64,000 nucleotides of DNA. Source: Jiulongibacter sp. Lineage in GTDB: Bacteria; Bacteroidota; Bacteroidia; Cytophagales; Spirosomataceae. Positions within the stretch are counted from its first letter, which is position 1. Each line of letters starts with the position of its first letter. Location: positions 1 to 64,000 of the forward strand of contig JAHEBN010000002.1 of NCBI GenBank assembly GCA_024645245.1, written 5' to 3'. Shown one piece after another: positions 1 to 64,000 of this stretch. The notes beneath the pieces were generated by a model. That model worked only from the letters and a program-made list of their open reading frames with translations. It was not told where the DNA came from and ran no database searches. A program made the translations under genes and the position numbers.

Positions 1-43
1 GCCAAATTTTTTGTAGAATTTGAGTTTTTAAATGCTTGATTGA

Positions 44-424
44 TTAATTTTTATCAAAAAGAATGATTTCTGTGAATGAATTGTAGTGATCTTTGGTAAA
101 CCAGACTTTTCCATCTGATCCGGTGACCAATCTTTCGGCTCCTCTGTTTTTACCATCTTGTTTTGGATAGATATCCCATTCGCGGTATTTTATTTTTTTG
201 CCAAATTTATCTTTTTGGGGCAATAATTTTTCATAATTCCCAAAATTTCTTCCACCCACATAGCCTTCGGGAGCTTTTCCGTGTTTTTGGACGTATTTTA
301 AGGTATTTAAAGCCGCTTTAGGAATAGACGTATTGCTCCGTATTTCTGACTTTGACTCAGAAACCTGACGGCACGATAAAGTAAAAAACAAGCTAAAAAT
401 AAGTAACAGAAATACCCGCATCAA
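44..424 (-). CDS. Secreted guanyl-specific ribonuclease (RNase Sa/barnase family), lipoprotein
   Basis: A 126-residue protein with a lipoprotein signal (hydrophobic residues 4-17, lipobox LSC with Cys18) followed by a compact microbial RNase domain, about residues 37-122. The motifs YREWD, RGAERLVTG and KDHYNSFTEI line up with the RNase Sa/barnase active site: general base Glu82, Arg98 and general acid His113 are all present, so the enzyme is probably active. Family members cleave single-stranded RNA after guanosine through a 2',3'-cyclic phosphate. The lipid anchor predicts a position in the cell envelope, which is unusual for a family mostly known as freely secreted. Its start overlaps the stop of the upstream 98-codon gene by 4 bp, so the two are probably co-translated. 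No barstar-like gene is next to it. The family call is firm; the biological role (RNA scavenging or toxin) is inference. Confidence 0.85.
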   Translation of the reverse strand: MMRVFLLLIFSLFFTLSCRQVSESKSEIRSNTSIPKAALNTLKYVQKHGKAPEGYVGGRNFGNYEKLLPQKDKFGKKIKYREWDIYPKQDGKNRGAERLVTGSDGKVWFTKDHYNSFTEIILFDKN

Positions 425-717
425 TTTAAAGAAAATGCAGGCACTTTAAATGCCCCGGCATGGTTAAACATCAGTTCGGTAATGGTATACGGCATTTCCT
501 CAATTAGGGGAAACTCATTGATAATGTCTAGCACTTCAAAATCATTATCAGCATGTAATACCATCCAAAGCCTGCTGCGGTCTTCAGAAAGGGCAAAAGA
601 AATAATTTTCCCGGCATTCATAAATTCATCTACCATCATACGCTGCTCCGGTATCCGCTCAACAAAGGTCTCTGTAAACGGCACCGGCAAATCGAACTCC
701 ACCATAAATTCTGCCAT
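421..717 (-). CDS. Small muconolactone-isomerase-like (ferredoxin-like fold) protein
   Basis: A 98-residue cytoplasmic protein with no signal peptide. The pattern, starting with MAEFMVEFDLP, then an amphipathic helix (about residues 15-33), a strand (GKIISFALS), a short acidic turn and a second helix-strand unit, resembles small dimeric alpha-beta barrel proteins of the muconolactone isomerase/YciI type. No catalytic residue can be assigned. It is the first gene of a two-gene unit with the ribonuclease lipoprotein (4-bp overlap) and is transcribed divergently from the TPP riboswitch leader. Its sequence does not look like barstar. Whether it relates to the ribonuclease or only shares its transcript is unknown. 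Confidence 0.6.
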   Translation of the reverse strand: MAEFMVEFDLPVPFTETFVERIPEQRMMVDEFMNAGKIISFALSEDRSRLWMVLHADNDFEVLDIINEFPLIEEMPYTITELMFNHAGAFKVPAFSLN

Positions 718-815
718 ATTCTGATTTTTTTGTTATCTGGTTTTGAAATAATACAATATATCCAGCACGAACAAGATATTTTTAGAAAAATAACGAAAAC
801 CGGGCCATTTGCGTT

Positions 816-823
816 TAACTTTG
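816..823 (+). promoter_or_regulatory. Candidate -7 promoter box for the TPP riboswitch leader
   Basis: TAACTTTG fits the Bacteroidota -7 consensus TAnnTTTG and would place the transcription start near 830, right at the first base of riboswitch helix P1 (832). No matching -33 TTTG lies 19 bases upstream, so the support is the -7 box and the fit with the aptamer edge. Confidence 0.45.
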
Positions 824-831
824 CAGAGAAA

Positions 832-918
832 TCTCAAAAAAGGGGTGCCTGAATACAACGGGCTGAGATCATACCCATTGAACCTGATGCGGTTAGTACC
901 GACGAAGGGAATTTGAGA
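832..918 (+). promoter_or_regulatory. TPP (THI-box) riboswitch aptamer
   Basis: The aptamer carries the conserved THI-box signatures in order: GGGGTGCC (842-848 region), GGCTGAGA, ACCC, GAACCTGAT, GGTTAGTACCG and CGAAGGGAA. Helix P1 is formed by TCTCAAA (832-838) and TTTGAGA (912-918). It senses thiamin pyrophosphate in the nascent RNA and normally lowers expression of thiamin synthesis or uptake genes. Here it lies about 120 bases upstream of a TonB-dependent receptor gene on the same strand, with no gene in between. Confidence 0.95.
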
Positions 919-919
919 A

Positions 920-960
920 AGAACCAAGGCTTGTCCGGAAAACAATTGGTTCTCTCTAAA
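920..960 (+). promoter_or_regulatory. Hairpin beside the TPP aptamer, probable expression platform
   Basis: AGAACCAA (920-927) pairs with TTGGTTCT (946-953), with an inner helix TTGT (931-934)/ACAA (942-945). The hairpin can also be extended: the 3' strand of aptamer helix P1 (912-918) can pair with 953-960 if one U is bulged. P1 and the extended hairpin are therefore mutually exclusive. No U-run follows, so the mode is not a simple intrinsic terminator. Confidence 0.55.
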
Positions 961-1039
961 AATGTCAAAATTTATGTCAAACAAAACGACAGCGATTTGG
1001 CTCCTTTATCTGCTTTCGTGTTAATCTTTTAAGATTATT

Positions 1040-3313
1040 ATGAAAAAAACATTTCTAAATTATTTTACAAGAAAAATTTTCTTTGCTTTGCTGTTATTGA
1101 GCAAAGTTGCTTTTGCTCAATCGGATAGTACAACATTGAAAGTGCTGAACGAAGTGGTGGTTAATGCCACCAGAGCCACGGTTAAAACCGGTATGGCATT
1201 TACCAATGTCACGAAGAAAGAGCTCGAAAAACAAAACCTGGGACAAGACATTCCGATTTTATTAAATCAGCTCACGTCCGTTGTTACCACCTCAGATGCC
1301 GGTGCAGGAGTCGGTTATACGGGTATTCGGATTCGTGGCTCCGACCCAACCCGTGTCAATGTTACCATCAATGGCATACCCTATAATGATTCGGAGTCGC
1401 AAGGAGTCTTTTGGGTAAATATGCCCGATTTTTCTTCTTCTGTAAGTAGTATTCAGCTGCAAAGAGGTGTGGGAACATCCACCAACGGTGCAGGGGCTTT
1501 TGGAGGTACTTTAAATGTAAATACCTTGCAGTATCAAAAAGAGGCTTTCGGTGAGGTGAATGCCTCGGTTGGTTCTTTTAATACATTAAAAACCAACATC
1601 ATAAGCAGTACTGGATTAATCAATAATAAGTTTGTATTGGATATGCGTTTGTCTAAAATTACATCTGATGGTTTTGTAGACCGGGCATCGTCTGATTTGA
1701 AATCCTACTATTTAACCGGCGGTTATTATGGCAAGCAAAATTTTGTACGCTTAAATGTTTTTGGTGGAAAAGAAGTGACCTACCAATCGTGGTATGGAAT
1801 ACCGGAAAGTCTGGCCAAAAACGATAAAGTCGGTTTTGAGGATTTTATTAACCGAAACTATTACGATGAGGGACTAAAAAACAACATGTGGGCAGCGGGA
1901 AGAAAATACAATTGGTACAATTATGATAATCAGGTAGACGATTATGAGCAGGATCATGTACAATTGATTTCATCTTTTAAGGTAGGGCAGAACTGGCGTT
2001 TTAATCCTACCCTTCATTATACTTATGGCCGTGGATTTTACGAACAGTATCGCGAGGACGATTCTTTTACCGATTACAATTTAAACAATGTAATTATTGG
2101 CCTGGATACAATTACAAATACCAATCTTATCAGAAGAAAATGGTTGAATAATCATTTTTATGGGACAGTCTGGTCACTGGATTACGAAGGATCTGGAAAA
2201 TTAAAAGGATCATTTGGTGGTGGTTGGAACAGATACGACGGTGATCATTATGGAGAAATTATTTGGGCTCAATATGCTTCCAATTCTGATATTCGATATC
2301 ATTATTACGACAATAATGGGCTAAAGACTGACTTCAATATTTACGGAAAGGGTTTTTATCAATTCAACGAGAAATTAAATGCATACCTGGACTTACAATA
2401 CCGGAATGTGGGTTTAAAAATGACGGGAACGGCAGATGCCCTGCAGTCAATCAATTCGAACAACACCTATAGTTTTTTTAATCCAAAACTGGGTTTTAAC
2501 TACAATCTAAACACCGTGAGTTCATTTTTTGCATCATTTGCAGTAGGAAATAAAGAGCCGAGCAGACAAGACCTGGTGGATCACCTGAACTATACCATAT
2601 ACAACGGAGTGAATGGAATACAGTCGAAACCACTTGCCGAAAATTTAATGGATTATGAAGCAGGTTACAGATTCTTAAAGGAAAATACGCAAATTGAAGT
2701 CAATGGCTATTTTATGAACTACAAAAATCAGCTCGTACTAACCGGAGCCATCAATAATGTGGGCGAGGCAATTCGGGTAAATGTTGCGGAAAGCTACCGT
2801 GCCGGAATCGAACTACAGATTGCTCAAAATGTAGGAGAGAAGTTTAAACTGATGGGAAATCTGACCTTGAGTCAGAATAAAATCGGGACATTTACAGAAA
2901 CCGTCGCCAGCTACGATGGGGAATCACCTGATGAAATAAATAATTTTAAGAAAGCGGATATTTCATTTTCTCCAAATATTATCGCCGGTGGAATATTAAG
3001 TTATTTTCCTATATCCAATCTGGAAATAGCCCTTTTACCTAAGTTTGTAGGTAAGCAATTCCTGGATAATACTTCTGATGCAAGCCGCAAACTTGATGCT
3101 TATTTTGTCAATAACCTCCGCATAAATTATTCGATAAAAACTGGCTGGGCAAAAAATCTGAGCATCAGTGCCCTTGTAAATAATGTTTTCAACACCAAAT
3201 ACGAATCCAATGGCTATACTTACAGCTATTTGTATTACGGAAAAATAACAGAAAACTTTGTTTATCCTCAGGCTGGAATCAACTTTTTAACTGCTTTAAA
3301 GATCAGAATTTAA
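1040..3313 (+). CDS. TonB-dependent outer membrane receptor, probable thiamin/thiamin-precursor uptake
   Basis: A 757-residue receptor with a signal peptide (about residues 1-26, ending VAFAQ), an N-terminal plug domain (about 35-145, containing IRIRGSDPTRVNVTINGIPYND) and a long C-terminal beta-barrel ending in LKIRI. Such receptors take up scarce ligands across the outer membrane using TonB-ExbBD energy. Its position directly behind a TPP riboswitch is what suggests the ligand: THI-box-controlled TonB receptors were predicted as thiamin receptors in Bacteroidota (the omr1 class). It lacks the long carboxypeptidase-like N-terminal extension of SusC proteins, and no SusD partner is adjacent. 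It ends just before a bidirectional terminator-like repeat. The family is certain; the ligand is inferred from regulation. Confidence 0.9.
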   Translation: MKKTFLNYFTRKIFFALLLLSKVAFAQSDSTTLKVLNEVVVNATRATVKTGMAFTNVTKKELEKQNLGQDIPILLNQLTSVVTTSDAGAGVGYTGIRIRGSDPTRVNVTINGIPYNDSESQGVFWVNMPDFSSSVSSIQLQRGVGTSTNGAGAFGGTLNVNTLQYQKEAFGEVNASVGSFNTLKTNIISSTGLINNKFVLDMRLSKITSDGFVDRASSDLKSYYLTGGYYGKQNFVRLNVFGGKEVTYQSWYGIPESLAKNDKVGFEDFINRNYYDEGLKNNMWAAGRKYNWYNYDNQVDDYEQDHVQLISSFKVGQNWRFNPTLHYTYGRGFYEQYREDDSFTDYNLNNVIIGLDTITNTNLIRRKWLNNHFYGTVWSLDYEGSGKLKGSFGGGWNRYDGDHYGEIIWAQYASNSDIRYHYYDNNGLKTDFNIYGKGFYQFNEKLNAYLDLQYRNVGLKMTGTADALQSINSNNTYSFFNPKLGFNYNLNTVSSFFASFAVGNKEPSRQDLVDHLNYTIYNGVNGIQSKPLAENLMDYEAGYRFLKENTQIEVNGYFMNYKNQLVLTGAINNVGEAIRVNVAESYRAGIELQIAQNVGEKFKLMGNLTLSQNKIGTFTETVASYDGESPDEINNFKKADISFSPNIIAGGILSYFPISNLEIALLPKFVGKQFLDNTSDASRKLDAYFVNNLRINYSIKTGWAKNLSISALVNNVFNTKYESNGYTYSYLYYGKITENFVYPQAGINFLTALKIRI

Positions 3314-3329
3314 AAAAGTTTTTCCCCTC

Positions 3330-3362
3330 AAACCTCACAGGTTTTTAAAACCTGTGAGGTTT
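3330..3362. terminator. Perfect inverted repeat between convergent genes, probable bidirectional terminator
   Basis: AAACCTCACAGGTTTT is followed after one base by its complement AAAACCTGTGAGGTTT, giving a 16-bp perfect stem, A/T-rich at its base and tip. It sits in the 82-bp gap between the end of the TonB receptor gene and the end of crcB, which point at each other, so it can serve both strands. The length and perfection are more than a terminator needs, and it may belong to a dispersed repeat family. Confidence 0.65.
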
Positions 3363-3395
3363 ACTATTCAAAGGAAAATATATTAAAACCAAGCC

Positions 3396-3752
3396 TTATT
3401 TCCCCAACAAAAGCCCAAGCCAGATAGCTCCAAGGCAGATAACAACATTCAATAAGATAATACTAAAAGCAGAAACATAATCGCCACTTTGTAAAGAACG
3501 GAATGTCTCCAGACTGAAAGTAGAGAAGGTACTGAAACCACCACAAAAACCAATGGCGAGCATGGGTCTCCACATTTGATGGTCTCCGCTTTTGGCAGTA
3601 ATATATCCAAGAATAAGACTTGCGAAAACATTAGAAAGCAAAGTACCGAGGGCAGGCCCGCTACCAAACCATACAAAGGCATTTTTGGATAACAAAAAAC
3701 GGGTAATACTTCCCAAGCCGCCACCAACGAAAATTAAAAGCAAAGTTTTCAC
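3396..3752 (-). CDS. crcB: Fluoride channel CrcB/Fluc
   Basis: A 118-residue four-helix membrane protein of typical length for Fluc channels. The signature GFCGGFSTFSTF (about residues 68-80) holds the phenylalanine/threonine fluoride track, and the N-terminal GGGLGSITR motif is also typical. Fluc proteins are dual-topology dimers that leak fluoride out of the cytoplasm. It is a single copy, divergent from the APC permease with only a 52-bp gap. I looked for a fluoride riboswitch in that gap and saw none. Confidence 0.93.
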   Translation of the reverse strand: MKTLLLIFVGGGLGSITRFLLSKNAFVWFGSGPALGTLLSNVFASLILGYITAKSGDHQMWRPMLAIGFCGGFSTFSTFSLETFRSLQSGDYVSAFSIILLNVVICLGAIWLGLLLGK

Positions 3753-3804
3753 TTCAGATATTTATGCGATATTTGATCAAAGATAAGATTTAAAATTATA
3801 TCAA

Positions 3805-5148
3805 ATGGCTGAGGTATCAAAAGCGAAAGATCAAAACGAACTTTTGAAGTTGTTGGGAGTGGGTTTTGGAATTGCCGTAACTGTAGGCGGAACAATTGGC
3901 ACCGGGATATTAAGAACTCCGGGTCCGATAGCCGCCGAGCTGGGAAATGCATGGCTCATAATGGGCGTATGGGTTTTGGTAAGTATTTACGCTATTATGG
4001 GGGTTTTATGTGCCATCGAGCTGGCGGTTTCTGTACCAATGGCGGGTTCCTGGTATGTATATGCTCAAAGAGCGTTTGGTGATTATATAGGATTCCTTAC
4101 CGGTATAACCAGTTGGCTGGGTACAGTTGCTTCTTTAGGCTTTGGATCCTATACCATCAGCGAATACATCATCCTGCTTTTACCCCAATTAAGTTCCTAT
4201 TTGGTACCTATGGCTATTGCAGTTCTGGTTTTACTTACACTTTTTCATACCATAGGCACGGCGATCGGAGGGCGATCACAGGAAATTCTGGCTGCGATCA
4301 AAGCTGTGGGCCTGGTTGCTTTCGTATTCGCCTGTTTTATTTATGGAAATAATACAGAAACAGTTTCAGTAGAAAAAGTCCAACACCTGGCCAGTGGCGG
4401 CTTGCTTTTTGGAATTATTGCTGCCATGCAGGGTATATTCTACACATTCGATGGTTGGCACACGGCAGCTTATTTTTCGGAAGAAAATACCGATGCTACC
4501 AATAATTTGCCTAAAGCCATGATCAGTGGTGTTTTGGTAATTATAGGCATTTATTTACTCGTAAATGCAGCAATACTTTATATTTTACCTATCGAAGAAT
4601 TAGCCAATTCTAAACTTGCCGCAGCCGATGCCATTCAAAAGATATTTGGAGAGCAATCCGGGCGATGGGTTACGCTGTTCTTGTTGATTTCTATTTTGGG
4701 AATTATGAACACGCAGGTAATGATGACCCCACGCACCCTCTTTTCCATGAGTCGCGATGGTTTATTTTTCAAAAAAGCGGTAGCTGTAAATAAAGGAGGT
4801 TCACCGGTTTATGCTTTATTTATTACCTGTTTATTATCAACCACATTGATTTTAATCGGGAAAGAAACCTCAGGCAGGTTATTGGATATTGCTACTTTCT
4901 ATTTTGTATCGGCTTATGCTTTGGGATTTGCTTCTTTGCTCAGGTTGAGAAAAAAAGAGCCGGATTTAGACAGACCCTATAAAGTGCCATTTTTCCCCTA
5001 CTTGCCCTGGACAATGCTCCTAGCTTCAATCGCATTTTTGGTTGGTTCGGTTGTGGGTGATCCCAATAATAGTTTATACGCAATACTTTTTCTCTTTCTT
5101 ACATATCCGCTTTATTTGCTTTTGAAAAAGACACAAAGCAGAAATTAA
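3805..5148 (+). CDS. APC-family amino acid permease
   Basis: A 447-residue integral membrane protein with about 12 hydrophobic segments. The first helix holds the APC hallmark GGTIGTGILRTPG (about residues 28-40), where the unwound Gly-rich stretch binds the amino group of the substrate. The middle part (MQGIFYTFDGWHTAAYFSEE) and the conserved cytoplasmic loop MMTPRTLFSMSRDG are typical of the LAT/APC subgroup. It probably exchanges or imports amino acids across the inner membrane; the substrate cannot be read from sequence. It is followed after 48 bp by the polyprenyl synthase gene on the same strand. Confidence 0.85.
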   Translation: MAEVSKAKDQNELLKLLGVGFGIAVTVGGTIGTGILRTPGPIAAELGNAWLIMGVWVLVSIYAIMGVLCAIELAVSVPMAGSWYVYAQRAFGDYIGFLTGITSWLGTVASLGFGSYTISEYIILLLPQLSSYLVPMAIAVLVLLTLFHTIGTAIGGRSQEILAAIKAVGLVAFVFACFIYGNNTETVSVEKVQHLASGGLLFGIIAAMQGIFYTFDGWHTAAYFSEENTDATNNLPKAMISGVLVIIGIYLLVNAAILYILPIEELANSKLAAADAIQKIFGEQSGRWVTLFLLISILGIMNTQVMMTPRTLFSMSRDGLFFKKAVAVNKGGSPVYALFITCLLSTTLILIGKETSGRLLDIATFYFVSAYALGFASLLRLRKKEPDLDRPYKVPFFPYLPWTMLLASIAFLVGSVVGDPNNSLYAILFLFLTYPLYLLLKKTQSRN

Positions 5149-5196
5149 ACAATTAAATCCAGTGTTGGTTTTTAGTTTTTACAACAAACAATTGAA

Positions 5197-6171
5197 ATGC
5201 AATCTGATCCTTTCTTAAGCCTGATAAATAAGACTTTGGCCGAAATAAAATACGGAGATTCACCTGCAGAATTATACGACCCTATTTCGTATATCATGTC
5301 TTTGGGTGGAAAAAGAATGAGACCAATTGCCACCCTGATGGCTTGCCAATTATTTGATCCGGCATGGCAAAAGGCCATAAAACCAGCCATAGCTGTTGAG
5401 GTTTTTCATAATTTCACCCTCATGCACGACGATATTATGGACGGAGCTCCGCTACGCCGGGGTAAACCAACAGTACATGAAAAATGGAATCGTGATATAG
5501 CCATACTTTCCGGGGATGTGATGCTGGTGGCGGCTTATGAATTAATGGGCGAAGTACCCGAAAAACACTTGAAAAAAGTGCTGAAAAGATTCAATAAAAC
5601 AGCCGCTGAAGTGTGTGAAGGTCAGCAGTTAGATATGAATTTTGCTACGCAAAACAATGTGACGGAAGCGGATTACATCAATATGATCCGGCTAAAGACC
5701 AGTGTACTTCTGGGTTTTGCTTTAGAACTCGGTGCAATAATAGCTGATCAGGCTGATGAAGTGAGTCATAGTTTATTCGAAATTGGCGTGAATCTGGGTC
5801 TTGGTTTTCAACTGAAAGACGACATTTTGGATGTATACGGTGACCCCGAAAAGTTTGGTAAACAAGTTGGGGGAGACATCATCGAAAACAAAAAAACCTG
5901 GCTTATGCTCAAGGCATTTGAGCTTTCGGCCGGAAAAGAAATAGGTCACGAACTTAAAACCTGGATCGATAAAAAGAATTTTGACCCGGCAGATAAAGTT
6001 GCCGCAGTTACGGCAATTTTTAATGAATTAGGAATTAAAGAATTGGCGGAAAATGAAATGAACGGGTATTTTAATACAGGTTTTGGTGGCATAGACCGCC
6101 TGAAATGTGACTTTGAAAAAAAGAAACCATTGATTGCATTTGGGGAGTATTTGTTGGGAAGGGAACATTAA
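5197..6171 (+). CDS. Polyprenyl synthetase (short-chain trans-isoprenyl diphosphate synthase)
   Basis: A 324-residue protein with both aspartate-rich motifs of the family: FARM DDIMD (Asp78-Asp82) and SARM DDILD (Asp208-Asp212), which bind the Mg2+-diphosphate of the allylic substrate, plus the GGKRMRP motif that binds isopentenyl diphosphate. Phe73, five residues before the first FARM aspartate, is a bulky residue at the position that limits chain length, which favours a C15-C20 product (farnesyl or geranylgeranyl diphosphate). Such a product would feed quinone, heme O or carotenoid synthesis. The exact product is inference. It converges with the MFS gene at 6174, only 2 bp away. Confidence 0.88.
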   Translation: MQSDPFLSLINKTLAEIKYGDSPAELYDPISYIMSLGGKRMRPIATLMACQLFDPAWQKAIKPAIAVEVFHNFTLMHDDIMDGAPLRRGKPTVHEKWNRDIAILSGDVMLVAAYELMGEVPEKHLKKVLKRFNKTAAEVCEGQQLDMNFATQNNVTEADYINMIRLKTSVLLGFALELGAIIADQADEVSHSLFEIGVNLGLGFQLKDDILDVYGDPEKFGKQVGGDIIENKKTWLMLKAFELSAGKEIGHELKTWIDKKNFDPADKVAAVTAIFNELGIKELAENEMNGYFNTGFGGIDRLKCDFEKKKPLIAFGEYLLGREH

Positions 6172-6173
6172 TT

Positions 6174-7364
6174 TCACTCCACATTTCTCACCTTCCGAGC
6201 GATAAAAATACTCAGGAAAATCATCAGCATGGCAAAATATCCTACCCAGTTGTACCTTTCGAGGTAGCCATCTTCGCGTTGAATGATTATCATTCCACCA
6301 ACACTGGAAGCAATGGCCTGAGCCATCAATTGAACCGAAGAATTAATTGCCATAAACCCACCTCTCTGCTTGGGCGTAACCACACCCGAAACCATCGCCT
6401 GTGTTGGAATAAGTCTCCCATTAGAGAAAATAAAGAATAAACCTGAAATCGATAGAATTACATACATAGGTGCTGGTACCAGGTTGGTAATTAGGAAAAT
6501 GGGTATTAAGGAGAGCAAAGCAAAAACCACAAAAACAGGGAGTTTACCTTGTTTATCGGCCAATTTACCAACCAAGGGAGCAGAAAAAATAGTAAGTAGA
6601 CCACCAACCAGATAAATCAGGTATATGTCGTTTTCTTTGTAGTGAATGTTGCTCACCAAAGAAGGGGCGATATAAGGGATAATGCTGAAATGCCCGAGCA
6701 TAATTATAGTTGAAAGTGCCAGAGCCCGTAATTGATTGGGAGTTTTCAGAATATTAGTGATAACCTCCATTTTTTTGGTTGCGGCACTTTCTGCATTTAA
6801 ATGAGAACTGATAGATGGTACATAAAACCAGATCAAAGCAATGATAATCAATCCTAGAATAGCAATGGTAAAAAAGGGTGCGTGCCATCCCCAAAGGTTG
6901 GCTAAATACAAGCCGCCCGGCACGCCAACCACCGAAGCTACCGAAAATGCTGTCATGATAACCCCCATTGCCGAAGCACGCCTGTCGTAACTAAAAGTAT
7001 CGGCAATTATAGAAAGTACCTGGGAGCCGATCATTCCTCCAAACACACCTGTAAGTACCCTGGCCGACATCAGCACGTAATAATTGGGAGAAAGTGCACA
7101 TCCAAAAGTGCCGACTACAAAACCAATGTAAGCAAAAAGAAGTACTTTTTTCCGGTCAAAACGATCGGCATAAAACGCCAGAGTAAATCCGGAAATGGCC
7201 GCTGAAACTCCATAACTGGCTACCACAAAACCAAATTGTTGTGGATTTATATGGAAAATCTTCATCAACTGAGGCCCAAGTGGCATCAGAATCATAAAAT
7301 CCATGATGTGTGTGAAGTTTACGCATGCCAGAATCAGCAACAGCAGTCTCTCTTTCTTTGTCAT
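6174..7364 (-). CDS. MFS transporter (DHA1-type)
   Basis: A 396-residue 12-helix transporter. The loop between helices 2 and 3 carries the MFS motif A in the form FYADRFDRKKVLL (about residues 63-75), and the helix-5 region has the antiporter-type GVPGGLYLANLWGWHAPF pattern (about 146-163). DHA1 members are mostly proton-driven exporters of drugs, sugars or amino acids. The substrate is not evident. It is transcribed divergently from the amidohydrolase gene, whose likely start is 7478, leaving about 113 bp for both promoters. Confidence 0.82.
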   Translation of the reverse strand: MTKKERLLLLILACVNFTHIMDFMILMPLGPQLMKIFHINPQQFGFVVASYGVSAAISGFTLAFYADRFDRKKVLLFAYIGFVVGTFGCALSPNYYVLMSARVLTGVFGGMIGSQVLSIIADTFSYDRRASAMGVIMTAFSVASVVGVPGGLYLANLWGWHAPFFTIAILGLIIIALIWFYVPSISSHLNAESAATKKMEVITNILKTPNQLRALALSTIIMLGHFSIIPYIAPSLVSNIHYKENDIYLIYLVGGLLTIFSAPLVGKLADKQGKLPVFVVFALLSLIPIFLITNLVPAPMYVILSISGLFFIFSNGRLIPTQAMVSGVVTPKQRGGFMAINSSVQLMAQAIASSVGGMIIIQREDGYLERYNWVGYFAMLMIFLSIFIARKVRNVE

Positions 7365-7477
7365 TCAGTCGGTTATCTCAAAGGAAATACAAGTATCGGG
7401 TAATAAATGTTCAGCGAAAGCTGTTTTTAAAAGATTTTTTCAGGAAATTGGACTTCAACTTCATCAATTCTGCCAAA

Positions 7478-9124
7478 ATGAAAAGAAACTTTATCCTGAT
7501 TTTATTTTTTAGTGCACTGGTTCATTTGTCGCAAGCACAAAAACAGCCTGTTGATCTACTGGTTTATAATGCCAAAATATATACGGTTGATACAGATTTT
7601 TCTATAACCGAGGCCTTTGTGGTAAATAAAGGCTTGTTTGTAGAGATTGGAAATAAAGACAATCTTTTGAGTAAATACGAACCTACAATTAAAACTGACG
7701 CAGGCGGCAAAGCAGTTTTTCCGGGTTTTTATGATCCGCATTCTCATTTTATAGGATTGGGTCAAATGCTAAGTCAATGCGATCTTGTTGGCACGAGTTC
7801 TTTTTCCGAGATTCTGAAAAGGCTTCAAGTATTTGCGAGCGAACACCCCGAAAGCTACTGGATTATTGGTAGAGGATGGGACCAAAACGATTGGGATGAT
7901 AAAGCTTTTCCCAATAAATCGGAATTGGATAAATTATTTCCGAATAAACCGGTAATGCTTACCCGCATAGATGGTCACGCCATGTTGGTGAATTCAAAAG
8001 CAATAAGTTTGGCCAAAATATCAAAAAGTACAAAAATAGCCGGAGGCGATTTTGAGATTAAAAATGGGGATTTGACAGGGATTTTGATTGACAATGCTAT
8101 GGGTATGATTAGGCGTGTTTTACCAAAGCCTGATGAATCAGAGCAAAGAGAAATAATTCGAAAAGCACAAGCAGAATGCCTGAAATATGGGTTAACTACA
8201 GTTTCGGATGCCGGAATCAATCAATCGGATATCGAACTTTTAGATAAAATGCACAAAGATGGTTCTTTGAAGATACGGGATTACGCCATGATTTCCATAG
8301 GCCTGGGTAATTTGGAATACTTTAAGAAAAAAGGAATTATTAAAACGGACCGACTGAATGTGCGATCGTTTAAATTATATGCGGATGGAGCTTTGGGCTC
8401 CAGAGGTGCCTGTCTGTTAGAGCCTTATTCCGATGAACCTTCAAAAACTGGTTTTTTACTTACCAGCGAAAATGAACTGGATGCTTATTTTGGTGAATTG
8501 ATACAAACGGGCTTTCAAGTGAATACGCATTGCATTGGTGACTCGGCCAATCGACTGGTTTTGGATCTTTATGGAAAATATTTAGAAGGTAAAAATGACC
8601 GCAGATGGCGAATCGAGCACTGCCAGGTAGTGAATCCGGCTGATGTACCCAAGTTTGGGCAGTTTTCTATAATTCCTTCCATTCAGGCAACTCATGCCAC
8701 ATCAGATATGTATTGGGCCGGCGATAGATTGGGGAGTATGCGGGTAAAACATGCTTACCCTTTCGAAGAATTAAAATTACAAAATGGCTTGCTGGCTAAT
8801 GGAAGTGATTTTCCGGTGGAATATGTAAATCCTTTATTCGGTTTTCATTCTGCTTTTGCCCGGCAAGATGCCAAAAACTGGCCGGAGGCCGGCTTTCAAC
8901 TGGAGAATGCTCTTAGTAGAGAAGATGCATTGCGTGCTATGACCATCTGGAGTGCTTATGCCAATTTCGAAGAAAAGGAGCGGGGAAGTATAGAAAAAGG
9001 CAAGATGGCCGATTTTGTAATCCTTGACCAGGATATCATGCAAGCCGAACCTTCCAAAGTCAGAGACATAAAGGTTTTAAAGACCTTTATTGCCGGGGAG
9101 AAGGTTTACGAAATAATGAATTAA
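7478..9124 (+). CDS. YtcJ-type amidohydrolase, exported
   Basis: I choose the ATG at 7478, giving 548 residues, because it begins a clear signal peptide (MKRNFILILFFSALVHLSQAQ); an upstream in-frame ATG at 7325 would run through the divergent promoter region and bury that signal. The mature protein is an Amidohydrolase_3/YtcJ domain with the metal ligands HSHFIG near the N-terminus, HCIGDS, IEHCQ, and the late motif NGSDFPVE with its aspartate. The C-terminus (GSIEKGKMADFVILD) is the typical return to the small beta-sandwich. Family members hydrolyse amide or N-formyl bonds of ring or acyl compounds; the substrate is unknown. Export to the periplasm is predicted. Confidence 0.85.
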   Translation: MKRNFILILFFSALVHLSQAQKQPVDLLVYNAKIYTVDTDFSITEAFVVNKGLFVEIGNKDNLLSKYEPTIKTDAGGKAVFPGFYDPHSHFIGLGQMLSQCDLVGTSSFSEILKRLQVFASEHPESYWIIGRGWDQNDWDDKAFPNKSELDKLFPNKPVMLTRIDGHAMLVNSKAISLAKISKSTKIAGGDFEIKNGDLTGILIDNAMGMIRRVLPKPDESEQREIIRKAQAECLKYGLTTVSDAGINQSDIELLDKMHKDGSLKIRDYAMISIGLGNLEYFKKKGIIKTDRLNVRSFKLYADGALGSRGACLLEPYSDEPSKTGFLLTSENELDAYFGELIQTGFQVNTHCIGDSANRLVLDLYGKYLEGKNDRRWRIEHCQVVNPADVPKFGQFSIIPSIQATHATSDMYWAGDRLGSMRVKHAYPFEELKLQNGLLANGSDFPVEYVNPLFGFHSAFARQDAKNWPEAGFQLENALSREDALRAMTIWSAYANFEEKERGSIEKGKMADFVILDQDIMQAEPSKVRDIKVLKTFIAGEKVYEIMN

Positions 9125-9126
9125 TA

Positions 9127-10350
9127 TCATTTTTCATCAATCAACAAATCCATAAACCGTTCAAAATCTGCCTTGTATTTTTCAAAATAATCGCCTGTAC
9201 TTGGGCCGGAAAATCCGGTATGTATTTTACGTACGATTCCTTTTTTGTCAATAAATATGGTTGTTGGAAAACTCATGATGTGGTTTAGCATGGGTAGTGA
9301 TTTTTGAGCTTCCACACCACTGTTTTTTCCGGCTAGCAGTACTTCATAGCCTATTCCAAACCGCTCTTTCATTTTATTTATTTTAGGAAATGCAAAGTAG
9401 GCTTCGGTACTTTTTTCATATGACAAACCAATAATTTCTACACCTCTTTCCTTATTTTTTTCATACCAGGGAGCTAAAAAACGGCTTTCGTCCATGCAGT
9501 TCGGGCACCAGCTTCCCATAATTTGCACCAGCACCACTTTCCCTTTGTATTTTTCATCATTCAGTGATACGCTATCTCCATTGGTGTTTACAAATTTAAA
9601 CGCGATTTTTTCGAATCCTGGATTCAGATAAGTCAGCGACTCCGGGTCTGGGAGTTCGGCATTTTCATCTTTCTTGGCTTCCCACGTTTCCTGATAAAGC
9701 AGGCTCGATGAAAAACGACCACCAGTTAGTTTTTCACCTTCAATTTTAGCTTTGAAAAGGAATATGTGGGTGCCATCAAAACAAGAAAGCATCAGGCTGT
9801 CTCCTACCACATTACCTGCCAGATAGCGGTAGTCGCCTGTGGAAGTAAGAAAAGTGCCCTTCACTTTATTTCCGTTTTGTTCGAAAAGGCCCACTGCCTC
9901 GTATTTGCTGCCTTCGTCATCGGTAAAGGTGCTTGCCCATTTACCGGCAACATTGTATGTGCTCGTTTCATCAGCCGGAGCAAATCGATAATCTTTACCT
10001 TTCTCTGCCAGAAATTTGCCGGATCGGGTACTATTATCTGCTAGTTTTTTCGCGTAAATACCTTCCATTTTATCACTGGATATTTTGGCTTTTATTTCCG
10101 CATCAAATATTTCCATGCTAATAAAAATGGAGTCGCCTGCAATTTTTGGTGTATCCAGTTCCAATTTTTCATCCCCGTTTATGGCAAAAACGTGATATAC
10201 TTCCCCCGTTTTTTCTATAGAAAGATTAAAAGAAATAGGTCCAATTACTGTAGGAACCTCTGCTCGCCAGATGCCAGAGGGGTCTGTAATTGCTTTTTGG
10301 CAGGAAGAAAATAAGATAAGGGTAAGAAAAAAAGCGGATAAGAATCTCAT
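9127..10350 (-). CDS. TlpA-like thiol-disulfide lipoprotein
   Basis: A 407-residue lipoprotein (lipobox FSSC, Cys17). Residues about 20-235 form a beta-rich N-terminal region resembling the DUF4369-like domains often placed before periplasmic thioredoxins in Bacteroidota. Residues about 250-405 form an AhpC/TSA-Redoxin-type thioredoxin fold with the redox pair in SWCPNCMDE and the cis-Pro segment SFPTTIFID. It likely acts on periplasmic disulfides or in cytochrome maturation. It is divergent from rsmH (77 bp gap) and ends 2 bp from the amidohydrolase gene, tail to tail. Confidence 0.8.
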   Translation of the reverse strand: MRFLSAFFLTLILFSSCQKAITDPSGIWRAEVPTVIGPISFNLSIEKTGEVYHVFAINGDEKLELDTPKIAGDSIFISMEIFDAEIKAKISSDKMEGIYAKKLADNSTRSGKFLAEKGKDYRFAPADETSTYNVAGKWASTFTDDEGSKYEAVGLFEQNGNKVKGTFLTSTGDYRYLAGNVVGDSLMLSCFDGTHIFLFKAKIEGEKLTGGRFSSSLLYQETWEAKKDENAELPDPESLTYLNPGFEKIAFKFVNTNGDSVSLNDEKYKGKVVLVQIMGSWCPNCMDESRFLAPWYEKNKERGVEIIGLSYEKSTEAYFAFPKINKMKERFGIGYEVLLAGKNSGVEAQKSLPMLNHIMSFPTTIFIDKKGIVRKIHTGFSGPSTGDYFEKYKADFERFMDLLIDEK

Positions 10351-10427
10351 AGTCGATTTTTGCTTCGTGTTTAGCTACCTTTGTAAAATCAATTCAAAGA
10401 AAAGGAAGTTCAGCTTTTTTCCCTAAA

Positions 10428-11339
10428 ATGTCAGAAAATATTAATGCATATCATGTACCGGTGATGCTCACCGAATGCCTGGAAGGACTCGCCATAAAGC
10501 CCAATGGAATTTATGTGGATGTTACTTTTGGGGGCGGAGGTCATAGCAAGGCCATTTTGGAAAAACTTACAACGGGTAAATTGTTTGGTTTTGATCAGGA
10601 TCCGGATGCCGTTAAAAATGCAGAGGGACTCGATCCATCTAAATTTACTTTGATCAAAGCCAATTTCCGGAATATTAAAAAATACCTGCGACTTTACGGA
10701 GCAAAACAAGTAGATGGAATTCTGGCTGATCTGGGCATATCTTCTTATCAGATTGATACTGCCGAGCGGGGTTTTTCCACTCGTTTTGAAGGTGATCTGG
10801 ATATGCGAATGAATAAATCCGGTGGACTTACAGCTGCTGAGGTGGTGAACACTTACCCGGTAGAAGACTTACACAAAATTCTGGGTATGTATGGCGAAAT
10901 AAAAAATGCGAAAACCGCCGCCCAGGCCATATTGGCTGCAAGAGATATTAAAACGGTAAGTGACCTGAAAAATGCTTTGCAAAATATCGCACCCAAAGGC
11001 CGGGAATTTAAATATTTTGCCCAGGTATTTCAGGCTCTGCGGATTGAGGTGAATGAGGAAATAAAAGTGCTGGAGGAGTTTTTGGAGCAAGTGCCTGAGG
11101 TATTAAAGCCGGGAGGCAGGCTGGTGGTGATGTCATACCATTCTTTAGAAGACCGGCCCGTTAAAAACTTTATCCGGTCCGGTAAATTTCACGGGGATGC
11201 TGAAAAAGATTTTTATGGCAATACCCTGAAACCGCTGGAGTCGGTAACCCGTAAACCGATCACAGCCAGCGAAGAAGAATTGGTAAAAAATCCGCGATCC
11301 AGATCGGCAAAACTACGTGTGGCGGAAAAGCCGGAGTAG
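10428..11339 (+). CDS. rsmH: 16S rRNA m4C1402 methyltransferase RsmH
   Basis: A 303-residue SAM-dependent methyltransferase that modifies N4 of C1402 in 16S rRNA at the ribosomal P site. The SAM-binding segment VDVTFGGGGHSKAIL (about residues 30-44), the motif ILADLGISSYQID, and the C-terminal MSYHSLEDRPVKNF and KPITASEEE signatures identify it. The C-terminus is full length. It opens the division cluster fragment, but mraZ, which normally precedes it, is absent. A TACCTTTG box at 10376-10383 is a candidate -7 element. Confidence 0.95.
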   Translation: MSENINAYHVPVMLTECLEGLAIKPNGIYVDVTFGGGGHSKAILEKLTTGKLFGFDQDPDAVKNAEGLDPSKFTLIKANFRNIKKYLRLYGAKQVDGILADLGISSYQIDTAERGFSTRFEGDLDMRMNKSGGLTAAEVVNTYPVEDLHKILGMYGEIKNAKTAAQAILAARDIKTVSDLKNALQNIAPKGREFKYFAQVFQALRIEVNEEIKVLEEFLEQVPEVLKPGGRLVVMSYHSLEDRPVKNFIRSGKFHGDAEKDFYGNTLKPLESVTRKPITASEEELVKNPRSRSAKLRVAEKPE

Positions 11340-11529
11340 GTTAAGGAATTCATAAAACATATTTATTAGCTGCCTTTTCTTCCAAGCTGTTAAACCTTTC
11401 CATTCACGATTTTTTAATCCAAAAGTTTAAAGCCGCATAAAAAAATCGGACAATACTCCTTTTTACCTCTCGGAATTTCCAATTAGTCTTTGTACTTTTG
11501 AGTAAACGTGCTTTAAATACCTGATAATC

Positions 11530-11901
11530 ATGATCTCCAATTCATCTCAGTCTCCCGGCAGGGCGTCTGTTTTCCGTAAATTATTTTCCCGGATCCGGCT
11601 CGAAAATCCTTTTATCGACCAGCTGAATATTTCCGAAGAACTCAATAAAATGCCCCTTGGCAAAGTCGCTTGGGTCACTATGTTGGTTATTTTTTACATT
11701 TTCTTTCAACACAATATGGAAAGCCTCACCCGTAAACTGGAGCGGGCTGAAATAGACATGAAAGAAATACGGGCCACTTTTATTTCACACAAATCCCGCT
11801 ATATGTTTAACAGCAAGCATTCGGAGGTTTCAAAGAAACTGGTGAACCGAGGCATGGGTTTGAATGTCGAGCCGCCTGTAAAAATAATAATTGAGGAATA
11901 A
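11530..11901 (+). CDS. FtsL-like division protein
   Basis: A 123-residue bitopic protein with a short cytoplasmic N-terminus, one transmembrane helix (about residues 45-61, VTMLVIFYIFFQH) and a periplasmic, charged, coiled-coil-like stretch (MESLTRKLERAEIDMKEIR). This layout and its place between rsmH and ftsI match the FtsL position in Bacteroidota, where the sequence itself is poorly conserved. FtsL would bridge FtsQ/FtsB to FtsW/FtsI at the septum. A TACTTTTG box at 11493-11500 is a candidate -7 promoter element of its own. The ftsI start lies 11 bp downstream. Confidence 0.7.
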   Translation: MISNSSQSPGRASVFRKLFSRIRLENPFIDQLNISEELNKMPLGKVAWVTMLVIFYIFFQHNMESLTRKLERAEIDMKEIRATFISHKSRYMFNSKHSEVSKKLVNRGMGLNVEPPVKIIIEE

Positions 11902-11912
11902 AACTACTACTT

Positions 11913-14006
11913 ATGAAACCCGGAACCAGCATTAAAGGAGAAATCAAGAAAAGATCCTGGGCCAGCTTTATTCTTATGGCCAGCGTGGGTGTTTTGATAC
12001 TTTACAAGGCATTTTTGTTACAAACCATACAACGCGAAAAAACATTGGTCAATACTACCCGGCCACTTGTGGCCGAGCGTACCATCAAAGCTACCAGAGG
12101 TAATATATATGCCTGTGATGGTAAAAGCCTTTTGGCGACTTCAGTACCGATTTATTCTTTGGGTATGGACCCAAAACAAGCCAAAGATGAGCTTTTTGAT
12201 GGAAAAATTGATTCTTTGAGCCTGATGCTTTCCCGCTTTTTTGGTGATAGAAGCAAAAGTGTATACAAAGAAATGATAGTAAAAGCCCGCAAGAACCGGA
12301 AGACACGATACGTAGCTTTGGGCGGCCGACAGATTACGCATGAAGAAAGAGAACAAATAAAGAAATTTCCTATTTTCTCGGCGGGGCAGCACAAAGGCGG
12401 GGTAAAATTTGATCGAAAAGAATACCGCATGTTGCCATTTGACAACATGGCCATGCGTACCGTGGGTAGGCTTGACAAAGAGACGCATAGCAAAGGTGCA
12501 TTTGGCGTAGAATATAGTTATAACAATTACCTGAGCGGTAAAGATGGAAAGGGTCTTTTCGAACGACTGCCTGGCGGCACCTTTATGCCGCTCGAAACAA
12601 GCTCCGATGTGGAGGCGGAACCCGGGCAGGATGTAATTACTACCATCGACGTGAATTACCAGGATATGGTGGAAAGTGCCCTTCGGGAGCAGGTTATTAA
12701 ATCCAATGCCAAATATGGCTCCGTTGTAGTTATGGAGATCGAAACAGGTGAAATTAAAGCCCTGGCCAACCTTTCAAGAAGAGATAGGAATGGTGCCACC
12801 ACTTACCTGGAAGATATGAATTATGCCGTATTGGGCGGTACAGACCCTGGCTCTACGTTTAAACTGGCTTCTATGTTAGCCATTTTGGAAGAAGGAAATC
12901 TGAATGCCACGGATCACGCGGTAAATTGTGAAGGTATGGTGCGACATAGTAATAAAGATTTCACCTGCTCTCATGCCCATGGCGATCTTACTGTGCAGGA
13001 AGTTTTTGAGCAATCGTGCAATGTAGGTATATATGAGTTGGTGAAAAGAGTTTTCGGGTTCAACAGAATGGAAGATTACCTGGCCTATCTACACACCTTT
13101 CGGATCGATCAGCCCGTTGGTTTTCAGCTAAAAGGCGAAGAAAAACCTTATATAAAAAGTACTTCAGATAAGACGTATAGTGGTACTACTTTTCCGTGGA
13201 TGAGTATTGGCTATGAAACAAAAATTACCCCTTTACAAATGCTTGCTTTTTACAATGCAGTGGCCAATAATGGTTATTGGGTTCAACCTATCATCGTGAA
13301 AGAAATTCGACAGGCCAATGAGGTGACCATGAAATTTGAGGCTAATAAAATCAGCAACCGTTTTTGCTCCAAAAAGAATGTGGAAATAGCACAGGAAATG
13401 ATGAAAGGCGTGGCCGAAAACGGAACAGCTAAAAAGTTTAAGGATGGCTTTTGCAAAATAGCCGGTAAAACCGGAACCGCTCAGAAAAGAACCTCAAATG
13501 GTTATCAGGCAGGTAAATATTATACCTCCTTTATTGGTTACTTCCCGGCAGATAATCCCAAATACAGTTGTGTGGTGGTGATTGATGAGCCGCAGGGAGG
13601 TCAACTTTATGGCGGCGATGTTTGTGCCCCGGTTTTTCGCTCCATAGCCAATAAAGTTTTTGCATATGATGTGAAAATTCACCCGGCTCAAAAATCAGGT
13701 ATGAATACAAATATGCTGGTAAAAAGCCTCAAAGCCGGCCATGCCGAAGATATCAGCAATGTTACCGACAAGTTTGATCTGGATGATAAAGTAAGTGGAA
13801 ACGGCCTTCAAAGAAAAAGACCGGATTCAGCCAATTGGGAAAAAATCGAAGAGTCGAAAGAAATTCCGGATTTAACAGGTATGACATTAAAAGATGCTTT
13901 GCCACTATTAGAAAATCAGGGATATTCTGTGCGACGAAAGGGTTTCGGGAAAGTTAAAAACTACTCCCTGGAAAGCAGTAAAGTGATTACACTGGTACTT
14001 AATTAA
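11913..14006 (+). CDS. ftsI: Division transpeptidase FtsI (PBP3), with C-terminal PASTA domain
   Basis: A 697-residue class B penicillin-binding protein: N-terminal anchor (about residues 15-38), PBP dimerisation domain (about 50-240) and transpeptidase domain with all three active-site motifs, STFK (Ser314, Lys317), SCN (Ser368, Asn370) and KTGT (Lys519-Thr522). A single PASTA domain closes the protein (about 648-697, IPDLTGMTLKDALPLLE). It crosslinks septal peptidoglycan. In other Bacteroidota murE and the rest of the dcw cluster follow; here an M14 peptidase gene starts 5 bp after the stop. Confidence 0.94.
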   Translation: MKPGTSIKGEIKKRSWASFILMASVGVLILYKAFLLQTIQREKTLVNTTRPLVAERTIKATRGNIYACDGKSLLATSVPIYSLGMDPKQAKDELFDGKIDSLSLMLSRFFGDRSKSVYKEMIVKARKNRKTRYVALGGRQITHEEREQIKKFPIFSAGQHKGGVKFDRKEYRMLPFDNMAMRTVGRLDKETHSKGAFGVEYSYNNYLSGKDGKGLFERLPGGTFMPLETSSDVEAEPGQDVITTIDVNYQDMVESALREQVIKSNAKYGSVVVMEIETGEIKALANLSRRDRNGATTYLEDMNYAVLGGTDPGSTFKLASMLAILEEGNLNATDHAVNCEGMVRHSNKDFTCSHAHGDLTVQEVFEQSCNVGIYELVKRVFGFNRMEDYLAYLHTFRIDQPVGFQLKGEEKPYIKSTSDKTYSGTTFPWMSIGYETKITPLQMLAFYNAVANNGYWVQPIIVKEIRQANEVTMKFEANKISNRFCSKKNVEIAQEMMKGVAENGTAKKFKDGFCKIAGKTGTAQKRTSNGYQAGKYYTSFIGYFPADNPKYSCVVVIDEPQGGQLYGGDVCAPVFRSIANKVFAYDVKIHPAQKSGMNTNMLVKSLKAGHAEDISNVTDKFDLDDKVSGNGLQRKRPDSANWEKIEESKEIPDLTGMTLKDALPLLENQGYSVRRKGFGKVKNYSLESSKVITLVLN

Positions 14007-14011
14007 ACGCG

Positions 14012-15247
14012 ATGTTCAATTCCTTTTACCAAAAATTTGAGATATATCAGGAAAAGTCGCTTACGCACAGGCGGTTTAAGCATAAGGATATTTTACCGCT
14101 GATCAATGATTTGCCATTTGAAAAAAAGTTGGCCGGCCAGTCTTTTGAAAAAAGAAGTATTCATCAGATAAGCATTGGAAACGGATCGGTGAATGTGTTA
14201 TTATGGAGCCAAATGCACGGCAATGAAGCCACGGCAACAATGGCTTTGTTTGATATTTTTAACTTTTTTCAAGCCGAAAACGATGGTTTTGATGACTACC
14301 GGAATCTCATAAAAGAGAAACTTACACTGCATTTTGTGCCCATGCTTAACCCTGATGGTGCCGAAGGGTTTATCCGGAGAACAGCACAGGGAATAGACAT
14401 GAACCGCGACGCGAGAGTTTTCCAGACCCCGGAAAGCCAGATTCTGAAAAAGCTTCAAGTCCAACTGAAGCCCTTGTTTTCATTTAACCTGCACGATCAG
14501 GATGTACGATATGCCGCAGGAAATACCGGGAAACAGGTAGCTATAGCTTTTTTAGCGACGGCCTATAATGAAACCTGTGATTGGAACGAAAACCGCACAA
14601 GGGCCATGCAGGTGATTTGTGAATTGAACGACTCTTTGCAAGATTATATTCCGGGGAAAGTAGGAAGGTTTAGTGATGAATTTGAACCCCGTGCTTTTGG
14701 TGATAATATACAAAAATGGGGCAGTAGCCTAATTTTGGTGGAGTCCGGCGGATTTGATAAGGACAGAGAAAAGCAATACCTGCGTAAATTGAATTTTTGC
14801 ATTTTGTTGGAAGCTTTTCAAAAAATTGCCGAAGAGCGATATTTACGAAGGCAATTGGCTGAATATGAAGCACTCCCATTAAATAATAAGTGTCTTTTTG
14901 ATTTGATTATCCGTAACGTTTTATTGAAAAACGGGGATAGCCTGATTCATGCAGATTTGGGGATTTTATTAAATGAAAAGAATACCCAAAATGCCAACTC
15001 TTTTATCATGGAATCAACGCTGGACGATCTCGGTGACCTGTCTGTATACTACGGCATCGAGGAGTTTGACGCCAAAGAACTATTGGCAGAACCCGTACAT
15101 AAATATCCCGATTTGGGCTATGAATACGAAGTAAATACCGATTGGTACGATGGCCCTGCACTGGAAAAAAATGCTACTTTTGTACTAAGTAAAAACGAAA
15201 CGCCGGAGTTTCTCGTTTTAAATGGTAAGCTTATAAACCTCCATTGA
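14012..15247 (+). CDS. M14-family zinc carboxypeptidase
   Basis: A 411-residue protein with no signal peptide. The zinc site is visible: His69 and Glu72 in QMHGNEA, and His161 in FNLHDQD; NPDGAEGF and GIDMNRD are the substrate-pocket arginine/asparagine motifs of the M14 family. ESGG near residue 250 supplies the usual catalytic glutamate region. About 130 C-terminal residues have no obvious family match. It sits 5 bp behind ftsI, so it is probably co-transcribed; a role in trimming cell-wall peptides is possible but inferred only from position. Its stop overlaps the TTG start of the next gene. Confidence 0.82.
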   Translation: MFNSFYQKFEIYQEKSLTHRRFKHKDILPLINDLPFEKKLAGQSFEKRSIHQISIGNGSVNVLLWSQMHGNEATATMALFDIFNFFQAENDGFDDYRNLIKEKLTLHFVPMLNPDGAEGFIRRTAQGIDMNRDARVFQTPESQILKKLQVQLKPLFSFNLHDQDVRYAAGNTGKQVAIAFLATAYNETCDWNENRTRAMQVICELNDSLQDYIPGKVGRFSDEFEPRAFGDNIQKWGSSLILVESGGFDKDREKQYLRKLNFCILLEAFQKIAEERYLRRQLAEYEALPLNNKCLFDLIIRNVLLKNGDSLIHADLGILLNEKNTQNANSFIMESTLDDLGDLSVYYGIEEFDAKELLAEPVHKYPDLGYEYEVNTDWYDGPALEKNATFVLSKNETPEFLVLNGKLINLH

Positions 15248-16017
15248 TCAGATCTAATAATACATTTTTATTCCTTTTTCTTTTCAGCTTAACAGGGCTT
15301 TCCTCTTTTGCACAGAAGGAGTGGTCTGTTTTTGGAAAAGTTATCAATTCGAAATCGGGTAGGGGGCTTTCCGGAATTAACATAACCAATAGCAGAACAA
15401 ATAGCATCGTGGTAACCAATATGGAAGGCGATTTTTTTATTCGTGCTGCAGAAGGAGATTCTTTAATAGCAACTTCAGTAGGTTTTGGCAGGTATGCCAT
15501 TAAATGGGATAAATCGCAGAAAGAACCTGTTTTTAGTTTGGATCAAACAGCCATTGCTCTGGAGGAGATCGTAGTAAAAGATAAAAAGTCGGAAACGATT
15601 GAGCGGGAAATAAAAGCTTTTTTGGACAATCCCACCAATGCCAAAACCATGCGTCGCGACATTTTAGGGAATATGGTGAGTGCAGGTACTTCAAATCCAT
15701 CAGGCGGAGGTATGAGTATTTCCATAGACGCACTTTACGATTTATGGAGCAAAGAGGGCAAAAGCAAGCGAAAAGCTGCGGAATTAGAATACCAGGACGT
15801 AAAGAAATTTTATGTGGAATTACGGTATAATAAAAGAAAAGTTTCAAGTATTACCGGATTTAAAGATCAGGAACTGGATGACTTTATGAATTTCTGTAAA
15901 CTTTCGGATGATTTTGTGTTAAATGCCAACGACTACGACCTCACCTACGAAATTTTCAGGTGCCGGCGGGAGTTTGCCCATAGTGCAATTCCTGGTGTAA
16001 GGCGGGGTTATAATTAA
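15244..16017 (+). CDS. Secreted protein with carboxypeptidase-regulatory-like domain
   Basis: A 257-residue protein read from a TTG start that overlaps the preceding stop (TTGA), chosen because it begins a full signal peptide (hydrophobic residues 8-20, ending SSFAQ). Residues about 28-105 form a CarboxypepD_reg-like beta-sandwich (FGKVINSKSGRGLSGINI, followed by TSVGFGRYAI), common at the N-termini of Bacteroidota surface proteins. The remainder is charged and helical (WSKEGKSKRKAAELEYQD) and resembles uncharacterised secreted proteins of the phylum. It lies at the end of the rsmH-ftsI-M14 gene string. Function unknown. Confidence 0.7.
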   Translation: MIRSNNTFLFLFLFSLTGLSSFAQKEWSVFGKVINSKSGRGLSGINITNSRTNSIVVTNMEGDFFIRAAEGDSLIATSVGFGRYAIKWDKSQKEPVFSLDQTAIALEEIVVKDKKSETIEREIKAFLDNPTNAKTMRRDILGNMVSAGTSNPSGGGMSISIDALYDLWSKEGKSKRKAAELEYQDVKKFYVELRYNKRKVSSITGFKDQELDDFMNFCKLSDDFVLNANDYDLTYEIFRCRREFAHSAIPGVRRGYN

Positions 16018-16124
16018 TAGAAATCTCGTAATAATAGATTTGACCGATATATTACACGTGTAGAGACGGATACATCGGACCCGGAAATCAAGTATTGGGG
16101 CATTTAGAAAGACCAGAATCTGAC

Positions 16125-17660
16125 TTAGTCTTTAGAAATTACCAAAGTAGTTACCGATTTGGGCAATAAATCAATTCGTGTTTTATCTGGTTTTTGATGT
16201 GACAAATTGTTTTTTTCGGAAGTAATATAAGCATTCACTTGTTGATTTTCCCAGACTTTCGGTATTTCAACAGCCTTGCTACTTTCTTGATTAATAAGTA
16301 CCACAATTACCTCATTTATGCCTTTATAGGCCGAAATAAGTACATCAGGATTAGCTAAACTCACCTTTACCCGCTGCATATTTGGCCGTACAAAACGGGA
16401 ATAATTGCCCAGAGTCCAAAGTGTTTTGGAATCCATCAAATCGCCACTGTATTTATTAGTATCATTTTCACCCATTATGCCCTTATTTGAAATATAAATC
16501 AGGCCGTCTTTGTAATCATTTGCACTTACTGAAAGCCACCAATGCCAGGCCGAGGCATGGGCAATAGTTAAATCAGCATGAATTATTTTTGCCACGTACA
16601 TAGCCGTTTCCATTCCCAAATCCATTCTGTTTCCATTAATTTCACCGGCATTATCTCCCAGCACACAATACTCAGATTGCCAGTAATCCAGCTGATATTC
16701 TTTTACTTTTTCCAGTAAACTTTCCCTGGTTTTTGTTAATTCATTTGCTGGAGAAGTGGTGAAATAGCTGTGACCCGCAATTATTTTTTCAACCGAATTT
16801 AAATCGCCCAGGTAATTCTTACTCTTTTGATCAAAAAAGTCTTGAATTTGGTTGTCTTGTTTAGTGGCTGATCTATTGGTTTTTGATGCATATAAATAAT
16901 TAATCTGGCCTGCTTCGCTTAAGGTAATTTTGGTTTTTATACCATTTGATCTGAATTTTTGATCTATTTTCCGGGTAGCCCATGCAATCTCGTCATTACC
17001 GATAGAAGTCCCCTCTTGCGAGCCAAAACCAGACTCATTTTTAGGTCCCCAATCCCACTGAGGTTCGTTAAAAGGGCTGATATAATCTAATTCTAAACGG
17101 GAAGAAACATCTGCAAGAAATGTGGTAAAATGATCAATTTCAGACCTGTTAAAATTCCAATCGCCTATTTCGCCGCTTCCAATCGCCAGTCCGTTTTTGC
17201 TCATACTCGCCGGTGCGGAGTTCAAAAAGCCAAGCTTATTTTCAACACCGTATTTTTTGGCCGCATCCAAAAACCATTGCTGCCCGGCTTGCTTAGTCCA
17301 GTCGTATTTTCCATTGTTTAGAAAGCACTCAGCTCTACGCCATTCGTTTGTTATTTTGCTTTCTATACCTTGCTCGGTACTGCCTGTACCAATATTAAAC
17401 CGCCACATGGATAGGCCTATTCCCTTAGGATTACCATTTTGATCCATTTCTTTACTAAAAAGAAATTCTGCAATTTGATTCCTTTTGGCTATGGGGTAAT
17501 ATTTACCCACCATTTGCATCGACCAGCAATCTGATGCTCCGAAACTATGAATACGCTGAAAAGTATGAGAGGTATCCAGTTCAATGTTTTGGGCTAAAAT
17601 AGTTTCCGTAAAAAGGAATAAAAGTAAAACCAATCGCTTCATTCTGTTAAGTCTCTTCAT
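16125..17660 (-). CDS. GH30-family glycoside hydrolase, secreted
   Basis: A 511-residue secreted enzyme; a second in-frame Met at residue 7 (17642) also gives a good signal peptide ending ILAQ. The TIM-barrel carries the clan GH-A pair: acid/base Glu in FNEPQWDW and nucleophile Glu in YWQSEYCVLGD, followed by a C-terminal beta-sandwich (about residues 425-510). The segment FGASDCWSMQ near the N-terminus is typical of the endo-beta-1,6-galactanase/O-glycosyl hydrolase branch of GH30. It lies downstream of, but is separated by a terminator from, the oxidoreductase and DUF1080 genes. The exact substrate is not evident. Confidence 0.83.
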   Translation of the reverse strand: MKRLNRMKRLVLLLFLFTETILAQNIELDTSHTFQRIHSFGASDCWSMQMVGKYYPIAKRNQIAEFLFSKEMDQNGNPKGIGLSMWRFNIGTGSTEQGIESKITNEWRRAECFLNNGKYDWTKQAGQQWFLDAAKKYGVENKLGFLNSAPASMSKNGLAIGSGEIGDWNFNRSEIDHFTTFLADVSSRLELDYISPFNEPQWDWGPKNESGFGSQEGTSIGNDEIAWATRKIDQKFRSNGIKTKITLSEAGQINYLYASKTNRSATKQDNQIQDFFDQKSKNYLGDLNSVEKIIAGHSYFTTSPANELTKTRESLLEKVKEYQLDYWQSEYCVLGDNAGEINGNRMDLGMETAMYVAKIIHADLTIAHASAWHWWLSVSANDYKDGLIYISNKGIMGENDTNKYSGDLMDSKTLWTLGNYSRFVRPNMQRVKVSLANPDVLISAYKGINEVIVVLINQESSKAVEIPKVWENQQVNAYITSEKNNLSHQKPDKTRIDLLPKSVTTLVISKD

Positions 17661-17687
17661 TTGTTAAAGATAGGAATAAAACAAAAA

Positions 17688-17706
17688 ACCCCGGAATTTC
17701 CGGGGT
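17688..17706 (-). terminator. Intrinsic terminator after the oxidoreductase gene
   Basis: On the minus strand ACCCCGGAA pairs with TTCCGGGGT across a 1-base centre (effective loop a few bases larger) and is followed by a run of six U. It ends the DUF1080-oxidoreductase transcript 26 bp after its last stop codon, so the GH30 gene probably has its own promoter. Confidence 0.8.
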
Positions 17707-17731
17707 CTTTGATCTTTAAACCTATGATAAA

Positions 17732-19072
17732 TCAATATAAGAACGGTTTGCCACCGGCCAGTATCTCCTGATTTTTCTCATCAAAAGTTACTTTCAGTCC
17801 GGTACGGTATGCCGCATTAGACATGATGGTGGCAATAGAATGCTGGTACCCGGCTTCAATCGGAGCATTTGGGGTTTTGCGACTTCTTACACACTCCATC
17901 CAGTTGCGGATATGAGCAGTGGTAAGAGCATCATAACCTGTATTTGCGTTAGTTTCAATTTTAGTGGCGTCGCTCAGTTTGAAGCCTTTCAGCAAGTTAG
18001 GTTTTAAACCCATAGCTGCGGCTTCACGCTCGTGCAATCCGCCTGTATCCGACACTTCATTGGTATCGAGATTGATCATTCCACCATTGGAATAATATAA
18101 TTCTTTTGTATCACCGGCAGCGTTTGAGAATCGGCTGGTAAACTGCACCTGGAAACCGTTTTTTGGATCATCTAATGGGCCGTAATCAAATACTACGGTT
18201 AGTGTGTCGGCGTTTGTTCTGCCATCTTGCCATTGGTAAATACCACCATTGGCAACTACTGAACGAGGATGTGGCAAGCCACTGAACCAGTGTACAGTAT
18301 CAATCTGGTGACTCATCCACTGTCCTGGTATACCCGATGAATAGGGCCAGAAAAGTCTGTATTCCAGGTATTTACGGGCATCAAATGGTTCGTAGGGCCT
18401 GTTGATCAGGTAACGTTTCCAATCCACATCCGATTCTTTCAGGTTTTTTACTAGTTCGGGTCTTCTCCAGCGGCCGGGCTGATTTACGTTCCACATCAGC
18501 TCCACCATTACAATGTTTCCGAAGTCGCCGGATTTAATGTAATTCTCGGCAGCATGATAATTGGGTCCGCTTCGTCTTTGAGAACCTATTTGCACAATTT
18601 TGCCTGACTCTTTTACTGCTTTTAAAACGGCACGGTTGTCGGCCATTGTTTCGGCCAAAGGTTTTTCGGCGTAAATATCGCAACCGGCTTGTACAGCCTC
18701 TATGGTATGCGTAGCATGCTGAAAATCAGCCGTACTCATCATTACTGCATCCACACTTTTGCTTGCATATAGCTCATCGTTATTACGGTATGCAGTTACT
18801 TTGCTACCTAATTCTTTTTCCAGATAAGCTTTTCCGTCCTCGCGGCGTTTGTTCCAGATATCCGAAACACCCACCATTTCAAAATTCATTTCTTTTTGTA
18901 GTTCTTTGAAAGGAGGTACATGAGATGAGCGGTGGCGATCGGAGAAACCTACGCAGGCTACTCGAACACGATCATTCGAACCGATAATTTTAGCATAACT
19001 ACTCGCCGAAAAACTGCTTGCCACCCCAGCCATTACCGACTTTTTTATAAATTCTCTACGGGTTGAATCCAT
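17732..19072 (-). CDS. Gfo/Idh/MocA-family oxidoreductase with Tat signal
   Basis: A 446-residue NAD(P)-dependent oxidoreductase. The N-terminus has a twin-arginine motif RREFIKK (Arg5-Arg6) followed by a moderately hydrophobic stretch, so the protein is predicted to be folded with its cofactor and exported by Tat. The Rossmann region (RVACVGFSDRH) and the EKPLAETMADNRAV segment with its catalytic-type lysine define the family. A large C-terminal domain carries VAMGG-like YQWQDGRTNADT. It follows the DUF1080 gene by 17 bp in one operon, a pairing typical of periplasmic sugar-oxidation loci of Bacteroidota. Substrate inferred as a sugar or 3-keto-glycoside. Confidence 0.87.
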   Translation of the reverse strand: MDSTRREFIKKSVMAGVASSFSASSYAKIIGSNDRVRVACVGFSDRHRSSHVPPFKELQKEMNFEMVGVSDIWNKRREDGKAYLEKELGSKVTAYRNNDELYASKSVDAVMMSTADFQHATHTIEAVQAGCDIYAEKPLAETMADNRAVLKAVKESGKIVQIGSQRRSGPNYHAAENYIKSGDFGNIVMVELMWNVNQPGRWRRPELVKNLKESDVDWKRYLINRPYEPFDARKYLEYRLFWPYSSGIPGQWMSHQIDTVHWFSGLPHPRSVVANGGIYQWQDGRTNADTLTVVFDYGPLDDPKNGFQVQFTSRFSNAAGDTKELYYSNGGMINLDTNEVSDTGGLHEREAAAMGLKPNLLKGFKLSDATKIETNANTGYDALTTAHIRNWMECVRSRKTPNAPIEAGYQHSIATIMSNAAYRTGLKVTFDEKNQEILAGGKPFLY

Positions 19073-19089
19073 GATATTTATCTGATTTA

Positions 19090-20466
19090 TTAATTTAAAG
19101 TTCTGATTTTTAAGCTTCTGAATTGTACATCCTCTCCATGATCTTGTAATAATATTGGCCCTTTTTCGCCGGCACCAAAGCCATCGTAATGGGCATACTT
19201 GCTTCTGGCCACCAATGCTTTGAAAATATTGTCGTTACGGTGATACTCCACCACTTTGAATCCATTTAGCCAGTGTTGAACGGTATTATCTGGCATCACT
19301 ACGATACGGCCCTGATTCCATTCTCCGATTTTTTTCTGCATCCTTTTATCCACTTTTATAGATGGGATAAGATCATACAAAGACCCGAGTGTTCTGTTTC
19401 CTACTACTCCCATTTTTGCATCCGGATGTTTTTCGTCGTCCAATACCTGAAATTCCAATCCGATACCTGATTTTCCTTTTGAGTCCAAAGCCTCGTTGAC
19501 AAAATATTTAACGCCGGAGTTGGCACCTTCTGACATTTTAAAGTCAAATTTCATTTCAAAAGCAGAATATTGCTCTTTCGTTACAATGTCATTTCCGGTT
19601 TCAGAACCATCTGATTTGGAAATATTGATATTACCATCCACCACACTCCATCTTTTACCCGACATTTCTGTTTGGTTTACGGCTCTCCATCCAGTAAAGT
19701 CAGATCCATTAAATATTTTAGTAAAACCTTGTGCTTTTTCCTGTGCCGAAATGTCATTGGCAAGCATATTTACCACCAATGTATTGTCGTAAGGACTTGG
19801 GCTAAGGTTTTCTGTTTTTATCTTGATATTTTTCCAGCGAATCTGCATCCCTTCTTTCATTTCACCATAGATAGCATGCACTTGTAAAGCGATCAATCCG
19901 GATGTTGTCATATCGTCGATTAAATGTGAAACGGGCACACCATTTACCCAGGTACGAATGGTGCTTCCAATGGCTTCAATGCGGTAAGTATTCCAATCAT
20001 TATGCCTAAAAGCCGCCTTGGCTACTGGGTTTCCTTCCGGCATACAAAGCCATCCACGGCGTGCCTCGTCGTAAATTCCACCAGACCAGGCTCTGTTGGA
20101 AGGGTCAATTTCCATTTGGTAACCATGTACGCGGCCATTATTATATTCGGGTAAAGACAAACTCCGGAACTGGATGCCTGAGTTCATTCCTTCATCCACC
20201 TTCAGATCCACCTGAAAAATGTAATCGCCGTAATTTTCATTGGTACATAAAAACGAATTTTCTGTCTTGGCTACGGTGGTACCAACGATTTGGCTATCTA
20301 CTACTTCGTACTTGGCTTTACCGTTTTTTTGATTCCAACCATCCAGGTTTTTGCCGTTAAAAAGCAATTTCCATCCATCTTTTTTCTCTTGAGCGGTAAG
20401 CTGTGCTTTTGATAAAAATGAAGTAAGAAGTAGAATCAGAATAAATAGGCTTGAATATTTTTTCAT
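19090..20466 (-). CDS. Secreted protein with two DUF1080 (3-keto-disaccharide hydrolase) domains
   Basis: A 458-residue secreted protein (signal peptide residues 1-21) made of two tandem DUF1080 domains, about residues 25-215 and 240-456. Each has the concanavalin-like landmarks: WKLLFNGKNLDGWNQ and FTKIFNGSDFTGWRAV at the starts, DFQFKVD-like strands, and GIQFRS / GVKYFV cores. DUF1080 proteins include 3-keto-glucoside hydrolases that cleave glycosides oxidised at C3. The next gene encodes a Gfo/Idh/MocA oxidoreductase, which could supply that 3-keto group, so the two form a plausible oxidise-then-cleave pair. The enzyme activity is inferred, not shown by residues I can identify. Confidence 0.82.
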   Translation of the reverse strand: MKKYSSLFILILLLTSFLSKAQLTAQEKKDGWKLLFNGKNLDGWNQKNGKAKYEVVDSQIVGTTVAKTENSFLCTNENYGDYIFQVDLKVDEGMNSGIQFRSLSLPEYNNGRVHGYQMEIDPSNRAWSGGIYDEARRGWLCMPEGNPVAKAAFRHNDWNTYRIEAIGSTIRTWVNGVPVSHLIDDMTTSGLIALQVHAIYGEMKEGMQIRWKNIKIKTENLSPSPYDNTLVVNMLANDISAQEKAQGFTKIFNGSDFTGWRAVNQTEMSGKRWSVVDGNINISKSDGSETGNDIVTKEQYSAFEMKFDFKMSEGANSGVKYFVNEALDSKGKSGIGLEFQVLDDEKHPDAKMGVVGNRTLGSLYDLIPSIKVDKRMQKKIGEWNQGRIVVMPDNTVQHWLNGFKVVEYHRNDNIFKALVARSKYAHYDGFGAGEKGPILLQDHGEDVQFRSLKIRTLN

Positions 20467-20607
20467 AATTATGGTTTATGCTAAAAAAACAATTAAATAT
20501 AGGACAAAAGTAATTTCGGATTATCCTGTAGTCTAGTGTAATCCTTCACAATGCTGATATTATTTTAACAAACTTTTACTAATTTTGGGAAAAATACTTC
20601 CATTTTA

Positions 20608-21468
20608 ATGAAACCTCAACTCCTAAAGATTTCAACACCCTCTGATTATTCCTTCAATACCTTTGTGCAGGAGGTAGATTTTTTTCCTACACCCTGGCAT
20701 TATCATCCGGAAATTGAAATTGTTTTTATGAAAAAAAGTACGGGTCAAAAATACATAGGTAGTAGTATTTCGGGTTTTGAACCGGGTGATTTGGTAATGA
20801 TAGGCTCGTATTTACCCCATTTTTATAAAAATGATGAAGCCTATTTAAACCCAAAATCAAATTTGAAAGCAAGCTCCATTGTCATACATTTTGAAGAGGG
20901 TTTTTTGGGAGCGGATTTTTTTAAAAAACCCGAGTGCCTGGAAATAAAAAATATGCTTGACCGCTCACGTAGGGGAATACAGTTTCACAAATCTTTTGCC
21001 GATGAGGTAAGCAAAGATTTTAATGAACTTACTTCAAAATCAGGTATTGAGCGATTATTGGCCTTTTTAGATCTGCTCAACAAAATGGGTAGAACAAAAG
21101 CCTATGATTACCTGACTTCCGAGCCGATGTATCTGAATAACCAGGTGGATTCTGACCGGATTAAGAAAGTATTTGAATATGTAATACAGAATTTTCAAAA
21201 GGAAATAAAACTGGAAGATATCGCCTCACTTGCCAGCATGAGTCAATCAGCCTTTAGCCGGTATTTTAAAAAGCGAACACGAAAAACTTTTAGTACCTTT
21301 CTTACGGAAATCAGGATTGAACATGCCTGTAAACTACTTCAACAGGATAAACTGAATGTTTCGGAAATTTCATATGAAAGTGGCTTCAATAACTTATCAA
21401 ACTTCAACAGGCAGTTTAAATCTATAAAAAAGACCACTCCGCTTACCTATAGGTCCAGGTTTTTGTAA
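20608..21468 (+). CDS. AraC-family transcriptional regulator
   Basis: A 286-residue regulator: N-terminal cupin ligand-binding domain (about residues 15-95, with TPWHYHPEIEIVF) and C-terminal double helix-turn-helix (about 185-285, with LEDIASLASMSQSAFSRYF and SEISYESGFNNLSNFNRQF). It is divergent from the DUF1080-oxidoreductase operon across a 141-bp gap, so it is the natural candidate to control that operon, probably in response to a sugar. TAATTTTG at 20580-20587 is a candidate -7 box for its own promoter. Confidence 0.88.
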   Translation: MKPQLLKISTPSDYSFNTFVQEVDFFPTPWHYHPEIEIVFMKKSTGQKYIGSSISGFEPGDLVMIGSYLPHFYKNDEAYLNPKSNLKASSIVIHFEEGFLGADFFKKPECLEIKNMLDRSRRGIQFHKSFADEVSKDFNELTSKSGIERLLAFLDLLNKMGRTKAYDYLTSEPMYLNNQVDSDRIKKVFEYVIQNFQKEIKLEDIASLASMSQSAFSRYFKKRTRKTFSTFLTEIRIEHACKLLQQDKLNVSEISYESGFNNLSNFNRQFKSIKKTTPLTYRSRFL

Positions 21469-21570
21469 TTTGAAAATTTAAGATATCAGATTGTTTAAAC
21501 ATTTTAGCATTGTTAAGGTTAAGATTTAATTAGTTTAATTTTCTAAACCCTTTTTAATCAAAGCGTAAAA

Positions 21571-22446
21571 ATGAGTGCCTATTCTATCAGAGATCTGGAG
21601 AATCTTTCGGGTATTAAGGCCCATACTATTCGTATTTGGGAACAGCGGTACAGCATTGTGAAACCCTCCAGAAGCGACACCAATATCAGAACTTACGACG
21701 ATGAAGATCTGAAACGAATTCTCAACATTTCAGTACTTAAAGATAAGGGTTTCAAAATTTCTAAAATAGCCGGATTGAGCAGCGACGAGCTTTGCGATAA
21801 AGTTTTTTCATTATCCGAAGAAAACCTGCAGTATCCCGATCAGATTCACAACCTCACGGTGGCCATGATCGATATGGACGAAGAGCGATTTGAGAAAATA
21901 ATATCGCAGTGTATACTTCAGTATAATTTTGAAAATACGATGATAAATATCATCTATCCATTTCTTAGTCGCATTGGTACACTCTGGATGACGGGTTCCA
22001 TTGGCCCGGCACAGGAGCATTTTATCACGCATCTTATACGGCAAAAAATGATTGTGGCTATTGACGGTCAAATTGTGCGACCGAATGAGCATTCGAAAAA
22101 ATTTGTACTTTATCTGCCTGAAGGAGAGATGCACGAAGTGGGGCTCTTGTTTGCCAATTATATACTTCGGGCCCGTAACCACCGGGTTTTTTATCTGGGT
22201 CAAAGTTTACCTTTTGATGACTTGAGTTATGTTTACGAAAACCACCAGCCCGATTATCTTTTTTCTTCTATAACTTCTGTGCCCGGCCCGGATGCGATAA
22301 AAGTTTATATTGAAAAGCTGGGTAATAAATTTCCGGATGTTAAAATTTTACTTACCGGGTATCAGGTAGTGGGCCATTTGTATAAAATTCCAGCAAATGT
22401 GCAGATCATTAGTAATGTTAATCAATTGATTGAGATTGCAGAATAA
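21571..22446 (+). CDS. MerR-family regulator with cobalamin-binding domain, CarH/LitR-like photoreceptor candidate
   Basis: A 291-residue protein: MerR winged-helix domain (about residues 1-72, with HTIRIWEQRY), a four-helix domain (about 85-165) and a B12-binding Rossmann domain (about 170-290). The light-sensor residues of CarH are all present: the Wx9EH motif (Trp139, Glu149, His150) that covers the adenosyl face, and the ExHxxG motif with His188 as lower cobalt ligand. In CarH adenosylcobalamin holds a tetramer on DNA in the dark and light breaks it, inducing carotenoid genes. No carotenoid gene is adjacent; it stands 102 bp behind the AraC gene. Family firm, light sensing inferred from conserved residues. 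Confidence 0.9.
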   Translation: MSAYSIRDLENLSGIKAHTIRIWEQRYSIVKPSRSDTNIRTYDDEDLKRILNISVLKDKGFKISKIAGLSSDELCDKVFSLSEENLQYPDQIHNLTVAMIDMDEERFEKIISQCILQYNFENTMINIIYPFLSRIGTLWMTGSIGPAQEHFITHLIRQKMIVAIDGQIVRPNEHSKKFVLYLPEGEMHEVGLLFANYILRARNHRVFYLGQSLPFDDLSYVYENHQPDYLFSSITSVPGPDAIKVYIEKLGNKFPDVKILLTGYQVVGHLYKIPANVQIISNVNQLIEIAE

Positions 22447-22450
22447 AAAA

Positions 22451-22476
22451 AGGAGAAAGACTTTCGCCCTTCTCCT
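22451..22476. terminator. Bidirectional terminator hairpin
   Basis: AGGAGAA (22451-22457) pairs with TTCTCCT (22470-22476). It is preceded by six A (six U on the minus strand) and followed by CGTTTT, so it can end both the MerR-B12 gene and the convergent small secreted-protein gene. Confidence 0.7.
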
Positions 22477-22496
22477 CGTTTTGAGTGATTAGAAAT

Positions 22497-22868
22497 TTAA
22501 TAACTCAATTTTTTAACCGGCTTCATTGTACTCAAAGTAACCTTCTTGCTGTCTTCAAGACCATTTTTAGAACTTACTTTGATTACATATTGACCATCAG
22601 ATAAATTATTGATGTCAAAGTTAATTCTGGCTTTCGTATTTCTTTTATTAAGTTTTGAAGACGCCATCTCATTCCCAAAATTATCCGAAATACTTACTTT
22701 CAAATCTTCTCCACTGTTGTTTTCAAAAAATGTTTTGATTTTACCGTGTACGTAATCGAAATAAAGATTCATTTTCACATCATTTTCTTTGACCGGGTTT
22801 GGCTCAGCGGCCATGGTAAATGAAGAGCTTAATAGAACAAATGCAGCAACTTTTAATAGATTTTTCAT
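22497..22868 (-). CDS. Small secreted beta-rich protein
   Basis: A 123-residue protein with a clean signal peptide (residues 1-20, ending TMAA) and one beta-sandwich-like domain, with alternating hydrophobic strands such as KTFFENNSGEDLKVSISD and GQYVIKVSSKNG. The layout resembles DUF3244-type and T9SS C-terminal-like small domains of Bacteroidota, but the ending KPVKKLSY is not a clear sorting signal. No catalytic residues. It is monocistronic, convergent with the MerR-B12 gene. Function unknown. Confidence 0.65.
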   Translation of the reverse strand: MKNLLKVAAFVLLSSSFTMAAEPNPVKENDVKMNLYFDYVHGKIKTFFENNSGEDLKVSISDNFGNEMASSKLNKRNTKARINFDINNLSDGQYVIKVSSKNGLEDSKKVTLSTMKPVKKLSY

Positions 22869-23102
22869 ACTAGTAATTTTTAAATTTTAAATAATAGCTT
22901 TTAATAAATATGGAAGTTTGTTTTCGTTTCCATGTCACAAAGATGCAGGACATATAGTACTATGTAATGCATAATAGTATGTTTGGCACTATAACTTTAT
23001 GAGTGGTATTTTTTATATTTTAATTGAATCAGAGAAAGAAGAAAACTGATTAAGTGGTATAAAATTTGAGTAGCATTAATTTCACATTAAACAAAACACG
23101 AC

Positions 23103-23591
23103 ATGCAAAAAGTACTCACAATTTTAATTACTGCATTCTTTTTTACCGCTTGCTAGCTTTTAATCGTTTCAATAAACCCTGAAAACTAAGGAGACTATTT
23201 GGTAGATTTTCAATTAGTAAAAGCAGATGATGGAGCCAAAGTGATGGATATCAGCGACCAAGATTATGTATTTGTAAGTGAAGCAGCTGACTCAAAAAGC
23301 ATTGTTATCAGTACGTTCACAGATGAAAATGGTAGAACAATACCTTTAGAAGTTAGTAGGAGAGGATTTTCTTCAGTACACATTTATATTAGTAATAGAA
23401 ATAAATACTCAACAAAAATTAAGGGATCGATTAAAGATCAGAAATTAGAATTTAAACAAATTACAACTCTTAAGACCGACGTCAAAACAGAAGAGATTAC
23501 ATTAAGTGTTAATGGTTCAAAATTAACTCAGGCAACTGGTACAAAAAGTACTCAATTCTTACCCGAAAGGCTGTTGAATATTAAGAATTAA
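23103..23591 (+). pseudogene. Disrupted small lipoprotein gene (two in-frame stops after the signal peptide)
   Basis: An ATG at 23103 starts MQKVLTILITAFFFTAC, a perfect lipoprotein signal ending in the lipobox cysteine; the next codon is TAG (23154). Ten codons later comes TAA, and then the same reading frame stays open for 130 codons (from a TTG at 23199 to 23591) with a soluble beta-rich protein (DFQLVKADDGAKVMDISD, KIKGSIKDQKLEFKQ). Because signal and body share one frame, the simplest reading is one lipoprotein gene broken by two nonsense mutations. An AAGGAG at 23188-23193 could allow start at the TTG, which would give a cytoplasmic remnant. I do not recognise the family. Confidence 0.6.
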
Positions 23592-23638
23592 AAATATTTA
23601 ATACTTTATTCAAAAAATTTATACTGTGAGTTGAGTTT

Positions 23639-25714
23639 TCAACTCACCCCAGCCCCACTCCAAACCTGCTTATTGGGCTGTAAAAGTGCCAGTGAACCAT
23701 CAGCATCTTCGGCCATCAGAATCATCCCTTGCGACTCGATTCCCATCATTTTACGGGGTGCCAGATTGGCCACAAAAGTTACTTGCTTACCCAGCATTTC
23801 TTCCGGTTTGTAGTGTTCGGCTATTCCACTTAGTATGGTGCGTTTTTCCATACCGTCGTCAATCAGAAATTTCAGTAATTTCTTGCTTTTGGGCATCGCT
23901 TCTGCTTCCAGAATAGTACCCACACGGATATCTAATTTCGCAAAATCATCAAACTGAATTTCCGGTTTTAGTTCCGGTACTTTTTTGCTTTCCAGCTCAT
24001 TCATTTTTTTGGTGTCGAGTAATTTTTGTACTTGAGCCTCTACAGTAGCATCTTCTATTTTTTCAAAAAGCAGACCGTCCGCTTGTATTTTGGTGCCTAC
24101 AGGTAGCAGTCCCGGTTTTCCGGCATCTCGCCATTCCGGTTTTCCGGTATCTCCCGCCAGCTTCCATTCTTTCAGGTTGAGTTGCTTGTATAATTTCTCA
24201 GCCGTAAATGGTAGAAAAGGCTCGCATACTATCGCCAAAGTCGCCGAAATTTGAGCCGCCACGTACATGATGGTTTTTACCCTTTCTTCATCCGTTTTTA
24301 TGGCTTTCCAGGGTTCAGTATCGGCGAGGTATTTATTTCCCAAGCGGGCCACCTCAATCATTCCTGCCAAGGCTTCTCTAAACTTAAAGTTTTTCAAAGA
24401 ATCCGAAATATCGCACGGCAATTGTGCCAGGGCAGCGATTGCATTTTTATCTATTTCTTGTAATTCACCGGCTTCCGGTACTATTCCTTCGTAATACTTC
24501 TCGGTGAGCACCAAAGTACGGTTTATAAAATTGCCAAAAATACCTACCAGCTCCGAGTTGTTTTTGGTTTGAAAGTCTTTCCATGTAAAATCATTGTCTT
24601 TGGTTTCAGGAGCATTGGCCATTAGGGCAAATCGCAAGACATCCTGCTTTCCGGGAAACTCTTCCAGGTATTCATGCAGCCACACAGCCCAGTTTCTGGA
24701 AGTAGAAATCTTGTCATTTTCCAGGTTCATAAATTCATTGGCAGGCACATTATCTGCCAGTACAAAACTGCCTTCGGCCATGAGCATTGCCGGGAAAATG
24801 ATGCAGTGAAATACGATATTATCCTTGCCTATAAAGTGCACCAGATTGGTGTTTTCTTTATCCCGCCAGTAATCTTCCCAGTTTTTACCCACTTGAGCTG
24901 CCCACTCTTTGGTCATGGATATGTACCCGATAGGAGCGTCAAACCACACATAGAGCACTTTTCCTTCGGCGTCTTCCAGCGGCACTTTTACGCCCCAATC
25001 CAGGTCGCGGGTCATGGCTCGCGGTTGCAGGCCTTGCTTAAGCCAGCTTTGGCACTGACCCATCACGTTGGTTTTCCACTCTTTGTGGCTGTTTACATAT
25101 TCTTCAATCTGAGGCTGCATTCTGTCGAGTGGCAGGTACCAGTTTTTGGTTTCTTTCATAACCGGCTTGGCACCCGAAATGGTAGACTGCGGATTGATAA
25201 GTTCTGTTGGTGAAAGTGCCGATCCGCATTTTTCGCACTGATCGCCATAAGCACCCGGATTGTGGCAAACCGGGCATTCGCCAATTATGTACCTATCGGC
25301 CAAAAATTGTTGAGCCGTTTCGTCAAAATATTGCTCGGTTACCACCTCATCGAAATAACCTTTATCAAACATCGTCGTAAAAAACTCCTGTGAAGTTTCG
25401 TGATGAACCTGATTCGACGTACGCGAATAAATATCAAAAGAAATACCGAATTGCTCAAAAGAATCTTTGATGATTTTGTAGTATTTATCAACCACTTCCT
25501 GCGGGGTAATTCCCTCTTTTTTGGCTTTTATGGTAATCGGCACACCGTGCTCGTCGGTTCCGCTTATAAAGGCCACATCTTTGCCTTTCATACGCAGGTA
25601 TCGCACATATACATCGGCAGGTAAATAACAACCGGCCAGGTGACCGATGTGAATGGGGCCATTGGCATAAATAAGGGCGGCAGTAACGGTATATCTTTTC
25701 GGATTTTTGCTCAT
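23639..25714 (-). CDS. metG: Methionyl-tRNA synthetase with C-terminal tRNA-binding domain
   Basis: A 691-residue class I synthetase. The Rossmann fold begins [18 protein letters not shown] (HIGH motif), a zinc-knuckle CPVC...CEKC lies at about residues 147-162, and the anticodon-binding helices follow. The KMSKS loop reads KISTS (in [10 protein letters not shown]), a form I know from Bacteroidota enzymes. Residues about 588-691 are an OB-fold tRNA-binding domain ([19 protein letters not shown]) that dimerises the enzyme. It charges initiator and elongator tRNA-Met. It stands alone, convergent with the disrupted lipoprotein gene. Confidence 0.97.
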
Positions 25715-25902
25715 TTTCTGGACTTAAACGCTATATTTTCTTTAATTCTGAAATTGACTGCAATTTAGGATAAAAAAATGGCAGGCAGAATAAATAGAAC
25801 CTATCGAAATAAAAGTATTAACCGATAAGTCTGAATTTAACTGGAATGAAATAGCCAGTAATTTCACTTATGCTTACTTTTGTATAAACAGAACCCTCCG
25901 AA

Positions 25903-28293
25903 ATGAAAAAACTTCTATTTCTATTATTTTCTCCCGCTCTATTATTTGCCCAGCAAGCACCCATGAAATTGTGGTACGATAAGCCGGCCAATCATTTTGA
26001 AGAAGCTTTGGTATTGGGAAATGGGAAAATAGGAGCCACCGTTTTTGGTGGAGCGAAACAAGATAAAATATACCTGAACGACATTACCCTTTGGACCGGC
26101 GAACCCGTAAACGCAAATAGGAATCCGGAGGTACATACTTTTTTACCTTTAGTAAGAGAAGCTCTTAAAAATGAAAATTATAAACTGGCAGACTCTTTAA
26201 TTAAAAATCTTCAGGGAAAATTTTCTGAATCTTTTGCTCCATTAGGTACACTCATGCTTGATTTTGAAAATGTTTCGGAAGAAAACTATTATCGGGAATT
26301 AAGTCTGGACGAAGCAATTGTACGGGTTAATTCAGGACAAACAGGTAATAAAATCTCCAAAGAATACCTGACTTCATTTCCAGATCAAATATTTGCCATA
26401 AGGTTGAAAAGTGAGCAAAAAGGAGGGCTTAATTTTACTTTAAATTTTGAAAGTCAGCTCAAATTTGAAAAGAAACTGACTGGAGATTTCATGGAAATTC
26501 ATGGCCGGGCACCCCTTAAAGCAGACCCGAATTACGTTAGAAACGATATAGACCCGGTGGTTTTTGAAGCTAACCGGGGAACCCGCTTTTCCACAATATT
26601 AAAAATTCTCGAACTGGATGGGGGCCTGGTTAGTGTGGAAAATGGAAGATTAAGGCTTTCAAATGCTAATGAAGCGACCATTTTGGTAAGTATTGCCACA
26701 AGCTTTAATGGTTTTAACAAAAATCCGGAAACAGATGGAAGAGATAATAAAACTATAGCCCGGACGCAGTTGAGCAATGCAGAAAATAAGACTTTCGAAG
26801 AAGTCAAAACGAGTCATTTGGCAGACTATAAAACGTATTTTGATCGGGTAAAGTTGAATTTAGGAAAATCAAAAGAGCATTTGCCTACCGATCTTCGTTT
26901 GAGAAAATATGCCGATGGTGCCCTTGATCCGTATTTAGAAACCCTTTATTTTCAATACGGCAGATATCTGTTGATCAGCAGCTCGCGTACAGAAGGCGTG
27001 CCTGCCAATTTACAAGGTCTTTGGAATCCTTATATGCGTCCTCCATGGAGTAGCAATTATACCATGAATATCAATGCCGAAGAAAATTACTGGCTGGCGG
27101 AAAATACCAATTTGAGTGAAATGCATCTGCCCTTTCTGAGCTTTTTGGGGAATTTGGAAAAAACCGGTAGAATTTCAGCCAAAACTTTCTATAACGCCAA
27201 TGGTTGGAACTGTGCACATAATTCCGATATCTGGGCAATGACAAATCCTGTAGGGAATTTCGGAAGCGGCGATCCCAATTGGGCAAACTGGGCCATGGGC
27301 GGCACTTGGGCAAGTGCACATTTGTATGAACATTACTTGTACACGGGAGATAAAGAATGGCTTAAAAACTATGCGTATCCATTGATGAAAGGAGCCGCCG
27401 AATTTTGCCTGGATATGCTGGTGGAAGGCCCTGATGGAACATTAGTTACTTCACCATCCACCTCGCCGGAGAATATTTACATTACCCCAACAGGCTATAA
27501 AGGAGCCACACTTTATGGTGCCACGGCCGATCTGGCCATGATAAAAGAATTATTCAAGGATTTGATCAAAACTACCGAAATTGTGAATGGCAACATCGAA
27601 TTTAAGAATAAGATTGAAGCCGCATTATTCAATTTACAACCCTATCAGATAGGCAAAAAAGGCAATTTGCAAGAGTGGTATTACGATTGGGAAGATGCCG
27701 AGCCGCAGCACAGGCATCAATCGCACCTGTATGGTTTGTTTCCGGGTACACACATATCGGTAAAAGAAACACCAAAATTGGCTGAAGCTTGTAAGACTAC
27801 CTTAGAAATAAAAGGAGACGAAACCACCGGGTGGAGCAAAGGCTGGCGAATTAATCTTTGGGCCCGATTGCAAGATGGCAATCATGCCTATAAAATGTAT
27901 CGGGAGTTGCTCAAATATGTAGAGCCGGACGCCATCCGACCTAAAGGAAAGGGTGGGGGAGGCACTTACCCGAATTTGTTTGACGCACACCCCCCTTTTC
28001 AGATCGATGGTAATTTTGGTGGTGCGGCTGCAGTCGCTGAAATGCTTTTACAATCTGACGAAGAAAATATTTACCTGCTACCAGCACTTCCAGATGTGTG
28101 GAAAAGTGGAAGTGTAAAAGGATTGAAAGCCCGCGGCGGATACGAAGTGGATTTGGTATGGAAAAAGGGGCATTTGAAAACTGTTAAAATAACTTCTATT
28201 TTGGGAGGAAACCCAACCCTAAACTTTAAAAATCAGTCTAAACTAATACAACTGAAACCTGATGAAACTGTTTTGCTAAAAAGTTTAAAATGA
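25903..28293 (+). CDS. GH95-family alpha-L-fucosidase, secreted
   Basis: A 796-residue exported enzyme (signal peptide residues 1-17). The N-terminal beta-domain begins [30 protein letters not shown]-like (typical GH65N/GH95 start), and the (alpha/alpha)6 barrel contains [26 protein letters not shown] and [11 protein letters not shown], the conserved blocks of GH95. The C-terminal beta-domain ends at about residue 796. GH95 enzymes are inverting and remove alpha-1,2-linked L-fucose, some alpha-L-galactose, from glycans. The start codon of the phosphatase gene overlaps its stop (ATGA), so the two are translationally coupled. Confidence 0.9.
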
Positions 28294-30032
28294 GTAAGTT
28301 ACTACCTTTTTTATTATTTTATCAGTTATCGTGTTTCGCTCAAACGATTACCCGAGGCCCCTACCTCCAAATGGGCGGTGAAGATCGTATCCAAGTCAGG
28401 TGGCAAACAGATCAGGCAATTGAAACACACATTAAATTTGGCACCGATCAAAATAATCTGACTGGTGAAATATCTGATCCAAATTTAGCTTTAGACCATT
28501 ACATTACTTTATCAAACCTGATATCAAATACCAAATATTTTTATGCTATTTATAATGGTAATACGCTATTGGAAGGTAACGGGCAGAACTTTTTTGTTAC
28601 TCACCCAACTATCGGAAGTAGTCAAAAAATAAGAATATGGGCCACGGGTGATTGTGGTACAGGCACACCCAATCAGATAGCTGTTATCAACCAAATGGAG
28701 GCATATCTGGGGAATAATTACCTGGATGCCTGGCTTTTATTAGGAGATAATGCCTATTATTATGGCGACGATTCTGATTACCAACTTCGTTTTTTTGACC
28801 CTTATCAAAGTCATCGCTTGATGAAGCAAACAGCCATTTATCCTTCACCAGGGAATCACGATTATGCAAATCATCCCGACAGGCAATTGGATCATTATGT
28901 TGCATATTACGATATTTTCGATGTACCTGTTAATGGTGAAATTGGTGGAGTGCCCTCAGGCACCGAGCATTATTATTCTTACGATATTGGTAATATACAC
29001 TTGGTAAGTATCGACTCGTATGGAAAAGACGGTACTCCAACTCAGGTTAGGCTCTCTGATAGTACAAACAGCCCGCAAATTGCTTGGTTAAAACAAGATT
29101 TAGCAGCTAATACCAAAGACTGGACTATTCTATATTGGCATCATCCGCCGTATACCATGGGATCACATAACTCCGATACCGAGCCGGAGCTTAGGTATAT
29201 ACGGGAGCAGGTGGTACCCATTTTGGATAAATTCAATGTAGATTTGGTGTTAAACGGTCACTCACACACGTATGAGAGATCAAAGCCAATGAAGTACCAT
29301 TATGGACTTGAAAACACCTATAATCCATCGGTTCATTCACTTTCATCTTCCTCTGGTAAATACGATGGAAGTACGGACTCTTGTCCGTATTTAAGAAGTG
29401 ACCAATCAAAAGAAGATGGAATAATTTACATGGTTGCAGGCTCGGCAGGGTGGGCAACTACTATTCAATCTGCCTATCCACACGATGCCATGTACTATTC
29501 AAATTATACCAATGCAGGATCGACCCTGTTAGAAATAAATGGCGATACACTAAAGGCAATCTGGTTGACAGAAAACGGGCTTATAGCCGATCATTTTACC
29601 ATGCTGAAACACGTGAAATTGATAGATAGCCTGGTTGTATTACCGCCAAATCCTGCCTCAGTAATTTTAGAAGCGGGCCCAAAATTTGGATATAATTGGG
29701 AAAGAGATAATTCGAATTTGCGAACTATAAATATAGCAAATCCGCAAAATAATCAGGTTTTTCATGTTACCGATTCTTATGGATGCCTACCAGATAAATT
29801 CACCATTTCAACTTCGCAAGATTGTGTTCAATCCAAAACACTAACTGGTTTGATAGAAAGTTCTTCCAATTTGGACATCAGTGCTTCCCAAACAATTACA
29901 GGGAAAAATATATTAAGTGAAGGGGCAACAATGATATACAGTGCCGGAAATAATATAGTATTAGAGCCCGGCTTTCGAGCTGATCAAGGTTCTGTATTCA
30001 GAACAAATTTGATTGGTTGCGGAGGGGGTTAA
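28290..30032 (+). CDS. Purple-acid-phosphatase-like metallophosphoesterase, secreted
   Basis: A 580-residue protein with a signal peptide (residues 1-18). It has an N-terminal fibronectin-like domain as in purple acid phosphatases (about residues 20-105, [20 protein letters not shown]), then a calcineurin-like phosphoesterase domain (about 110-400) with the metal motifs [27 protein letters not shown] and GHSHTYERS, so the dinuclear site is intact. The last 70 or so residues ([19 protein letters not shown] onward, ending near a Cys-Gly tail) resemble the short beta-stack repeats at the C-termini of secreted Cytophagales proteins and may be a sorting signal; that part is inference. Coupled to the GH95 gene. 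Confidence 0.87.
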
Positions 30033-30033
30033 A

Positions 30034-32088
30034 TCAAAATTTACTTTTACCAGCTTCTAAAAATTCCGCAAAATCTTCTGCCGAAGAATAGCCAATAGGA
30101 TCCATCAATGCATTTCCCTTAGAGTCTACTACGGCGTAGTAAGGTTGGGCATTGTTATTAAACTTGGTGATTTCTAAATCCATGTTTTTACCACCGATGG
30201 TAGTTTTAAGCTCATTATCATAGCTCGATACATAATGCTTTTCTTTAGGCAATTCTGCTTTATCGTCAACATATAGCGAAGCAATCACATAATCTTTTTT
30301 CAGCTTGTTTAAAACTTCAGTTTTTGGCCAAACAAACTCTTCCATTTTGCGGCAATTGGCACAAGCATAACCGGTAAAATCAATCAAAACGGGTTTTCCA
30401 ACTTTAGCAGAATAGGCCAATGCATCATCAATGTCTTTGAAACCAACAAGTCCATGAGGCAGGTTTTTCATGCCAATTTCCAGATTGACAGGGGTGTTCA
30501 GATTTACCTCTTCATTTTTTGGAGGTAAAATCCCGGATAGGGCACTCAAACTTTTTCCGGTAACACCGGGTACCATATAGGATGCGAATCCTATAAAAAT
30601 AGCCGAAAAGAATACCCTTTGCCAGGAAATTTTATTGACTTTATCGTCTTTAGAAAATCGAATAAAACCAAGTATATAAAGTCCGGCTAAAACAAAAATC
30701 AGTACCCAAATAAGGATAAAGATATTTCTGTGCAGCAGATTCCAGTGGTATGCCAAATCAATATTACTCAGGAATTTAAGTGCTAAAGCAAACTCCATAA
30801 ACCCGAAAACTACTTTCAATTCATTCAGCCATCCGCCTGATTTTGGTAAATTTTTAAGCCATTGCGGGAACATCGCCAGAGAAGTAAATACCAAGGCAAA
30901 AGGAAAACCAAATGCCAGCATACCATACAAAGGTCGCCAAACTTCGCCCTGAGCTGAAAGTATAAGGAGAGAACCCACAAAAGGTACAGTACATGAAAAG
31001 GATACAACTACCAGGGTAAGAGCCATAAAGAAAATGCCAACCAGCCCACCTTTGTCGGACAAACGGTCAATTTTATTGACAGCTTCGTGTGGCAAAACGA
31101 TCTCGAAAGCACCCATTAAAGAGATTCCAAAAAGAATAAATATGATGAAAAAGATCAGGTTCGGAATCCAGTGTGTACTGATGAAGTTAAGAAACGGAGC
31201 CCCAAAAGCCATGGTAACCAATCCCATCAAAGCGAAAATAGCCATAATGGAAATGCCATAGAAAAATGATTTTCCTTTACCATTACTTTGTTTGGTAAAA
31301 AAACTTACCGTCATGGGCATGATCGGGTAAATACACGGCATAAATATCGAAGCAAAGCCAGCTCCCAATGCCAGCAGTAAAAATTTTAACAACGAAGTGG
31401 AAGACTCTTTCCCATTATTATTGGTGATAGGACCGGTATTCCTTTCCGCTGGATTCTGTTGAATAACACCAGTTTTAGCTTCAGCAGCAGCAAGCTCAGT
31501 TGCTGTCTCATTTCCCTGAGTTTCGCCTGCAGAATTATTATCAGTATTTTCTAAAACTTTTGCCTCCGCTACTTTTGTATCTTTTTCAGTAATGGTGGTG
31601 GGTTCTGTTGCTGAGGAGGCAATGGCTTTTACATTAAAACTAAACTTGTCGGTTCCATTTACGCAGCGTCCGTCTACATCGGTACAGGTTTGCCATTCTA
31701 CCGACCCGGTAATTTTTGGATCAGGCTTTAATATTTTTATTTTTTGCAAAAACTGGCCATTTTTCTCAAAAAAAGTAACATCTCCTCCCCATAATTCATC
31801 AAATTTCTTAATTGGATTTACAGGTTTTATTTTTCCAATAAGTTGATAAGAATCATTGGGTGTAAAAGTCATCGAAGTTACGATTGGCCCCAAATCCGGA
31901 TCAAAATCGGAAGAATACAAGTGCCAGTCTTTATCTATCCTGGCATTGAATTGTAAGGTGACTTCTTCGCCTACTTTTACCTCTTTTTTATCGGTAGTGA
32001 AACTCCAACTGGCGGGTTTTAATATTTGTGCCTGAGAAAAGTTAACAAAAAGTATTAAGGCGAAAAGTGGTTTCAGGAAATTTTTCAT
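30034..32088 (-). CDS. Thiol:disulfide interchange protein DsbD
   Basis: I place the start at 32088 (MKNFLKPLFALILFVNFSQAQ), which gives a normal signal peptide and 684 residues; seven codons upstream an in-frame ATG exists but adds a charged tail. The protein has an N-terminal periplasmic domain (about 25-150), a Thr/Glu-rich linker (about 150-215), eight or so membrane segments (about 225-535, with FMPCIYPIMPM and FSCTVPFVG carrying the membrane cysteines) and a C-terminal thioredoxin domain with CANC. It passes electrons from cytoplasmic thioredoxin to periplasmic partners such as the TlpA-like proteins in this window. Tail-to-tail with the phosphatase gene. Confidence 0.9.
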   Translation of the reverse strand: MKNFLKPLFALILFVNFSQAQILKPASWSFTTDKKEVKVGEEVTLQFNARIDKDWHLYSSDFDPDLGPIVTSMTFTPNDSYQLIGKIKPVNPIKKFDELWGGDVTFFEKNGQFLQKIKILKPDPKITGSVEWQTCTDVDGRCVNGTDKFSFNVKAIASSATEPTTITEKDTKVAEAKVLENTDNNSAGETQGNETATELAAAEAKTGVIQQNPAERNTGPITNNNGKESSTSLLKFLLLALGAGFASIFMPCIYPIMPMTVSFFTKQSNGKGKSFFYGISIMAIFALMGLVTMAFGAPFLNFISTHWIPNLIFFIIFILFGISLMGAFEIVLPHEAVNKIDRLSDKGGLVGIFFMALTLVVVSFSCTVPFVGSLLILSAQGEVWRPLYGMLAFGFPFALVFTSLAMFPQWLKNLPKSGGWLNELKVVFGFMEFALALKFLSNIDLAYHWNLLHRNIFILIWVLIFVLAGLYILGFIRFSKDDKVNKISWQRVFFSAIFIGFASYMVPGVTGKSLSALSGILPPKNEEVNLNTPVNLEIGMKNLPHGLVGFKDIDDALAYSAKVGKPVLIDFTGYACANCRKMEEFVWPKTEVLNKLKKDYVIASLYVDDKAELPKEKHYVSSYDNELKTTIGGKNMDLEITKFNNNAQPYYAVVDSKGNALMDPIGYSSAEDFAEFLEAGKSKF

Positions 32089-32210
32089 TGCGTATTTTAT
32101 GTATTCCAAATAACGTATTCACAACGCCAAACGTTGCATAAGTATTTTACACAAACAAAAATAACAATTTGCTTGCCAGTAATTTAGATTCATAGCTCAG
32201 ACACGAAAAA

Positions 32211-32230
32211 AGGAAGACCAAGGCCTTCCT
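32211..32230 (-). terminator. Intrinsic terminator after the cyclophilin gene
   Basis: AGGAAG (32211-32216) pairs with CTTCCT (32225-32230); on the minus strand it is followed by six U. It lies 24 bp past the cyclophilin stop. Confidence 0.75.
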
Positions 32231-32253
32231 CTTTTGATATTTTGAGTAGTTTT

Positions 32254-32697
32254 TTAAGCTTCTGCTTCTAAAACTTCAATTTTTTGAATTTTATCGCCTT
32301 GTTTAATTTCATCAATAACGTCCAGGCCATCAATCACTTTACCAAAGCAGGTGTGATTGCGATCCAAGTGAGCCGTATTATCACGGCTGTGACAGATAAA
32401 AAATTGCGAGCCACCCGTATCGCGACCTCTGTGAGCCATCGAGAGTACGCCTCTGTCGTGATATTGATTATCACCATCCAATTCACAAGGAATGGAATAT
32501 CCGGGTCCACCGCCGCCAGTACCACTAGGATCGCCACCCTGAATCACAAAATTTGGTATTACACGATGAAAAGTTACGCCGTCGTAATAGCCTTCTTTCG
32601 AAAGCTTAATAAAATTTGCAACTGCAAGTGGAGCATCCTTGTCATAGAATTCTATGGTCATGGTACCCTTTTCGGTTATCATTTTTGCTTTAGTCAT
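32254..32697 (-). CDS. Peptidyl-prolyl cis-trans isomerase, cyclophilin type
   Basis: A 147-residue single-domain cyclophilin with no signal peptide, so cytoplasmic. The active-site blocks FHRVIPNFVIQGGDPSGTG and GSQFFICH are intact, including the catalytic Arg and the Phe/Gln pair. It speeds up Xaa-Pro isomerisation in folding proteins. It is a monocistronic gene with its own terminator. Confidence 0.93.
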   Translation of the reverse strand: MTKAKMITEKGTMTIEFYDKDAPLAVANFIKLSKEGYYDGVTFHRVIPNFVIQGGDPSGTGGGGPGYSIPCELDGDNQYHDRGVLSMAHRGRDTGGSQFFICHSRDNTAHLDRNHTCFGKVIDGLDVIDEIKQGDKIQKIEVLEAEA

Positions 32698-32866
32698 TTC
32701 TTTAGTTTTGTTCTGAAGGCAAAATTAAGGATTTATTCATGAAGGTATATTGGAAGAGGTAAGAGTTTGGGTAAAAAATCACGAAACAAATTGAATGCCT
32801 TCGGGCTTCGAGCTAAATCAAGGGATTATTTTGGATAATAATTTGCTATTCAAGTATGTAGTTTTA

Positions 32867-32921
32867 TTTCTTTCTCCTATTTCCTTTCTCCTTGTACCTT
32901 TCTCCGTTTCCCCTTTCCAGA
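32867..32921. repeat. Polypyrimidine low-complexity tract
   Basis: About 55 bases made almost only of C and T, in imperfect units close to TTTCTCC and TTTCC. It lies in the 249-bp gap between the cyclophilin gene start and the end of the OmpA-family gene. No gene or hairpin is visible in the gap. Confidence 0.6.
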
Positions 32922-32946
32922 AAAAAAGAACTCGACAATTACAATC

Positions 32947-34590
32947 TTACTTTTTCACAATAATAAACTCCACCCTTCTGTTTTTGGCCTGGCCTTCGGT
33001 GGTGTTATTGGGTGCTATGGGTTTGCTTTCGCCAAAGCCTACACTTTGTACCCTCTTGATATCTATGGCTTTTGAAACCATATAATCCCTAACCGAGTTT
33101 GCCCGCTCCTGCGACAGTTTTAAGTTCGCTTCTGCCGTACCCACATTATCGGTATGCCCCCTTACTTCAATAATCATATTGGGGTTTAACTTCATTACAT
33201 CAATAAGTCTGTTTAGTTCTGGAAAAGATTCTTCTTCCAGCGTAGCCTTTCCGAATTGGAAGAAAATATTGCTAAGAGGAACTGAAACACCAGCCTGAAT
33301 AGGAGCCAGTTGCAGGTCTTCGCCTTTTATATCTTTAAATTCTCCAATATTGGTCAAATCTATGGTTTTCCCGATAGCAATAAAGTCCTTAGCTTCGGCC
33401 CTAACGGTATATCGGCTACCATAAGGAAGTACAATTTTATATTCACCTGTAGTTGGATTGGTATTAGCCACACCAATTTCTTCCCCTTCGGGAAATGTTT
33501 CATAAATAATTCGTGCCTCAATGGGTCTTCCGGATTTTGTATCCAACACTTTCCCACTTAGCATCACCACGGGATTGGGGTTGGTTAAATCTTCCGGTTT
33601 GTCGGTTTCTGCTTTTGGTTTATTTGTTTGGGCAACATCCGCTCCGGGCAAAGAAGCCACCACCGGTTCTTTTGTATTATTTTCTCTTAGTTTAAATCGG
33701 ATTATATCTCCTTTTCCTAAAGTATTATTACGAGTGGTTAAATAGGCATATTCACCTGTAGCTGTTACCGAATAGTAAAAATCATCTTCTTTTGAATTAA
33801 TTTTATCTCCCAGATTTACCGGTTTCGACCAGCTATTCCAGCCTTTACCTTTTCTTTTGCTCACCCAGATGTCTATACCACCTATGCCACCTTTTCGGTC
33901 CGAGGCAAAATAGAGGGTGGTATTATCTGAGGCCAAAAAAGGTGTGGATTCTATATCGCCGGAGTTAATATCCGGGCCTAAACTTTCTGGTTTCGACCAT
34001 TTTCCAGCTTTATCGAGCAGACTTACATAAAGATCGTCTTCTTTTCCGTTTTTCTTTTCTGAAAAAGACATAATTAAAACTTTCCCATTATTGGAAAGGT
34101 ATGCCGAAAGAAATTGCCCTTTGCACATCGCGTCCAGTTTCGGAATATCCAGTTTTTCGGGCTGTGTCCATCCCGTTTTTGTTTTACTACAGATAGAAAT
34201 TCCGACTTCATTTTGTTTTCGACCGTTTGCAAATACACCACGTATGAGGGCTTTATTACCATCGGGCGTTATACTAAAAAGATCATTGAATTTATCTTTA
34301 TTAATCGTATTGGGCATTTTTCTGGCAACCGACCACCGGCCATCGGAGCGATAATCTGAAAACCAAACGTCAATACTGCCATTTTTGCCAAAATTATTGG
34401 AAGGGTGGCTTTCTCGCACAAAAAAAAGAGTCTCTCCATCCGGGGAAATCAGGGGGTGAATTTCATTATACTCAGTATTGATAGCAGATCCAAGCTTTTC
34501 CAGCGTTTGCGAAAAAGTTGATTTTGTGGATATTATTCCCAAAAGCAGAGCCAAAACTATTTTTCCTCTCATAAGGTGTATTTGGTACAA
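32947..34590 (-). CDS. OmpA-family protein with PD40 beta-propeller repeats
   Basis: A 547-residue exported protein; the ATG at codon 7 (34572) is an equally good start. Order of domains: signal peptide, PD40/WD40-like repeats (about residues 35-300, with repeats such as NNGKVLIMSFSEKKNG and DNTTLYFASDRKGGIGG), a carboxypeptidase-regulatory-like domain (about 340-420), and a C-terminal OmpA peptidoglycan-binding domain (about 430-545, with IEVRGHTDNVG and the NRRVEF end). This architecture is close to PorE of the type IX secretion system but lacks the N-terminal TPR region and a lipobox. It probably tethers the outer membrane to the wall. Confidence 0.85.
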   Translation of the reverse strand: MYQIHLMRGKIVLALLLGIISTKSTFSQTLEKLGSAINTEYNEIHPLISPDGETLFFVRESHPSNNFGKNGSIDVWFSDYRSDGRWSVARKMPNTINKDKFNDLFSITPDGNKALIRGVFANGRKQNEVGISICSKTKTGWTQPEKLDIPKLDAMCKGQFLSAYLSNNGKVLIMSFSEKKNGKEDDLYVSLLDKAGKWSKPESLGPDINSGDIESTPFLASDNTTLYFASDRKGGIGGIDIWVSKRKGKGWNSWSKPVNLGDKINSKEDDFYYSVTATGEYAYLTTRNNTLGKGDIIRFKLRENNTKEPVVASLPGADVAQTNKPKAETDKPEDLTNPNPVVMLSGKVLDTKSGRPIEARIIYETFPEGEEIGVANTNPTTGEYKIVLPYGSRYTVRAEAKDFIAIGKTIDLTNIGEFKDIKGEDLQLAPIQAGVSVPLSNIFFQFGKATLEEESFPELNRLIDVMKLNPNMIIEVRGHTDNVGTAEANLKLSQERANSVRDYMVSKAIDIKRVQSVGFGESKPIAPNNTTEGQAKNRRVEFIIVKK

Positions 34591-34676
34591 AAGATAAATT
34601 CTTTAACGAATCTCGTCCAACTTAAATTATAAAGCAGATGTATCGTGCCGAATTTAAGTCAAACTTTTTGCCAAAA

Positions 34677-35702
34677 CTAATGAGAATAAGATTTTACTGT
34701 GTCGATAAAGCACCTTACACTATCTGGATTGGTATCAGGATAAACACCATGGCCCAGATTTGCTATGTGTTTGGTGCTTCCAAATTCCTTTAGCATGGTT
34801 TTGGTTTCCGATACAATTTTTGAGAAATCACTATATAAAACGCATGGATCCATATTGCCTTGCAAAGTTTTATTTGGAATTAGCTTTCTCGATTCTGAAA
34901 TATCCATATTCCAGTCCAGCCCAACCACATCACAATTAAGTTTCCCAATTTCTTCCCGGGCGAAGAATGCTCCTTTGGCAAAAATGGTTTTGGGAGCTTC
35001 ATCTATGGCATCTACTATTTTTTTCAAATAGGGCAGGGAAAAATCGCGGTATTGCTGAGGGGAAAGTATTCCTGCCCAACTATCAAAGATTTGAACCAAA
35101 TCGGCACCGTGTTTAATCTGAGCTTTTAAATACAAAATTGTATTTTCGGTGATTTTATCTAAAAGCAAATGAGCCAGTTCCGGATGTTGAAACATCATTT
35201 TCTTGGCTTTGGAGAAGGTTTTTGAACCTTTCCCTTCTATCATATAACAGAAAATAGTAAATGGTGCTCCGGCAAATCCTATAAGAGGTACACGCCCCGC
35301 CAATTCTTTTTTTACAATATCGATAGCTTCCAGTACATAGCTCAATTGGTCTTCCGGATCGGCAAGTACCAGTTTCAGAATATCGTCTTTAGTTTCAATT
35401 ACTTTTGGAAAAACAGGTCCTTTAGCTTCCACCATTTCATAGGGCAGGCCCATGGCTTCCGGTATGACCAGAATATCAGAAAATATAATTGCCGCATCCA
35501 CGCCCAGAATATCCACCGGTTGTATGGTGACTTCTGCTGCCAATTCCGGAGTTTTGGCGAGAGTGATAAAATTTCCGGCTTTCTCACGTACTTCGCGATA
35601 CTCTTTTAATATTCTACCCGCCTGACGCATAAGCCATACGGGAGTTCTTTCTGTTTTTTCGCCTCTGGCAGCTCTAAGAAAAAGGTCGTTTTTTATTTCC
35701 AT
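34677..35702 (-). CDS. hemE: Uroporphyrinogen decarboxylase
   Basis: A 341-residue enzyme of heme synthesis that removes four acetate carboxylates from uroporphyrinogen III to give coproporphyrinogen III. The signature MRQAGR (about residues 25-30) and the conserved [16 protein letters not shown] (about 145-160) are intact, as is the catalytic Asp in [14 protein letters not shown]. Full length and without a signal peptide. The downstream heme-copper oxidase genes at the window's right end need heme, but the two loci are 25 kb apart. Monocistronic on the minus strand. Confidence 0.96.
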
Positions 35703-35750
35703 CTTGCAAAACTAACGTCAAAAAATGGATATGGGATTATCTTAAAAATA

Positions 35751-35783
35751 AAAAAGCCGATTGAATCTTTCAACCGGCCTTTA
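35751..35783 (-). terminator. Intrinsic terminator after the thioredoxin gene
   Basis: On the minus strand GCCGGTTGAA pairs with TTCAATCGGC (one G-U pair) around a 3-base loop and is followed by five U, 20 or so bases after the thioredoxin stop codon. Confidence 0.75.
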
Positions 35784-35804
35784 AGAACTGTTTTTACTAA
35801 TATT

Positions 35805-36278
35805 TTATTTACCAAAAGCAATATTATTTTCCGTTAGATTAGGATAAAGATTGTTTTCAGATTGTATTTTTTTTAATTCAATTTGTAAATAATTTGGAGG
35901 ATAAAATCCTTTTAATTGTTCTTTTTTGTTTCCCCTTTTATCGGCAATCAATAAAGAAGGGAAAGCATCCACATCGTATTTTTCCGCAATTTCCATCCCA
36001 TCGAAAGTATCAATATTGATGCGATAAACCAGAAAATTTGAATTTACATAAGTCGCAAGTCCGCTATTATTAAATGTTTCGGAATCCATTTTTTTACATG
36101 GGCCACACCACGATGCCCAAAAATCTAGTAGTACAGGTTTATCCTGTTTTCGAGCTTCTCGTAGGAAGTTATCAAACGATCCTTCATAGAAATTCACATT
36201 CGCATTATCTTTTGGCTGTATTACAAAAGAAAACAGCGAAGCAGATAAGATGATAAGAGTTAAAATTTTAGATTTCAT
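35805..36278 (-). CDS. Exported thioredoxin-family protein
   Basis: I choose the ATG at 36278 because it opens a signal peptide (MKSKILTLIILSASLFSFV), giving 157 residues; the longer form from 36332 would add 18 charged residues in front. The thioredoxin fold carries WASWCGPCKK with both redox cysteines and the cis-Pro segment DAFPSLLIAD. It most likely reduces or folds periplasmic proteins, in line with the DsbD encoded at 30034. A long upstream region (to 36531) holds a hairpin and an FNR-type palindrome that could affect it. Confidence 0.83.
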   Translation of the reverse strand: MKSKILTLIILSASLFSFVIQPKDNANVNFYEGSFDNFLREARKQDKPVLLDFWASWCGPCKKMDSETFNNSGLATYVNSNFLVYRINIDTFDGMEIAEKYDVDAFPSLLIADKRGNKKEQLKGFYPPNYLQIELKKIQSENNLYPNLTENNIAFGK

Positions 36279-36469
36279 TTTTTTAGCACTTTTATGGGTA
36301 TTACGATACAAATATGTCCAAAATCGTGCCAATATGCAAATATCACATTATAAGTGAAGTACAGTGTTAATTTATCCCTTAAATAATATAATGAGATGGA
36401 AATTTAAAAAAAAACTTAACCATCTTATGAAAGATGATTCTGCATGAAATGTTGTGTGCGGATTTAGAG

Positions 36470-36505
36470 AGTGGCAAAGTTAACATCTGTCAAGTTATTG
36501 CCACT
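36470..36505. repeat. Inverted repeat with bulged 12-bp stem
   Basis: AGTGGCAA (36470-36477) pairs with TTGCCACT (36498-36505); after a 3-base bulge TAAC (36481-36484) pairs with GTTA (36494-36497). No U-run follows on either strand, so it is not an obvious terminator. It touches the FNR-type palindrome at 36505. Confidence 0.55.
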
Positions 36506-36518
36506 TGATCTAAATCAA
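36505..36518. promoter_or_regulatory. FNR/CRP-type palindrome TTGATCTAAATCAA
   Basis: The 14 bases fit the FNR consensus TTGAT-N4-ATCAA at every specified position. It lies 13 bp beyond the end of the Crp/Fnr pseudogene and about 230 bp upstream of the thioredoxin start. It shares 12 of 14 bases with the palindrome at 37141-37154. Confidence 0.6.
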
Positions 36519-36531
36519 TTTCGTATTTTTT

Positions 36532-37117
36532 TTATCCTTTTGCCGAATTAGCCCTAACCCGGCTTAATGTCTCTGGTGTAGGCCCAAGAAAGGAAGCAAT
36601 GTATTTCAACGGAGCCCGCTGATAAATTTCAGGAAATTTTTCAAGGAAGAGATCATGTCGGTCTTTGGCACTCATCATTCTGAGAGATCGCACGCGTTCG
36701 TCGTACATGACCAGATAGGATTCGGTAAGTAACTTGCCTATATAATTGGCCTAAGGAAATTTGTTGTAAATCCTTTGTATTCCTGATTAGGTAATAGATG
36801 TCATCTCAGATTCTTCTAAAATCTTAACTTCTTCAACAGAGGGTGATTGAGCAATAAAGCTATGTGGAATATAAACAAAATTAAACTCATTAATAATTCA
36901 GGATGTAACTTCAGTGCTACTCTTTCCTTCAGTTTTATAATAATAAGAACGTACCATCCCTTTTTAGATGAAAAATAACTTATCGTTTATTTTGTTCCGC
37001 TTTATTATTTTTTCTCCAACTTTGAAATAATGTTTTTCCAATTCACTTAGAATTTCCATCAATTTCTTCAGAAATTGGATAAATGGCCTTAACAGCACCG
37101 ATAAAAAAGTCAAACAT
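36532..37117 (-). pseudogene. Crp/Fnr-family regulator pseudogene
   Basis: On the minus strand the sequence starts MFDFFIGAVKAIYPISEEI at 37117, shifts frame after about 23 codons, and then stays in one frame to the stop at 36532, interrupted by four in-frame stops (TAA, TGA, TAA and TAG). The decayed protein has the cyclic-nucleotide-like domain (KLFFI-stop-KGMVRSYY; stop in the place of a Trp after EVTS) and an intact DNA-binding end, APLKYIASFLGPTPETLSR, typical of Bacteroidota Crp-like proteins. Length (about 190 codons) is normal for the family. All three stop codons occur, so recoding is not an explanation. It cannot make a full regulator. Confidence 0.88.
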
Positions 37118-37140
37118 GTATTATTAAATTAAATGGAAAA

Positions 37141-37154
37141 TTGACCTACATCAA
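37141..37154. promoter_or_regulatory. FNR/CRP-type palindrome TTGACCTACATCAA
   Basis: It fits TTGAC-N4-ATCAA and sits 24 bp upstream of the Crp/Fnr pseudogene start and 128 bp upstream of the ECF sigma gene start, in the divergent promoter region. Likely an old autoregulatory site, by analogy with other Crp/Fnr regulators. Confidence 0.55.
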
Positions 37155-37281
37155 TTAATTCATGAAATTATTAATTAATTTGGAATAAAGCTGAAATTAC
37201 CTGGCCAAAATCATTTGGAATAATTAACAAATGCAACCATTACTGTTTCAAAATGCATCTATATAATGAAATTTACTTCTA

Positions 37282-37848
37282 ATGACTAAAGTTGTCTCCT
37301 TGTTTGTTGAAGAATATGAACTTGCCCGTGCCATAAAACAAGGTGATCAAAAAGCTTTGAAGTTTTTTTATGAAAAATATTCTGGAAAAATGCTGGCAAT
37401 ATGTATGAGATATTTATCGGATAGAATGCTTGCTGAAGATGTGATGATAGAGGCATTTATGAAAATATTTGATAAAATCGGGCAGTTTAGTTTTCAGGGT
37501 AGTTTTGAAGGTTGGGTAAAGCGAATAATGGTTAACGAATCTTTGATGAAACTCAGATCAATGAAAATGTTAGAACTTGATATTGAATCACAAAATATTC
37601 AGCTTCCAAGCACATCAATGAATGATTCGTTGGCGGAAAAGGAAATATTAGCTATGATAATGGACTTACCGGCAGGTTATCGCACGGTTTTTAATTTATA
37701 TGCTATTGAAGGTTTTTCTCATGCCGAGATTGCAGAAAAGCTAGGGATAAGTGAAGGTACATCTAAATCCCAACTTAGCAGGGCCAGGGCGATTTTGCAA
37801 AGTAGAATTAATGAAAGTGAAAAAGGAATCAAACAAAATTTTGATTAA
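37282..37848 (+). CDS. ECF-type RNA polymerase sigma factor
   Basis: A 188-residue sigma-70 family factor reduced to regions 2 and 4. Region 2 (about residues 20-90: MLAICMRYLSDRMLAEDVMIEAFMKIFDKI) binds the -10 element and core polymerase, and region 4 (about 125-180: LPAGYRTVFNLYAIEGFSHAEIAEKLG, then GTSKSQLSRAR) reads the -35. It starts a three-gene unit with an apparent membrane-anchored partner and a barrel protein; the next start codon follows its stop directly. This is the layout of sigma/anti-sigma envelope signalling units of Bacteroidota. Confidence 0.9.
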   Translation: MTKVVSLFVEEYELARAIKQGDQKALKFFYEKYSGKMLAICMRYLSDRMLAEDVMIEAFMKIFDKIGQFSFQGSFEGWVKRIMVNESLMKLRSMKMLELDIESQNIQLPSTSMNDSLAEKEILAMIMDLPAGYRTVFNLYAIEGFSHAEIAEKLGISEGTSKSQLSRARAILQSRINESEKGIKQNFD

Positions 37849-38775
37849 ATGAACCGGGAAATGAACAAGAATAATGTGGATAGATTTTTCGCATCAGGTT
37901 TAAGTAATCTGGAAGTATCTCCTTCCTCCAATACTGATGCAAGGTTTAATGCTCTTTTAGAAAAAAGGAAGTCGGGCCGCGGTGCAATTATTAATTTTGT
38001 AAGATATTTTTCTGCGGCAGCCTCGGTAATTTTTGTTTTTGGTATGGGGTTTTATTTTCACCAGGCAAATAACAATTCTAAGACTTTAAATGTGGCCTCG
38101 GTTTCTGATAATTTGAATTTACCAAAACCTTTGGAAAATGAATCGGAAGTATTAAACTCTATTAAAGAAGAACAGATCATTGCATTAAATTCTAAACAAT
38201 CATTTGTTGACAATTCTGCAAATAAAAAACTTCCAGTAATATCAAAGGGTAATGTTCTTTCTCCGCATAATGATATTAGTCCAGAATCTCTTAAAACAGA
38301 ATCTGCTTTACCCGCCAAAAAAGCTTCTGGCGTTTATGAAACAGACGAGCAGATTCCTGACGGCCTTACTTTAGCATTACAAAATGCAGAAACCAAAAGA
38401 AATCAAAGGATACGTGAGGATAAAGAAGATAGGCTGTTTAGAAAAGATGTAGGGGAAACATTAATTGTGATTTCTTCGGAAAAAAACCCAAATGAAGAAC
38501 GAATTCATTTACCTGAATTAAATGAAGATTCGCCGATTACTTTAACAGAAGCACGAGCACTTGGGGAAATTAAAAAAGAAAATAATAAAGGAGTTTTGGC
38601 TAAAGTATTTTATCAGATAAGGAGCCTGAAACATGGGGAGAAACCTGATAGGGACTTTTCTGAGTCCGTTTCCAGAAATACATTGCATTTTTCCGATGAT
38701 GGTTTTATCGGTAATGAGGCGAAAGAAATGAAGGAAAGGTTTAATTGGATTAAAGATAAGATTTCTAAAAATTGA
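37849..38775 (+). CDS. Membrane-anchored protein, probable anti-sigma factor
   Basis: A 308-residue bitopic protein with a cytoplasmic N-terminus (about residues 1-48), one transmembrane helix (about 50-69, VRYFSAAASVIFVFGMGFYF) and a long hydrophilic, low-complexity periplasmic part rich in Lys, Glu and Asn. No known domain is clear, and there is no zinc-binding anti-sigma motif. The position directly behind an ECF sigma gene, without any gap, and the topology are what suggest an anti-sigma role. The distal charged segment (about 180-290) may form coiled coil. Confidence 0.65.
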   Translation: MNREMNKNNVDRFFASGLSNLEVSPSSNTDARFNALLEKRKSGRGAIINFVRYFSAAASVIFVFGMGFYFHQANNNSKTLNVASVSDNLNLPKPLENESEVLNSIKEEQIIALNSKQSFVDNSANKKLPVISKGNVLSPHNDISPESLKTESALPAKKASGVYETDEQIPDGLTLALQNAETKRNQRIREDKEDRLFRKDVGETLIVISSEKNPNEERIHLPELNEDSPITLTEARALGEIKKENNKGVLAKVFYQIRSLKHGEKPDRDFSESVSRNTLHFSDDGFIGNEAKEMKERFNWIKDKISKN

Positions 38776-38779
38776 ACTT

Positions 38780-39823
38780 ATGAAAGTTACATTGTTTTTG
38801 ATTTTTACCATATTTTCGACTTCCTTGGGCTTTGCCAACTACCTCGCAGATACCACTATAGTGGAGTTTACAGACAAACAAATAAACAAAAAGATAACTG
38901 TTCATACCTCCGGAGATAAAGAGATTGAATTGCCCTTATCATTAGACCTCAATAGTATTTTGATAAACCTTGGAATTGATTCCAATGACAGAGAAAAAAC
39001 TTTAGTATTAATAAGTTCTGGATCTGGAAAAAAAGACACCATACTTTTAATAAATCGTGATGGGCAACGGATAAAAATAATTGCCAGAGATATGTTTAAA
39101 AAGGCAAATTCGGATAGTTTAAAAACTACAAATGAAGCGGATTTAAATGCATGGAACCAAAATACTCAGGGATCTTTTGAAAAAAAAGAACCTGAAAAAC
39201 CTGCGATAGAAAAGCCAAAGAGATTTTTCTCTAAAAGTGATTTTGGGTTTTATTTAGGTTTAAATAATTGGACTAATTCTTCTCTTCCTAATAGTCAGAA
39301 TTATAACCTTAGAACCTGGAAATCGAGATTTGTAGCTCTATCATTTAGAAAAAATGTCACATTATTATTTGGTGAAAAATCAGACCTTGCTTTTAGTTAC
39401 GGGCCTGAAATTTCCTGGAATAATTTTATGTTTGAAAACAGTAATATTCCATTCGTAGTGAATAATCAGCTTACGGTAAAAAATGCCAGTTACATTACTC
39501 AAAAATCAAAATTAGTTATACCATCTGTTAATTTTCCTGTCCTATTTAATATTGGTTTGCAAGAGAGTAAAATGAAGCTTGGAGTAGGCGCATACGCCGG
39601 ATACCGGTTAGGTTCTTATACAAAAACAAAGGACCTTGACAATAACAAGTTTAAAACTAAGGATGACTTTGGATTAAATAATTTTATCTATGGTCTTACC
39701 GGAGAATTGGGAAGAAAAAACGGACTTACAATTTTTATCCGTTATAACTTGAATGATGTATTTAAATCTGATCAAATTAATACCACTGGAATTCAAGCTT
39801 TTTCATTTGGTTTAAGAATTTAA
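38780..39823 (+). CDS. Outer membrane beta-barrel protein of the sigma operon
   Basis: A 347-residue exported protein: signal peptide (residues 1-19), an N-terminal soluble region (about 22-140, IVEFTDKQINKKITVHTSGDK, then a Lys/Glu/Pro linker) and a C-terminal barrel (about 150-347) with alternating strands (FGFYLGLNNWTNSSL, KMKLGVGAYAGYRLG) ending in the phenylalanine-rich SFGLRI. It follows the putative anti-sigma gene by 4 bp. It could be the outer membrane sensor or a target of the sigma factor. No catalytic residue is visible. Confidence 0.7.
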   Translation: MKVTLFLIFTIFSTSLGFANYLADTTIVEFTDKQINKKITVHTSGDKEIELPLSLDLNSILINLGIDSNDREKTLVLISSGSGKKDTILLINRDGQRIKIIARDMFKKANSDSLKTTNEADLNAWNQNTQGSFEKKEPEKPAIEKPKRFFSKSDFGFYLGLNNWTNSSLPNSQNYNLRTWKSRFVALSFRKNVTLLFGEKSDLAFSYGPEISWNNFMFENSNIPFVVNNQLTVKNASYITQKSKLVIPSVNFPVLFNIGLQESKMKLGVGAYAGYRLGSYTKTKDLDNNKFKTKDDFGLNNFIYGLTGELGRKNGLTIFIRYNLNDVFKSDQINTTGIQAFSFGLRI

Positions 39824-39826
39824 AAG

Positions 39827-39842
39827 TTCAATTCGAATTGAA
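39827..39842. repeat. 16-bp perfect palindrome
   Basis: TTCAATTCGAATTGAA reads the same on both strands. It starts 3 bases after the barrel gene and lies just before the operon terminator; as RNA it would form a second small hairpin. Confidence 0.7.
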
Positions 39843-39847
39843 TAATA

Positions 39848-39892
39848 GGGTGGGATTAAATTTTTAGGCCAACCCTTTTTGTTTTTTTTTGA
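39848..39892 (+). terminator. Intrinsic terminator of the sigma operon
   Basis: GGGTGG (39848-39853) pairs with CCAACCC (39869-39875, one bulged A), followed by T5 and, one base later, another long T-run. Confidence 0.75.
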
Positions 39893-39932
39893 ATTTTGAA
39901 ATAAAATAGAATTTATTTAAATCGGGAAATTC

Positions 39933-42900
39933 TTATAATTTTTTAAATGAAATTGGGATACAAAATTCAGGGCATATTTTGAGTTTTAATCCGGCATCGA
40001 TATTTAAGTTTTCAATTAATTCATGCACACTGGTATCAATCGAAATTATTTTTGATATTCCCAAATGATTGAAATCACTATTAATCATGTCTTCGCCCGG
40101 ATTAATGACTTTTGTTGATAATTCCATTGAAGTTGGGATAGTTGAATATTTTATTTTGACAACATAATTCCCGGTAGAAATACCTTCAAATAGATATTTA
40201 CCATTTATATCGGTTGTGTCTTTTGCAATAATACCAGGTATTATTTGACCCAATTCATTAACGCTGCAAAGCTCCAATATTACGCCATATATACCTGTCT
40301 CATCAGTATCTTGTAATCCGTTTTATTACCACCTAACCATACGTAGTCACCAATTTTGCCAATATCGCAATTGCTAATGGTTACGGAAACAGTATCGCTG
40401 AAACCATCATATTTGTAAATTCATATTTTCCGGCAATTGATAGGTTTTGTACTAATCCATTGATATCTGGTGCACAAGAATTCAGATTATATGGTCCAAA
40501 GCTCCAGTTTCCTCCAACAGGGCTACCGGATAACTGAATGTTACCGGGCCCGGCAAAGAAAAATTGATCATTTCCGGCATTTGCAGGCTCTTTAACTAGA
40601 ATGGTAATGGTATCAGAACAGTTATTTATGGAATATATAAATTGGTAGAATCCTTTGATAGATAATTCACTTGCCAAATTTTCAGAATTAATCGTGGCAT
40701 TAGCCGGATTTCCCGACAATTACTGCCAAGTACCCCCGACAGGATTTGGGATTAATTGTATATTCCCCGTAGGAAGAAAGATACACATATCTGCATCTGC
40801 AGCAGGTTTGCTGATTAAAGTAATTGCGGTAGTATCCGAGCAAGCATTTAAGGTATAGATTATTTACCAGTCACGCTCAAACCAGAAACAGATCCGTTTG
40901 CGGGATTAATAGTTGCATTAGCTGGATTACCGGTAGCTACAGACCAGACTCCCCCCGCCGGGCTTGCATTAACAGTAGCGGTAGTATGCGGCATACAGAA
41001 CATTTGATCGGGTCCTGCCAGTGGTTTAGGTTTCACAATGACAGCCATCGTATCCGAACAGGTATTTAGCGAATATAAATTGATAAGTACCAGCCACACT
41101 GAGTCCTGAAGCAATTCCATTATGATTTACGCTGGCATTGGCAGGATTGACATGGGCCACAGTCCATGTACCTCCCGACGTAACCGGATTAAGGATTACG
41201 TTACCCACAGGCATACATAAAGATAAATCTACACCTGCATCAGGTTTGAAACAAGTTAATACAACAATATCGTTGCTATAATTTGATTATGAAGGTAAAC
41301 CGCTTTTGAAATTAATAATTGCATTACTTCCAAATGGCAAAGTGTCTGAATCTATTAAATCGGAACTCCCTGAATTTGCAGAACTGAAACTAATAAAATT
41401 AATATTTGAAAGTTTGGTTTGATTTTCATTGACACTTATTATATAATCATGTTCGAAAATAATTCCACCGGCAACGTTAGCATTAGTAAAATAATATTCT
41501 ACACCATTTAAAGAAAAAACCTCTCCAACTATTGAATTCCCATTCTCTGCATCTAATAACAAAATTTTAATTCCATCTATTCCGGGCTCTTCCGGGTCTT
41601 GAATGTCATTTTGATTTATATCATGCCAGATTCGGTTTCCTATTGCATTCGGTGCGGGCGAACAGCTGGCCTTCAAATCTCAAGTACCTCCTGATTTGCC
41701 TAATGTTCCAGGCACATTTGAATAATGTGAATATGCCCGTATCATCTTTCCATTGGTTCTATCAAAAGTACGGATACGGCTTGAATAGGTAATTTCATTC
41801 ACCGGATCCATTGCCGATGAAATAATTGAACCACTTTCGGGTAAAAGCATAACACCTCCATTGGTAATTTCATTGTGGGCAGGATTTCCGTAGTAAACCC
41901 AATAACCCGCACAACCTTGCGGAAATTGAACAGTCCAAGTCAACCATTTATCGTATTAAGGACAATCCCCTGTTGCATTTGAAGGCCCCTTAATATAGGT
42001 GAGTGGCATTGAGCAATAAGATTCAAAGATTTCACTTTGAAGGTTTAATTTATAAATTGTTGCACTTAATTCGTTTCTGTCCTGTGAGGTTTCGGCTGTA
42101 CATACAGTTCCTACATAAATATTTCCCTTATATTCTTTTAGAGCCCAAGGGGCCATATCTCCGCTTGGACAACTATTTGGAATATCATAAGATTTTACAT
42201 ATTGATGGATCTAGCCGGAACACCGACATGGAAACTGTAAAGCTTTTTATCGTATAAATTAATAAAAAATAAGGTTTTTTCGTCCTCAGACAGAGTTAAG
42301 CTGCCAATACCTGTTTTCCCTACATAATGAATTATCAGTGAATCTTCATTAAGAATTAATTTATTTGCAGGTAAACCAAAATGCATATCAGGTCCTGTAT
42401 CTATACCCAGAGTTTTAATATCTATCAGATTGATAAAATTATTTGTTATACCATCTATGGCATAAATACCACCAGTACCAAGTGGACTCAGAACTGGATG
42501 CCGCCTTACCAATGAACCCAAGAGAAAAGTTTGTCCTCTTTTTTGATAAACAGTCCCCCAGGCTGTACCAATTTGTGACATTTTGGCAAGTTCGGAAGGA
42601 TAAGGAGAACCATTTTGACCGGCCACGCCACTGGCGTCGAATTGAAATTCTACTATAGCCGGGTCTAAACCAGCAGACCCTCCATCTAAAGGATCTCCAT
42701 TTACATAGCACGGAGTTAATAGTTTTAAACCACTTTCAATACAATAGTCATTCGAATTCATTAGGGCCAGATTTGCCTGTGCAGAAATCCCCCCTTTGAT
42801 AAATTGGGTAATTGTGCCATTTTGAACCCCCGGAATTCCTTCAGAATTATCGTCCAGATTCAAAAAATCAACTCTTGAATCAGTCCCTGGAGGTATAGTG

Positions 42901-43118
42901 GAAGCTGAAAATGAATAATTTCCATTTTCATCCGTAAGTGTTTGAAATGTACTGCCATTTGTTTCTGTTAATTTTACGAGAATTGCAGGCACACCAATTT
43001 CATTTGATAGGTTTTGAATACCATCACCGGTGAGGTCTTTGAATACTTTACCTGAAAGCTGTGCAAAACCAGAAGAATTACTCAGTAATTAGCAAACGAT
43101 AAGCATGCTGGGATACAT
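39933..43118 (-). pseudogene. Large SdrD_B/PKD-like repeat adhesin pseudogene
   Basis: On the minus strand an ATG at 43118 starts MYPSMLIVC followed by TAA at 43089-43091; the same frame continues SNSSGFAQLSGKVFKDLTGDG, so the stop cuts a signal peptide. Beyond that, fragments run in two frames over 3.2 kb and are broken by several stops and at least four frame changes. They include SdrD_B-like domains (NAIGNRIWHDINQND; TTDINGKYLFEG), a propeller-like region (about 42950-41690) and three or four tandem PKD-like repeats between about 41270 and 40380, each with a GGxW...NPANA...GLSV...YxF core and CSDT. The ancestor was a secreted surface protein of over 1000 residues. No functional product is expected. 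Confidence 0.85.
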
Positions 43119-43170
43119 GATCCGGGAATGTGAATTTTTGAACGTTTTCATTTTTGTAGGAAAGCTTTTA

Positions 43171-43196
43171 ATACTTCACTTTTTTTAATGAAGTAT
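43171..43196. repeat. 8-bp inverted repeat
   Basis: ATACTTCA (43171-43178) pairs with TGAAGTAT (43189-43196) around an A/T-rich loop. The 43119-43342 gap otherwise shows nothing I can name. Confidence 0.45.
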
Positions 43197-43342
43197 ACCT
43201 TGTTAGATTCAAACGCTTTACCAAGAGCTTAAGTAAAAAGTACCGTTTGGTAGGTTTTTGAGTGTATTTGGATGTTTTAATAAGCTTTTTGGTGGTCATT
43301 TAGTAGGGTGAAAATATTTCTTAATTATTTTCTAGACAGAAT

Positions 43343-43373
43343 TTTGTCAAACAAAAAAAAGGCTATACTTTTG
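43343..43373 (+). promoter_or_regulatory. Promoter of the tRNA-tuf transcription unit
   Basis: TTTG (43343-43346), exactly 19 bases, then TACTTTTG (43366-43373): a full Bacteroidota -33/-7 promoter. Transcription would start near 43380, about 45 bases before tRNA-Tyr. Confidence 0.85.
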
Positions 43374-43424
43374 CAACTCCTTTTGAAAAGGGGTTGTTCT
43401 TTGTAATAAAAATTGTAGAGTTAA

Positions 43425-43507
43425 GGGGGTGTACCAGAGTGGCCAAATGGGGCAGACTGTAAATCTGCTGGCGTACGCCTACGGTGGTTCGAATCCATCC
43501 GCCCCCA
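43425..43507 (+). tRNA. tRNA-Tyr (GTA)
   Basis: An 83-nt class II tRNA with acceptor stem GGGGGTG/CGCCCCC, anticodon GTA in the loop CTGTAAA, a long variable arm and the TTCGAAT T-loop. The 3' CCA is not encoded. Confidence 0.97.
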
Positions 43508-43524
43508 CAAGTCTTTTTGTTTTC

Positions 43525-43597
43525 GCGGGAGTAGCTCAGTTGGTAGAGCGATAGCCTTCCAAGCTATAGGTCGCGAGTTCGAACCTCGTCTCCCGCT
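43525..43597 (+). tRNA. tRNA-Gly (TCC)
   Basis: A 73-nt tRNA with acceptor stem GCGGGAG/CTCCCGC, anticodon TCC in the loop CTTCCAA and the TTCGAAC T-loop. It starts 17 nt after tRNA-Tyr. Confidence 0.97.
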
Positions 43598-43607
43598 CTT
43601 TCATTAA

Positions 43608-43679
<72 letters not shown>

Positions 43680-43777
43680 CACTTTGCATGAAACAATTTT
43701 TAAAGCAAGGGAATTACCTTTTTGATGGAGGAAATAAAAGTATTTAATTCAAAAGAAAAACAATAAATTTTAATAAT

Positions 43778-44965
43778 ATGGCAAAAGAAAATTTTGACCG
43801 TAGTAAGCCTCACGTAAATATTGGTACTATCGGTCACGTTGACCACGGTAAAACTACATTGACAGCTGCTATCACTACAGTTTTAGCGAAAAAAGGTCTT
43901 GCAAAATTGAGAGATTTCTCATCAATTGATAATGCACCTGAGGAGAAAGAAAGAGGTATTACTATTAATACTTCGCACGTAGAGTATGAAACAGCTAATC
44001 GTCACTATGCCCACGTTGATTGCCCTGGTCACGCGGATTATGTGAAGAACATGGTAACTGGTGCTGCTCAAATGGACGGTGCAATTATTGTGGTAGCTGC
44101 TACTGATGGTCCTATGCCTCAAACTCGTGAGCACATTTTGCTTGCCCGTCAGGTTGGTGTGCCTCAGCTTGTGGTTTTCATGAACAAAGTTGATATGGTT
44201 GACGATCCTGAGCTACTTGAGCTTGTGGAGATGGAAATTCGTGAACTTTTGTCATTCTATAAATTTGATGGTGATAATATCCCAGTAATACAAGGTTCAG
44301 CACTTGGTGGCTTGAACGGTGAAGAGAAATGGGTAAAAACTATCGAAGAATTAATGGACGCAGTTGACAACTGGATTCCACTTCCTGCCCGTGCTACTGA
44401 TAAGCCATTCCTTATGCCAGTTGAAGACGTATTCTCGATAACAGGTCGTGGTACTGTTGCTACTGGTCGTATCGAAACAGGAATTATCAATTCTGGCGAA
44501 TCTGTTGATATCTTAGGTATGGGTGCAGAAGGACTTAAGTCGGTTGTAACTGGTGTGGAAATGTTCCGTAAAATCCTTGATAGAGGAGAAGCTGGTGATA
44601 ATGTAGGTTTATTGTTGAGAGGTATTGAGAAAGAAGCGATCCGTCGTGGTATGGTAATCTGTAAGCCAGGTTCGGTGAAGCCGCATACCAAGTTTAAAGC
44701 TGAAGTTTATGTTCTTTCAAAAGAAGAAGGTGGACGTCACACTCCTTTCTTTAACAAATATCGTCCTCAGTTCTATTTTAGAACCACTGACGTTACAGGT
44801 GAAATCATGCTTCCTGCCAACGTAGAGATGGTTATGCCGGGTGATAACGTTACTATTGAAGTTACATTGATAAATGCAATTGCTATGGATAAAGGTCTTC
44901 GTTTCGCGATTCGTGAAGGTGGACGTACAGTAGGTGCTGGTCAGGTTACTGAAATTCTTGAATAA
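43778..44965 (+). CDS. tuf: Elongation factor Tu
   Basis: A 395-residue translational GTPase that brings aminoacyl-tRNA to the ribosome. The G motifs [18 protein letters not shown] and NKVDMV are intact, and domains 2 and 3 are full length (end VTEILE). It follows tRNA-Tyr, tRNA-Gly and tRNA-Thr in one transcript, a common arrangement in bacteria, and is closed by a strong terminator. Its codons favour the highly expressed pattern (many CGT, GGT). Confidence 0.99.
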
Positions 44966-44989
44966 GTAATTTACGAATTCAATATATTA

Positions 44990-45018
44990 AAGCACTCCTT
45001 CGAGGGAGTGCTTTTTTT
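44990..45018 (+). terminator. Intrinsic terminator after tuf
   Basis: AAGCACTCC (44990-44998) pairs with GGAGTGCTT (45005-45013) around a 6-base loop, followed by seven T. It lies 22 bp before the MFS gene start. Confidence 0.92.
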
Positions 45019-45039
45019 GTTTATTATATTTGCCCGAAT

Positions 45040-46248
45040 ATGAAAACCAAAAATGCAGCCACCGTATTTATTTTTATCACTGTCCTGATAGATGTAATTG
45101 GAATTGGAATTGTTATTCCAATCATACCTACACTAATAAAAGAGCTAGTAGGAGGTACTGTAAGCACAGCAAGCAATTATGCTATGTGGCTCATTCTTAT
45201 TTATTCTTTAATGCAGTTCATATTTTCTCCCATAATTGGAGGTTTGAGCGATCAGTTTGGGAGAAGAAAAGTTTTACTGTTTTCTCTATTAGGATATGGA
45301 ATAGACTCTCTTTTTCAGGCCTTGGCTCCAACGATTGGATGGCTATTTGTAGGTAGAACCATTTCCGGAATAACTGGTGGGAGTTTCACTACAGCCTTTG
45401 CCTACATTGCGGATGTAAGTCCTCCAGAAAAAAGAGCTCAGAATTTTGGTTTAATCGGGGCTGCATTTGGATTAGGCTTTATTATTGGACCCTCATTAGG
45501 TGGTATATTAGGTTCTTACGGGAGCAGAGTGCCATTTTTTGCGTCAGCTGCACTTTCATTGTTAAATTGGCTTTATGGGTATTTTGTACTTCCAGAATCA
45601 CTTGCTATTGAAAATCGCCGCAAATTTGATTTCAAAAGGGCAAATCCTTTTGGTAGTTTAAAAAACTTAAAGAAATATCCATTTATCCTGACACTGGTTG
45701 CCAGCTTATTTTTAGTATATATAGCTGGTTATGCCCCACAAGCGGCATGGTCTTTTTATACTATCGAAAAATTTCATTGGAATGAGATGCAAATTGGCTT
45801 ATCACTTGGATTTGTTGGCCTGATGATTGCCTTGGTTCAAGGAGGTTTAATTAGGGTAATTATTCCTAAATTTGGTGAGAAAAAAGCTTTGTTTTTTGGG
45901 CTCTTTATAAACATATTGGGTTTAATGGCTTTTGCTTTTGCCTATAAAGGATGGATGATGTATGCCATAATGGTACCTTTTGCATTAAGCGGGCTGGTAA
46001 ATCCTGCTTTTCAAGGGATTATTTCGAATCAGGTTAAAGCCAATGAGCAAGGTGAATTACAAGGAGCTCTTACAAGCGTGATGAGTATAGCATCCATTAT
46101 AGGTCAACCATTGATGTTGGGACTTTTTGGGTGGTTTACTTCACCTGAGCATGGTATATATTTTCCGGGAGCCCCATTTGCCACTGCGTCAATTTTATGT
46201 CTCATTAGTACCTTAATTTGTTTTAGGGTTTTAAAAACTTATAAATAA
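45040..46248 (+). CDS. TetA-type MFS transporter
   Basis: A 402-residue 12-helix transporter. The tetracycline/H+ antiporter landmarks are visible: FIFITVLIDVIGIGIVIPI in helix 1, motif A as GGLSDQFGRRKVLL (about residues 67-80), GRTISGITGG and the antiporter motif GFIIGPSLGG (about 146-155). The family exports tetracyclines and many other compounds, so a drug specificity cannot be claimed. It lies between the tuf terminator and the tRNA-Trp promoter, an odd place because tRNA-Trp, secE and nusG normally follow tuf directly. Base use looks like the neighbours, so transfer is not evident. Confidence 0.85.
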   Translation: MKTKNAATVFIFITVLIDVIGIGIVIPIIPTLIKELVGGTVSTASNYAMWLILIYSLMQFIFSPIIGGLSDQFGRRKVLLFSLLGYGIDSLFQALAPTIGWLFVGRTISGITGGSFTTAFAYIADVSPPEKRAQNFGLIGAAFGLGFIIGPSLGGILGSYGSRVPFFASAALSLLNWLYGYFVLPESLAIENRRKFDFKRANPFGSLKNLKKYPFILTLVASLFLVYIAGYAPQAAWSFYTIEKFHWNEMQIGLSLGFVGLMIALVQGGLIRVIIPKFGEKKALFFGLFINILGLMAFAFAYKGWMMYAIMVPFALSGLVNPAFQGIISNQVKANEQGELQGALTSVMSIASIIGQPLMLGLFGWFTSPEHGIYFPGAPFATASILCLISTLICFRVLKTYK

Positions 46249-46273
46249 ACAAAAAGACATTACTGAATTGTTT

Positions 46274-46303
46274 TTTGTACTAACAGAAAATTTACTAAAT
46301 TTG
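46274..46303 (+). promoter_or_regulatory. Promoter of tRNA-Trp-secE-nusG
   Basis: TTTG (46274-46277), 18 bases, then TAAATTTG (46296-46303), close to the Bacteroidota consensus. Start would be about 46310, just before tRNA-Trp. Confidence 0.8.
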
Positions 46304-46325
46304 CAGCCCTTTAAAGGTAAAATAT

Positions 46326-46396
46326 ACGGGCATAGTTTAAAGGTAGAACTACGGTCTCCAAAACCGTCAGTCTGGGTTCGAGTCCTAGTGCCCGTG
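46326..46396 (+). tRNA. tRNA-Trp (CCA)
   Basis: A 71-nt tRNA with acceptor stem ACGGGCA/TGCCCGT, anticodon CCA in loop CTCCAAA, TTCGAGT T-loop and discriminator G. Confidence 0.96.
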
Positions 46397-46435
46397 CTTA
46401 ATCAGTTTTAAAGCTGGTATTAAAGAAATAACGAA

Positions 46436-46627
46436 ATGGAAAATTTGCAGTCGTTTTTTAAAAATTCATGGCATGAAATCACCAAAGAGGTGACATGGCC
46501 GAAATTTAGTGAATTACAAGGAAGTGCTACTTTAGTGCTTGTTGCTTCCATAATATTTGCTTTAGTGGTGGGTACCATCGATTTTCTGATCGATAATGGC
46601 CTGAAACTTCTTTACCAATCGTTTTAA
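46436..46627 (+). CDS. secE: Preprotein translocase subunit SecE
   Basis: A 63-residue protein with the short cytoplasmic helix FKNSWHEITKEVTWPKFSEL (WP motif conserved in the family) and a single transmembrane helix (about residues 29-51). It clamps the two halves of the SecY channel. It is followed after 12 bp by nusG, the standard neighbour. Confidence 0.97.
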   Translation: MENLQSFFKNSWHEITKEVTWPKFSELQGSATLVLVASIIFALVVGTIDFLIDNGLKLLYQSF

Positions 46628-46639
46628 ATTGATCAAGAA

Positions 46640-47191
46640 ATGAGTGAATTAAATTGGTATGTAGTCAGAGCGGTATCTGGGCAAGAGAAAAAAATCAAGA
46701 ATTACATTGAGAACGAAGCTGCCAGAGAAAAACTGACTGACTTTATTCCTCAGGTTTTGATCCCATCTGAGAAAATCGTGGAAATCAGAAATGGGAAGAA
46801 AAGAGTTCGTGAAAAAAACTTTCTTCCTGGATATATGCTTATTCAGGCAGACCTAAACAATGGGGAGGTAATGCACATGGTGAAAAGCTTACCCGGAGTT
46901 ATTGGTTTCTTAAGAAAAGATGGCAATTCTTCCATTGAACCGGAGCCTCTAAGGCAATCAGAAATAAACAGATTTTTAGGGGTTCAGGAAGAAGTTACTG
47001 AAGAAAGTATCGACTCAGGAATTTCATTTGTTAAAGGTGAGGCTGTAAAAGTTATTGATGGTCCTTTTGCAGGCTTTGAAGGTAATGTGGAAGATATTAA
47101 CGATGAAAAGAAAAAATTAAGTGTTGCCGTAAAGATTTTTGGAAGAAGCACACCGGTAGAGCTAAGCTACCTTCAGGTGGAGAAGATATAA
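46640..47191 (+). CDS. nusG: Transcription termination/antitermination factor NusG
   Basis: A 183-residue factor: N-terminal NGN domain (about residues 4-115, with WYVVRAVSGQEKKIKNYI and FLPGYMLIQADL) that binds the polymerase clamp, and C-terminal KOW domain (about 130-183, with VIDGPFAGFEGNVEDI) that binds NusE/S10 or Rho. It links transcription to translation. It is the last gene of the tRNA-Trp-secE unit and is followed by a clear terminator. Confidence 0.97.
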   Translation: MSELNWYVVRAVSGQEKKIKNYIENEAAREKLTDFIPQVLIPSEKIVEIRNGKKRVREKNFLPGYMLIQADLNNGEVMHMVKSLPGVIGFLRKDGNSSIEPEPLRQSEINRFLGVQEEVTEESIDSGISFVKGEAVKVIDGPFAGFEGNVEDINDEKKKLSVAVKIFGRSTPVELSYLQVEKI

Positions 47192-47210
47192 GGTAGTAAA
47201 TAGATTAATT

Positions 47211-47238
47211 AAAAAGCCTGGATAATACCGGGCTTTTT
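47211..47238 (+). terminator. Intrinsic terminator after nusG
   Basis: GCCTGG (47216-47221) pairs with CCGGGC (47228-47233, one T-G pair) around ATAATA, flanked by A5 and T5. Confidence 0.9.
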
Positions 47239-47255
47239 ACGTTTATAAATAATTA

Positions 47256-47286
47256 TTTGAAAATTAAATAATTAAGCCTATCTTTG
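47256..47286 (+). promoter_or_regulatory. Promoter of rplK-rplA-rplJ-rplL-rpoBC
   Basis: TTTG (47256-47259), exactly 19 bases, then TATCTTTG (47279-47286). This matches the full Bacteroidota consensus and gives a 5' leader of about 210 nt before rplK. Confidence 0.88.
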
Positions 47287-47505
47287 CAGTCCGTTTTGAG
47301 GCAGGTAAGCCTTGGATGGCGTAAAATTGATTATTTTCTTGTCTTCCCGAGAGTAAATTAAGGGAAAGCTTCCCAAGGGAATTTAATCTAATCTTATGGA
47401 GAAACGAATGAGCAATTTTTGTGAAAATAATTGATTGTGACTAGGTTATGGGATCAGGTTGTGGTTCGTCATTTCGTATTTCTCACTTTATAAATTAGTA
47501 AAACA
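47287..47505 (+). promoter_or_regulatory. Structured rplK leader RNA
   Basis: The 219-nt leader has no long ORF. It contains a motif at 47300-47326 (GGCAGGTAAGCCT then GATGGCGTAAAA) that recurs in the rplK-rplA spacer. It also has four alternating segments CTTCCC (47343-47348), GGGAA (47362-47366), TTCCC (47370-47374) and GGGAA (47377-47381) that can pair in different ways, with an outer helix TAAATT (47354-47359)/AATTTA (47380-47385). A 12-codon ORF (MEKRMSNFCENN) starts at 47396 and may be chance. A ribosomal-protein autoregulatory site is plausible. Confidence 0.55.
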
Positions 47506-47943
47506 ATGGCGAAAGAAATCGCAGGATACTTAAAGTTACAGGCGAAGGGTGGCCAAGCCAACCCTGCACCTCCAATTGGTCCTGCCTTGGGTTCGAAGGG
47601 TATTAATATCATGGAGTTCTGTAAGCAATTTAATGCCAGAACACAGGATAAAATGGGTCAGGTTGTTCCGGTATTAATTACATATTATTCCGATAAATCA
47701 TTTGACTTTGTAATAAAAACCCCTCCAACAGCAGTTTTGCTTACTGAAGCAGCCAAAGTCAAAAAAGGTTCTGATCAGCCAAACAGATCTAAAGTAGGTA
47801 GTGTTACCTGGGAGCAGATTAAAGTTATAGCTGAGACTAAGATGCCTGATTTAAACTGTTTCACTGTAGAGTCTGCTATGAAAATGGTGGAAGGTACAGC
47901 AGCAAATATGGGCTTAAGAATCAGAGGTACAAGACCTTTTTAA
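47506..47943 (+). CDS. rplK: 50S ribosomal protein L11
   Basis: A 145-residue protein, full length for L11, that binds the GTPase-associated region of 23S rRNA. The proline-rich [26 protein letters not shown] segment and C-terminal [16 protein letters not shown] identify it. First gene of the rplKAJL-rpoBC unit, with its own promoter and a long leader. Confidence 0.98.
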
Positions 47944-47963
47944 TTTAAATTAACAAAATGGGA

Positions 47964-47981
47964 GCTATGCCTGAGCATGGC
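47964..47981 (+). promoter_or_regulatory. Hairpin in the rplK-rplA spacer
   Basis: GCTATGC (47964-47970) pairs with GCATGGC (47975-47981, one T-G pair) around CTGA, in the 55-nt gap before the rplA start. The surrounding bases 47960-47988 resemble those at 47300-47326 in the rplK leader. Confidence 0.55.
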
Positions 47982-47998
47982 GTTAAAACCAATTTTTT

Positions 47999-48697
47999 AT
48001 GTCAAGAATAACCAAAAAAAGAAAAGAAGCACTTTCGAAGTATGATGCTTCAAAAGAATATTCTTTGGCCGAAGCTGCTGATATATTGAAGCAGATTTCA
48101 TACACCAAATTTGATTCATCAGTTGATGTTGACGTTCGTTTGGGTGTAGACCCACGGAAAGCAGATCAAATGGTTAGAGGTGTAGTTGCCCTTCCTCATG
48201 GTACAGGTAAGTCCGTACGGGTATTAGTGCTTTGTACTCCTGACAAAGAGCAGGAAGCAAAGGATGCTGGTGCCGATTATGTAGGTTTGGATGATTATAT
48301 TTCTAAAATTGAGCAAGGATGGACTGATATCGACGTGATAATTACCATGCCTGCTGTAATGGCTAAATTAGGACGTTTAGGAAGAGTTTTAGGACCAAGG
48401 GGCTTAATGCCGAACCCTAAAGCTGGTACCGTAACACCTGAAGTAGGCAAAGCAGTAACTGAAGTGAAAGCTGGTAAGATCGACTTCAAAGTCGATAAGA
48501 CAGGTATCATTCATGCAGGAATTGGTAAAGTATCATTTGGCCAGAAACAAATTGTTGAGAATGCAGTTGAGCTAATTCAAACTTTGATTAAGCTTAAACC
48601 TTCTTCAGCAAAAGGTACATATGTTCGCAGCATTACGCTTTCGAGCACTATGAGCCCGGGTGTACAGATTGACAAATCATCAATAACAGGATTGTAA
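47999..48697 (+). CDS. rplA: 50S ribosomal protein L1
   Basis: A 232-residue two-domain protein that forms the mobile L1 stalk at the ribosomal E site. The conserved core [13 protein letters not shown] and the N-terminal [24 protein letters not shown] are present. In many bacteria L1 represses its own operon by binding the mRNA; a candidate target is the hairpin just upstream. It ends 2 bp before rplJ. Confidence 0.98.
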
Positions 48698-48699
48698 TC

Positions 48700-49233
48700 A
48701 TGAATAGAGAACAAAAAGGAGCAATGATCCAGGAATTGGCAGCAAAATTTGCCAGTACTCCTTATTTCTATATCACAGATGCTAGTGGGATGAGTGTGGC
48801 TAAAACCAACAAACTCAGAAGACTTTGCTTCGAGCGTGGTATTGAATACAGAGTAGTAAAAAATACACTGATCGAAAAAGCTCTTGAAACACTTGACACA
48901 GATTACACGCCCTTTAAGGACTCTGTTTTAAAAGGTTTTTCTGGTGTAATGTTTCACCCTGAATCGGGTAAAGCAGCCGCTAAACTAATAAAGGATTTTC
49001 TGAAAGAAAATAAGGATTCTCTTATCTTAAAAGGTGCTTCGGTAGATTCAAGTCTGTTTATCGGACATGATCAATTAGATGCTCTCGAAAATCTGAAATC
49101 TAAAGCTGAATTGATTGGCGATGTAATCATGTTGTTGCAATCTCCTGCTAAAACCGTTATCGGTGCATTACAGAGTGGTGGCAATAACCTGGCTGGAATT
49201 CTTAAGACTTTGTCTGAAAAGGAAGCAGCCTAA
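48700..49233 (+). CDS. rplJ: 50S ribosomal protein L10
   Basis: A 177-residue protein that forms the base of the L7/L12 stalk, with its N-terminal rRNA-binding region YFYITDASGMSVAKTNKLRRLC and the C-terminal helix (about residues 135-170) that binds L7/L12 dimers. Only 2 bp separate it from rplA, so the L10 leader seen in many other bacteria is absent at this place. Confidence 0.97.
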   Translation: MNREQKGAMIQELAAKFASTPYFYITDASGMSVAKTNKLRRLCFERGIEYRVVKNTLIEKALETLDTDYTPFKDSVLKGFSGVMFHPESGKAAAKLIKDFLKENKDSLILKGASVDSSLFIGHDQLDALENLKSKAELIGDVIMLLQSPAKTVIGALQSGGNNLAGILKTLSEKEAA

Positions 49234-49278
49234 TTAATTAATTATTAAAGTATTAACTATTAAAATTTAAATACAAAT

Positions 49279-49662
49279 ATGGCAGATATTAAAGCGTTTG
49301 CTGAACAACTAGTTAATTTAACTGTAAAAGAAGTTAAAGAATTAGCAGATATTTTGAAAGATGAATACGGTATTGAACCAGCTGCTGGTGGTGCCGTAAT
49401 GGTAGCAGGTCCTGCTGCAGGTGCTGGTGAAGTAGCTGCTGTTGAAGAAAAAACATCATTTGATGTAATTCTTAAAGCTGCAGGTCCTAGCAAGTTAGCT
49501 GTAGTTAAATTAGTAAAAGACCTTACTGGCCTTGGATTGAAAGAAGCTAAAGATTTAGTTGATTCAGCTCCAAAACCTTTGAAAGAAGGAATTGCTAAAG
49601 ACGAAGCTGATGCTTTGAAGAAACAATTAGAAGAAGCTGGTGCTGAAGTAGAAATTAACTAA
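49279..49662 (+). CDS. rplL: 50S ribosomal protein L7/L12
   Basis: A 127-residue protein: N-terminal dimerisation helices (about residues 1-30), an Ala/Gly/Val-rich hinge (about 38-56) and the C-terminal factor-binding domain (about 58-127, with [23 protein letters not shown]). It recruits GTPase factors to the ribosome. Full length. Confidence 0.98.
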
Positions 49663-49685
49663 TTCTACACTAGTTCTTTTGTAAC

Positions 49686-49724
49686 AGACTCGGTCCGGGA
49701 AGTCAATTTCCGGTCGAGTCTTTT
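49686..49724 (+). terminator. Terminator-like hairpin between rplL and rpoB
   Basis: AGACTCG (49686-49692) pairs with CGAGTCT (49715-49721), enclosing an inner CCGGGAA/TTCCGG-type helix, followed by four T. With a 283-nt spacer after it, this hairpin probably lets only part of the polymerases pass into rpoBC. The rest of the spacer (to 49945) holds no gene. Confidence 0.65.
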
Positions 49725-49945
49725 GCTATAAATAGATATATCGTTATTAAACAGACCACAACTAAAAATTTTCGGAAGCTGCGGCTTCTCAAAAACTTAA
49801 GATTTTATCCGATACACTGTCATTTTCGTGGGGTGGCAGCACAGGGGTAAAATTGGCTTCACTGCGATTTGTTTTGTTTTTAAAGTTCTGTGATGGATTT
49901 TGAAAACAAATTTAAATAATTTTTTAATTTAAACAGTTTAAAGCC

Positions 49946-52900
49946 TTGAATTTGACAGACACCGGAAGGAAAACTTTTGCCAGTGTTCTCCCAGTTTTGG
50001 AATATCCTGATTTTTTGGATATTCAGTTGCAATCATTTCAGGAGTTTTTCCAGATTGACACCCCGGCTGAAAGCCGTCGTGCTGAAGGCCTTTACAAGGT
50101 TTTCATGGATAACTTTCCAATTGCAGACTCCAGGGAGAATTTTGTTCTTGAATTTGTCGATTATACAATCGATCCACCAAAATACTCTGTAGATGAGAGT
50201 ATTGATAGAGGTTTAACTTATTCAGTTCCTCTTAAAGCAAAACTTCGTTTGATTTGTAATGATGAAGATCACGAAGATTTTGAAACAATCGAGCAGGAAG
50301 TATTCTTAGGGAATATTCCTTACATGACTGAAAGGGGCTCTTTTGTAATCAATGGTGCTGAGCGTGTCATTGTATCGCAATTGCACAGATCGCCAGGAGT
50401 GTTTTTCTCAATGAGTAAACATACAAATGGCACAAAATTATATTCGGCTCGTGTTATTCCTATGAAAGGATCATGGATCGAATTTTCAACCGATGTAAAC
50501 AATGTGATGTATGCTTACATTGACCGTAAGAAGAAATTTCCGGTAACTACTTTGCTTAGGTCGATTGGTTTTGGATCGGATAAGGAAATTCTTGATTTAT
50601 TTGATTTATCGGAAGAAGTTCCTGCGAAAAAGGCTGATCTTAAAAAAGTGGTTGGAAGAAAACTAGCTGCCAGAGTATTAAAAACATGGACAGAAGATTT
50701 CGTGGATGAAGATACAGGAGAGGTGGTTTCCATCGATCGTAACGAAGTTATTCTTGAGCGTGACTCAATAATTACGGAGGAAGATGTCGAGTTAATTCTT
50801 GATACCGAGCAGAAATCGATTATTCTACACAGGGAAGATGCTAATCTTGCAGAATTTAACATTATATACAACACGCTTCAAAAGGATAGTTCAAACTCCG
50901 AAAAAGAAGCGGTTGAGCAAATATATCGTCAGTTAAGAAATACGGAAGCTCCTGATGAAGCGACTGCCCGTGAAATTATTCAGGGTCTTTTCTTCTCGGA
51001 TAAACGATACGATTTGGGTGAGGTTGGAAGATATAGAATTAATACAAAATTAAGTCTTCAAACTGATCTTGAAAAACGCGTATTGACAACAGAAGATATC
51101 ATCAAGATTGTAAAATACCTGATCGGTTTGATTAATGCGAAAGCAGTGGTTGATGATATTGATCACTTATCAAACAGACGTGTCCGTACCGTAGGTGAGC
51201 AACTTTCAAGTCAGTTTGGTGTTGGCCTTGCCCGTATGGCTCGTACAATTAAGGAAAGAATGAACGTTAGAGATAACGAAGATTTCAAACCAGTCGATTT
51301 GATCAATGCACGTACACTTTCTTCAGTAATAAACTCATTCTTCGGTACCAACCAGCTTTCTCAGTTTATGGATCAAACCAATCCATTAGCGGAGATTACA
51401 CACAAAAGAAGACTTTCCGCCCTTGGGCCTGGGGGACTTTCTCGTGAAAGAGCAGGCTTCGAAGTACGTGACGTTCACTACACACACTATGGTCGTCTTT
51501 GTACTATTGAAACTCCTGAAGGACCAAACATTGGTTTGATATCGTCGCTTTGTACTTATGCTAAAATCAACTCTATGGGTTTCATTGAAACTCCATATAT
51601 GCAGATTGATAAAGGTAGAGCTACCGGTGAAATTAAATACTTAACTGCAGAAGAAGAAGATGGTAAACACATTGCCATGGCAACTTCAGGTATTAATAAG
51701 GATGGTACTTTCAGTGTAGACCAATTGAAGTGCCGTTATGAAGGTGATTTCCCGTTGAAAAATCCGGATGAAATCGAAATGATGGATATTGCTCCGAATC
51801 AGATTGTTTCGGTTGCTGCTTCATTAATTCCTTTTCTGGAGCATGATGATGCCAACCGTGCCCTGATGGGTTCAAACATGCAACGTCAGGCAGTTCCGCT
51901 TTTACGTCCGGAAGCTCCGATTGTGGGTACAGGACTTGAAGGTAGAATTGCTCGTGATTCACGTACGCTTACTGTGGCCGAAGGAGATGGTACAGTTGAA
52001 TATGTAGACGCAAACAAAATTGTAGTAAACTATGACTGGAACGAAGACGACATCCTTGTTAACTTCACAACCAGCCAGAAAACATACGACTTAATTAAGT
52101 TCCGTCGTACCAACCAGGATACCTGCATCAACCTACGCCCGATTGTTAAAAAAGGCGATAGAGTTGCAAAAGGGAAAGTATTGGTAGAAGGTTATGCAAC
52201 GCAAGGAGGCGAATTAGCCCTTGGTCGTAACCTCTTAGTGGCTTTCATGCCATGGCAGGGATATAACTTTGAGGATGCGATCGTAATATCTGAAAGAGTC
52301 GTACGCGACGATATCTTTACTTCAATTCACATTGAAGAGTTCGATCTCGAAGTGCGTGATACAAAACGTGGGGAGGAAGAATTAACAGCTGAAATTCCAA
52401 ACGTTTCTGAAGAAGCTGTAAAAAATCTTGACGAAAACGGAATCGTACGTACGGGAACACATATTAAAGAAGGAGATATTCTAATTGGTAAAATCACGCC
52501 AAAGGGAGAGTCGGATCCAACACCGGAAGAGAAACTACTTAGAGCCATATTTGGTGATAAAGCTGGTGATGTAAAAGATGCTTCTAAAAAAGCTTCTCCT
52601 TCATTGCGTGGTGTCGTAATTGACACTAAACTTTTCTCTCGTCCATCGAAAGAAGAACGTGTTAAGCACAAAGAAGAGGTTAAGGTTTTGATGAAAAAAC
52701 ATAGCGTAAACCTTTCTAAGCTTAAAGAAGTCATGATCGATAAGATGGTGGCACTTTTAGACGGGAAAACCTGCAACGGTGTTAAACACAAATTCGGTGA
52801 TGAATTGATTTCCAAAGGAATGAAATTCGGCAAGTCGAATATTTCAAATAATCTTTTCCCTGAGAAAAATCCATACGTTGACGAAAGTACATATAATGTG

Positions 52901-53803
52901 CCTGAGGAATCTAACTTACTGGGTGACATCATTTTGGAAGGATGGACAAACGACGCAAATACAAATGAATTATTAGTAAGATTGGTTAAAAACTACTTAT
53001 CTAAGCGTTCTGAAATCATTGGTATATTTAAACGTGAGCGTTTCGTACTTGAAGTGGGTGATGAGCTTCCTGCAGGTATTGTGAAGTTGGCTAAAGTTTA
53101 TATTGCTAAAAAGCGTAAGCTGAAGGTAGGTGATAAGATGGCTGGTCGTCACGGAAATAAAGGAGTAGTTGCTAGAATTGTTCGTGATGAAGATATGCCA
53201 TTTACAGAAGATGGTCAACCGATGGATATTGTATTGAATCCACTTGGTGTACCTTCCCGTATGAACATTGGTCAGCTTTATGAAACAGTTCTTGGATGGG
53301 CTGGCAGAAAACTTGGTAAAAGGTATGCTACGCCGATCTTTGATGGTGCATCAGCCGATCAGGTTGCTGCTGAACTTGAAGAAGCCGGACTACCAGAATA
53401 CAGCCGAATGACCTTGATAAATGGCCTTACTGGTGAAAGATTCGATCAGAAAGTAACCGTTGGTATTATTTACATGCTGAAATTAGGTCACTTGGTTGAT
53501 GATAAAATGCACGCACGTTCAATCGGACCCTATTCATTAATTACACAACAGCCTCTTGGTGGTAAAGCACAATTTGGTGGTCAGCGTTTTGGTGAGATGG
53601 AGGTTTGGGCACTGGAAGCTTTCGGAGCTTCACATGTATTGCGTGAAATTCTGACTGTAAAATCAGATGATGTGATTGGCCGTGCCAAAGCTTATGAAGC
53701 TATAGTGAAAGGTGAAAACTTACCTAAACCAAATATTCCGGAATCTTTCAATGTATTGATTCATGAATTACGTGGTTTGGCATTAGAAATCACTTTGAAA
53801 TAA
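49946..53803 (+). CDS. rpoB: RNA polymerase beta subunit
   Basis: A 1285-residue subunit, typical for Bacteroidota. The start is a TTG at 49946 ([28 protein letters not shown]); no ATG lies in frame between it and the conserved [10 protein letters not shown] block, and a second TTG at 49952 is also possible. The rifampicin-pocket region [19 protein letters not shown] (about residues 470-489), the fork loop and the C-terminal [20 protein letters not shown] are intact. It forms the catalytic core with RpoC. Confidence 0.98.
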
Positions 53804-53837
53804 TTTAAAAGAACCATTTTCAATAAAACATAGAGAA

Positions 53838-56800
53838 ATGTCTTTAAAGAAAAATAAAAAGCTAAGTAGTGACTTCAATAGCATAACCATCAGTCTTGCT
53901 TCGCCAGAGTCTATTCTGGAGAGCTCTTATGGTGAAGTTACCCAACCTGAAACAATCAATTACAGAACTTACAAACCAGAAATGGGTGGTTTGTTCTGTG
54001 AGCGTATTTTTGGACCGGTAAAAGACTGGGAATGTCATTGTGGAAAATACAAAAGAATCAGATATAAAGGTATCATCTGCGACCGTTGCGGTGTGGAAGT
54101 TACCGAGAAAAAAGTCAGAAGAGAACGTATGGGTCACATCGAATTGGTGGTGCCTGTTGCTCATATCTGGTATTTCAAAAGTTTACCAAATAAAATCGGT
54201 TACCTTTTGGGACTTTCTTCCAAAAAACTCGATCAAATTATTTACTACGAGCGATACGTAGTAATTCAGTCGGGTATAAAAGAAGAAGACGGAGTTCAAT
54301 ATATGGACTACCTGACAGAAGAAGAATATCTGGATATTTTGGATAAACTTCCAAGAGAAAATCAAATGTTGCCAGATGAAGATCCTCAGAAATTCATCGC
54401 TAAAATGGGTGCAGATGCCTTAGAAATGTTATTATCCAGACTTAAATTGGATGAACTTTCTTATAGTTTGCGTCATCAGGCAGCTACCGATACATCTCAA
54501 CAAAGAAAAGCGGAAGCTTTGAAAAGACTGAGAATTGTAGAAGCATTTCGTGATGCCAATACGCGTATCGAAAACCGTCCGGAGTGGATGGTTGTTAAAA
54601 TGGTACCGGTTATTCCGCCGGAACTTCGACCTCTAGTTCCTTTGGATGGTGGTCGTTTTGCAACATCAGATTTGAATGATCTTTACAGAAGGGTAATTAT
54701 TCGTAATAACCGTTTGAAAAGACTATTAGAAATCAAAGCACCTGAAGTAATTCTGCGTAATGAAAAACGTATGCTTCAGGAAGCCGTGGATTCCCTTTTC
54801 GATAACTCGCGTAAAGTTAATGCGGTACGTTCAGATGGAAACAGAGCCCTGAAATCACTTTCAGATATGTTGAAAGGAAAGCAAGGTCGTTTCCGTCAAA
54901 ACCTATTAGGAAAGCGTGTTGATTATTCAGGACGTTCAGTTATCGTGGTAGGACCAGAATTAAAACTACACGAGTGCGGACTTCCAAAAGATATGGCTGC
55001 TGAGCTTTTCAAACCGTTTATTATCAGAAAACTGATAGAAAGGGGTATCGTGAAAACAGTAAAATCGGCAAAGAAAATTGTTGATAGAAAAGATGCAGTT
55101 ATATGGGATATTCTTGAAAACGTGTTGAAAGGACATCCGGTTATGCTAAACCGTGCCCCTACATTGCACCGTTTAGGTATTCAGGCATTCCAACCTAAAT
55201 TGGTTGAAGGAAAAGCAATTCAACTTCACCCATTGGTATGTACAGCATTTAACGCTGACTTTGACGGTGACCAGATGGCGGTGCACGTACCACTTGGTCA
55301 GGAAGCCGTTTTGGAAGCTTCCGTATTGATGTTGTCATCGCATAACATCCTAAACCCTGCAAACGGGGCCCCAATTACAGTACCTTCTCAAGACATGGTT
55401 TTGGGACTGTATTATGTAACCAAAGGAAAACGTACTGAGGGAGATGATGTGGTAGCTGGAGAAGGTAAAACTTTCTACTCTGCCGAAGAGGTAATCATAG
55501 CAATGAATGAAGGCAAAGTTTCAAAACATGCTTACATCAAAGTTAAGACTAAAGTCAAAAACGCTACTACGGGTGAATTAGAAGATAAAATTATTGATAC
55601 AGTAGCCGGAAGGGTATTATTCAATCAATTTGTACCTGAGAAAGTAGGTTATATAGATGAGTTATTGACTAAGAAAAAACTTCAATCTATTATCGGTCAT
55701 GTATTTAAAGAAACAAGCTTTGCCCGTACGGCTCAGTTTCTTGATGATATAAAAACTTTAGGTTTCCAACAGGCTTTTACAGGTGGACTTTCTATTGGTT
55801 TGGGTGATATCATGATCCCGGAAGAGAAAAATTCACTTATTGAGAATGCTCGTGTTGAAGTAACCGAAGTACAAAGTAACTACATGTTTGGTATCATTAC
55901 TGAGCGTGAGCGTTACAATCAGATTATTGATATCTGGACTCGTGTAAACACACGATTAAGAGAGACATTGCTTAAGCAGCTGGAAAACGATAAGCAAGGG
56001 TTTAACTCCGTTTATATGATGATGGACTCCGGAGCCCGTGGTTCTAAGGAGCAGATTCGTCAGTTAGGAGGTATGAGAGGTTTGATGGCGAAACCACAGA
56101 AAAACATTCAAGGTTCAGTAGGTGAGATCATTGAAAACCCGATTCTTTCTAACTTTAAAGAAGGTTTGGACGTTTTGGAATACTTTATCTCTACTCACGG
56201 TGCTCGTAAAGGTCTTGCCGATACAGCATTAAAAACTGCCGATGCGGGTTACTTAACTCGTCGTTTGCATGATGTAGCACAAGATGTAGTGGTTAATGAG
56301 CTTGACTGTGAAACCTTAAGAGGTATAAGTGTTTCGGCTTTAAAAGAAAATGAAGACATTATAGAGCCTTTATCTGAAAGGATTTTGGGACGTACAGCTG
56401 TTCACGATATTATTGATCCACTTAGCAAAGAGTTAATCTTGAAAGCTGGTGAAGAAATAACCGAAGAAATTGCTGAAAGAATTGATGAAACATCAATTGA
56501 TACTATTGAAATTCGTTCGGTACTAACCTGTGAAACCAAGACAGGTGTTTGTGCCAAATGCTATGGTAGAAACCTAGCCTCAGGTCGTATGGTTGAATCA
56601 GGTGAGGCTGTAGGTGTAATTGCTTCTCAGTCCATTGGTGAGCCTGGCACTCAGCTTACTCTTCGTACGTTCCACACAGGGGGTACTGCGATGAACGTTT
56701 CTGTAGAAGCGAATATCAAGGCAAAGTTTGCAGGTATTGCCAGTTTTGAAGAGATGAGGTCGGTAGAATCGGTAAATAAAGATGGAGAACAGGTAACAAT

Positions 56801-58145
56801 TGTTATTGGTCGTCGTGGTGAGGTTAGAATAGTAGATCCGGAAACAAATCAGATCTTGATTTCAAATATTGTCCCTTATGGTGCAACATTGGAAATTAAA
56901 GATGGCCAGAAATTGGAAAAAGGAACAGCAATTTGTCATTGGGATCAGTTTAATGCCGTAATTCTTTCAGAATTTGAAGGAACGATCGAGTACGATTCAA
57001 TAGAAGAAGGTATTACCTATCGCGAAGAAGCGGATGAACAAACAGGCTTTAAAGATAAAGTAATTACTGATTCTAAAGACCGTACAAAAAACCCGGCAAT
57101 TATTATTCGTTCTAAAGAAGGGGAAAGATCATATAATCTTCCTGTTGGTGCTCGTGTGATGGTAGAAAATGGCAAGAAAATTAAGGCGGGTCAGGTTCTA
57201 TCAAAAATCCCACGTGCCATTAATATGAACAGAGATATCACAGGTGGTCTTCCGCGAGTAACTGAACTTTTCGAAGCACGTAACCCATCCAACCCGGCTG
57301 TGGTTTCTGAAATCGATGGTGTAGTAACTTATGGTGGCATCAAGCGTGGTAACCGTGAAATATACGTGGAAGCCAAAGATGGTACAAAAATGAAGTATAT
57401 GGTGCCTTTGTCTAAACTTATCCTTGTTCAGGAAGGTGACTATATTAAAGCAGGTGATCCGCTTTCAGATGGTGCAATTACTCCTTCTGATATCCTTAGA
57501 ATTAAAGGACCAACCGCTGTTCAGGAATATCTGGTTGAAGAAACTCAGGCAGTATACCGTCAGCAGGGTGTGAAAATCTCAGATAAGCATATTGAAGTAA
57601 TTGTACGCCAAATGATGCAGAAAGTAGATTTGATCGATGCCGGTGATACTACATTCTTGGAGATGCAGTCTGTAGATAAGTGGTTATTCCGTGAGGAAAA
57701 TGACAGAATCAGAGATATGAAAGTAATTATGGATTCAGGTGACAGCGATGTTTACAAGCCGGGTCAGATGCTTACTTATCGTGAATTCCGTGAAGAAAAT
57801 GGTAGATTAAAGCGTGAGGATATGAAACAAATGCAAATGCGTGATGCACAACCTGCTGTTTCACAAATCATACTTCAGGGTATTACTACAGCTTCTTTAG
57901 GAACAGAATCATTTATTTCTGCCGCTTCATTCCAAGAAACTACCAAAGTGCTCTCAGAAGCTTCAGTAAGAGGTAAAATGGATACTTTGGAAGGATTGAA
58001 AGAAAACGTAATTGTAGGTCACTTAATACCGGCAGGTACTGGTCGCAGACGTTATCAGACTATCAATGTCGGTTCAAAAGCCGAAATTGAAGCTGCTAAC
58101 GAGCGAAGAATGATGGAAACCCGAAAACGTGAATACGTAGATTAA
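53838..58145 (+). CDS. rpoC: RNA polymerase beta' subunit
   Basis: A 1435-residue subunit. The N-terminal zinc ribbon ([20 protein letters not shown], about residues 69-89), the catalytic loop NADFDGD (Mg2+-binding aspartates) and the trigger-loop/bridge-helix region are present, as is the second zinc site [16 protein letters not shown] (about 897-912). It follows rpoB by 34 bp in the same transcript and is closed by a strong terminator. Confidence 0.98.
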
Positions 58146-58154
58146 TGGGAAAAA

Positions 58155-58182
58155 GGGCCTACTGATATGTAGGCTCTTTTTT
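58155..58182 (+). terminator. Intrinsic terminator after rpoC
   Basis: GGGCCTAC (58155-58162) pairs with GTAGGCTC (58169-58176, one G-T pair) around 6 bases, followed by six T. Confidence 0.92.
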
Positions 58183-58330
58183 AATAAAATATTTTAAAAA
58201 TGTAAGCCGAACAGGGTAAATTTTTTACATTTGTGATTATTTGAATATATTAACATTCAAATTAAAGATTTTTAAAATTTCATCCCTTCAAAAGGGTGAT
58301 TTATCATAGGTTAAAGTATTTTCGTCTCAG

Positions 58331-58362
58331 AAAGGCATTTGGGGTTCCCGGATGTCTTTTTT
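58331..58362 (+). terminator. Terminator-like hairpin in the leader of the Anbu-like gene, possible attenuator
   Basis: AAAGGCATTTGGG (58331-58343) pairs with CCCGGATGTCTTT (58347-58359) with a few G-T pairs around a 3-base loop, followed by T6 (58357-58362). It ends 29 bases before the ATG at 58392, too close for a promoter in between. TACATTTG at 58226-58233 is a candidate -7 box upstream, so transcripts would pass through the hairpin. Confidence 0.6.
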
Positions 58363-58391
58363 ATTTCAGCAATATATAAATTCAAATTTAA

Positions 58392-59108
58392 ATGACATTT
58401 TGTTTAGGGGTAAAGGTTGCTAAAGGCTTGGTTGCCATATCTGATTCAAGAATTACTTCCGGAAGTGAGGTCTCTTCTAAAAAGAAAATGTATACCCATA
58501 CTAACCAACATGGGACTGTCTTTATAATGACTTCGGGTCTTAGATCAGTCAGAGATAAATCAATGACTTACTTTCAGGAAATTATTGAATCCAATAACGA
58601 ATTCGATAAGCTTTATAAAGTAGTTAACTGTTTCGGTGATCAAGTGAAGAAAGTAGCTAAAGAAGATAAGGCCTTTCTATTAGCTGCTGGATTGCATTTT
58701 AATTTATCTGCAATAATTGGTGGAAAATTCAGCAAGGATGACGAGCATAAATTATATATGGTATATCCTGAAGGTAATTGGATAGAAATCACTCCGGGTT
58801 CACCATTTATAATTATTGGTAATTCGGGTTATGGAAAACCAATTTTATACCGTAATATCAACTATAATACGCCAATAAATGAAGTTTTAAAGCTCGGATT
58901 TTTGGCTTTTGATAGTACTCGGGTTAGTGCAAATGATGTAGATTTTCCTATTGATGTTTTGGTTTTTGACGCGGATTCCAACAAAACCACTGAAAAGGTT
59001 TTTCAAAAATCTGATTTAGAACACATTTCTTACCAATGGAATGATCTGCTGAATGAATCTGTAAAAAAACTTTCAGATGATTGGATCAGTCCGTTTTTAA
59101 ATAAATAA
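58392..59108 (+). CDS. Anbu-like proteasome-type peptidase
   Basis: A 238-residue Ntn-hydrolase with no signal peptide. The N-terminus MTFCLGVKVAKGLVAISDSR resembles the Anbu/BPH peptidase family: Thr2 is the expected nucleophile after Met1 removal, with the conserved SDSR segment (about residues 17-20) and a lysine further on in KKKMYTH. Anbu-type proteins form self-compartmenting rings or spirals and usually sit in an operon with transglutaminase-like, alpha-E and ATP-grasp genes; here none of those is adjacent. It lies alone between rpoC and glmM, under a terminator-like hairpin. The family is likely; the substrate is unknown. Confidence 0.78.
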   Translation: MTFCLGVKVAKGLVAISDSRITSGSEVSSKKKMYTHTNQHGTVFIMTSGLRSVRDKSMTYFQEIIESNNEFDKLYKVVNCFGDQVKKVAKEDKAFLLAAGLHFNLSAIIGGKFSKDDEHKLYMVYPEGNWIEITPGSPFIIIGNSGYGKPILYRNINYNTPINEVLKLGFLAFDSTRVSANDVDFPIDVLVFDADSNKTTEKVFQKSDLEHISYQWNDLLNESVKKLSDDWISPFLNK

Positions 59109-59184
59109 TAACCTTATTTTATACTTGGCTTTTTATAATAGGTATTTTTTTAAATTAATTTTGCACTAAAATAAAACTAAGCGA

Positions 59185-60585
59185 GTGACCTTAATTAAAT
59201 CAATCTCAGGAATTCGGGGTACTATTGGAGGAAAACCAGAAGAGGGTTTAACTCCAATAGATGTTGTAAAATATACTTCCGCATTTGGCCAGCTTTTAAA
59301 ATTACATAACTCAAATGCGAACAAGGTTGTAATTGGTAGAGATGCCAGATTATCGGGAGAGATTATTTCCAATCTGGTTTGTTCAACATTACTTTCGTTG
59401 GGATTTGATGTGGTTGATCTGGGCCTATCCACCACTCCAACAGTGGAAATGGCAGTTGTTTTCGAAAAGGCTGATGGAGGTATTATTTTAACTGCCAGTC
59501 ACAATCCTATTCAATGGAATGCTCTTAAGCTTTTGAATGAAAAAGGTGAATTTATTTCAGGACAAAATGGTGCTGAATTACTGGAACTTGCAGAAAAAAA
59601 TGAATTTGAATTTGCTGAAGTTAAGAATTTGGGCAAATATTCTAAAAATGTAGATTACCTTCAAAAGCATATTGATTCTATTTTAAATTTGCCTTTAGTT
59701 GATAAAAAGGCGATAGAAGCAGCTGGTTTTAAAATAATTGTGGATGCGGTAAATTCTACAGGTGGAATAGCAGTTCCGCTTTTATTACAAAAACTGGGTG
59801 TAAAAAAGATCACCGAATTAAATTGTGAGCCTACAGGAATTTTTGCTCATAATCCGGAACCTTTGCCTGAAAATTTAAGAGAGATTTCGGCAGAAATGAG
59901 AAAAGGGGACTTTGATTTAGGTATTGTGGTAGATCCGGATGTGGATCGTCTTGCTTTAATTTGTGAAAATGGTGAGCCTTTTGGAGAAGAATATACTTTG
60001 GTTTCTGTTTCGGATTACGTGCTGGCCTCATCTAAAATTTCCGGTTTAACTACAGTTTCAAATTTATCTTCCACGAAAGCCCTGAAAGATATTACCGAGA
60101 AAAACGGCGGAACTTATTATGCTGCTGCAGTGGGGGAGGTGAATGTGGTAGAAAAAATGAAAGAAGTAAATGCTATTATTGGTGGTGAAGGAAATGGTGG
60201 TATTATTTTTCCTGAACTTCATTATGGCCGTGATGCATTGGTTGGAATAGCCTTATTTTTAAGTAATCTGGCACATTTTAAAAAGCCGGTTGGCGTATTA
60301 CGGAAACAATATCCCAATTATTTTATAGCTAAGAAAAAGGTAGAATTGAATGCATCTATAAATGTTGACGAAATACTGGACCAGATTCAATTAAAGTATA
60401 AGAAATACCCGATTGATACCCAGGATGGCGTAAAAATTATATTTGATGAAGAATGGGTTCATTTGAGAAAATCAAATACTGAGCCTATTATTAGAATTTA
60501 TGCTGAAAGTGAATTTGAGACTACAGCTGATAATCTTGCTGCTAAAATAATTACTGATATTAAGGAGACGGTTAATAAGAACTAA
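59185..60585 (+). CDS. glmM: Phosphoglucosamine mutase (alpha-D-phosphohexomutase)
   Basis: A 466-residue enzyme read from a GTG at 59185 that gives the conserved start TLIKSISGIRGTIGG. The active serine is Ser105 in TASHNP (phosphorylated in the working enzyme), the metal loop is DPDVDRLAL, and the substrate loop is GEGNGG; the C-terminal phosphate-binding RKSNTEPIIRIYAES is present. It converts glucosamine-6-phosphate to glucosamine-1-phosphate for peptidoglycan and LPS. In some relatives the substrate is mannose or glucose phosphate, which I cannot exclude. A TAATTTTG box at 59156-59163 may be its -7 element. Confidence 0.9.
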   Translation: MTLIKSISGIRGTIGGKPEEGLTPIDVVKYTSAFGQLLKLHNSNANKVVIGRDARLSGEIISNLVCSTLLSLGFDVVDLGLSTTPTVEMAVVFEKADGGIILTASHNPIQWNALKLLNEKGEFISGQNGAELLELAEKNEFEFAEVKNLGKYSKNVDYLQKHIDSILNLPLVDKKAIEAAGFKIIVDAVNSTGGIAVPLLLQKLGVKKITELNCEPTGIFAHNPEPLPENLREISAEMRKGDFDLGIVVDPDVDRLALICENGEPFGEEYTLVSVSDYVLASSKISGLTTVSNLSSTKALKDITEKNGGTYYAAAVGEVNVVEKMKEVNAIIGGEGNGGIIFPELHYGRDALVGIALFLSNLAHFKKPVGVLRKQYPNYFIAKKKVELNASINVDEILDQIQLKYKKYPIDTQDGVKIIFDEEWVHLRKSNTEPIIRIYAESEFETTADNLAAKIITDIKETVNKN

Positions 60586-60863
60586 TTGTAAATATTTTTA
60601 ATTCTTTTGGAAAGATTAAGTCTTTGTGCAAGCTCTTTTTTACCGGTTCTGTACCATAAAAAAATTAAGCTTGCCACTAGTATATATGGCATTAGTAGTA
60701 AATATAATATTCCAAAATTTAAACCTGTGCCTATTACACCCCGGCCTTCGCTCAAATTGCTGCCCACAGTCGCTCTGCACATAGCACATTGCGTAAAACC
60801 ATCTAGATAACCCAAAAAGACCAGGAAAGTAGCTAAAAACAGGATTTTTGTTATTTTTTTCAT
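60582..60863 (-). CDS. Small membrane protein of the cytochrome oxidase operon
   Basis: I choose the ATG at 60863 (MKKITKILFLATFL), which overlaps the stop of the DUF420 gene by 4 bp (ATGA); this gives 93 residues. It has a signal-like N-terminal helix (residues 5-22), a CAMC pair in FTQCAMCRATVGSN, a second hydrophobic helix (about 48-70) and a basic tail. The CxxC near the outer face and the place behind SCO1 and DUF420 fit a part in oxidase or copper handling, but this is inference. Last gene of the operon on this strand; its end overlaps the glmM stop by 4 bp (convergent). Confidence 0.7.
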   Translation of the reverse strand: MKKITKILFLATFLVFLGYLDGFTQCAMCRATVGSNLSEGRGVIGTGLNFGILYLLLMPYILVASLIFLWYRTGKKELAQRLNLSKRIKNIYN

Positions 60864-61402
60864 CTTTGATAGTAAGGAGAAATCATTAAGAATGCAATTA
60901 CACCCGTAATAGATACATAAAGCCAAATTGGCCATGCGTACTTTACCATTTTAACATGTCTTTTAAAATCTTGGTTCCATGCATAAAATATGGCTCTCAA
61001 TACCAATGGAAGCACAACAAGTGATAGTAATATATGACTGATCAGAATAAAATAATAAACATATTTAACCGGACCATCACCTCCAAAACTGGTCGATTGA
61101 TTAGTCAAATGATACAAAACATACGACACTAAAAAAATGCCGCCTAGGCCAAATGCCATTGTCATAATTTTACGGTGCGTTTCGCGATTGCCTTTTTTTA
61201 TTTGATATAAACCTAATAATAATAAAATACTTGTCAAGCTATTTATTATGGCATTTAGTGCCGGTAAATTTTGAGTCCATTCACCAAAATATGGTTTAGA
61301 CCGTATTCCTAATAAAACCGCCACAGCAAGCGGAATTATTACGGATAATAAATTAATGGTACGCAATGAAATTTTATCTTTTTTCTCGTTTGTTAATGCC
61401 AT
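60860..61402 (-). CDS. DUF420 membrane protein
   Basis: A 180-residue protein with four or five transmembrane helices and conserved histidines (NRETHRKIMT, LISHILLS), matching DUF420. The family usually lies in cytochrome c oxidase operons next to SCO1 and is thought to help oxidase assembly, possibly with heme or copper; the role is not proved. Its start overlaps the end of the SCO1 gene by 29 bp, and it overlaps the next gene by 4 bp. Confidence 0.88.
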   Translation of the reverse strand: MALTNEKKDKISLRTINLLSVIIPLAVAVLLGIRSKPYFGEWTQNLPALNAIINSLTSILLLLGLYQIKKGNRETHRKIMTMAFGLGGIFLVSYVLYHLTNQSTSFGGDGPVKYVYYFILISHILLSLVVLPLVLRAIFYAWNQDFKRHVKMVKYAWPIWLYVSITGVIAFLMISPYYQR

Positions 61403-62075
61403 CTAATAAAACCTTAATCTCTAATTTTAATCTGTCAGTTTCTTCATTATTTGTGCCGCTATAAATTCCTCGTACAAAATTCTTTTCATCTAGTAATATT
61501 AACTTATCCGAGTGAATAAATGTTTCGTCAATATTTGTGATTAACGAATCGTAAGAGGATGCGTCTGATACAGGTAATTTAAATTCTTTTATAGCTAAAT
61601 CATAAATTGTTTTTTTGTCGCCTGTTAAGAAATACCAATTGGTTAAACTGTTGCTTAAGCTTTTTGCATATTCTGCCAATACCTCTTCTGTATCATGTTC
61701 AGGATCTACTGTAATTGATATTATTTTAATTCTTGAATCTCCTTTAAAATTATCAACAATTCTGCTTAAATACTTATTTGTAATGGGGCATGTGGTACCA
61801 CATCTGGTAAAAAAAAAGCTTACTACTTTAAGTTCAGAAGCCTTTTTATTAAGACTAAAGTCTTCACCGTTTGAAGTATTTAAAGTAAAATCTGGTATTT
61901 GATGGAACAAGGTATCCCCATCAACTACTTTAACGGTTCCATTGGAGTTTACTTCAGGAAAAAAATAGGGTAAGTCAAATTTGTTTTCTCCGAAAGTCTT
62001 AAGGAATATAAAAACCAAAGCCGGAACAACTAATAAAACTATCAGTATTCCGGCTTTTACTATTTTTTTGGACAT
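61374..62075 (-). CDS. SCO1/SenC-family copper chaperone
   Basis: A 233-residue protein anchored by an N-terminal helix (about residues 7-27) with a periplasmic thioredoxin-like domain. The copper site is present: Cys92 and Cys96 in TRCGTTCPI, and the late histidine in FIHSDKL. It delivers copper to the CuA centre of cytochrome oxidase. Next to subunit IV (1-bp gap) and overlapping DUF420 by 29 bp. Confidence 0.92.
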   Translation of the reverse strand: MSKKIVKAGILIVLLVVPALVFIFLKTFGENKFDLPYFFPEVNSNGTVKVVDGDTLFHQIPDFTLNTSNGEDFSLNKKASELKVVSFFFTRCGTTCPITNKYLSRIVDNFKGDSRIKIISITVDPEHDTEEVLAEYAKSLSNSLTNWYFLTGDKKTIYDLAIKEFKLPVSDASSYDSLITNIDETFIHSDKLILLDEKNFVRGIYSGTNNEETDRLKLEIKVLLDGINKREKR

Positions 62076-62076
62076 T

Positions 62077-62412
62077 TTATCTAATACTTCCTATGTAATT
62101 ACCTTCCATTAATACCAGTGCTATCAGGAACCAGATAACGAAAATAACTGGTAAAACAACGGTAAGAATTAAACTCTTTACTTCGTCTTTTAAGTGCATA
62201 AAAGTACCCACTATAAAGAAAGACTTGACAAAAGTTAAAAGTATAAAAGTACCTATCTTAAACCATTTACCAAAACTGGTGTCTGCTGATATTGTGAAAG
62301 CAATCACGAATTCAACTGCGGTTATTACTAATAGAATCCAAAATACTCTCCACAGCTTTTTGGTGTGTGGTTTTTCCTTAATTTCTGAAGTATGTTCTAT
62401 ATGAGCTGCCAT
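62077..62412 (-). CDS. Cytochrome c oxidase subunit IV
   Basis: A 111-residue three-helix membrane protein of the bacterial CoxIV type (caa3/aa3 oxidases): N-terminal charged region, helices at about residues 22-42, 50-70 and 83-104. The small subunit stabilises the oxidase complex. It lies between subunit III and SCO1 in the operon. Confidence 0.9.
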   Translation of the reverse strand: MAAHIEHTSEIKEKPHTKKLWRVFWILLVITAVEFVIAFTISADTSFGKWFKIGTFILLTFVKSFFIVGTFMHLKDEVKSLILTVVLPVIFVIWFLIALVLMEGNYIGSIR

Positions 62413-62430
62413 AAATAATATTATTTCTGA

Positions 62431-63192
62431 TTAAACAAGGTAGAAAAATGTAAATACAAACACCCAAACTAGATCTACAAAGTGCCAATATAGTCCTACT
62501 TTTTCGATCATTTCGTAATGCCCTCTTCTGGCATATACACCATTGGCTGCATTATAAAAAATTAAGACATTCAGAACTACACCAGAGAATACGTGAGTTC
62601 CATGAAATCCGGTTATAAAGAAGAAGAAATCAGCAAATGCAGCCGGTCCGTATTCATTATGAGTAAGATTAGCACCAAATATTTTAGAACCATCTGCCAA
62701 AGCAAGTCCGGTTTCACTTCCATGAATAAAGTGAGACCATTCCCAAGCTTGTGATCCAAGGAATGTCAATCCGCCTAAAATAGTCCATAACATCCATTTT
62801 TCAACATCTGCCTGATCTTTTCTATGACCAGCTTCTACAGCTAGTACCATAGTAACTGAACTAAAGATGAGAATGAATGTCATAATCCCAACAAACACCA
62901 AAGGAAGGCTAACACCATGTAAAAACGGGACAGCTTCAAAAACTTTTTCCGGTGTTGGCCACCAATTATTTGAAAAAGTAAAATCGTGAATTGATTTTGC
63001 CGGGTGCAAATCTTTAAATGAAGGGAAACTGAATCTTACCAATCCATATGAAATTAGTAATGCAGAGAAGGTAAATGTATCGGATAATAGAAATATCCAC
63101 ATCATTAATTTACCATACCCTACTTTCATGGGTTGAATCCCTCCTTTCCACAATAAATGGTCAGGTGTTGAAGACGTATTGATCGATGCCAT
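62431..63192 (-). CDS. Cytochrome c oxidase subunit III
   Basis: A 253-residue protein with six or seven membrane helices and the subunit III signatures FITGFHGTHVFSG and YWHFVDLVWVFVFTFFYL at the C-terminus. It belongs to the heme-copper oxidase that reduces O2 to water. It is the second of two CoxIII-like genes in a row. Confidence 0.94.
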   Translation of the reverse strand: MASINTSSTPDHLLWKGGIQPMKVGYGKLMMWIFLLSDTFTFSALLISYGLVRFSFPSFKDLHPAKSIHDFTFSNNWWPTPEKVFEAVPFLHGVSLPLVFVGIMTFILIFSSVTMVLAVEAGHRKDQADVEKWMLWTILGGLTFLGSQAWEWSHFIHGSETGLALADGSKIFGANLTHNEYGPAAFADFFFFITGFHGTHVFSGVVLNVLIFYNAANGVYARRGHYEMIEKVGLYWHFVDLVWVFVFTFFYLV

Positions 63193-63266
63193 ATTAAGTT
63201 TTTAAGAATAAATCCGCGGCAAATTTATAAAGAAATGCCTTGGGAAATGGATTAATGGTTAAAAAA

Positions 63267-63851
63267 TTATCTGAAATAAAGTAAGAATACAAAAAGATAA
63301 AGCCAAAGTAAATCTAAAAAATGCCAATATGTAGCACAAACTTCAATTTGTATTAATGATTTAGAATGAATCTTAAGTTGGTAGCTAGCTACAAATGCAA
63401 AAAGTAATACTACAAGACCACTGATTAAATGAAATGCATGTAGTCCGGTTAGTATATAAAGAAATGATCCGGATGGATTTCCTTTTAAATAAATTCCGGA
63501 ATCTTGTAATTCTAGCCATCCAATGTATTGCATTGCCAGAAATATTATTCCAAAAAGGAATGCTCCGGAAATATATGTCTTTAGTTTTCCATAGTTATCC
63601 TTTTTGGCCGATTGTTGAGCGAGATACATAAATACACTACTTATTATTAAAATGCTCGAACTCCACCAAAAAATAACTGGTAATTTAAATTCTGTCCAGT
63701 TTCCTTCAGCTCTTCTAACTAAATAAGCGGAAGTTTGTGATGCAAACAGCATGATAATGGTGATAATAAATAACCAGATAATAAATTTATATTTATTTAC
63801 GGTAAGTATTGGTTTTGTTTCCTGTATCATCGTAGTTTCCAAAGTTTTCAT
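63267..63851 (-). CDS. Cytochrome c oxidase subunit III-like protein
   Basis: A 194-residue five-helix relative of subunit III with GLHAFHLISG and YWHFLDLLWLYLFVFL at the end. It is shorter than the neighbouring subunit III gene. Two CoxIII-like genes in series are usual in Bacteroidota aa3/caa3 operons. Its start overlaps the end of the cyoE fragment by 4 bp. Confidence 0.92.
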   Translation of the reverse strand: MKTLETTMIQETKPILTVNKYKFIIWLFIITIIMLFASQTSAYLVRRAEGNWTEFKLPVIFWWSSSILIISSVFMYLAQQSAKKDNYGKLKTYISGAFLFGIIFLAMQYIGWLELQDSGIYLKGNPSGSFLYILTGLHAFHLISGLVVLLFAFVASYQLKIHSKSLIQIEVCATYWHFLDLLWLYLFVFLLYFR

Positions 63852-64000
63852 AATTTATCAAATAAATAAGCAATTTGAACAACCGGTAAATATATAAATG
63901 AGCCAAACATCAACTGTAATGCTGCTTTGTGATCCACTTTCCGCATTAAGTGGAAAGTTTGTGCAAGAAATAGTATTCCGAATAGCATGGCTACTATGGC
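63848..64000 (-). CDS. cyoE: Protoheme IX farnesyltransferase (heme O synthase), C-terminal part
   Basis: The minus-strand reading from 64000 to 63848 gives the last 50 residues of a membrane protein, including TFHLMRKVDHKAALQLMF and FIYLPVVQIAYLFDKL, the C-terminal end of heme O synthase (CyoE/CtaB). The gene begins outside the window. The stop TGA overlaps the ATG of the CoxIII-like gene. It makes heme O by adding a farnesyl group to protoheme, needed by the oxidase encoded downstream. Confidence 0.82.
   Translation of the reverse strand, partial: AIVAMLFGILFLAQTFHLMRKVDHKAALQLMFGSFIYLPVVQIAYLFDKL

Follow-up and report, generated by a model that had tools for sequence, protein, structure and literature searches.

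What does a regulator that looks like a cobalamin-based light sensor control when no pigment gene lies beside it? The question is raised by a MerR-type B12 protein encoded in a 64,000-nucleotide stretch of DNA from Jiulongibacter sp. (hereafter the window). An earlier note had read the protein, from the sequence alone, as a CarH/LitR-like B12 light sensor. In other bacteria, CarH-type regulators use vitamin B12 to turn genes on when there is light. This is still the best reading, as judged by the predicted fold, the motifs and the published light-response signature. The best explanation of the locus, considered reasonably probable, is that it encodes a Bacteroidota CarH, a putative AdoCbl-dependent dark repressor that would act on an ECF-crtIB operon through an inverted repeat (dyad).

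The protein and its cobalamin pocket

The reading frame (Table 1) contains the Pfam domains MerR_1 (PF13411, 1.5e-16) and B12-binding_2 (PF02607, 6e-12), and its nearest PDB entries by sequence are those of Thermus thermophilus CarH/LitR (5c8d/3whp, E about 1e-17). Every part of CarH is present in the AlphaFold model (pLDDT 89.9). The best Foldseek matches to the model are T. thermophilus CarH (TtCarH) entries 5c8e/5c8d (E about 5e-15), and its B12 domain superposes on residues 78-275 of the TtCarH CBD with a Z of 21.4 and an rmsd of 2.9 over 195 residues. The presence of the Rossmann half in the model sets the protein apart from class II LitR (PplR/PmlR). The NCBIfam TransRegCarH equivalog NF052513 is the top-scoring family, yet it is matched with 95.3 bits against a curated cut-off of 400, and the protein is a different subfamily from that equivalog. 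The motif RxWExRY (R21-x-W-E-x-R-Y) is present, with R21, W23, E24 and R26 invariant in 113 relatives. Because the Wx9EH motif, the lower histidine, the domain order and the light signature are all in place, we file the protein as CarH-type, in a putative distinct Bacteroidota subfamily.

Table 1. Features of carH and of the candidate operator (C276 is a contig of the same genome)
Feature	Position	Strand	Remarks
carH-type gene, 291 aa	21571..22446	+	intact ORF, ATG to TAA
carH upstream region	21469..21570	+	one palindromic half-site TGTTTAAACA at 21492-21501, no complete dyad
MerR winged HTH	residues 4-69		
DNA-recognition segment SGIKAHTIRIWEQRY, residues 13-27	21607..21651	+	K16 co-varies with operator arm in the family
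Four-helix B12-binding_2 bundle	about residues 87-165		
W139 (= TtCarH W131), then M140 where TtCarH has H132	21985..21990	+	AdoCbl upper face; W139 codon 21985-21987
E149-H150 (= TtCarH E141-H142)	22015..22020	+	upper face
Rossmann B12-binding half	about residues 175-291		
ExHxxG motif, E186-M-H188-E-V-G191	22126..22143	+	H188 = lower axial ligand (TtCarH H177)
T262-G263 at GG place of classic B12-binding motif	22354..22359	+	T or S in 95/113 relatives
Dyad TTTTGTTTAA-N16-TTAAACAAAA	C276:2605-2638		upstream of own ECF-crtI, spans -7 box
Second, weaker dyad copy	C276:2658-2691		

The residues to which the earlier note had pointed, Trp139-x9-Glu149-His150 and His188 of the ExHxxG motif, are present as described. 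In an alignment of 113 Bacteroidota homologues W139 is invariant, E149 is kept in 110, H150 in 111, E186 in all 113 and H188 in 107, and this near-invariance indicates that the match to the CarH ligand residues is not due to chance. Its wider claim that all ligand residues are there holds for W139, E149, H150 and H188 but not for the H132 equivalent, which is methionine, nor for the GG pair, which is TG. In TtCarH, H132 is the upper ligand of cobalt in the bis-His light state. No histidine occupies this place in any of the 113 relatives, in which the residue following the tryptophan is Q, L, V, M, I, T or A. Histidine is found after the tryptophan in many, not all, CarH homologues and is thus no defining CarH feature (PMC9304148). 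The H132A variant of TtCarH reportedly fails to monomerise, and CtMerR, which has Arg at the same place, still dissociates in the light from tetramer to monomer (PMC11796333).

The classic B12-binding motif is ExHx2Gx41SxV/Tx22-27GG (PMC8156234). Here S233-I-T235 stands at exactly x41 and GG is replaced by T262-G263; the serine of SxV/T varies among S, A, V and I in relatives, and together with the GG to TG change this alters the pocket on the DMB side. The light-response signature of B12 domains, GxxW / EH / GxxH / GxxxP (PMC11796333), is found in full as G136-W139, E149-H150, G185-H188 and G210-P214.

The loss of the first glycine of GG and the lack of a histidine at the H132 place would suit a protein that has kept the fold and lost the use of B12, in the manner of CarA or class II LitR, with light sensed by another protein (a short LOV protein, as for PmlR2) or not at all. 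CarA is a B12-independent paralogue without the tryptophan of Wx9EH. Both that tryptophan and the Rossmann half are present here, the Ado-contact residues and the lower histidine are intact and nearly invariant in the family, and all four elements of the light-response signature can be recognized. Class II LitRs do work without B12, light reaching them through another protein (PMC9758184), and such loss does happen within the present family, in a Saprospiria clade that has given up the lower histidine and either E149 or H150. On balance, a loss of B12 use is unlikely for the window protein, and the AdoCbl-dependent reading is preferred.

The Saprospiria clade is monophyletic (L154, L164, L167, L172, L175). 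Its lower-axial histidine is replaced by glutamine, the tryptophan is kept, and neither crt genes nor dyads were found near its carH genes; it likely represents a second, independent CarA-like loss of B12 use. A single other relative (L045, genome G019) has only the lower-axial His to Gln change, and the dyad before its ECF-crtI genes is kept with a spacer of N17 (L237:5798).

Carotenoid genes and the neighbourhood of carH

The genome from which the window comes was searched by family, by protein and by pattern, and carH encodes the sole MerR-type B12 protein found in it. A second PF02607 protein, a 1270-aa frame, is by its length and domain probably methionine synthase. Cob(I)alamin adenosyltransferase, a source of AdoCbl, is present in this genome and in 51 of the 53 family genomes searched. 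Phytoene synthase and desaturase genes lie on contig C79, and on contig C276 an ECF sigma gene comes before the beginning of crtI. As the gene order matches that of a relative (locus L061 of genome G033), C79 and C276 probably belong to a single locus. A cruF-type gene is split across the ends of contigs C115 and C274. Both the crtI and the cruF-type gene are broken at contig ends, which leaves the assembly with incomplete carotenoid loci.

It is true of this genome, as had been pointed out before, that no carotenoid gene lies beside carH, and comparison with relatives explains this by a lineage-specific rearrangement. Cytophagales relatives have clusters of the order cruF-crtZ-carH-site-ECF sigma-crtI-crtB, and the order in Algoriphagus is cruF-crtZ-carH-ECF-crtI-crtB. 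The cruF gene (PF04240) lies no more than 2 kb from carH in 30 of the 37 family genomes that have both; the genomes closest to the window in the tree are among the seven in which it does not, which makes the unlinked carH a derived state. Among 80 named loci an ECF gene is near carH in 41 and crtI with crtB in 26, and carH directly adjoins crtI-crtB or crtB in five family genomes.

Pairs of carH and an ECF gene also occur without crt genes, mostly in MAGs labelled Bacteroidales (L169, L173-L174, L176-L188), and folE, SDR, SRPBCC-like and photolyase genes are among the neighbours of such pairs (L169, L174, L176, L185). A MAG labelled Thalassovita (Pseudomonadota) has a Bacteroidota CarH (L132), probably on a contaminating contig.

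Within the window itself, the short-chain prenyl synthase gene mentioned in the earlier note does encode a PF00348 protein (4.7e-73, 5197-6171, + strand). It could supply prenyl diphosphates, and nothing ties the gene to carH. The AraC gene adjoining carH is not conserved beside carH in relatives and was left out. A second, distant ECF sigma-type match lies at 37354-37809 on the + strand (E 1.8e-5 to the crt-linked ECF factor).

An inverted repeat as candidate operator

The targets of the protein had been called unknown, and a candidate target operator can now be proposed from sequence comparison at the ECF-crtI-crtB genes on contig C276. Each of 13 relatives has the core GTTnAAC upstream of its ECF gene, with 26 copies in all where 1.9 would be expected, and the core resolves to the dyad TTTTGTTTAA-N16-TTAAACAAAA. 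Its spacer is N16 in 29 matches, N17 in 2 and any other length in 0-2, as counted in loci retrieved through protein similarity rather than through a DNA pattern. The Bacteroidetes -7 box TAnnTTTG stands at an offset of 15-16 from the dyad in 17 of 19 cases, so that a protein bound to the dyad would cover the promoter. In L050 and L093, each with a carH-crtI-crtB operon, the dyad overlaps the start of carH; in L091 it is located between divergent carH and crtB. GTTnAAC is not enriched in cruF promoters, and cruF is therefore not claimed as a direct target. The Jiulongibacter genome has the exact full dyad at N16 spacing only at the ECF-crtI genes of C276; when 2 mismatches are allowed, C276 alone stands out, counts elsewhere being close to those of the control, and no further regulon members are therefore claimed in this genome.

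The CarH operators of Thermus, Bacillus and Myxococcus are built from a TnnACA half-site (PMC8156234, PMC9304148) arranged as 11-bp direct repeats. The dyad arm TAAACA (also TCAACA, TGAACA and TAGACA) fits this half-site. The 11-bp repeat operators suggested earlier for crt genes were not borne out: triple TnnACA repeats at 11 bp are absent from 667 kb of carH loci, and the inverted repeat is found instead. The tandem nAnnTnnACAn operator of characterised CarH proteins, which is no stated criterion of the family, is thus not the type seen here. We infer an old half-site contact and a different presentation of the DNA-binding domains by the oligomer. Autoregulation through 11-bp repeats upstream of carH, also suggested before, is unsupported here, as this promoter has the half-site only (Table 1), and a search of the window for the full dyad gave three matches with 3 mismatches each, which is the level of chance.

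When 395 Bacteroidota genomes were scanned, 46 of them contained the dyad, with 149 strand matches (a perfect palindrome counts once on each strand); a reversed-pattern control gave 5. CarH is present in 42 of these 46 and in 42 of the 349 genomes that lack the dyad (Fisher 2e-28); within the class the figures with and without CarH are 42/1 against 28/27 (7e-8). These Fisher values overstate independence, because the pattern was defined from the ECF promoters of the same family and the genomes are related. The 28 CarH genomes of the class without an exact dyad indicate that operators drift or were lost. Thirty of the sites were read. The dyad stands at carH-crtI, at carH-ECF-crtI and at ECF promoters, and further at folE/PTPS, at a DPRP gene with a flavin reductase, at an SDR with an SRPBCC-like gene, and at fasciclin, CHRD, GDSL, GSDH, M28 peptidase and DUF2867 genes. 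Fasciclin-type genes, which code for secreted proteins, lie directly 3′ of the dyad in four genomes (L198, L202, L211, L215).

This list of genes bears on whether the protein might be a regulator of cobalamin status, which would sense the supply of AdoCbl with light as a secondary input. As AdoCbl would hold the oligomer together, low B12 could in principle derepress in the same way as light. The genes at the dyad are photoprotective (crt, folE/PTPS, photolyase-related) and not B12 or methionine genes, and such a role is improbable next to that of a light-responsive repressor.

The dyad might also be read by another regulator or by the ECF factor itself, CarH merely travelling with the same genes, as could be suspected because it precedes ECF genes in many genomes. 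Flavobacteriaceae-like genomes (f7) have the dyad at carH-crtI with no ECF gene in between, and its half-site, TAAACA/TAGACA, agrees with the TnnACA core that CarH operators have (PMC9304148). Two genomes of one genus (G018 and G058 of genus g19) encode a divergent CarH in which Ser takes the place of K16 in the recognition segment, and in both of them the carH and the crtI promoter carry the changed dyad TGTCTAA-N16/17-TTAGACA. Neither a CarH match nor a dyad at crtI was found in a third genome of that genus (G044) or in genome G029. The arms thus change together with the recognition helix at two loci per genome, and the two genomes without CarH lack the dyad at crtI. This co-variation, with the changed form in two genomes only, is the strongest evidence that CarH itself would read the dyad, and a different reader has accordingly been given little weight.

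Proposed mechanism, known systems and significance

The preferred reading, a CarH that acts as a dark repressor, would work as follows. In the dark, AdoCbl clamped between H188 as lower axial ligand and the face formed by W139, E149 and H150 would keep the DNA-binding oligomer together, and this oligomer, bound to the dyad, would cover the -7 box of the ECF gene and hold ECF-crtI-crtB off. Light would break the Co-C bond and the oligomer would fall apart; production of the ECF factor and of phytoene desaturase and synthase would follow, and with it a build-up of carotenoids. Further genes may then be activated by the ECF factor, and in other Bacteroidota the same dyad may also serve folE/PTPS, photolyase-related and other photoprotective genes. 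The model predicts AdoCbl binding, photolysis, a change of oligomer state, binding of CarH to the dyad, repression as the sign of control and an ECF cascade; dark repression with release in light is suggested by the behaviour of the CarH family and the overlap of the dyad with the -7 box. Counting against it are the separation of carH from any carotenoid gene in this genome, the lack of a full operator of its own, the changed DMB-side pocket and the absence of the bis-His residue of TtCarH.

The protein resembles the CarH of T. thermophilus, Bacillus megaterium and Myxococcus xanthus (class I LitR) in its MerR domain and four-helix plus Rossmann B12 domain, in Wx9EH and the lower histidine, and in the TnnACA half-site, the predicted control of crt genes and a candidate operator placed over the promoter. 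It differs from them in sequence (22-23% identity), in having Met, Val, Leu or Gln and not His after the tryptophan and TG or SG in place of GG, in an inverted repeat with a fixed 16-bp spacer as against tandem 11-bp direct repeats, and in its main candidate target, an ECF-crtIB operon, with cruF linked in relatives. In the LitR-LitS system of Streptomyces an ECF sigma factor stands between the light regulator and the crt genes. In both systems a CarH/LitR gene is linked to that of an ECF sigma factor standing ahead of the carotenoid genes, which suggests a second regulatory tier; the present one belongs to another phylum, and its ECF gene is co-directional with crtI-crtB in one operon. For the class II LitRs PplR/PmlR of Pseudomonas, too, the sites come in pairs that overlie promoters, T(G/A)TACA-N12-TGTA(C/T)A (PMC9758184). 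These proteins share with the present system a light regulon with folE and photolyase genes, here a putative one, and paired promoter sites, but they have no Rossmann half or B12, receive the light signal from a short LOV protein, and use an N12 spacer and other arms. The B12 photoreceptor CtMerR of Chloracidobacterium (8jbs/8jbt) scores a Z of 20.5 against the model and also has no His at the H132 place, where it has Arg, but shows 15% identity and another DNA-binding domain. MliR (PMC9478572), a MerR protein of Bacteroidetes, was considered and set aside, as it is described without a link to B12 or CarH.

It is somewhat better than an even chance that these proteins form a separate photoreceptor class, a Bacteroidota CarH with the inverted-repeat operator retaining the ancestral TnnACA, a light state without bis-His cobalamin, and a phylum-wide light regulon (ECF sigma-crtIB, folE/PTPS, photolyase-related, fasciclin and SDR/SRPBCC genes). 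No paper on CarH or a CarH operator in Bacteroidota was found in the freely accessible literature searched. In lit soils and waters, pigmented Bacteroidota abound. The carotenoids of some, such as Chryseobacterium lacus, are made in the light only, by a mechanism described as unknown (PMC7064467). With a defined candidate operator such light-dependent pigmentation becomes testable, and the genes of the light regulon can be predicted for every genome sequenced. The CarH variant, which differs in its DNA site and probably also in its light state, is in addition a candidate for green-light gene switches. A putative sensor whose targets had been called unknown now has testable candidate targets, and the DNA sites that it probably reads can be traced across the phylum.
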